Shown here in pieces: positions 1 to 32,720 of a DNA stretch of 32,720 bases (position 1 is its first letter; each line of letters begins with the position of its first letter). Both the position numbers and the translations under genes were made by a program. The notes below the pieces were generated by a model. That model saw only the letters and a program-made list of their open reading frames with translations, searched no databases and was not told the origin of the DNA. Origin of the DNA: Planctomycetaceae bacterium (GTDB taxonomy: Bacteria; Planctomycetota; Planctomycetia; Planctomycetales; Planctomycetaceae); assembly GCA_029243145.1 (NCBI GenBank), contig JAQWSQ010000224.1:1-32720 (forward strand), written 5' to 3'.

Positions 1-279
1 CCGGAAAAAGTACATGTCCTGATGAGTTTGAACATGGCGAAGTGCAAACCGAGCAAGCCCTATCAGGTGGCGGTCGCTTGGGCCAAAGAGTGGGAACAAG
101 GTCGTGTCTATTACACAAACCTGGGCCATAACGAAGGTACCTGGACGAATCCTACATTTCTGGAATCCACTAAGCAGGGGATTCTGTGGTCTGCCGGTTT
201 GATTGATGCTCCGGCCAAACCGAACCCGAAAGTTTCTCAACAGCAGGAAGAAAAAGCGAAGGCCGATGCTGGTGAGTAG
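1..279 (+). CDS. ThuA-domain protein, C-terminal end (partial at left edge)
   Basis: The reading frame is open from base 1 and ends at a TAG at 277-279, so this is the end of a gene that starts outside the window. An ATG at 22 is only internal. The visible residues fit the last part of a ThuA-like fold (glutamine-amidotransferase-like, named after trehalose utilisation): a beta strand, the segment VAVAWAKEWEQGRVYYTNLG, then GHNEGTW and a terminal GILWSAGL helix. In planctomycetes ThuA proteins are common, often exported, and usually sit with sugar-catabolism genes. The last 20 residues are a charged Lys/Glu/Gln tail outside the fold. The family is fairly clear from these motifs; substrate and activity are not. 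Confidence 0.8.
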   Translation, partial: PEKVHVLMSLNMAKCKPSKPYQVAVAWAKEWEQGRVYYTNLGHNEGTWTNPTFLESTKQGILWSAGLIDAPAKPNPKVSQQQEEKAKADAGE

Positions 280-311
280 TTTCGATTATTGATGTTCGTC
301 CATAAACGTCA

Positions 312-344
312 GGGGGCATCCATGTGATGTCCCCTTTTTTTTTT
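312..344 (+). terminator. Rho-independent terminator after the ThuA gene
   Basis: A 9-bp stem (312-320 with 326-334, one G-U pair) closes a 5-base loop and runs directly into ten consecutive T at 335-344. It lies 33 bases after the ThuA stop. The convergent aminopeptidase gene ends at 353, so this element separates the two convergent units. Read on the minus strand it lacks a T tract, so it should act mainly on the plus strand. Confidence 0.9.
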
Positions 345-352
345 ATGATTGC

Positions 353-1543
353 TCAAAAGTCTTTGAGAATCGGAACGACTTCGGTTTGCAATTCACCGTA
401 CGTCACATGGACATTCTTTTCAGCATCGACAAAAACATCCACTTCGCTGCGAACCCCGAATTCTTCCTGATAGATTCCCGGTTCGACAGAAAAGCAGGTC
501 ATCGGCAAGACGAGGCGTTCTTCGCGAGTCTCCAAGTTGTCCATATGAGCGCCATTGCCGTGAACTTCCTGCCCGATGTTATGGCCAGTGCGATGCACGT
601 AGTATTGGCCGTAACCAGCCTCTTCAATGACCTTTCGGCAGGCATCGTCGATTTCCCATCCCTGTAACGGTCGATCTTCGGCGAAAGCCACTTTGGCATA
701 ATCGATGGCAGCGTCTCGTGCCGCGGCCACGATGTTGAAAATCTCGGTGTATTTCTCAGGGACGCTCTCACCGACGAACCCGGTGCGAGTCATGTCGGCA
801 TACACGCTATTCGGCTCATCGAGTTTTGCCCAAAGGTCAATGAGGACAAAATCTCCTTCTTTGATTAACGTGTTCTCGCCCGATCCAGTTTCATAATGAC
901 AATCTCCACTATGCGGACCGACCCCCACGATGGGGGGGTGATAGGTGGTCATATTGTGACTGTGGAAATGGTTCATGATCTGATCGCAGACCGCCGATTC
1001 TTCCACAGAGCCATTGTTGCGGACTTCTTCCGCGATGAATGTCCACGCCACGTTGAACGCTTCATCGCACAGTTTTCCAGCGGAAAGATGTTGTAGCCAT
1101 TGCTGTTCAGTCCAGACGGCTTCGAACAGTTGGATCAAGTTCCCGGAATCAACCACTTCGACTCCGAGGCTTTTGATCAGCTCGACGGTACCCGCGTCAA
1201 CCTTGGAGATGTAGGGGTTGGCATTTCGTGGCGAGTACTCCATGGCTACCGTTTTGTGCCCTTCTACCAATTCCGCGAACCCTGCCTCCAGTTCTTGCCA
1301 TTTGAGATACACAACTTTACGGCCAGGTAGATGATCCAAAGCTCCTGATTCGATCCGATGGACGAGTTTGATAGGCTCACCCTCAGCAGGGATTGCGTAA
1401 CAACAGCGTCGCGAACCCATTTGGTCGTCGGGGAGATTGAGAACACGGCGAGCGAGGACGTTGCTGCCGCGAAAGTCGTACAATAGCCAAACGTCGATTT
1501 CGAATTGTTGAAGTGCGTCTTGAATCTTTGAGAGCGAAAACAT
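353..1543 (-). CDS. M24 family metallopeptidase (Xaa-Pro aminopeptidase-like)
   Basis: A 396-residue pita-bread-fold peptidase of the M24 family, which removes N-terminal residues, typically before proline. The N-terminal creatinase-like domain covers about residues 1-145 and the catalytic domain about 150-396. The five expected metal ligands are visible: D236 (in VLIDLWAK), D250 (in YADMTRTG), H321 (in TGHNIG), E354 (in SVEPGIY) and E367 (in VRSEVDV). H328 matches the second conserved histidine. There is no signal peptide, so it is cytoplasmic. The ATG at 1543 has GAGGA about 6 bases upstream. It lies 20 bases after the last of three tandem paralogs and is probably their co-transcribed distal gene. 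Family assignment is firm; whether it is a true prolidase or aminopeptidase P cannot be told. Confidence 0.92.
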   Translation of the reverse strand: MFSLSKIQDALQQFEIDVWLLYDFRGSNVLARRVLNLPDDQMGSRRCCYAIPAEGEPIKLVHRIESGALDHLPGRKVVYLKWQELEAGFAELVEGHKTVAMEYSPRNANPYISKVDAGTVELIKSLGVEVVDSGNLIQLFEAVWTEQQWLQHLSAGKLCDEAFNVAWTFIAEEVRNNGSVEESAVCDQIMNHFHSHNMTTYHPPIVGVGPHSGDCHYETGSGENTLIKEGDFVLIDLWAKLDEPNSVYADMTRTGFVGESVPEKYTEIFNIVAAARDAAIDYAKVAFAEDRPLQGWEIDDACRKVIEEAGYGQYYVHRTGHNIGQEVHGNGAHMDNLETREERLVLPMTCFSVEPGIYQEEFGVRSEVDVFVDAEKNVHVTYGELQTEVVPILKDF

Positions 1544-1563
1544 CGGAATCCTCGTACGAGTCG

Positions 1564-2781
1564 TTATTCGGCGGGTGACTCTTCCGATTCTGGCGTTTTG
1601 CGAGGTTCAACGCGATAGATGCGGCGTACTTTTTTCATCAGGATCGGATCTTCCTGCTCGACCTTGTCCAAAAATGCCTGTGCTTTGTCGGCGGTGGGAG
1701 ATGGTGTGCCGGTTTCGTCAGTTTCCTGATTGGCGCATTCCATCATGTAGATGATGATGGCACGTTTCAGTGATTCATGTTTCTTTTCGGGATGCGTTTC
1801 GTATTTTTCAATGAGCAGGTCGATGGGTTGCCAATCTTTCCAGCGTGCCAAGTCGGGAATGACCAGTTCATCGAGGCGTTCGTGTTCGAGGAATGTCCGC
1901 ATGGCAGAAATCAAAGCCGATTTGGGAACGCGGTCTCCTCCATAAGTCCAGACAATGCGAAAAGCACGCATCAGGGGATAGAGAAAGTCGACACTTTTCT
2001 CTTGGGTGGCCAGAATTTTCTCACGAATTTTCAATAGCCCCTCATCGCGTGTCAGGAAGAGATACCCGGTCACAATCCCCTCCATGCCAAAAACGTATTG
2101 GTCGGCCTTTTCAAAGAATTTCTCTCCCAACAAATCGGCATCCGATGGTTGTCCACAGAGTCCCAGTAAAATCCCATAGAGTCCGATGCGCGATTGCGGT
2201 GTCTCTTTATTATTCAGCCAAGTGCGTAATTTCTCGATGGGTAGTTTGTCGGCAAGTGTGACAACATCTTCGAAAGGGGCAAATGCGAATTCGTTGTACG
2301 CATCGTCGGCAATGAAATCATCCGGGAACTCCAGAAACTTCACGAAGTAGGGCAGTCGTTCGTGACGCGGTAGTTCGGGGGAGGGTGCCTGCATTACATA
2401 ATGGTAACCCGTTTCGCTGATTTCGACGGGAGCTTCCCAATCGATGGTCTCTTCGCTGTTTTTGAGGCCGTTGAGAAAGAACAGATCACCGGGCTCGGCT
2501 TCCCGATAATTATCGAGGGCGACGAGTTGTTTGGGTTGGTAGAGTTCTGTGCTGTCCTTACCAACCAGAGTCACTTGATAGACAGTGTTGGCCGCATTCT
2601 CGCCATCTCTGGCGGTCGAGGAGACCCATTGAACCAACAAGACCACATCCGAACGAGCGACTGTTTCGGCACGTGTCTCACTGGCTGTGGGCACGCAACC
2701 GGGACAACACCAGTTTGCTGAAATGTCAGTGGACGATAAAGCTATGATGATGCAGAAAATAATGTGACAGCGGATGCTCAT
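1564..2781 (-). CDS. Exported protein of unknown function, tandem paralog A
   Basis: A 405-residue protein with an N-terminal hydrophobic signal (residues 5-22), then a C25-C26-P-G-C29 motif where the mature protein should begin. A beta-rich region follows (about 40-125), then a helical region (about 140-400) with the blocks LPYFVKFLE, DDAYNEFAFAPFE, RIGLYGILLGL and GIVTGYLFL. These blocks recur in the third paralog (3978-5153) and in degraded form in the middle one. I do not recognise a named domain; the helical part could be HEAT-like. The ATG overlaps the TGA of the upstream paralog (ATGA, 2778-2781), so the two are translationally coupled. Function unknown. Confidence 0.85.
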   Translation of the reverse strand: MSIRCHIIFCIIIALSSTDISANWCCPGCVPTASETRAETVARSDVVLLVQWVSSTARDGENAANTVYQVTLVGKDSTELYQPKQLVALDNYREAEPGDLFFLNGLKNSEETIDWEAPVEISETGYHYVMQAPSPELPRHERLPYFVKFLEFPDDFIADDAYNEFAFAPFEDVVTLADKLPIEKLRTWLNNKETPQSRIGLYGILLGLCGQPSDADLLGEKFFEKADQYVFGMEGIVTGYLFLTRDEGLLKIREKILATQEKSVDFLYPLMRAFRIVWTYGGDRVPKSALISAMRTFLEHERLDELVIPDLARWKDWQPIDLLIEKYETHPEKKHESLKRAIIIYMMECANQETDETGTPSPTADKAQAFLDKVEQEDPILMKKVRRIYRVEPRKTPESEESPAE

Positions 2782-3962
2782 GGATTTTGCTCTGATTTAA
2801 TCATGATCTCATGGCTCTTTGCTCGTAGTCGATAGAGATTAGGGTGCTTGCGGCGGATTTCGTGAAGCTTCTCGTTGACAAGACGATCTGTCTTCGACAG
2901 AGACACTTCTTCGTGATGATCAGCTTGGTAAGCCAGCAAATATGTCATGATGGAGCCACGAAGTGCAACGTCTTTTTTATCGACATCATCGTAGACCGTA
3001 CACAGGTTCTCAGCAATTGACCAATCTTGCCAATGCGCCAACTTTGTGATTACTAATTGGGCAAGATTTTCATCCGACAGCATTTGGTGGGCAGAGTCTA
3101 AAACTCGATTTCTGGTTGAAGAATCGTCGGTCAGCGAGAGTACGAGGTCAAAAGAATTGAGAACATGATATGAGTGAACAAAATTAGGGGCTGGCTGATT
3201 AATATAAGTCGTGTCGAGCCAATTTCCGGCGTTTTCCACAGAGAGGAGAAGATATCCCGCGATCAGGCCGTGAGACTCATCAGTATGCACATCAATTTTT
3301 TCTTGAATCAGTTTTTGAAGCAGCGCGGTATCATCTATTGTTCCATCTTTGTGGAGTCGTAGGGGATACCAGTGGTAATGATAAACATGAGTTTTGTGAT
3401 CTTTTAGGTGATGGCGAACTGATTCGGCCGAGAGTCGAAGAGAAACTTCGGCGACCCGAAGCAGTGGGAAATCCTGTAAAATGATATAGGCGTCACGAGC
3501 GATTTTGGGATTATCGGAACAGAGATGGGACAAGTAATAGAGGATGCGTTGATTCGTGGGTTCCGCTGCTGGAGGGAGATTCGCGAGATATCGGTATTGA
3601 TCGGTGGTCATTAATGACTCAGAAATCCATTTGATCTGGTTTTTGTCATCATCGGATTTCGACCCCATCAGCAGAATTAAGTTTCCCGGTTTGTACCGCT
3701 CCTCGCATTCATATTCAAAAATTTGGCTTTGCTCAAAAGAATTGAGCTTATCGACCATAATATCTTCAATTTTCATCCGCTGCTTATGCCGTACATTGAA
3801 CGGTACTGCGGGAGCCGTGACTTGGCAGAGAATCACTGCGTCGCTGGAGGAGATTTGTTCGGAGTAGGAAACATATCGACTCCAAATACACATTTGCGCC
3901 TGCACGACATTGGTCGACAATAAGAGCGCAGTAACCCAAATGTAGACAGACGCCTTGAGCAT
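2778..3962 (-). CDS. Exported protein of unknown function, divergent tandem paralog B
   Basis: A 394-residue member of the same family as its two neighbours, recognised from an aligned plan: a signal peptide (residues 1-22), a beta-rich start with 'SEQISSSDAVIL', a 'YLANLPPAAEP..RILYYLSHL' block, and 'SHGLIAGYLLLS' near residue 235. It is clearly diverged. Only C25 remains of the Cys-x-x-Cys motif of the other copies, and the GLYGxLLGL block is replaced by a His/Trp/Tyr-rich stretch (HVYHYHWYPLRLHKDG). The frame is intact, so it is not a simple pseudogene. The ATG at 3962 lies 15 bases after the previous stop and has GGAG about 11 bases upstream. Function unknown. Confidence 0.8.
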   Translation of the reverse strand: MLKASVYIWVTALLLSTNVVQAQMCIWSRYVSYSEQISSSDAVILCQVTAPAVPFNVRHKQRMKIEDIMVDKLNSFEQSQIFEYECEERYKPGNLILLMGSKSDDDKNQIKWISESLMTTDQYRYLANLPPAAEPTNQRILYYLSHLCSDNPKIARDAYIILQDFPLLRVAEVSLRLSAESVRHHLKDHKTHVYHYHWYPLRLHKDGTIDDTALLQKLIQEKIDVHTDESHGLIAGYLLLSVENAGNWLDTTYINQPAPNFVHSYHVLNSFDLVLSLTDDSSTRNRVLDSAHQMLSDENLAQLVITKLAHWQDWSIAENLCTVYDDVDKKDVALRGSIMTYLLAYQADHHEEVSLSKTDRLVNEKLHEIRRKHPNLYRLRAKSHEIMIKSEQNP

Positions 3963-3977
3963 GAGAAATGATTCTCC

Positions 3978-5153
3978 TTACCTCAGCCGGAAGAAACGTT
4001 TAGCATCTCGGTAGATCTTCGGGTCTTTCTCCTGAATTTCCTCCAATGCCTTGGCCGCTTTGGTGGCTTCTTCGGGCGACTCGCCAGCCGACACTGTGGT
4101 CTCTGAGGAACAAACCAGTAGGAACCGAATAATGGCGCGTTTGATGGAGGGGATGCTGAAGTCTTCTTCGTCATACATGGCAATCAGGCGGTCGGTGACT
4201 TCCCAGTCTTCCCAACGCGACAAATCGGCGATGACCAAATCCGCAAGCTCAGGGCGTTCTAAAAGAACACGCATGGCGGCTCGCAAATCTTCTTTCGGGA
4301 TTGTTCCCGGCTCGTATTTCCACATAAACCGCAGAGCCTGCATGGCGGCATAAGTTTCGGAGAAGGGGACGTCTTTTGATTTGAGCTTGGACTTTTCCAT
4401 CTCTTTCAAACCGTCCGACTTCGCAATCATCAGATATCCCGACATGATGCCGTCAATTCCGAGCCGAAAATCTTGAGTCGGTTCGTTGATCTTCGCCAGC
4501 ATCACTTTGGCGTCCGTTTCATTTCCGGCCAGTCCGAGCAATAAGCCGTAGAGACCGAGTCGAGTGGGGACCGTTTTTTTGTCGGCTACCCATTGTCGCA
4601 CTTTTACGGTGGAGATTTTATCAGAGACTTTTGCAATCTCTTCGTAGGGAGCATTGGCAAATTCGCCGTAAGCATCGTTAGAAATCACTTCGTCCTGATT
4701 TTCGAGATACTCAAGGAAATACGGCAATCGCTTCTCATAAGAGGCATCAGGGCCAGGTGCGTTCACAATGTAGTCGAAGGCTTGCTGGGAAACATCAAGC
4801 GGTGCTGCCCACTCCATTGAGGCGGTTTGTGTTCCTGTGAGCAGGAAGAGTTCGCCTTTACTGGCTGATCGATAGGCGGGGAGGACCAGTGAGTCTCCCT
4901 GCTTCAGCAATCCTTCGGGAGCCTTGACGATTTTGGTGAATTTGTACGTGGTGCTGCCGGCCTCGCCGGTCTCTCCTTTTTTAGCACTCACATAGGCGAT
5001 CTGGAGAACCGCATCGGCTTGCTGCATTTGTTCGCTCAGGGTCAGCGAAGGAGCCGAGCAAAATGGACAGGCTTGTGTGGGGTTCTGCGTGAAGAACAGC
5101 AGGGCCAACGCTAGAAGGCACGCGATCACTTTTACTGGTCTTGTAAGTTTCAT
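3978..5153 (-). CDS. Exported protein of unknown function, tandem paralog C (CPFC motif)
   Basis: A 391-residue protein, first gene of the probable four-gene minus-strand operon. A clear Sec signal peptide (hydrophobic core about residues 8-22, cleavage plausible after TQA) is followed at once by C29-P-F-C32. This thioredoxin-like CxxC sits at the mature N terminus without a thioredoxin fold I can recognise. The helical part shares LPYFLEYLE, NDAYGEFANAPYE, RLGLYGLLLGL and GIMSGYLMI with paralog A. CPFC-type N termini on long exported proteins are, from memory, frequent in planctomycetes, without assigned function. The ATG at 5153 has CAGGAGT about 9 bases upstream. A 16-bp tandem repeat lies in its leader. 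Role unknown; the CxxC could bind metal or heme or be redox active. Confidence 0.85.
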   Translation of the reverse strand: MKLTRPVKVIACLLALALLFFTQNPTQACPFCSAPSLTLSEQMQQADAVLQIAYVSAKKGETGEAGSTTYKFTKIVKAPEGLLKQGDSLVLPAYRSASKGELFLLTGTQTASMEWAAPLDVSQQAFDYIVNAPGPDASYEKRLPYFLEYLENQDEVISNDAYGEFANAPYEEIAKVSDKISTVKVRQWVADKKTVPTRLGLYGLLLGLAGNETDAKVMLAKINEPTQDFRLGIDGIMSGYLMIAKSDGLKEMEKSKLKSKDVPFSETYAAMQALRFMWKYEPGTIPKEDLRAAMRVLLERPELADLVIADLSRWEDWEVTDRLIAMYDEEDFSIPSIKRAIIRFLLVCSSETTVSAGESPEEATKAAKALEEIQEKDPKIYRDAKRFFRLR

Positions 5154-5182
5154 CAGAAATGACTCCTGTCAGCGTTGAACGT

Positions 5183-5214
5183 GGTTTTTCAGCAATGAGG
5201 TTTTTCAGCAATGA
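5183..5214. repeat. Perfect 16-bp tandem duplication upstream of paralog C
   Basis: Two adjacent identical copies of GGTTTTTCAGCAATGA occupy 5183-5198 and 5199-5214. On the minus strand they lie 30-61 bases upstream of the start codon at 5153, in the presumed leader or promoter region of the four-gene operon. They could be a recent slippage duplication or a repeated regulator site; there is no dyad symmetry to favour an operator. Confidence 0.85.
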
Positions 5215-5292
5215 TGATGTCTGTATAACCGATAATTCAGCATACCACTCGCCGCATGGCAATGCGAGAAGTCCTTTACTGGTCAATCACTA

Positions 5293-6033
5293 CTATTGAT
5301 CAATCACCTTGGCATCGGTGATTTCGTAGAGACCATAAAGTTCATCCCCGTCGGCTTCTGGGCGTATGCGAAACGTGCCGACCACGTCAAAAGGACGATT
5401 CAGGATAAAGTTTGTCGTAACACCCTCTCGCATTTCGACACTGATCAGGTCGTAGACTTTGGGATTACGACCGAAACAACAGATTTGATTATCGCGAGCC
5501 AGGACAAAAAACTCGATGCCCGTTTCTCGAAAAGGGGGATACATAAAACCGCGAATCCTGACCTTTTCTCCATCGAGTGCCGTCATCCAGTCGGGGAAGT
5601 GTGATGCGGCATCTGTCGGGACAGGTTCCATGTTGAGAACCTTCAAGAGATCGAGATCATCATAGGAGACTCGCGAGGCTCCTTGCTCCTGACGAAAACC
5701 GGGGTTCTCGACCAGCAGTTTGATTTCTCGGGTCTCTGTGGAGAGAGCGGTTTTGTTATCGATATTCGTTTTCAGTTCCGCAGTGTTTTGGCCGTAGACG
5801 GGTTTGACGGCAACCAGCGGTTCGAAGATCTGCCCATCATTCGCAGAGTCATTGGCCTGGGGAGATTCGCTCTTTTGCTCAGGCTTGTCGTTGGACAACG
5901 ATTCGGCGTCTGTTTCTTCGACCGTCAGCGAGGAGAACTCTTGATAGTCTCGGGAGGTTTGCTGTTCGCATCCTGTCATTGCGCAGAGAGTGGAGCAGAG
6001 AAACAAACTTGCGAAACTCTGATATCGATTCAT
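5293..6033 (-). CDS. DUF3299 lipoprotein
   Basis: A 246-residue protein with a lipoprotein signal: a hydrophobic segment then MTGC, with C22 as the lipidated residue and Glu at +2. An acidic, Ser/Asn-rich linker (about 23-100) leads to a C-terminal DUF3299-type domain (about 153-246) with [11 protein letters not shown], then C185-C186-F-G and a PKVYDLISV strand. This gives a tethered periplasmic domain whose paired cysteines could bind metal. The frame could open two codons earlier at a TTG overlapping the upstream stop; I chose the ATG at 6033, which lies 2 bases after that stop. Both arrangements imply coupling to the upstream DUF3299 gene. The molecular role of DUF3299 is not established. 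Confidence 0.85.
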
Positions 6034-6035
6034 GT

Positions 6036-6833
6036 TCAAAACGCCGTTTTTGAAATCTCGAAGTAAGAGGCTTTCATCTCATACACCTGAGTCAGCCCCT
6101 CAGACTGGTTTCGATTCGTTTGGAACTCACCCGCGATGGAGACACGTTTGTCGGTGAAATCCACTTTAAGTGGTTTGTCGAGTTTGATCAGGATCATGTC
6201 TGTCACTTTTGGTTCGCCACCAAAACAGCACTCTCCATTGTCTTTGGCAAGAATGAATTCTGTAATGCCTTCCTTCAATCGAGTGGGGTACATAAACCCT
6301 TTCAGGAAGATTTGTTGACCATCCAACTTCTCAACATCAGCGTGAATGGCCCATGAGCCTTTCCCTTTTTCGTAGGAAAAGCCTTTCTCTGCAATATCAT
6401 TTGAGAAACTGATTCTCTCGAACCCGGCAGGAACTTCTGTTTGATAGTCGTAAATCAGCTTGCTTGAACCGTATGTCGCCGTGCATAAGCAGAGTAGCAG
6501 ACCCACGCTGGTCATGCGAAAACCGCCAATTTCACTACGGTTACGAAGAATTCCCAGAAGACAGATCACGCCGAGAATTGCACCAATCGCACCGACAATA
6601 ATTCCGAAGGCCGTGACAAAGACCAACAGTGAGGCAACGCCCAGAACAAGCGTGACCGGAGCCAATACCGGGATCGGTTTGTAATGAAACTCGTTATCCA
6701 TGCTCAAATCTTGAGGCACGGGTCGCTCAGAGACGATTTCACTCTGTTCGAGTGTTTCTTCAACGGCCTCGGTTTCAGGCTCGATTGAAGCGGTCGTTTC
6801 CGAAGAATTGTTGGGGAGAGTCGATTGTGACAT
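6036..6833 (-). CDS. Membrane protein with C-terminal DUF3299 domain
   Basis: A 265-residue protein. The first 50 residues are acidic and Ser/Thr-rich, and presumably cytoplasmic. Three hydrophobic segments follow (about 55-75, 77-97, 106-122), resembling the small DUF4190-type membrane module. A DUF3299-like domain (about 165-262) carries [10 protein letters not shown]202-C203-F-G and [12 protein letters not shown]. The shared GFMYP and CCFG blocks make it a paralog of the downstream lipoprotein. A longer frame begins at a TTG (6881), but the ATG at 6833 has AGGA about 11 bases upstream and is preferred. A 248-base gap separates it from the ABC permease gene on the same strand, so it may have its own promoter or be read from the same transcript. 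Confidence 0.85.
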
Positions 6834-7081
6834 ACGACTTTCATCCTGTTTTAAGGTGATACGGTGTAAGGTGTCTGGCAATCGCGAGAACCAAAAGAGA
6901 ACTCTTCTATAGTAACCTCCAGAAGCGAACTCTCCAGAGAAACTCGATGAAAAGCGGATGAATCTCTGCCAACTGGTCGTTCAAGTCTCGAATTATGACG
7001 ATTTGGCGCAGGTTATTGCCCTAATGTCTGTTACGACCGTAAAACTGGCTCTGTTGGCCGTTTCTGGGCAAATTGGAGTCG

Positions 7082-8431
7082 TTATCCGGCTAAGGCGTCT
7101 GCGACATCGGTGCGATAGGCGGTCATGCCGGGAATAAAGCCCACCAGCGTCGCCAGGACCATCAACACGGGAAACAGGATAAATTCCAGCGGTTCGATGG
7201 TGAGCGGATCGACGAGAATGCCAGCAGATCGCTCGATATAGGGGGCCGAAGCATAGATTAAACCATGTCCCATTAGAATTCCTAGAATCCCACCCGTGAC
7301 ACACAGCAGCACTGACTCTGCCAGGATGATCGAGAACACCGTTTGCCGACGAGCTCCCAAGGCTCGCATGACGGCGATTTCTTTTTTGCGATCAGACATC
7401 GAATTGTAAATGCTGACAAAAATCCCGACTCCGCTGACGACGATGATCAGCGAGGTCATCATAAACATGACCGTGCGAATGTTGCCCACAATGTTATTCA
7501 TCAGCCGACTGATCGGGCGAATGGGATTCACGTATTGTGCCCGATAGCCGCGTCGGGATTGCCCTTCCAGTAAGGCAGCCTGAATTGGTTTGTGAGTTTG
7601 CACAAAGATGGCGGTCAAATCTTTTTTGATTTCTCGGGTCTCGTGAGCATGGTGATGGGCGTGATCGTGTCCTCCTTCTGCACTGTGGGCCTCGGCTTCC
7701 TCGATTTCTGCTTTTTCAATCTTGGCAATTTGTTCGTCTGTGAGAGAGGTGTTGCCAAAGAACTCAATCTCTTGCTTGACCGCTTCTCGGACCGGCTTAT
7801 CGTGACCGGCAATCAGATAGAAGCCTTCCAAATTGACAAAAACAGTTTTATCGTTGGCGGTTCCCGTTGGGGCAAGGATACCGATGACTGTAAATTCTTC
7901 ATCGTGAACGTGGTCGCTTTCGGCTCCTCCATGCACCAGTTTGAACTTATGTCCGATCTCCCAGTCGTTTTGATAGGCCACTTGAGAACCGATGATGGCG
8001 TCAAAGGGAGTTCCGAAACTTTTGCCGGCGACTTTGAATGAGCGCCCCGGTGCGTAGCCGATTTTGAAATACTCGGTCGTCGTGCCGACAATTTTGAAGC
8101 TTCCTTTCTCGGTGACATCCCCCAATGCAATCGGGACGGATACTTTGATTCTGGGGTCGTCCTGCATTTCTCGATAAAACCGGTAGGGAAGATTTCCCAC
8201 CGGATCACCGATTCGATAGACGGTATTGAGAATGAGTTGGAGAGAGCTTCCTTTGGGGCCAACGATCAAATCGTAATTAATTGAGTTTTGGCTGAAGTTT
8301 TTCTCGACGATGGCAAATCCTGAGAGCACAATAACCATCAACATGACACCCAGCGAAACGCTCAGGCATGTTAAAGAGGAAGCGAGGGCTCGTTGCCGAA
8401 TACTCTTATACGCAATGGTAAACAGATTCAT
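7082..8431 (-). CDS. FtsX/MacB-type ABC transporter permease with His-rich loop
   Basis: A 449-residue inner-membrane permease. One transmembrane helix (about 18-42) is followed by a large periplasmic MacB-like core (about 45-315) and three C-terminal helices (about 320-342, 365-392, 413-436). The segment DRKKEIAVMRALGARR (347-362) is the typical cytoplasmic coupling region of FtsX-type permeases. The periplasmic core holds a long acidic helix (about 230-250) and a histidine cluster at H255, H257, H259, H260, H261 and H263, which suggests divalent metal binding. Its ATG overlaps the ATPase stop (ATGA, 8428-8431), so the two subunits are coupled. MacB-type systems do mechanical work across the envelope or export lipoproteins; the His cluster and DUF3299 neighbours argue for a metal-linked role here. 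Confidence 0.9.
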   Translation of the reverse strand: MNLFTIAYKSIRQRALASSLTCLSVSLGVMLMVIVLSGFAIVEKNFSQNSINYDLIVGPKGSSLQLILNTVYRIGDPVGNLPYRFYREMQDDPRIKVSVPIALGDVTEKGSFKIVGTTTEYFKIGYAPGRSFKVAGKSFGTPFDAIIGSQVAYQNDWEIGHKFKLVHGGAESDHVHDEEFTVIGILAPTGTANDKTVFVNLEGFYLIAGHDKPVREAVKQEIEFFGNTSLTDEQIAKIEKAEIEEAEAHSAEGGHDHAHHHAHETREIKKDLTAIFVQTHKPIQAALLEGQSRRGYRAQYVNPIRPISRLMNNIVGNIRTVMFMMTSLIIVVSGVGIFVSIYNSMSDRKKEIAVMRALGARRQTVFSIILAESVLLCVTGGILGILMGHGLIYASAPYIERSAGILVDPLTIEPLEFILFPVLMVLATLVGFIPGMTAYRTDVADALAG

Positions 8432-9105
8432 GAAGTCGTGGCTCCTGCCCGATTAAATTCAATCAACTGATCGACTCGATCAAATTGGTCTGCGACTTCC
8501 TGTGAGTGGGTCACAAGCATCAACGAGATCTGATGCTCGACACAGGATTCGCGAATCAATTTTAGTATTCCGTCCTGATTCGATTGATCGACATTCGCCG
8601 TTGGTTCGTCTGCTAGAAGAAGAACAGGCCGGTTTGCCAAAGCTCTCGCAACGGCCACACGTTGTTGTTCTCCGACCGACATCTGCCCTGGCTTATGGTC
8701 GAGTCGATGATCGAGACCAACGCTTTTCAGCAGAGACGCTGCTTCTTGACGATTGATTGCGCGGCTGGCAAAAGTCGAACCAAGAAGAACATTTTCTACA
8801 GCCGAAAATGCGGGAAGAAGATTGAACGTCTGAAATACGAATCCGATTTTTGCCGCGCGGAAACGGTCTCTTCCCACTTCATGAAGTTTTGTGATGTCGA
8901 TACCGTCGATGACAACGGAGCCTGAATCGGGGGCTGTGATACCGGATATGACATTGAGCAGGGTCGTTTTTCCGCCTCCGCTGGATCCCAGTAAGACCGC
9001 CTGTTCACCACGTTCTAACTCGTAGCTGGCAATGTCCAAGACAGGTAAGCGATTGCCGGAGGGTTCCCGGTAAGATTTCTGGATATTTTTAAGACTGAGG
9101 TTCAT
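8428..9105 (-). CDS. ABC transporter ATP-binding protein (LolD/MacB type)
   Basis: A 225-residue single-domain ATPase that powers the permease encoded next. All motifs are intact: Walker A GSSGGGKTT (40-48), Q-loop Q92 in FVFQTFNLLP, signature SVGEQ (143-147), Walker B VLLLADEP with E167, and H-loop H200. The phrase FVFQTFNLLPAFSAVENV is typical of the LolD/MacB/FtsE branch, which matches the FtsX-type partner. Length is normal for the branch. The ATG at 9105 has only a weak AAAGA ribosome site. The gene opens the minus-strand unit; the 244-base gap to the divergent gene at 9350 should hold its promoter. Substrate is not readable from the ATPase. Confidence 0.93.
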   Translation of the reverse strand: MNLSLKNIQKSYREPSGNRLPVLDIASYELERGEQAVLLGSSGGGKTTLLNVISGITAPDSGSVVIDGIDITKLHEVGRDRFRAAKIGFVFQTFNLLPAFSAVENVLLGSTFASRAINRQEAASLLKSVGLDHRLDHKPGQMSVGEQQRVAVARALANRPVLLLADEPTANVDQSNQDGILKLIRESCVEHQISLMLVTHSQEVADQFDRVDQLIEFNRAGATTS

Positions 9106-9275
9106 GCAAATCTTTCGTTGATGACAACAGAGGAATCATCTTGAAGAATCTGTATCGAGATCGCAAGACCACTCGATGTGGTCGTTTTCTGCATTGCTTC
9201 TGACCTGTATTACGTCACATATCCCGAAATCTCTGGGCTCTCTCGACAAAACTTCACTGAAGAATCGATCTGCCC

Positions 9276-9305
9276 TTGTTAATTGGAGTCAGAAAACGAT
9301 TAAAT
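9276..9305 (+). promoter_or_regulatory. Possible sigma70-like promoter for the thioredoxin-fold lipoprotein
   Basis: TTGTTA (9276-9281) and TTAAAT (9300-9305) are separated by 18 bases and lie 45-75 bases upstream of the ATG at 9350, within the divergent intergenic region. Both hexamers match the bacterial consensus only partly, so this is a weak candidate. Confidence 0.2.
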
Positions 9306-9349
9306 GAGAGAGGACTGAAGTCACTCGTACAAGGATAGGAACTCCGGGA

Positions 9350-9994
9350 ATGGATGCCACGAATCGACTGCCACTCATCATTGTTTTAAGCGTGTTCGTA
9401 ACTCTCACGGGCTGTGGAGAGAAGCCCGAAACCGTCCAAGCTCCTGCGGAGCAGCAGAACAGCCCAACTGGCGATCAGGCTTCGAACGAGACGCCGGAAT
9501 GGGTGAATTCCGAGACCCCAGAAGATGATTCGACCAAAGAATCACCCCAAACGGCTGCCGTGGAGATTTCCACGATTGATCTTGCCGGTTATCAGCAAGC
9601 GATTAAGAGTCAGTCTGGGAAAGTGGTGTTGGTCGATTTCTGGGCGACGTGGTGCATCCCTTGCCGAAAATCATTTCCTCACACGGTCGAACTGGCTGAA
9701 AAATATAAAGACCAAGGATTGGTTGTGATGACAATCGCCTGCGATGATGAGATCGCCGCACATCAAGTCGGCGAGTTCTTATCAAAGCAGAAAGCGGAAG
9801 GATTAGTGAATTACCGTTCGGTCCACGGCAGCGAGGATGAAAGTTTTGAGTCTTTCGAAATTGGTGATACCGGTCTGCCACATTACAAAATCTACGATAA
9901 GTCGGGAAAGTTATTGAAGACGTTCTTTATCAAAGAGGATGGAGAACCGGTCAACGAGTCTGATCTTGAATTGGTCATCAAAGAATCTCTTTGA
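9350..9994 (+). CDS. Thioredoxin-fold (TlpA/ResA-like) lipoprotein
   Basis: A 214-residue exported thiol-disulfide protein. The signal ends in a good lipobox, LTGC with C22. A low-complexity Glu/Pro/Ser/Thr linker (about 25-72) holds the domain away from the membrane. The thioredoxin domain (about 75-212) has VLVDFWATWC102IPC105 and the cis-proline P177 in TGLPHYKIYD. WCxxC lipoproteins of this class usually reduce cysteines of cytochrome c or other exported proteins. The ATG at 9350 has AGGA 9 bases upstream. The gene is divergent from the ABC/DUF3299 locus, whose DUF3299 domains contain paired cysteines, but a shared pathway is only a guess. Confidence 0.92.
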   Translation: MDATNRLPLIIVLSVFVTLTGCGEKPETVQAPAEQQNSPTGDQASNETPEWVNSETPEDDSTKESPQTAAVEISTIDLAGYQQAIKSQSGKVVLVDFWATWCIPCRKSFPHTVELAEKYKDQGLVVMTIACDDEIAAHQVGEFLSKQKAEGLVNYRSVHGSEDESFESFEIGDTGLPHYKIYDKSGKLLKTFFIKEDGEPVNESDLELVIKESL

Positions 9995-10026
9995 ATTTTT
10001 CTCGTCGCTTGATGTTGTCGTCGCTG

Positions 10027-10215
10027 TCAAAACCCCGCAGTTTGATGCTCTGACTGCAATTCCTCTTGGCTTGCTTGTTGGGACTGATTCCTGATGAGGT
10101 CTGCTAATATAAATCCAGCGACGAGAACAAGAATCAAAATGCCGACGTAGAGTGATCTGTAGTCTTGGCCGTATCCCTCCCATTTCCCTGGGCGGTCGCC
10201 TTCATAGTCATACAT
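10027..10215 (-). CDS. Small single-pass membrane protein of unknown function
   Basis: A 62-residue ORF with an ATG start. A hydrophilic, Gly/Tyr/Asp-rich N terminus (MYDYEGDRPGKW) is followed by a 23-residue hydrophobic segment (about 22-44, SLYVGILILVLVAGFILADL) and a Gln/Glu-rich tail. The clean membrane segment flanked by a charged start and tail supports a real small protein. The ribosome site is weak. It lies alone in a 298-base gap, convergent with the thioredoxin-fold lipoprotein and on the same strand as, and downstream of, the PEP-CTERM gene, 77 bases away. Function unknown. Confidence 0.65.
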   Translation of the reverse strand: MYDYEGDRPGKWEGYGQDYRSLYVGILILVLVAGFILADLIRNQSQQASQEELQSEHQTAGF

Positions 10216-10292
10216 GGTTTGTACTCAATCGTCTTGAGTTAACAAATTAGTTCATGGGGACAATGAGGGAATGTTCTATCTTCGTTACAGCG

Positions 10293-11042
10293 TTATTGAG
10301 GTGATGCTTTGAGCTTGCGATACAAGGTAATCCCGCCGATCAAGCTCAGGCACAGCATGCTGCTAGGCTCTGGGACGGCTGCTGAGTTGGTGACCAGACT
10401 AAATGATCTTCCGGTGACATCGTCAACGGTCGCAGTCCATGCGCCTTCGTAGATCGTTCCTTCCCGGAAAAAATCTTCGCCTTCCAATGTGTCGCTTGCA
10501 TCTGCCCACTCCCACGCTTCGGCTAGGATTGCGGGATCTGTCGTGGTATCCGTCTCAGTAATTGAGAGCCAATACTCAGAGCCAGAATTCAAAACACTTG
10601 AGAGTCCAGCATTATCAAAATCATAACTGTATTCGTATAGAATTCGAGGTGCAGCAGGAGACACCAATTGTGTGGCAGAAAATTCTGCAGAGGAAGCAAA
10701 GTGTGAAAATGCAGATGTTTGTTGCGGTTCGGAGACAGTGCCGGAGAAGCCACTGAGTTCATAAAAGTCAAAGCGAAATCCAGAGGGAATATCAGTTGAG
10801 GACTGACGACCATGCCATGTTAGGGTCAAAGTTTCGCCGATCAATGGGTTGAAGTCCACATTGTTAAAATTATCGGCATCCTCTCGACCAAGGAATCCAA
10901 CAAATGCCGCTTGTCCATCGGAACGTTCGCCTGCTGCACCACTATATGGTCCCTGAAAGAAATCGGCGTGGGCTGTTCCTGCCGAGAGTGCGATTCCACC
11001 CAGAGTCAGCAGGCTAAGTACACAAAGTCCTATACGTTTCAT
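10293..11042 (-). CDS. PEP-CTERM sorting domain protein
   Basis: A 249-residue secreted protein with an N-terminal Sec signal (about 1-26, ending in TAHA) and a C-terminal PEP-CTERM tripartite tail: V223-P-E-P, a hydrophobic stretch SSMLCLSLIGGITLY, then a basic RK cluster. The tail is recognised by exosortase/archaeosortase enzymes, which anchor or release the protein during envelope or exopolysaccharide biogenesis. The mature region is beta-rich, Ser/Thr/Phe-rich and has no catalytic motif I recognise. The ATG at 11042 has a strong GGAGGGG ribosome site. No exosortase gene is in this window; it must be elsewhere in the genome. Confidence 0.9.
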   Translation of the reverse strand: MKRIGLCVLSLLTLGGIALSAGTAHADFFQGPYSGAAGERSDGQAAFVGFLGREDADNFNNVDFNPLIGETLTLTWHGRQSSTDIPSGFRFDFYELSGFSGTVSEPQQTSAFSHFASSAEFSATQLVSPAAPRILYEYSYDFDNAGLSSVLNSGSEYWLSITETDTTTDPAILAEAWEWADASDTLEGEDFFREGTIYEGAWTATVDDVTGRSFSLVTNSAAVPEPSSMLCLSLIGGITLYRKLKASPQ

Positions 11043-11535
11043 TTCGATGCCCCTCCAGACATGAATTCCAATAAAAACCTTCAGAAAATTGCTTCTTTCA
11101 GCCTCTTTTCCCGTAGGCAGAACTTATCGGCAAATTCCCGAAGCGTGATTCAGGAGAACACCCTCCTAAATTGCCTAGACAAACGAACTGTTCGTCACGC
11201 AAAGAATCCGCAACTATTAAATTAGATATATTTGATAATTCTATAAATAAAAGGGTGACGTTATGATAGCGCTACGACATATGTGTCAGAAGGACACAGA
11301 AAAGCCTCCAATTCGCTAGGAATTAAGTGTTTGCATTTAACCTGGTACTGGTCATAAATTCGAGACATTGTCTTTGTAAAACATTAGTTTTCAGGTCAAT
11401 GACTCAGATCTGGAACCTGAGTGGAGGGGGTATTGCCTGTCTTTTTGGATATGCGACCATGTTCAGTCTGTGGTTTCTGACGGCTGATTGGATAGGGTTT
11501 TGACCGATGACTGAACAGGGAATCATGGGAGAAGA
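11043..11535. other. AT-rich divergent intergenic region
   Basis: This 493-base gap separates the PEP-CTERM gene (minus) from a membrane protein gene (plus). I found no convincing ORF in either direction. It is AT-rich around 11215-11255 and holds small dyads: a 6-bp hairpin TGTGTC/GACACA (11282-11298, 5-base loop) and ACTCAG/CTGAGT (11402-11422). Neither is followed by a T tract. It probably carries the two divergent promoters; I cannot assign them. Confidence 0.5.
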
Positions 11536-12012
11536 ATGGTGCTACTCACTCAAATTGTCCAGTTATTGCCCATGATCCTGCTTTCGGGACTGGGCCTATT
11601 GATGATGAGATCGCATCATCGGGCATGGGGGACTGAGAGTGAGGCCGAAGTCGAGCCATTCGCTCAAAAGCATTTTTCCAAGAGGTATCGTCGTCGCATG
11701 CAGGCTTCGGGAATGCTTGTGCTTTTAGGAGTGCTGATCACTGGAGGGCAGTTCATTGATGGTGAGGCTCATCCTCTTGTCTTCAGCATATATTGGGTCG
11801 TCGTCCTTTTGCTGACTTTCTGGCTGATTCTTTTGGCGATGGGCGATGCCTTGTCTATTGCCGCGTATTCCAAAGTCGCACAGGGGGAGCTGGAGCAACA
11901 AAAACGGTCCATCGAAGCCGAGTTCCAACGACTCAAAGCTCAGCAAGGAAACGGCCACGCTCAGACACAAAATCCTGCGAAGAAAGAGCACCGGCATTCT
12001 GACAACGAATGA
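11536..12012 (+). CDS. Small membrane protein with C-terminal coiled coil, function unknown
   Basis: A 158-residue protein with three hydrophobic segments (about 4-24, 57-75 and 80-104) and a charged, probably coiled-coil tail (about 112-138, GELEQQKRSIEAEFQRLKAQ) followed by a His/Lys/Glu-rich end. No known domain is evident. The ATG at 11536 has GGAG about 5 bases upstream. The gene is convergent with the PQQ-propeller gene, with only 4 bases between the two stop codons and no hairpin terminator between them, so the transcripts probably overlap. Function unknown. Confidence 0.7.
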   Translation: MVLLTQIVQLLPMILLSGLGLLMMRSHHRAWGTESEAEVEPFAQKHFSKRYRRRMQASGMLVLLGVLITGGQFIDGEAHPLVFSIYWVVVLLLTFWLILLAMGDALSIAAYSKVAQGELEQQKRSIEAEFQRLKAQQGNGHAQTQNPAKKEHRHSDNE

Positions 12013-12016
12013 GATT

Positions 12017-13300
12017 TTACTTCGCTACGCGGTAAACAGCATCGTACGTTCGTAAAATAATGCAGTCATCCGTAAATGCCGGAGTTGAATTCGTTCGTTC
12101 TTTGAGCGAGTTTTTTGCGATCAGGTCAAGTTTTTCGGAGTTTGGACGAAAGACCCATGTCATGCCTTGTTGGTCAGTCACATAAATCAGCTCGTCTGCC
12201 AATACCATGGATCCCCAGAAAGGTGCCGGTGTTCGCTCTGTCCAGAGGGTCTCTCCGGTCTCCAAATCGAGGCATTGGATTCCGTTGATCCCGGCAGTGG
12301 GAGCATAGATATGCTTTCCGAAAATGATGCCCGTTCCGATACGTTGGGGGTTATCTCGGGTGACACGCCACACGCGAGACGAGTCAGTGATGTCTCCCAT
12401 TTCGCCGAGCGCGAAACCGATTCCCGGTCCTTTGAAGCCTCCCAAGGTGACGGCGAATGTCTCCGACAAAAGGGGATCGGTATAGACGAGATTGCTGCGT
12501 GGCAAATTCTCCAGACCATCGCACCACCACAATATCTCTCCCGAATCAGGGGCGTATCCCACAACTCGGGTGGGCATCGCGCAAATAACTTGCTGCTCCC
12601 CAGCGACCATAGCAATCTGAGGTGTACTCCAACTTCCAATCCAGTTCAGTTTTTTTCCGTTCGGGTTTTCTCCGAAGTTGCCGCCCGGTTCTTCGACTTT
12701 CCAAAGAAGATCACCAGATTTTAGTGACAGCGCCAGTAAGTAAGAATTCTTGCCGGGACCGATATTCAGAAAGACTTTGTCATCATGAATGATGGGAGAG
12801 GAACCTGTTCCCCAAATGTGATGAACGGGGCCGGTCTCATACTTCCACAACTCTTTACCATCGGAAGAGTAACAATACACGCCTGCGGAACCGTGCCAGA
12901 CGACAACTCTCTCGCCGCTTGACGCGGGGGATGAACCGCAATGAGGATTGGTTTTGTGAGTCGGTTCATCAACTTCGTGCAGCACGGATTTTGTCCAGAG
13001 TTTCTTTCCCGATTCGAGATCAAGGCAAATCAGATTCCGACGAGTTCCGTTTTGTTGGTCGGAATAGGTGACGTAAACTTTGTTGTCAGCGATCACGGGG
13101 CTGCTGTTTCCCGGTCCAGGAAGGGTATACCTCCATGCAATATTATCAGTCGGAGACCACTCTCGTGGATATCCTTTGCCTTGAGCGCGTCCTCGTTCGG
13201 CTGAGTTGACGGCCCCTCGAAAAGCAGGCCAGTCGGATGCCCAGACAAGATTGGGTAACACGGACAGAATCAACAGGTAGGCAATGATGCGACAGGACAT
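12017..13300 (-). CDS. Exported PQQ-type beta-propeller protein
   Basis: A 427-residue secreted protein with a Sec signal peptide (about 1-21, ending VWA) and a mature region opening with DWPAFRG, the usual beginning of planctomycete PQQ-like propellers. Repeated blade motifs follow: VIADNKVYVTY..LICLDLESGKKLW, ERVVVWHGSAGVYCYSSDGKELW, VFLNIG..LLALSLKSGDLLW and IQCLDLETGETLW, each ending in the W-containing strand. Members without dehydrogenase residues often act as scaffolds or binding proteins rather than quinoprotein enzymes. A longer frame starts with TTG at 13360; the ATG at 13300 has GAGGTGA about 9 bases upstream and starts the signal peptide. It lies 66 bases downstream of the NAD kinase gene. 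Confidence 0.88.
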   Translation of the reverse strand: MSCRIIAYLLILSVLPNLVWASDWPAFRGAVNSAERGRAQGKGYPREWSPTDNIAWRYTLPGPGNSSPVIADNKVYVTYSDQQNGTRRNLICLDLESGKKLWTKSVLHEVDEPTHKTNPHCGSSPASSGERVVVWHGSAGVYCYSSDGKELWKYETGPVHHIWGTGSSPIIHDDKVFLNIGPGKNSYLLALSLKSGDLLWKVEEPGGNFGENPNGKKLNWIGSWSTPQIAMVAGEQQVICAMPTRVVGYAPDSGEILWWCDGLENLPRSNLVYTDPLLSETFAVTLGGFKGPGIGFALGEMGDITDSSRVWRVTRDNPQRIGTGIIFGKHIYAPTAGINGIQCLDLETGETLWTERTPAPFWGSMVLADELIYVTDQQGMTWVFRPNSEKLDLIAKNSLKERTNSTPAFTDDCIILRTYDAVYRVAK

Positions 13301-13366
13301 GGAAGATCTCACCTCAGTGTTACGGATAGAAGATCCTTTCAGTGTCGCCAAGAGAGCCAAGGTAGG

Positions 13367-14236
13367 TCAAGAACCGTTTTCAGGTTGATATCGAGGTTGG
13401 CCACCCCAGCCGAGTTTGCGATGTAAAGTGCGGTAATAACTGTGTCCTCCGAAGCGAGCCAGCTTGAAAGTGACGGGAGCTTTGCGGACGACCAGTTCGT
13501 CGCCGGGAGAGATGGGCCGTTGTAGTTGACCGTCAATCACAGACATGACTCCCTCCGGGACATTTGGAAACCGCATCAGATACTCGCAGTCAGCACTATC
13601 GACCAACGGACGATTTGTCAGTGTGTGTGGGCAGATTGGTGTGACGACAAAGGCGTCAAGGGCTTGACGCAAAATTGGGCCACCCGCAGAGAGTGAGTGT
13701 GCCGTCGATCCAATGGGCGTGCTGACAATCAGGCCATCACCGCTAAATGTGGCAACCTTGTCACCATCAATCAGAAGCTCAATATCAATGAGCCTGAGAG
13801 ACGCCGCGGAAACCGCCACAACTTCGTTCAGCCCGAGAACGACTTCTTCCGTGCCATCCGCTTTGCGATGAACACACTCGAACATTAGGTGCTCTTCGAT
13901 GTGAAAATCTTGCTGGCAGATCGTTTGCAGGTTGTTATGCAAATCTTCAGGCTGCAAGTCGGCGAGAAATCCAAGACGGCCGAGATTGATTCCTAGAATC
14001 GGGATTTGATTGCGTCCGAGGATACGAGAAGAGTGAAGAATCGCGCCATCTCCCCCAAGTACGATCAGGAGGTCTGCTTCGATGGTCTCCGGCACGGACT
14101 CAGGTGTGATCGGAGGGTCGAGTAACTCGACCTCTGGTTGATTGTCCAACAGCGACTTCAATTCCGCATAAACGGTTTTCGTCCGTTCTGACCAGTCGCG
14201 TGTGAACACAGAAATGCGAAGTTGTTTTGAGTTCAT
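13367..14236 (-). CDS. nadK: NAD kinase
   Basis: A 289-residue cytoplasmic NAD kinase, which phosphorylates NAD to NADP. The family signatures are present in order: GGDG (61-64) in LIVLGGDGAIL, the LNE motif with N137-E138, and the glycine-rich segment GDGLIVSTPIGSTAHSLSAG (166-185). IDGQ (234-237) is in the expected C-terminal place. The longest frame starts with TTG at 14311; I chose the ATG at 14236, where homology to the family begins (KQLRISVFTRD), although its ribosome site is poor. It is divergent from the interrupted gene at 14361 and probably co-transcribed with the downstream propeller gene. Assignment is secure. Confidence 0.95.
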   Translation of the reverse strand: MNSKQLRISVFTRDWSERTKTVYAELKSLLDNQPEVELLDPPITPESVPETIEADLLIVLGGDGAILHSSRILGRNQIPILGINLGRLGFLADLQPEDLHNNLQTICQQDFHIEEHLMFECVHRKADGTEEVVLGLNEVVAVSAASLRLIDIELLIDGDKVATFSGDGLIVSTPIGSTAHSLSAGGPILRQALDAFVVTPICPHTLTNRPLVDSADCEYLMRFPNVPEGVMSVIDGQLQRPISPGDELVVRKAPVTFKLARFGGHSYYRTLHRKLGWGGQPRYQPENGS

Positions 14237-14360
14237 GACGAGTGCCAACTTGAATTGAATGAGGAGTATTCCCCGGTAAATGATTGTCTCTGATATCGAT
14301 TCGATTCTCAACAGGTGACTGGAGTTTCCCTCTTTGTGGCATCAGGATAAAGTAGATTGT

Positions 14361-14801
14361 ATGAATTATCTCGCTCACGGAATTCGTTATCTTGATAACC
14401 CGTGGTTTCTCGCAGGAACTGCCACACCAGATTGGCTTTCTGTCGCTGATCGCAAAGTCAGGATGAGAGAACGATTGGTCCGTCCGCACCTCGATTCCGA
14501 GGATCAACGATTACAGGCCTATGCCGCCGGAGTTCTCCAGCATCTCGACGACGATCAGTGGTTCCACGAAACTGTGGCATTCTATGAGGTGACCTCTGAA
14601 GTGGCGGAATGTTTTCGGAAACTTCCCAATCAGGATGATGGCTTTTTGCCCGGCTTTCTTGGTCATATTACGACTGAACTGCTCTTGGACAGGATGTTGA
14701 TGGAACATTTTCCACAGGTGATTGACCAATATTATCAGGTGATTTCAGGCTTACCGGCGTTAGAAATCCAAAAATACACAAACATCATGGCGGCAAAATA
14801 A
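14361..14801 (+). CDS. N-terminal part of an uncharacterised gene cut by an in-frame TAA
   Basis: This 146-codon ORF begins MNYLAHGIRYLDNPWFLAGT, includes TPDWLSVADRKVR and AGVLQHLDDDQWFHET, and ends at TAA 14799-14801 just after NIMAAK. The His/Asp-rich helical pattern (QHLDDD..FH, GHITTELLLDRML) recalls a planctomycete-type conserved protein and might be a metal-dependent helical fold; no function is known to me. The same frame stays open for 81 more codons after the TAA (14802-15047), so the protein appears truncated. The ATG at 14361 is chosen over the TTG at 14334 because the MNYLAH start follows AGGATAAAG. Divergent from nadK and immediately upstream of an epimerase gene. Confidence 0.75.
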   Translation: MNYLAHGIRYLDNPWFLAGTATPDWLSVADRKVRMRERLVRPHLDSEDQRLQAYAAGVLQHLDDDQWFHETVAFYEVTSEVAECFRKLPNQDDGFLPGFLGHITTELLLDRMLMEHFPQVIDQYYQVISGLPALEIQKYTNIMAAK

Positions 14802-15047
14802 AGTGATCAACTTGCCAAATTCATCAATATTTTCAGTGAGATTCAGTTTCTACGCGACTATCTCGACTCACGACAGTTACTCAGACGCTTGAATCAGGTT
14901 CTTCGTCGAGTCAAACTACAACCTCTTCCTGATGACGCAGAACACACACTCAACTCTGCATGGGAGATTGTGGTTCATAGAGGTTGGGATTTACTGCCTA
15001 CCGAAAAGTACCCGTTCGACGAAATTCTTTTTCACAACACGCATTGA
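14802..15047 (+). pseudogene. In-frame continuation after a premature TAA (C-terminal part of the 14361 gene)
   Basis: After the TAA at 14799-14801 the identical frame runs through 81 sense codons, starting SDQLAKFINIFSEIQFLRDY, through LLRRLNQVLRRVKLQPLP and GWDLLPTEKY, to a TGA at 15045-15047. It reads as helical protein and flows on from the upstream ORF. No ATG lies in this part, only TTG and GTG codons. The TGA overlaps the ribosome site of the next gene, 11 bases before its ATG at 15059, which is ordinary operon spacing. The simplest reading is a nonsense mutation in a 227-codon gene; stop-codon readthrough or a sequencing error are the alternatives. Confidence 0.75.
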
Positions 15048-15058
15048 AGGGTTTCCTG

Positions 15059-15901
15059 ATGAAATATGGAATGAATCTGTTGCTTTGGACATCAGATGTC
15101 ACAGAGGAACATTTCGGACTCCTCGAAAATCTCAAAGAGTGGGGCTACGACGGTGTCGAACTGCCCGTTTTTGATATGGACGAATCAAAATTCAAAAATG
15201 TGGGTGACAAACTGACTGAATTGGGGCTCGGGCGAACGGCCGTTACTGTTTGTACTCCCGAAGAAAACCCGATTTCTGATGACGCTTCGATTCGTGCCGC
15301 GGGTTTGTCACGACTGCAAAAAGCAATTGATATGTGTGCCGCTGCAGGTGTGACTCATTTACTGGGACCGATTCACTCCGCTTTAGGAGAGTTTCCCGGT
15401 CGTGGTCGCACTGAAGAAGAATGGAAGTGGGGCCAAGAGATTCTGGCTCAGGCCGCCGATCATGCCAAAGCCAACGACGTCACTTTAGTGTGTGAATATC
15501 TGAATCGCTTTGAATGTTACTTTCTGAATTGTGCAGATGATGCCGCTCGATTCACACGAGAAGTCGGACATTCACATTTGAAGATGATGTACGACACTTT
15601 CCATGCAAACATCGAAGAGAAGAGCATTACTGATGCTGTCAAAAGTTGTGCAGATCAAATGGTGCATGTTCACATTTCAGAAAATGACCGTTCCACTCCG
15701 GGTGAAGGTGGAGTCAATTGGGATGAATCGTTTGCCGCGTTGAAATCGATTGATTACGACGGTTGGTTCATGATTGAAGCGTTTGGTTTGTCGCTTCCCG
15801 ATCTCGCGGCTGCCACCAAAATCTGGCGTCGTATGTTTACCACAGAGGAAGCCTTGGCGAAGAATGGTCTGGCCTTTATGAAATCTCGTTGGGAAGGCTG
15901 A
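15059..15901 (+). CDS. Sugar phosphate isomerase/epimerase, D-psicose 3-epimerase-like TIM barrel
   Basis: A 280-residue cytoplasmic xylose-isomerase-like TIM barrel. By family comparison the metal site is E146 (in CEYLNRFE), D179 (in MYDTFHANIEE), H205 (in VHISEND) and E240 (in MIEAFG). The order and spacing match the D-psicose/D-tagatose 3-epimerase site as I remember it, including E-x-L-N-R-F-E and DTFHxNIEE. These enzymes epimerise ketoses at C3 with Mn or Co; the exact substrate is uncertain. The longer frame beginning at 14984 is not used, because ATG 15059 has AAGG about 8 bases upstream and a typical MKYGMNLLLW start. It follows the interrupted gene by 11 bases and ends at a strong terminator. 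Confidence 0.88.
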   Translation: MKYGMNLLLWTSDVTEEHFGLLENLKEWGYDGVELPVFDMDESKFKNVGDKLTELGLGRTAVTVCTPEENPISDDASIRAAGLSRLQKAIDMCAAAGVTHLLGPIHSALGEFPGRGRTEEEWKWGQEILAQAADHAKANDVTLVCEYLNRFECYFLNCADDAARFTREVGHSHLKMMYDTFHANIEEKSITDAVKSCADQMVHVHISENDRSTPGEGGVNWDESFAALKSIDYDGWFMIEAFGLSLPDLAAATKIWRRMFTTEEALAKNGLAFMKSRWEG

Positions 15902-15927
15902 TCCAGCTTTCTGAGAATACCAATATG

Positions 15928-15966
15928 AAACGCCCGATTGATTCTAAAATCAATCGGGCGTTTTTT
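15928..15966. terminator. Strong bidirectional Rho-independent terminator
   Basis: A perfect 15-bp inverted repeat (15929-15943 with 15948-15962, extendable by one pair) with loop CTAA is followed by T at 15961-15966. It lies between convergent genes, 27 bases after the epimerase stop and 28 bases from the end of the minus-strand gene at 15994. On the minus strand only about three A-T pairs and short T runs follow, so it is strongest on the plus strand. Confidence 0.95.
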
Positions 15967-15993
15967 CATTAAATTCGTCAAAGAGACAGGTTA

Positions 15994-16530
15994 CTAATTC
16001 AACAGATCAAACGAGCCATAGATGGTTTTAATCTTGTGATCGACACCCGGTTCATCAATGGAAATGATTCCAATCTGATACAGGCGATTCTTCACCACGT
16101 AGAGACGCCAGTATCCATACGTCTTTTGTGCGCCAGTACCTTGGACGAAATCAAATTCGAGACCGGGATGATCTCCCACTTGGATTTTTTCTTCTCGCGT
16201 CTGACGCGAGCCCTCACCGACGACGCCATCGCGTGCATTTTGAAGAAGCACTATGGGATCGGTTTCTTCATCCGTTCCCTCTGGGTAATCAGAATAAAAG
16301 ACGAAATATGCGACATTCCCCTCGTTGGCTTCGACTGAGAAGGAATGCAGGTCAATTTGACCAATTTCGGTGTCCACTTTGCTCGCAGAATAATCAACTT
16401 CTCCCGGAAGTATCGCTTGAAAGTTGCCCACGTGTGACTTGATGACAGTCCAATTATCAGCGGCCTGTAATGTTTGAAAGCCTGAAAAAAGAAAAACGCT
16501 TAGCATCATGCCGTAAAATAGTCGTTTCAT
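15994..16530 (-). CDS. Secreted protein of unknown function
   Basis: A 178-residue exported protein: signal peptide about 1-23 (hydrophobic core FYGMMLSVFLFSGFQTL, cleavage after LQA), then an alpha/beta domain beginning WTVIKSHVGNFQAILPGEV, with GNVAYFVFYSDYPEG, DHPGLEFDF and GYWRLYVVKNRLYQIGI. The pattern of a strand-rich single domain with a 'G.F.A.LPG' opening recurs in small exported proteins of unknown role, from memory. There are no cysteines in the mature part. The ATG at 16530 is chosen over TTG 16542; GGA lies about 8 bases upstream. Monocistronic by position. Function unknown. Confidence 0.8.
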   Translation of the reverse strand: MKRLFYGMMLSVFLFSGFQTLQAADNWTVIKSHVGNFQAILPGEVDYSASKVDTEIGQIDLHSFSVEANEGNVAYFVFYSDYPEGTDEETDPIVLLQNARDGVVGEGSRQTREEKIQVGDHPGLEFDFVQGTGAQKTYGYWRLYVVKNRLYQIGIISIDEPGVDHKIKTIYGSFDLLN

Positions 16531-16780
16531 GATTTTTTCCAATCTGAGATTCGATGAGTTGAAATGATCAAGAGAGTTCAGGGTCTCAAGACTGCCTTTA
16601 AACTCTCAATCGTAGTCTCCAACAGTAGTTGAGAGGCCATTTCGAGTGTTCTAACGTACTTGGGCTGACCTGTGGTTAGAAATCATAAATTGAAAAAATA
16701 TTGCTCTCGGCACAATTTTCTGAAAGTGCTAAAAATAGAAGATATAGAGTTTCGTTGAATTGTATTTCGTAGGAGCGATC

Positions 16781-17707
16781 ATGCAGATATCTCAATTTTC
16801 AATTTTCTCATTCATGCTTTGCGTGATATACGGCAGCCTTTCTGCCCAAAAACCTGCTCCGAATGACCAGACTGAAAACGGTGCAGACAAAGTCACTCTG
16901 GCCTATCAATTCCAAAAAGGGGATGTTTGGAGATACCAACTCAGAGAAAAGGGGACTCAGGAGTCGATTTCAGAGGCCTCAGAGACATTGGGAGAAAATA
17001 ATTCTTCCTTGTGGAAGCATTACCGAATCATCGAAACATTTGCAGACGGTTCGGCATTAATGGAGGTAGTCGTCGATCGATTTCAGCTCAATTTCAAAAT
17101 GTACATCAATGATGAACTGCAAAAGACAATTGACTATGACACAGCCACAGATAACGACCCTCCTCAGGAATTCCGCAGTGTCAAAAACAGCATCGGGAAG
17201 CCATTTGCCACGGTGAAAATGACGGCGGCTGGCGAGATTCTTGAGATGGAATTTGTGCAAGAAACTCCAGCCAGCAAGCAAGAACAAACCAAACAGAGGC
17301 AAGGACTCCCAATTTTTTTTCCCCAGAATCCCGTCTCTGTGGGGGAATCTTGGTCTGATAAAGTGACGGTGGATCTTGCCGTGACGCCAGTTCTTAAAAA
17401 AGAGTACACCGTGCAAACGATCTACCAACTCAAAAAAGTGGACGACAACATTGCCACGATTGAGTTGAAAACAATCGTTCAACCGAGACTAACGAATCCG
17501 GTATTGCGTGGGCAAATGATGCGATACCTTCCCAGCGGCACAATTCAATTCGATTTGAACCAGGGACGGATTATTTCTCGTTCAGAGGTGATTGATCGCC
17601 GTGAAGTCGGTGTTGGTGGACCAAAAACTGCGATGCAAGTTCTCAATCGCAAAGAGGAAACGCTGATTGAAACGGACCGGAATGTCTCTCAATCCAGTTC
17701 ACGCTGA
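16781..17707 (+). CDS. Secreted protein of unknown function (308 residues)
   Basis: An exported protein with a Sec signal (about 1-22, ending SLSA) and a mature region that opens VTLAYQFQKGDVWRYQLREK. It continues as a beta-rich fold with MEVVVDRFQLNF, NSIGKPFATVKMTAAGEIL, VSVGESWSDKV and YQLKKVDDNIATIELKT. The 'Y.F..GD.WRY' opening and 'G..W' centre are frequent in exported planctomycete proteins that look like lipid- or ligand-binding beta shells (DUF6263-like at a guess). The longest frame begins with a TTG at 16760; the ATG at 16781 has AGGAG 5-6 bases upstream. No catalytic motif is visible. Function unknown. Confidence 0.78.
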   Translation: MQISQFSIFSFMLCVIYGSLSAQKPAPNDQTENGADKVTLAYQFQKGDVWRYQLREKGTQESISEASETLGENNSSLWKHYRIIETFADGSALMEVVVDRFQLNFKMYINDELQKTIDYDTATDNDPPQEFRSVKNSIGKPFATVKMTAAGEILEMEFVQETPASKQEQTKQRQGLPIFFPQNPVSVGESWSDKVTVDLAVTPVLKKEYTVQTIYQLKKVDDNIATIELKTIVQPRLTNPVLRGQMMRYLPSGTIQFDLNQGRIISRSEVIDRREVGVGGPKTAMQVLNRKEETLIETDRNVSQSSSR

Positions 17708-17726
17708 TTGAGATGAAGTTCGCCCC

Positions 17727-17754
17727 TTGACCTGCCGTGATAATGTCGTAAACT
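17727..17754 (+). promoter_or_regulatory. Possible sigma70-like promoter for the diadenylate cyclase gene
   Basis: TTGACC (17727-17732) and TAAACT (17749-17754) are 16 bases apart, 145 bases upstream of the TTG start. The -35 box is good and the -10 box poor. Just downstream a nested dyad (CCAGCA with TGCTGG, about 17759-17785, containing GCA/TGC) could form leader structure. Low confidence. Confidence 0.25.
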
Positions 17755-17898
17755 CATACCAGCAAGCACCGTGCGTCAATGCTGGATGTCCCGGTCGTCT
17801 CACAATATCGTGGGTTTTGTATGTAGGGATGAATGTTCATCTAGATAAAGTTTTGCATTACGGCTCCATCAAAACTTCCTGACCAGGTTACAAACCTG

Positions 17899-18792
17899 TT
17901 GAAGAACGCCAAATCATTGGCTCGGGAGTTAGAGTTGAAGGCCTGTTTGATGATGGTGGACCGCTCCATTGACTTCAATGCAGTCAAACGTGCTTTGGGC
18001 CGATTACCGCTCATTATCAGCAGCGATGAAGAAGATGTCCTCGATAAGGCCAAACGCGCAGGTTTGACAGTAGTACCACTGCACAACGAGCCGGAAACCC
18101 GCCAATTACAAATTTCACAAGCGCTGCTTGAAGCGATTGCCGATGACTTTCTTCAAGCGGGAGATCGGATTGTCGCTGTCTATTCTGGCTTTGAACGCGA
18201 CAACCTGGATTCGGTCAGCGTTATCAATTTGACCGAACATCTTGCTCGGCTGACATCGCGTGACCTTCAACGTTTGGAAACACAGGTTCCGTTGGAAGTT
18301 CTACGGATCATGGTCGATCTGGCGGTCGAGATTGGACGAGAAGGACGCGAAGGAAAGAAGGTCGGTGCTTTGTTTGTAGTGGGCAATCATCGCAAAGCGT
18401 TCAGCATGTCTCACGAACAGATTCATGACCCATTCAAGGGATACAGTCGGACCGAGCGATCGATTCGCTCCCCCAAAGTCCGTGAGTCCATGAAAGAGCT
18501 TGCGCAAATTGATGGTGCGTTTATTATTGGCTCAGATGGCATCGCCTATGCTGCCGGGCGTATTCTCGATGCTCCGGCTGAAGGGTTGACTCTCTCCAAG
18601 GGGCTTGGGGCACGCCATTGGGCTGCCGCAGCGATTTCCAAAGCCTGTAATTGCATTTCTATCGCGGTCTCGGAATCAACGGGAACTGTCCGTATTTTTC
18701 AGGACGGCAAGGTCGTCCTTAGGATTGAACCAATGGATCGCGGCATGAAATGGCAGGACTTCGACACCGAACCGCCTACCGCGGATGGGTAG
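17899..18792 (+). CDS. Diadenylate cyclase, DacZ-like (PK-C-like domain plus DAC domain)
   Basis: A 297-residue protein predicted to make cyclic di-AMP from two ATP. The C-terminal DAC (DisA_N) domain (about 140-275) has EIGREGREGKKVGALFVVG, the catalytic DGA motif (205-207, in QIDGAFIIGSDG) and GLGARHWAAAAIS (235-247), where RH-W stands for the usual RHR. The N-terminal part (about 1-120) resembles the pyruvate kinase C-terminal domain (LPLIISS, AGLTVVPL, QISQALLEAI, AGDRIVAVYSG), the layout known from archaeal DacZ. No transmembrane segment, so cytoplasmic. The start is uncertain: TTG 17899 is the first standard start, but the frame is open back to a TAG at 17842. c-di-AMP usually controls potassium and osmolyte balance. 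Confidence 0.88.
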   Translation: MKNAKSLARELELKACLMMVDRSIDFNAVKRALGRLPLIISSDEEDVLDKAKRAGLTVVPLHNEPETRQLQISQALLEAIADDFLQAGDRIVAVYSGFERDNLDSVSVINLTEHLARLTSRDLQRLETQVPLEVLRIMVDLAVEIGREGREGKKVGALFVVGNHRKAFSMSHEQIHDPFKGYSRTERSIRSPKVRESMKELAQIDGAFIIGSDGIAYAAGRILDAPAEGLTLSKGLGARHWAAAAISKACNCISIAVSESTGTVRIFQDGKVVLRIEPMDRGMKWQDFDTEPPTADG

Positions 18793-18956
18793 ACACGCTT
18801 TGTCGCAATAACCGACATCCATTCGGTGTATCGGTTCTTGGACGTATTATGCTCCAAAAAAGTCATTTCGCAGGTTATACTCACGGATCGATCATTGATC
18901 ACGTATCTACTACTGGACACGCACTTAATAGACAGACACAGATAGGAGAAGCTCAT

Positions 18957-20444
18957 ATGGAATCCAACACACACATTGACGTCACACGACGAAATTTCAT
19001 CAAGACATCGACCGCAGGCACCATCGCGGCGGGAGTGCTCGTTAATCCAGGCACTCAAAAGAATCTTCGCGGAGCCGACTCCAACGGCAAGATTCGAATC
19101 GGCTTTGTTGGACCTGGTGGACGGGGTTTCGGTGCTCATGTCAAAAGCTTGACCACATTGGCAGGGGAAGGACAGCCTATCGAGCTTGTCGCCGTTTGTG
19201 ATGTGTTCAGCGAACACCGCGACAAAGCCGCCGATCACATTGCCAAAGAAACTGGCAAGGCTCCCAAAAAATATGAAGACTACCGCGATATGTATGAGTT
19301 GGAAGATCTGGATGCGGTTTGTATCGGGACTCCCGACCATTGGCATGCTAAGCAAACCATTGATGCGCTCAATGCGGGTTTGGATGTTTATTGTGAAAAG
19401 CCGATGACCAAGACTGTTGAGGAAGCCCTCGAAGTCTTGAAGGTCTGGAAAAAGAGCGGTCAGGTGATGCAGGTCGGGGTGCAATCGACCTCATTGCCAG
19501 TCTGGGATACCGTTAATCAGTTACTGAAATCAGGAAAACTCGGAAAAGTCCTTCAATATCAAACCGAGTATTTTCGCAACTCGGCACAAGGTCAATGGCG
19601 TGCCTACAAGTTGACGGAGTCGATGAATCCAAAAAATATCAATTGGAATTTATGGCTCGGGGTCGAAGAAGGTTTGACTGAAAAACGCCCCTTTGATCGT
19701 GCTGTTTATAAGCAATGGCGTCGTTTCTGGCCGTTCGGATCGGGAATGTACACCGACTTGTTCGTCCATCGAACGACTGCCATGCTGAAAGCAACAGGTT
19801 TGCGATTTCCCGGACGAGTTGTCGGTTCTGGGGGCTTGTACATGGAATATGATGGTCGTGGTGTTCCCGATGTGGCAACGGTTGTCTCGGAATTCCCGGA
19901 AGGAGTTCAAGGGTTAGTGACAGCCACGATGTGTAATCAGAACACTCCCATACAGCAGTTAATTCGGGGGCACTTTGGATCGTTCACTTTTGGTAACGGA
20001 GAAGGATTTGAGAACTTCAACTTTATTCCCGAACGGCCGCAAGTCACCTTGAACAGTAAGCTGAAGGAGGAGACTATCCCAACTGAGAAAGTCAAAAATA
20101 CGACTTATGCCCACTTCAAAAACTGGGTGGAAGCGATGATTGCCCGAGATCCACAGATGTGCAACAACCCGACCGACTTGGGAACGGCAGCCATCGTCAA
20201 TGTGATTCTGGGAGCCATGAGCTACCGGGAAGGAAAGGTCTATCACTTTGATTCCGAGACGATGACCGTTCACGATGGTTCATCGGCTTGGGCCAAACAG
20301 TGGGAAACCCGTTCGGAAAACCGGGAAAAACCACAACATATTCCCGGTTGGAAAGCTGGCGATTACGGCTCGACTCTTGAAGAACCCGACTACATGAAAC
20401 TCGCAGGACCGTGGATCAACGGCCAAGATCCAGGTAAATTGTAA
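18957..20444 (+). CDS. Tat-exported Gfo/Idh/MocA family oxidoreductase
   Basis: A 495-residue NAD(P)-dependent oxidoreductase. A twin-arginine signal, TRRNFIKTSTAGTIAAGVLV, with R11-R12, sends the folded protein to the periplasm. The Rossmann domain begins at about 45 with IRIGFVGPGGRGFGAHV, and C147-EKPMT-151 contains the conserved EKP motif (E147-K148-P149). The second half is the substrate domain, with the long YLxF-type strands and a WKAGDYGSTLEEPDYMKL end typical of planctomycete members. Such enzymes oxidise sugars or glycosides, often at C3, with bound NAD. The frame is open back to 18750, but ATG 18957 has AGGAG 9 bases upstream and starts the Tat signal. Substrate unknown. Confidence 0.92.
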   Translation: MESNTHIDVTRRNFIKTSTAGTIAAGVLVNPGTQKNLRGADSNGKIRIGFVGPGGRGFGAHVKSLTTLAGEGQPIELVAVCDVFSEHRDKAADHIAKETGKAPKKYEDYRDMYELEDLDAVCIGTPDHWHAKQTIDALNAGLDVYCEKPMTKTVEEALEVLKVWKKSGQVMQVGVQSTSLPVWDTVNQLLKSGKLGKVLQYQTEYFRNSAQGQWRAYKLTESMNPKNINWNLWLGVEEGLTEKRPFDRAVYKQWRRFWPFGSGMYTDLFVHRTTAMLKATGLRFPGRVVGSGGLYMEYDGRGVPDVATVVSEFPEGVQGLVTATMCNQNTPIQQLIRGHFGSFTFGNGEGFENFNFIPERPQVTLNSKLKEETIPTEKVKNTTYAHFKNWVEAMIARDPQMCNNPTDLGTAAIVNVILGAMSYREGKVYHFDSETMTVHDGSSAWAKQWETRSENREKPQHIPGWKAGDYGSTLEEPDYMKLAGPWINGQDPGKL

Positions 20445-20460
20445 CATGGTGATTATTTTC

Positions 20461-20499
20461 AAAGCGACTGTTTCTCTGCAGAGAGGCAGTCGCTTTTTT
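20461..20499 (+). terminator. Rho-independent terminator after the oxidoreductase gene
   Basis: The arms 20463-20476 and 20481-20494 pair over 14 bp (two U-G pairs) around TGCA and run into T at 20494-20499. The A residues at 20461-20462 extend the stem. It starts 16 bases after the oxidoreductase stop and separates it from the HMA gene. Confidence 0.93.
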
Positions 20500-20601
20500 G
20501 TTGCCGAGGAATTAGATTGACTCTACTTCGTAGACTGATTGAAATGGAGTGAGTGTGTAAATCAGATCATTAAACCAGAGAGACCCAATAAGGTACTGAC
20601 T

Positions 20602-21168
20602 ATGAAAATCTTTAAATTGACAACTGCTGCTCTGATGACTCTTTGTATGGCGGGCATCACTTCTGCTGGTGAATACAAAGTGACTGGTGCTCACAACTGC
20701 TGTGGTGCATGTTCAAAAGCAATCACCGAAGCGTTGTCAGGTGTTGAAGGCGTGACCGACATCACTGCCAAGCCGAAAACGACTGAGATCAGTTTTACCG
20801 CCCCCGATGATAAGACAGCACGCAAAGCGGTCAACAAACTTGGCTTTGCCGGTTTCCACGGGAAAGTGGCTGGTGGAAAGAATGTCAACTACAACGAAAA
20901 AAATGTTGGTGTCGAAGCGGGGAAAGTCGAAAAGCTGACTCTTGTCGGCGTCCACAATTGCTGTCCCGGATGTTCTAAATCAGTTGATGCGGCCATCGCC
21001 AAAATTGAAGGAGTCGAAAGTCACAAATACACCAAGACGAAAAAAGGTGTGATTCTCACGGGAAACTTTGATGGGCTCGACGTCGTGAAGTCTTTGAATG
21101 AAGCCGGTTTCCATGTCCGTGCTCCCAAGCCAAAAACGGATGGTGAGAAAAAGAAGAAAGCTGAGTGA
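20602..21168 (+). CDS. Secreted protein with two HMA-like metal-binding domains
   Basis: A 188-residue exported protein: signal peptide about 1-22 (ending TSA), then two heavy-metal-associated-like domains. Domain 1 (about 25-92) has H31-N-C33-C34-G-A-C37; domain 2 (about 110-174) has H118-N-C120-C121-P-G-C124. Both show the beta-alpha-beta-beta-alpha-beta rhythm of HMA folds, with SKAITEALSGVEGV and SKSVDAAIAKIEGV helices. The usual cytosolic motif is GMTCxxC; here an extra cysteine and a histidine sit in the loop, and the protein is periplasmic. The Lys/Glu tail is charged. A copper or zinc carrier is plausible but unproven. A longer frame starts with TTG at 20539; ATG 20602 with AAGG 8 bases upstream begins the signal peptide. 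Confidence 0.87.
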   Translation: MKIFKLTTAALMTLCMAGITSAGEYKVTGAHNCCGACSKAITEALSGVEGVTDITAKPKTTEISFTAPDDKTARKAVNKLGFAGFHGKVAGGKNVNYNEKNVGVEAGKVEKLTLVGVHNCCPGCSKSVDAAIAKIEGVESHKYTKTKKGVILTGNFDGLDVVKSLNEAGFHVRAPKPKTDGEKKKKAE

Positions 21169-21202
21169 ACAGCTTGCAGGAAGAAGTTGAATCTCAAACG
21201 AA

Positions 21203-21244
21203 AAACCCCTGTGTTGGTCAAAACCAGCACGGGGGTTTCTTTAT
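21203..21244. terminator. Terminator hairpin between convergent HMA and SGNH genes
   Basis: Two 16-base arms (21203-21218 and 21223-21238, two G-U pairs on the RNA) enclose the loop CAAA and are followed by TTTCTTT. It is preceded by A-rich sequence, so on the minus strand it also ends in T-rich sequence and can serve the SGNH hydrolase gene ending at 21266. Confidence 0.9.
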
Positions 21245-21265
21245 GGTTGATCAATAGCGATGCGA

Positions 21266-22615
21266 CTATTTCACTTTCTTGATGACATATTTACGCGAGA
21301 TCGGTTGGTTAGTTTTGTAAATCTCATCTTCAATCAGTTTTGCAGCGGCGTTGAACTCGGCGACACGATTATCCATGCCTTTGATCTGCTCGGTCCATTT
21401 TTCCAACTCTGCGACTGCCGCTTCATTCTTGAGGTCCGCTTCTGCAGCCCTCTTGGAACGTGCGTAGCGTTGGAATTGTGACCATTGTCCCCGCATGCTG
21501 CGAACCGGTCCGGCATTTCTTTGCTTGTTCAACTCGGCGACATAGGTGGCCTGCTGATGTTGGGGAGTTTTCGCATTTTCCTGAAGTTCGATGTGACGAG
21601 CGAGTTGAACATTTGTGTAAACGCCTACCACTTTGTCATCAATTTTCAATTGATATTTTCCCGGTGCTAATCCGTGGACTTCGAGAGATTCTTTGCTCAG
21701 CTTATGACCGAGCTTCGTCAAAACAGCCCCCGGTTGGGCTTCAGCGGGAACGACCCATGGTAGGCTATTGGCCTTCCAGCTAAATGAAACAGTATCATCG
21801 GTGATCAGAATGTTGGTTACCTTGCCTCCCGTAGCGGTCGCATTTACATCTCCGTTCAAATCTGCTGAAACACGGATATTGGAGACCTGACGGGGAAAAC
21901 CAAGATCGGTGATAATGGCGGCCGCCATCACGACTTGTCCCGGTGCATCGGGATGAACGGCATCCTTGATCAGCGTGAAGTTCGCGTCTTGTTTGCGTTG
22001 TTCAAACGTGATGTTGTTCAGCGGGCCCCACATATCGACGAAGCCTCGTCCTTCATCCGTGGCAAGTTCGCGTAGCCAAGTGCCGTAATAGGTGAGGACG
22101 GAATTGTATTCGCGTAACATTGCTGGGTCGCGTTCGCGTTTCCCGATTACCGAGGCACGCGAATCAAACATCGTTGGCGTCATGGGGATCGAAATTGCTC
22201 CGATGGAATCAAGACGACTTAATAGTTCCGTCATATCTTGTTTGTAGGTGTCAAAAATATCCTGATTGAACGGTTGGTAACTGCCATCGTTCATTCCTAG
22301 CAGAATGGTGACATATTTGGGTTTGTACGCGGCCACGTCGGCATCAAAGCGAGCGAGAGCATCCCAGGCACGCGCACCACCAACACCCGCGTTGTGGATT
22401 TTGAATCGATTTGTCGGGAATCGTGTGTAGAGAAAATCTTCTACATATTGGGTATAGAGACACTGATGAGTAATACTGTCACCCAAAAAGACGATGGAAT
22501 CACCATCAGCGAGTGTGACTTTGGAAACAGGCTTTGCAAGGTCTTGTGAATATGCCGTGGCCGAGACCAGCAACACACATGATAGAATTAAAAAGGAACG
22601 GAGTCGGTTAAGCAT
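21266..22615 (-). CDS. Secreted SGNH/GDSL hydrolase
   Basis: A 449-residue exported esterase-type enzyme. Signal peptide about 1-23 (ending AYS), then the SGNH core: block I IVFLGDSITHQ with nucleophile S47, the glycine block HNAGVGGARAWD (74-85), block III GMND with N109, and block V D218-AVH with H221. The C-terminal third (about 330-449) is helical, charged and Ala/Lys/Glu-rich, probably coiled coil, and is longer than the minimal fold. Planctomycete SGNH proteins of this kind likely deacetylate or deacylate polysaccharides; the substrate is not readable. The frame also opens at ATG 22657; ATG 22615 has AGGA about 9 bases upstream and starts the signal peptide, so it is preferred. Confidence 0.9.
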   Translation of the reverse strand: MLNRLRSFLILSCVLLVSATAYSQDLAKPVSKVTLADGDSIVFLGDSITHQCLYTQYVEDFLYTRFPTNRFKIHNAGVGGARAWDALARFDADVAAYKPKYVTILLGMNDGSYQPFNQDIFDTYKQDMTELLSRLDSIGAISIPMTPTMFDSRASVIGKRERDPAMLREYNSVLTYYGTWLRELATDEGRGFVDMWGPLNNITFEQRKQDANFTLIKDAVHPDAPGQVVMAAAIITDLGFPRQVSNIRVSADLNGDVNATATGGKVTNILITDDTVSFSWKANSLPWVVPAEAQPGAVLTKLGHKLSKESLEVHGLAPGKYQLKIDDKVVGVYTNVQLARHIELQENAKTPQHQQATYVAELNKQRNAGPVRSMRGQWSQFQRYARSKRAAEADLKNEAAVAELEKWTEQIKGMDNRVAEFNAAAKLIEDEIYKTNQPISRKYVIKKVK

Positions 22616-22966
22616 GTCTATTTTCCTGTGGAATTGAGTCTCAAGTGATGCGCTCATCGCAATATTGTCTTCGAGTGAATAGCTTACATTGAACTTTACC
22701 AGAGAGAAAACGGTATTTCCAAAGTTCCTCTTCTCGAAAATGCTTGATCAAACATTGCTGGTCGGTGGCAGTCATATCAAAGGGAATTATCGTCGTGAGG
22801 AAATACCGGGAATGCCGACAGGGCATTGGCATCGATCAGTCCGCTTAAAAATAAACGAATTCTCGCGAAGAATCCTAACGAAAATAAGTGGAATAATGCG
22901 TATGGGTTCTGGTACAAAAGTGATCTCTCCCGATCTCCAAACCTACCCATTAGCAGGAGTTTTCTG
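22616..22966. other. Divergent intergenic region between the SGNH and DUF1080 genes
   Basis: This 351-base region has no convincing gene. An open frame continuous with the DUF1080 gene starts at 22826 but lacks a ribosome site and its residues are atypical. The region should hold promoters for both flanking genes; I could not pick clear hexamers. Confidence 0.45.
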
Positions 22967-24286
22967 ATGCTTCGTAGTTTAATTTCCCTCTGTTTGATCG
23001 CTTTTGTCACAATCACTGGATTGGCTGCCGAACAAAATACCCCGCCAAAAGGTTTTACGGCACTTTTTAACGGCAAAAATCTGGATGGTTGGCACGGTAT
23101 GCCGCATTTTGATCCTCGCAAACTCGAATCGATTACTGAGGCCGAACAATCGGAGCAAATCTCCAAGTGGACGGAAGATGCGAAAATGCATTGGTCTGTT
23201 GATCAGGGAGAGCTAGTGAATGATGGGAAAGGTGCCTATCTCACAACCGACAAAGCATACGGTGATATTGAGTTTCACATTGAATACAAAACCGTCGCAA
23301 AGGCCGATAGCGGCATCTATCTACGTGGCACACCACAGGTTCAAATCTGGGACACCACCGAAGCAGGGGGCAAATGGGACCGTAATGCCGACAAAGGTTC
23401 CGGCGGGTTGTTTAACAATTCCAAAGAACAACCGGGGCAACTTCCCTTGGTGAATGCCGACAAAGCGTTCGGTGAATGGAACAGCTTCCGAATCATCCAG
23501 GTCGGCGACAAAACGACCGTGTACTACAATGATAAATTGGTCGTCGATCATGCCGTCATGGAAAACTATTGGGATCGTTCTCGTCCTTTATTCGCTGATG
23601 GGGTGATTCAGTTGCAAACACATGGCGGAGAAATTCGCTGGCGGAATATCTTTGTTCGTGAGATACCTAACAGTGAAGCGAATCAGATTCTGCAGGCGCA
23701 CTCTCAACACAAACAGGCACAATTTAAGAGCATCTTCAATGGAAAAGATTTTACCGGCTGGGAAGGGCCGGTCGATAATTATCAAATTGAAGATGGTGCC
23801 ATCATGTGCCAAAAGGGAAAGGGTGGTCACATCCATACCGAGAAAGAGTATGCCGACTTTGTCGTTCGCCTCGAGTTCCAGCTTCCTCCCGGCGGCAACA
23901 ATGGTTTGGCCATTCGTTACCCAGGTAGCGGTAACCCGGCGTACGCTGGGATGACAGAATTGCAGGTACTGGACAGCGAACATCCAAAATATGCCAAGCT
24001 CGATGCGCGTCAGTATCACGGCTCTGCATACGGAATGGCTGCCGCTCATCGTGGGTATTTCCGTCCTCTCGGGGAGTGGAATTATCAGGAAGTGACGGTC
24101 AAAGGATCGACCATTAAAGTGGAACTCAATGGATATACGATTCTCGATGCCGATCTCAGCACGATTTCGGAATACATGGCCAACTCTCCGCATCCAGGTA
24201 AGACTCTGGAAAAAGGCTATTTCGGTTTCGCCGGGCATAATGACCCGGTCAAGTTCCGTGGTCTGTCAATCAAAGAACTCCATTGA
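22967..24286 (+). CDS. Secreted protein with two DUF1080 (3-keto-disaccharide hydrolase) domains
   Basis: A 439-residue exported protein: signal peptide about 1-21 (ending LAA), then two DUF1080 jelly-roll domains. Domain 1 (about 29-230) begins FTALFNGKNLDGWHG and has DSGIYLRGTPQVQIWD; domain 2 (about 247-438) begins FKSIFNGKDFTGWEG and has NNGLAIRYPG..MTELQVLDSE. Pfam names this family 3-keto-disaccharide hydrolase: members cleave glycosides already oxidised at C3, or bind glycans. Two domains in tandem may reflect one catalytic and one binding role; I cannot tell which. ATG 22967 has CAGGAG about 7 bases upstream. It lies 75 bases upstream of the FAD oxidoreductase gene on the same strand and could share its transcript. 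Confidence 0.92.
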   Translation: MLRSLISLCLIAFVTITGLAAEQNTPPKGFTALFNGKNLDGWHGMPHFDPRKLESITEAEQSEQISKWTEDAKMHWSVDQGELVNDGKGAYLTTDKAYGDIEFHIEYKTVAKADSGIYLRGTPQVQIWDTTEAGGKWDRNADKGSGGLFNNSKEQPGQLPLVNADKAFGEWNSFRIIQVGDKTTVYYNDKLVVDHAVMENYWDRSRPLFADGVIQLQTHGGEIRWRNIFVREIPNSEANQILQAHSQHKQAQFKSIFNGKDFTGWEGPVDNYQIEDGAIMCQKGKGGHIHTEKEYADFVVRLEFQLPPGGNNGLAIRYPGSGNPAYAGMTELQVLDSEHPKYAKLDARQYHGSAYGMAAAHRGYFRPLGEWNYQEVTVKGSTIKVELNGYTILDADLSTISEYMANSPHPGKTLEKGYFGFAGHNDPVKFRGLSIKELH

Positions 24287-24361
24287 TGAACGAACATTGA
24301 ATTCTACGGGATGTGTGTCATCAGGATGCTCATCCCGTTTTCTATTTTCAGGAACAGACCT

Positions 24362-26461
24362 ATGCGCTGCTTTGTATTAGCGATCTTTGCAACTCTGCTG
24401 GCAGGACAATTTTCTACTCTTCACTCCGCCGAGTACGACGTCGTTGTTTACGGCGGAACCTCTGCTGCGGTCACCTCTGCCGTCCAAGCGAAGAAGATGG
24501 GGAAGTCTGTCGTGATTGTCTCCCCTGACACTCATTTGGGGGGTCTCTCATCAGGCGGTCTCGGTTGGACAGACACAGGAAATAAGCAGGTGATCGGTGG
24601 ACTCTCGCGTGAATTCTATCATCGTGTCTGGAAGGAATATCAGAAAGACGGTTCGTGGAAGCAGCAGAATCGCGAGTCTTACGGCAACAAAGGGCAGGGG
24701 ACAGCGGCGATTGACGGTGACGAACGTACCATGTGGATTTTCGAGCCACATGTGGCCGAGCAAGTCTTCGATAGCTTTGTGAAAGACTATGAGATCCCCG
24801 TGCATCGTAATGAATGGCTGGATCGAAAGAACGGCGTCAAAATGGAGGGGAACAAGATCGTCTCCATCACGACTATCAGCGGGAAAACCTACAAAGGAAA
24901 ATTGTTTATTGATACAACCTACGAAGGAGATCTGATGGCTGTCGCCGGGGTCTCTTATCATGTAGGGAGAGAGGCTAAGGATGTTTATGGTGAGGATTGG
25001 AACGGCGTGCAGACGGGAGTTCTACATCATGGGCATCACTTTGGTGTCCTGAAAGATCCGATTTCACCTTACAAAGTGCCGGGAGATGCCAGTAGCGGAG
25101 TGCTTCCTCGGATCAGCACCGAACATCCTGGAGAATACGGGGCAGGGGACAATAAAGTTCAGGCGTATTGCTTCCGCATGTGTCTGACGAATCACGACGA
25201 AAATCGTGTCCCGTTTCCCAAACCCAAAGGGTACGATGCTTCGCAGTATGAATTGCTGCTGAGAGTTCTCAATGCCGGTTGGCGTGAAGGGTTCCGCAAA
25301 TTCGATCCAATTCCGAATTTCAAAACAGACACCAACAATCATGGTCCGTTCAGTACCGATAACATCGGCTACAACTACGATTATCCCGAAGGGACTTACA
25401 AACGTCGTCAAGAAATCATCAAAGAGCACGAAGTCTATCAGCAGGGGTTGATGTACTTCCTCGCCAATGATCCACGAGTGCCCCAAGATGTACGAGAGAA
25501 GTTCAACGCTTGGGGATTGGCCAAAGATGAGTTCACCGATAACGGCAGCTGGCCGCATCAGCTTTACATCCGAGAAGCACGTCGCATGATCGGTGATTAT
25601 GTGATGACAGAAAATGAGTTACTCAAAAAGCGACCAACGCCCGAATCAATCGGCATGGGGTCGTACACGATGGATTCGCACAATATTCAGCGCTACATCA
25701 CGCCGGAAGGTTATGTCCAAAATGAAGGAGATATCGGCGTTTCGACACGCGGACCGTATTCGATTGCATTGGGGAGTGTCCTGCCAAAGAAAGAAGAGTG
25801 TACGAATTTGGTTGTCCCTGTTTGCGTGTCGAGTTCGCACATTGCGTTCGGCAGCATTCGCATGGAACCGGTCTTCATGATTCTGGGCCAGTCTGCAACG
25901 ACGGTCGGCGTGATGGCCATGGATGCTGGCATTGCAGTGCAAGATGTGAAATATGAGACATTGAAGGAACGCCTGGTCAAAGATGGCCAAGTTCTCGAAG
26001 GTGACTTTCTTCCCTCTTACGCAGCCGGGAAAAGTGTCAGTACAAAATCACTGAAAGGCATTGTGGTTGATGATGTCAGCGCAAAAGCGGACGGACATTG
26101 GGGGCCGGGACACACGGTCGGCCCTTGGGTCGGTCGTTCTTACTTGCATGATGGCAAAAACAATCAGGGCAAGATGTCGGTCCGGTATGAGACCAAGCTA
26201 CCCGCAGATGGAGAATACGAAGTCCGCGTTTCTTATTCGCCACACGGCAATCGTGCCAGCAATGTGTTAGTGCTGATTGAATCGGAGGGTAGTCAAAAAG
26301 AAGTCCGCGTCAATCAGAAAAAGAAACCACCGATTGACGACTTGTTTGTTTCCGTGGGAACATTCACGTTCGCGAAAGGCCAGCCTGCCGTCGTGGTGAT
26401 TTCCAATGAGGGGGCCGATGGGTACGTCATCGCCGACGCCGTGCAATGGGTGAAGAAGTGA
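24362..26461 (+). CDS. Secreted FAD-dependent oxidoreductase with golvesin-like C-terminal domain
   Basis: A 699-residue exported flavoprotein. Signal peptide about 1-22 (ending LHS), then an FAD-binding fold with YDVVVYGGTSAAVTSAV (25-41), a KKMGKSVVIVSPDTHLGGLSSGGLGWTD stretch, and the second FAD block near the C-terminal core (AFGSIRMEPVFMILGQSAT). The last glycine of the usual GGTSAG motif is Ala36 here. Residues about 566-699 form a separate domain resembling golvesin/Xly carbohydrate-binding modules (VGRSYLHDG..YEVRVSYSPHGNR..GYVIADAVQW). The substrate is unknown; a glycan or sugar is likely. ATG 24362 with AGGA about 10 bases upstream is chosen over the frame opening at 24311. Confidence 0.9.
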   Translation: MRCFVLAIFATLLAGQFSTLHSAEYDVVVYGGTSAAVTSAVQAKKMGKSVVIVSPDTHLGGLSSGGLGWTDTGNKQVIGGLSREFYHRVWKEYQKDGSWKQQNRESYGNKGQGTAAIDGDERTMWIFEPHVAEQVFDSFVKDYEIPVHRNEWLDRKNGVKMEGNKIVSITTISGKTYKGKLFIDTTYEGDLMAVAGVSYHVGREAKDVYGEDWNGVQTGVLHHGHHFGVLKDPISPYKVPGDASSGVLPRISTEHPGEYGAGDNKVQAYCFRMCLTNHDENRVPFPKPKGYDASQYELLLRVLNAGWREGFRKFDPIPNFKTDTNNHGPFSTDNIGYNYDYPEGTYKRRQEIIKEHEVYQQGLMYFLANDPRVPQDVREKFNAWGLAKDEFTDNGSWPHQLYIREARRMIGDYVMTENELLKKRPTPESIGMGSYTMDSHNIQRYITPEGYVQNEGDIGVSTRGPYSIALGSVLPKKEECTNLVVPVCVSSSHIAFGSIRMEPVFMILGQSATTVGVMAMDAGIAVQDVKYETLKERLVKDGQVLEGDFLPSYAAGKSVSTKSLKGIVVDDVSAKADGHWGPGHTVGPWVGRSYLHDGKNNQGKMSVRYETKLPADGEYEVRVSYSPHGNRASNVLVLIESEGSQKEVRVNQKKKPPIDDLFVSVGTFTFAKGQPAVVVISNEGADGYVIADAVQWVKK

Positions 26462-26565
26462 GTAAGTCTACCAATCTCACCGTCTTTGAGATACCGGATC
26501 ACGTATCACACGTTGAAATTGCGTCTGTGCATTAAGATCAATGGCTTCTGACTGTCGCGGTAAGG

Positions 26566-26856
26566 ATGTACTCAAGTGTAGACGAAAGTGTGGTCGGAAT
26601 TTCACAAGTCCTCTTTCGTACCCCGATAGGTTTCAGAGCATTGGATGAGGGAGAAATGCTCAACTTTCCGTGGGATAAGTTGAATGTTGCAAATCAGTAT
26701 GTCTTTCATGTTTCAGACGGTGGTTGGTTGGATATAGAAATATCTCATGGAAACATTGTCATGGATTCAGACATACTCGAAGAGTATTTGATTAAGACAG
26801 ACAATGAGTGCGTATCGGTGATTTCCCATTTTCCACCCGAATTGTTCAGTTGTTAG
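26566..26856 (+). CDS. Orphan small acidic protein, uncertain
   Basis: A 96-codon ATG frame in the gap between the FAD oxidoreductase and the convergent isomerase gene. The sequence (MYSSVDESVVGISQ, FRTPIGFRALDEGEMLNFPW, DGGWLDIEISHGNI) has a globular alpha/beta look and acidic charge. It has no signal peptide or known domain. AAGG abuts the ATG directly, which is too close for a standard ribosome site, so either the start is elsewhere or the ORF is weakly translated. Length and composition make chance possible but not compelling. Confidence 0.45.
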   Translation: MYSSVDESVVGISQVLFRTPIGFRALDEGEMLNFPWDKLNVANQYVFHVSDGGWLDIEISHGNIVMDSDILEEYLIKTDNECVSVISHFPPELFSC

Positions 26857-26886
26857 CTCGATGACTATTTCTCGATATTATGATCG

Positions 26887-27699
26887 TTACCCCTCAGCAA
26901 TCGACATCATCTTCTCCAAGCCAATGGCGGCGACTTCTTCGGGGTCCTGTTCCCACAAATCGGGACGGAACAGTTCCAATGACAGGCAGCGGTCGTAACC
27001 GATCTGCTTCAGATAGCGACAGTAGTTCTTCAATTTGATGATGCCATCTCCGGGCATGACGCGGTCCGGGTCGCGTTGAGTCGAAGCCTCCGGCTCTGCG
27101 GGGGCGTCGTTAAAATGCGAGATGGCAATTTGTTCGGGCTTGAGATCCTTGATGGCATCAATGCCTCCTCCACCCACATGGCAGTGAAAGGGATCCACGA
27201 CCATCGTGGCATCGGGGTGACCGCACTCTTTCAGAATTTGCTTCGCGATTTCAATCGTATGGACTTCTTGGGCGAATCCCAGATATTCGAAGACCGGCTT
27301 CACGCCGAACTCTTTGCCGACATCGAGTAGATTGGCGTATTGACGGGCACCGTGAGCAAGATCGACAGGGCCATGCGGTGGCCCGGCAATGGAATGAGTC
27401 GCACCGACGATTTCCGCCTGATCCAATCGCCGTTTGATTTCGTCTATCTTCTCGACATATTCTTCCCCTTCTGTATCCCACCAGCCTTTGAGGAAAATTG
27501 TCGTTGGAACAAGCAGTCCCGAGTCATCGACGGCATTGCGAATGTCCTGAATCTGACCACCTGACTCGATGTAGGTGTCCATGTCGTCATGCCAAAGTTC
27601 AATAGCTTTGTAGCCGACTTTGGCCGCGATGCGAATTTTATCCAAGATGGGAGTCGTTTTGATGGTGCTGGAATTGAGTGAATAAATAAAATTTACCAT
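26887..27699 (-). CDS. Sugar phosphate isomerase/epimerase (xylose isomerase-like TIM barrel)
   Basis: A 270-residue cytoplasmic TIM barrel of the AP-endonuclease-2/xylose isomerase superfamily. Likely metal ligands lie in the expected strands: E138 (PVFEYLGF), D169 with H172 (VVDPFHCHVGG), H195 (ISHFNDAP) and E242 (LSLELFRP). It is not a close paralog of the epimerase at 15059: the LNRFE and DTFH blocks differ, so the substrate should differ. In planctomycetes such proteins are often with Gfo/Idh/MocA oxidoreductases and may act as sugar isomerases, epimerases or 3-keto-glycoside lyases. The ATG at 27699 has a weak GGGA site. It is divergent from the PSD1 gene at 27877. Confidence 0.87.
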   Translation of the reverse strand: MVNFIYSLNSSTIKTTPILDKIRIAAKVGYKAIELWHDDMDTYIESGGQIQDIRNAVDDSGLLVPTTIFLKGWWDTEGEEYVEKIDEIKRRLDQAEIVGATHSIAGPPHGPVDLAHGARQYANLLDVGKEFGVKPVFEYLGFAQEVHTIEIAKQILKECGHPDATMVVDPFHCHVGGGGIDAIKDLKPEQIAISHFNDAPAEPEASTQRDPDRVMPGDGIIKLKNYCRYLKQIGYDRCLSLELFRPDLWEQDPEEVAAIGLEKMMSIAEG

Positions 27700-27876
27700 G
27701 AAAGATTATTCCCGGAATGTGCGTCTGAGTGTCAATGTGTATCACAACAGAGTTCTGAGGGGATCTCAAGCGATTCCGTAATAACTCCGAAAATGAGATC
27801 TGCCATCCCATTAATTTCCTGTTATAATCAAACTCCTGCCTACGAGTGACCTTCCTTCTGATAAATACTGAACATC

Positions 27877-30807
27877 ATGCAACGAATTCTTCTCATTGTT
27901 GGCACCATTTGTTTATGCGGACCAACATTGCATGCGGACGACATCGAATTCAATCGCTATGTCCGACCGATCTTGTCCAAGAACTGTCTCGCCTGTCATG
28001 GTCCTGATCCCGAGCACCGGGAAAGCGGACTGCATCTGACCGATGCGCAAAACGCGACTTCTCAACTCGACAGTGGTAAAACGGCTATTGTTCCGGGCAA
28101 GCCCGCAGAGAGTGAACTCGTGGCAAGAATCACCAGCGATGATGAGTTTTCAGTGATGCCACCTGCCGACTCTGGACATGAATTGACGCCGGAGGAAATT
28201 GAAACTCTGACGAAATGGATTCGGGAAGGGGCGAAGTATTCTCGGCATTGGTCGTTTGTGAAACCGGTACGTCCCGATGTTCCGGCTGTTGATTTCAAAG
28301 GTTGGACTGAGAATCCGATTGACGCTTTCGTCCTCCAACAGATGAGGCTGAGAGAATTTACGCCCAACTCCCAAGCAGATCGTCATACTTTAATTCGACG
28401 ACTCAGTTTTGATCTTCGCGGGCTCCCCCCATCACCTGAAGAAGTCGATCAGTACCTCAATGACAAAAGTGCCGACGCCTACAAAAAAATGGTGGATCGT
28501 TTTTTGAAAGACAGTGCGTATGGAGAACGCTGGGCACGCGTCTGGCTTGATCTCGCCCGATATGCCGACTCTCGCGGGTATGGCTCCGATCCGTTACGTC
28601 CCAATATTTGGCGGTATCGCGATTGGGTCATTGATGCATTTAATCGCAATCTGCCCTACGATCAATTCACGATAGAACAATTGGCAGGCGATTTATTACC
28701 CGATGCGACTCTCGAACAGAAAGTGGCCACCGCTTTTCATCGTAATACGATGACGAATACAGAAGGGGGGACCGACGATGAAGAGTTTCGAGTGGCTGCG
28801 GTTAAGGATCGAGTCGATACCACGATTCAGGTCTGGATGGGGCTGACGATGGGGTGCGCGAAATGTCACACCCATAAATACGATCCCATCTCTCATCAGG
28901 AATATTACAGTTTCTACAGTTTGTTCAATCAGACTTCCGATAATGATCAACCGAATGAATCACCGACGATGAACGCTCCCACAAAATCATGGGAATCACA
29001 AGTTGCTGCGATTGAAACACAGATCTCTGAGGTGCAAAAACAACTCAACACGAACGATGAATCACGACAGAATCGTCAAAATGAATGGATAGGGAAGACA
29101 CTGGGACAACTGAATTCAGAATCAGAACCATTAAAAGCTCGTTACGTGCGGATTGAATTGCCCGGCAAGGGGAAGATGCTGTCGCTGGCTGAAGTTCAAG
29201 TGTTTTCAGGAGAAGAGAACGTTGCCCTCAAAGGGACCGCCTCGCAATCGAGTACCGACTATAATGGTCCCGCGAATCTTGCCAATGACGACAATACCGA
29301 CGGACATTTCTTTGATGCCAAGTCAACGACGCATACCAAGGTTAGTAATGATCCCTGGTGGGAAGTCGATCTGGGAAGTTCATTGCCGATCGAAAAGGTT
29401 GTTGTCTGGAATCGGACCGATGGAACTGTTTATAGCCGACTGAATAACTTCAGAATCGTGTTGTTGGCAGATACGGGGAAAGACCAGAAGGAACGCTCGA
29501 CAGTCTGGAAAACTGAGATTAAAGAGGCCCCCAAAGTCTCAGCCGAATACCCCATCGATAGCCGAGTGACTGTTCCCGAAGAGATTGTTGCGATTCTCAA
29601 GTTGGATCGTTCCGTGTGGGACGATGCCCAGAAAAAGAAACTCGAAGAATATTATCGCACCATCGATCCCGAAGCGGTCAAGCTATCCAATAAAATTGCC
29701 GCTTTGCAAAAATCGAAGCCCGCCATTCCCACGGTTCCCGTGATGCAAGAGTTATCTCTTGAGAAACATCGTGAAACTTTCGTCCATCTGCGTGGGAACT
29801 TTTTGAGTCCTGGTGATAAAGTAGAGCACGGTTTGCCTGAGAACTTTCATCCTGCTAAGGGGGAAGCGAAAAGCCGCCTTGATGCGGCTCGCTGGTTAGT
29901 TGATTCCGAAAATCCGCTGACCTCTCGTGTGGCCGTCAATCGTTTTTGGGCCAAGATGTTTGGTCGCGGTCTTGTCGTGACCGAAGAAGATTTTGGTTCA
30001 CAGGGGGAAATGCCCAGCCATCCAGAATTATTGGATTGGTTGGCTGTTGAGTTTCAACAAGACTGGAATATCAAGCGGTTACTTCGGCTGATTGCCACCT
30101 CTGAAACCTACAAACAATCCGCAGAAGCCAGTTCCTTGAAGCATGATGCCGACCCTAATAATACGTGGTTGTCACGTGGGCCACGTTTCCGCCTAGAAGC
30201 GGAGATGGTGCGAGATCAAGCACTTGCCCATAGCGGATTGCTGAAACGAAAAATTGGTGGTCCCTCTGTATATCCTCCTCAGCCGCCCGGTTTGTGGCGT
30301 GCCGCATTTAATGGGCAGCGAACTTGGCCAGAAAGTAAGGGTGACGACAAGTATCGTCGTGGGCTATATACATTTTGGCGACGCTCGGTTCCATATCCTT
30401 CGATGGCGACATTTGATGCACCCAGTCGAGAAATTTGTAATGTGCGACGCATACGCACTAATACGCCTTTGCAGGTCTTTGTGACCTTGAACGACACGGT
30501 CTATGTGGAAGCCGCACAAGCTCTTGCTCGTCGCATCATTCTTGAAGGCGGAGGCTCTCTCGATGAAAAAATCGCGTGGGCCTTGCGGTTAGTCCTGGTC
30601 AAAGAACCTGCTTCGGAGGAGATACAGACTGTTCGAGATTTGTATGAATCCGAATTGGTTCATTACCAGCAGACTCTTGAAGAAGCCAAGTTGCTCGCAA
30701 CAGAGCCTCTCGGACCAATACCAGAGGGGATTGATCTGGCTGAAGCGGCTGCATGGACAGTCGTCTCCAATGTCCTATTGAACCTTGATGCTGTCTTAAG
30801 CAAATAA
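27877..30807 (+). CDS. PSD1/DUF1549/DUF1553 cytochrome c-like protein with inserted F5/8-type C domain
   Basis: A 976-residue exported protein: signal peptide 1-20 (ending LHA), then a planctomycete cytochrome c domain (PSC1) with heme motif C37-L-A-C40-H41. DUF1549 follows (about 130-340), containing a second CxxCH at about 327-331 (GCAKCHTHKYDP). A coiled-coil linker (about 367-415) leads to an inserted discoidin-like F5/8 type C domain (about 420-552, with RYVRIELPG, ALKGTASQSSTDY, WWEVDLG). DUF1553 occupies the C-terminal third (about 660-930). The pair with DUF1501 is a hallmark of Planctomycetes; members are thought to be periplasmic and surface-associated, possibly in glycan degradation. 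It is followed after 32 bases by the DUF1501 gene. Confidence 0.95.
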   Translation: MQRILLIVGTICLCGPTLHADDIEFNRYVRPILSKNCLACHGPDPEHRESGLHLTDAQNATSQLDSGKTAIVPGKPAESELVARITSDDEFSVMPPADSGHELTPEEIETLTKWIREGAKYSRHWSFVKPVRPDVPAVDFKGWTENPIDAFVLQQMRLREFTPNSQADRHTLIRRLSFDLRGLPPSPEEVDQYLNDKSADAYKKMVDRFLKDSAYGERWARVWLDLARYADSRGYGSDPLRPNIWRYRDWVIDAFNRNLPYDQFTIEQLAGDLLPDATLEQKVATAFHRNTMTNTEGGTDDEEFRVAAVKDRVDTTIQVWMGLTMGCAKCHTHKYDPISHQEYYSFYSLFNQTSDNDQPNESPTMNAPTKSWESQVAAIETQISEVQKQLNTNDESRQNRQNEWIGKTLGQLNSESEPLKARYVRIELPGKGKMLSLAEVQVFSGEENVALKGTASQSSTDYNGPANLANDDNTDGHFFDAKSTTHTKVSNDPWWEVDLGSSLPIEKVVVWNRTDGTVYSRLNNFRIVLLADTGKDQKERSTVWKTEIKEAPKVSAEYPIDSRVTVPEEIVAILKLDRSVWDDAQKKKLEEYYRTIDPEAVKLSNKIAALQKSKPAIPTVPVMQELSLEKHRETFVHLRGNFLSPGDKVEHGLPENFHPAKGEAKSRLDAARWLVDSENPLTSRVAVNRFWAKMFGRGLVVTEEDFGSQGEMPSHPELLDWLAVEFQQDWNIKRLLRLIATSETYKQSAEASSLKHDADPNNTWLSRGPRFRLEAEMVRDQALAHSGLLKRKIGGPSVYPPQPPGLWRAAFNGQRTWPESKGDDKYRRGLYTFWRRSVPYPSMATFDAPSREICNVRRIRTNTPLQVFVTLNDTVYVEAAQALARRIILEGGGSLDEKIAWALRLVLVKEPASEEIQTVRDLYESELVHYQQTLEEAKLLATEPLGPIPEGIDLAEAAAWTVVSNVLLNLDAVLSK

Positions 30808-30839
30808 GCGACAAATATCACATCACATTCGAGTCGACT

Positions 30840-32300
30840 ATGAACAATACATTTCAGCAACGATATCTAAACTCGATCACCCGTCGTCATTTTTTGGGGC
30901 AAGGGGGATACGGACTCGGTGGAGCCGTACTTTCATCCCTGATGGGACGGTCGGCATCTGCTGAATCAAAGACCGCAACATTACCTGTGAAGCCTGCCAA
31001 GGTGAAGCGGGTCATCTATCTGCACATGGCGGGTTCTCCGCCTCAACATGACATGTTCGACTATAAGCCAAAACTGGTCGAACACACGATGCAGCCCTGC
31101 CCTGATGAGTTGCTGGAAGTTCTCAAGAAAGAGCGTCTGCCTTTCATCAATTTGAAGCAGGGAGTCCCAAAACTTCTTGGAACACCTCATAAGTTTGCCA
31201 AGCATGGCGAGAGCGGCCAGGAGCTTTCGGAACTCTTGCCGAATCTGGCGAAGAATGCGGACGACCTATGTATCGTCAAATCAATGTGGACTGACCAATT
31301 CAATCATGCCCCCGCTCAACTGTTGATCTACACCGGTTCGCCTCGATTCGGTGGCGCTTCGATGGGATCATGGATTACCTATGGCCTCGGATCAGAAAAC
31401 GAAAACCTCCCCGGCTTTGTAGTCTTGGTGAGCGGTGGTACCGATCCCTCTGGTGGCAAAAGTTTATGGGGAAGTGGTTTTCTCCCTTCTGTCTATCAAG
31501 GTGTCCAATGCCGAACTGTGGGTGAGCCGATTCTGTACGTTTCCGACCCGAAAGGGATGTCACGAGATGTGCGACGACGTAGTCTCGATGCGATTCGGAA
31601 ACTCAACGAACAAGAACTTGAAAGACTCGGCGATCCCGAAACGGAAGCACGTATCAGTCAGTACGAGTTGGCGTTTCGGATGCAGATGGCTGTCCCCGAT
31701 GTGATGAATATGGCGCAAGAGCCTAAGCACATTCAGGAAGCCTATGGAGTTCAGCCGGGGAAAGAGTCGTTCGCGAATAACTGTTTACTGGCGCGACGGA
31801 TGGTCGAATCGGGTGTCCGCTATGTACAGTTATTCCACTATGGTTGGGACATGCATGGTACAGGGGCTGGAAATGATATTGTTCAAGGGTTGCCGGGCAA
31901 GTGTAAAGAGATTGATCAACCGATCTCGGCATTGTTATCTGATTTGAAAGAACGCGGTTTACTCGATGAAACTTTGGTGATCTGGTCGGGAGAGTTTGGG
32001 CGGACTCCACTCAACGAAGAACGTAATAAGTCCAAATTTCTCGGGCGCGATCATCACCCCCACTGCTTCACAATCTGGATGGCGGGAGGCGGCGTTAAAG
32101 CGGGATACACACACGGCCAGACGGATGATCTCGGATATTTTGTGACGGATGGTAAGGTCACTGTGAATGATCTGCAAGCCACCATACTCCATCAGATGGG
32201 GATGGATCCGTATCAACTTAAATATCCGTATCAAGGACTCGACCAACGCTTGATTGGTCCAAGTAACGAACCCGTGATTCAGCACGAATTATTGGCTTGA
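30840..32300 (+). CDS. Tat-exported DUF1501 protein
   Basis: A 486-residue protein with a twin-arginine signal (TRRHFLGQGGYGLGGAVLSS, R15-R16) and the DUF1501 domain over the rest. It resembles alkaline phosphatase/sulfatase-fold enzymes, with VIYLHMAGSPPQHDMFDYKP at the start of the domain and FGRTPLNE and GRDHHPHCFTIWMAGGGVKAG near the C terminus as probable metal-site blocks. DUF1501 proteins travel with DUF1549/DUF1553 cytochromes, as here, with a 32-base gap, so the two likely form one transcript and work together outside the cytoplasm. The ATG at 30840 has only a weak GAG ribosome site, fitting translational coupling. Substrate unknown. Confidence 0.95.
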   Translation: MNNTFQQRYLNSITRRHFLGQGGYGLGGAVLSSLMGRSASAESKTATLPVKPAKVKRVIYLHMAGSPPQHDMFDYKPKLVEHTMQPCPDELLEVLKKERLPFINLKQGVPKLLGTPHKFAKHGESGQELSELLPNLAKNADDLCIVKSMWTDQFNHAPAQLLIYTGSPRFGGASMGSWITYGLGSENENLPGFVVLVSGGTDPSGGKSLWGSGFLPSVYQGVQCRTVGEPILYVSDPKGMSRDVRRRSLDAIRKLNEQELERLGDPETEARISQYELAFRMQMAVPDVMNMAQEPKHIQEAYGVQPGKESFANNCLLARRMVESGVRYVQLFHYGWDMHGTGAGNDIVQGLPGKCKEIDQPISALLSDLKERGLLDETLVIWSGEFGRTPLNEERNKSKFLGRDHHPHCFTIWMAGGGVKAGYTHGQTDDLGYFVTDGKVTVNDLQATILHQMGMDPYQLKYPYQGLDQRLIGPSNEPVIQHELLA

Positions 32301-32380
32301 ACTCGATATTGTCGATGATTGTGGGATCATCTATAATTCCGCTCCTTCAATATTAGACTTTCCGATCAAGGATGATCGAT

Positions 32381-32720
32381 ATGCGTAGTCGTATGAGTAG
32401 CAGGATTTCCAAGCGGTGGCTGTGTAGTTTGTTGGCACTGACTTTATTGATTCAATCAGTTTCTTGTGGAACGATTCTTTATCCAGAACGGGTTGGTCAG
32501 ACCCGCGGAGCACTCGACTACAAAGTAGTTGCCTTAGACACAATCGGTCTATTGCTCTTCGTCGTCCCCGGCGCTGTCGCCTTTGCGGTCGACTTCTACA
32601 ACGGGACGATCTATTTGCCCGGCGGATCTTTTCGCGGACAGTCTCCCGAGATGGTGGCGACTTCAGATTGGGAATCCATTCCGTTGCCAACAGATGTCGA
32701 TTCTCAAGAAAAGTTGCAAC
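32381..32720 (+). CDS. YceK/YidQ-like lipoprotein, N-terminal part (partial at right edge)
   Basis: A frame open from ATG 32381 to the end of the window, 113 codons visible. A ribosome site AAGGA lies 8 bases upstream. A basic start (MRSRMSSRISKRW) and hydrophobic core lead to SVSC29, the likely lipidated cysteine, though the residues before it are not an ideal lipobox. The following CGTILYPERVGQ, LDTIGLLLFVVPGAVAFAVDF and GTIYLPGG match the small YceK/YidQ-type lipoprotein pattern (DUF1375-like). Asp residues flank two short hydrophobic stretches. It starts 80 bases after the DUF1501 gene and could share its transcript. Function unknown. Confidence 0.75.
   Translation, partial: MRSRMSSRISKRWLCSLLALTLLIQSVSCGTILYPERVGQTRGALDYKVVALDTIGLLLFVVPGAVAFAVDFYNGTIYLPGGSFRGQSPEMVATSDWESIPLPTDVDSQEKLQ

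Follow-up and report, generated by a model that had tools for sequence, protein, structure and literature searches.

A planctomycete gene that is normally intact, present in one copy, and some 228 codons long is interrupted here by a single in-frame TAA codon. The gene lies in a window of 32,720 nucleotides (the whole stretch of DNA that was analyzed), corresponding to contig 11 of a planctomycete draft genome (5.2 Mb, 232 contigs, 1.6% contamination). The stop is private to this genome, nearly all relatives carry the gene intact, and the coding segment that follows the stop was constrained until recently. On balance, we lean slightly toward a real and very young nonsense mutation as the cause, with an error in the assembled consensus nearly as likely.

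Reading frame, gene order, and homologs

On the forward strand, the frame opens at ATG 14361, meets the in-frame TAA at 14799-14801, and then continues open in the same frame to TGA 15045-15047, which is separated by 11 bases from ATG 15059, the start of the next gene. These features, including the 11-base spacing, had been claimed in a sequence-only reading of this DNA, and each was confirmed on the sequence. The first part (14361..14801, + strand) consists of 146 codons and the TAA, while the continuation (14802..15047, + strand) consists of 81 sense codons and the TGA. A mechanical ORF caller lengthens the ORF to TTG 14334; the correct start is ATG 14361, as the motif MN(Y/F)xxH occurs at the same place and forms the N terminus of all homologs. 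An open frame of 81 codons would arise by chance with a probability of ∼1% at this base composition. The decisive evidence for a single gene, however, is homology rather than this figure.

Gene order around the interrupted gene is common to the window's genome, its sister genome (G002), and a more distant congener (G001). In all three, the gene is flanked by a divergently oriented NAD kinase (13367..14236, - strand) and by a downstream TIM-barrel gene resembling sugar epimerases and isomerases (15059..15901, + strand). Judged through its ortholog in the sister genome, the latter gene is related to D-psicose 3-epimerase and hydroxypyruvate isomerase, with scores under the family cutoffs. The sister genome, 89% identical at the DNA level, is a metagenome-assembled genome (MAG; isolate SFB_South_Co_60), with the locus on contig JAURQH010000053.1.

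The sequence-only reading had proposed a split gene, to be checked by looking for homologs that span both parts without a stop and by comparing the site in relatives. Such homologs were readily found. Of 40 genomes, 29 contain a relative of the first 146 residues, and the homologs, translated to their own stops, are proteins of 216 to 233 amino acids that align from MNYxAHG to the C terminus across the TAA site (locus L012 was excluded from this alignment). The copy in the sister genome encodes 228 amino acids, is 90% identical in protein sequence, carries CAA (Gln) at the TAA site, and ends with a TGA at the same position; the congener carries GAG (Glu) at the site. All of the family's invariant His, Asp, and Glu residues (H6, D24, H61, D64, D65, H69, H102, E106, and D110) fall in the first part. 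Within the segment after the TAA, residues L151, L164, Y167, R176, Q179, R183, and L211 are invariant, and RLNQVxxRVxL is the most conserved C-terminal block of the family. The earlier claim that the downstream segment is coding, made on the basis of its RLNQVLRRVKL block, is thereby borne out. As such, homology proves the two parts to be a single gene.

In a profile search of the taxonomic family, the gene was matched in 149 of 170 genomes, and among the listed matches from these genomes the window's copy alone has an internal stop. No match was found in 8 of the 130 good-quality genomes of the family, indicating that the gene is dispensable and can be lost in nature. An apparently conserved internal TAA in nine genomes of another genus was rejected upon inspection of the sequences, where this codon is the natural end of the protein at residue 218.

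Selection on the segment after the stop

Relative to the sister genome, dN amounts to 0.048 upstream of the stop and 0.052 downstream, while dN/dS is 0.08 upstream and 0.27 downstream. The difference in dN/dS was considered as a sign of relaxed selection on the tail and rejected, given that dN is equal on both sides. The higher downstream ratio reflects a low dS within a stretch of reduced divergence at ∼14800 to 15600. To gauge the age of the stop, replacements in the tail were assigned to the branch of the window's genome with the congener as the outgroup, giving two clear and five ambiguous cases (at most 7). A tail evolving neutrally since the split from the sister genome would be expected to have accumulated at least 18 replacements on this branch (P ∼ 0.002), and this shortfall indicates that the lesion is young. 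Taken with the conserved RLNQVxxRVxL block, the lack of relaxed selection in the tail implies that the stop is either recent or not real. From these sequence comparisons, the tail appears to have been under selection until recently, if it is not so still.

At positions 14800 to 15600, the window diverges from the sister genome by 6 to 11%, versus mostly 10 to 20% on either side, and the stretch covers the tail of this gene together with much of the next gene. It is perhaps a recombined segment.

Cause of the in-frame TAA

The explanation we favor is that one very recent single-base nonsense change interrupts the gene in this genome, the simplest such change being a C-to-T transition that would convert a Gln codon to TAA. 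Should this base be genuine, translation would stop after 146 residues, and the product would be missing the C-terminal third of its helical bundle, including the conserved RLNQVxxRVxL helix. The truncated enzyme would most likely be dead or unstable, with loss of function. The locus thus resembles a unitary pseudogene formed by nonsense mutation in that a lone premature in-frame stop is confined to one genome and relatives have intact single-copy orthologs at the same place. It differs in that the present lesion is too young for further decay to show. Because no such decay is visible, an assembly error is also a possible cause of the TAA at 14799-14801.

Such an error, either a base-level mistake or a base from a minority strain in a metagenome-assembled consensus, would leave the gene intact in the living organism, and we consider it to have a somewhat less than even chance. 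The draft state of the window's genome and its contamination, along with the sister genome being a MAG, suggest that it too was metagenome assembled. In addition to the undecayed tail, this explanation draws on other lesions in the same genome. A kinase-family search had turned up further in-frame TAA codons, which led to a survey of 35 regions (the window and 34 others) against the sister-genome regions expected to be orthologous; all lesion rates given here refer to these sampled regions. Across 345 orthologs (150k codons), the survey retrieved three clear nonsense codons in mid-gene positions along with a single +1 frameshift, amounting to ∼1% of genes with such lesions. The lesions are scattered, stem from different changes (CAA to TAA twice, TAT to TAA, and the frameshift), and affect genes that are otherwise well conserved. 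Besides the interrupted gene, the nonsense codons affect an ATPase-like gene of 832 codons, with TAA at codon 570 (L120:6933; contig 64, ∼31933) where the sister genome has CAA, and a conserved Ser/Thr protein kinase, with a mid-gene TAA (L123:12986; contig 114, 12986) where the sister genome has TAT (Tyr) at an overall identity of 91%. The frameshift is a one-base insertion in a conserved gene (L140:4310-4350; contig 165).

The survey also retrieved a TAG near the C terminus of a gene on contig 231. Two further kinases of this genome look damaged, one by an in-frame TAA in the protein kinase domain (FDVG*IDGQHY; L105, contig 166, 6607-7374), with no sister ortholog in the sampled regions, and the other by an apparent +1 A frameshift, where a short A run seems to hold an extra A (L103, contig 6, near 5250). 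The first of these kinases adds one more TAA on the side of a consensus error. Against such an error, the lesion rate in the sister MAG is comparable and not significantly lower (Fisher P ∼ 0.2). There, the reverse comparison over 347 genes gave one clear mid-gene stop, a TAG in a 615-codon gene where the window's genome has Trp (L134:2390, contig 23), and one possible N-terminal stop. Moreover, interruption of ∼1% of genes is usual for real bacterial genomes. A frequency of ∼1% of genes with single lesions therefore fits young pseudogenes and draft-assembly errors alike.

The sequence-only reading had offered three options for the stop, of which nonsense mutation and base-call error both stand. 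The third, readthrough of the TAA, whether programmed or tolerated, to give a full-length protein alongside the short one, is very improbable. It would account for a tail that is constrained and in frame; however, a stop conserved among relatives ahead of a coding tail was not observed, as no relative among the listed matches from the 149 genomes shares it. The RNA after the stop contains no stimulating structure and folds no better than shuffled sequences (z of 0.6 to 1.2). Likewise, none of the 44 tRNA genes identified encodes a suppressor with a stop anticodon, a count that covers an incomplete draft, in which some genes may be missing, and a scored subset of the first-look candidates. TAA serves as an ordinary terminator here, ending 123 of 374 long ORFs in the sampled DNA (about a third), similar to 131 of 367 in the sister genome, and is therefore not reassigned; three clear mid-gene TAA codons over 150k codons are too few for reassignment. 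All three of these stops and the kinase case on contig 166 are TAA, yet tolerance of in-frame TAA in this lineage through low-level ochre readthrough is more doubtful still. A TAA-only bias of the lesions was considered and rejected, since the lesions also include the C-terminal TAG and frameshifts, and TAG stops are present in the sister genome.

With respect to tRNA genes in general, contig 86 of the window's genome carries a compact cluster of four (Tyr, Lys, Leu, and Glu; L081, 12700-13200), two of which are low scoring. The cluster repeats anticodons present elsewhere in the genome and is possibly of mobile-element origin.

Finally, the idea that the parts are two genes, or that the short form is natural and the tail reinitiated, is suggested solely by the stop that separates them and has a negligible chance of being correct. 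It is refuted by homologs that read through the TAA site as single proteins. The tail (14802-15047) lacks an ATG and any plausible start close to the stop, its in-frame starts being limited to the late TTG 14889 and GTG 14970.

The result is mainly of value for annotation. The record of this gene should call it interrupted, or a probable assembly error, instead of a short protein or a recoding event, and the stop represents a recent loss-of-function mutation or an assembly base error, with no new mode of decoding.

Protein family and predicted structure

The intact copy from the sister genome is predicted with high confidence to be all helical (pLDDT of 94, pTM of 0.90). In this model, the segment that follows the TAA site contains four main helices (residues 151-161, 163-168, 170-183, and 193-211). 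Truncation at residue 146 would remove all four, probably leaving a short product unable to fold properly.

The nearest known protein family is represented by the acyl carrier protein (ACP) phosphodiesterase AcpH (PF04336; acpH of Escherichia coli), which is comparable in length and, by eye, resembles the present family at the MNF/YLAH start. Weak, below-threshold similarity to PF04336 was detected in 18 of 26 homologs of the interrupted gene, with a best E value of 2e-4. The read-through protein from the window and the sister protein score 13.4 to 13.5 bits, about half of the Pfam gathering cutoff of 27, and neither they nor any other protein of the window's genome constitutes a PF04336 match. 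The family thus differs from AcpH in falling below the Pfam cutoff, and a profile comparison with E. coli AcpH likewise gave no significant match. No solved structure matched by sequence, no convincing match was found by fold (best Z of 3.4), and no relatives were found in viral contigs. The distant likeness to AcpH suggests a phosphodiesterase-like hydrolase as the product, and by sequence this uncharacterized planctomycete family may be one of distantly AcpH-like hydrolases. The full-length family, present in most genomes of this planctomycete family and with strictly conserved His, Asp, and Glu residues, may merit study in an intact relative.
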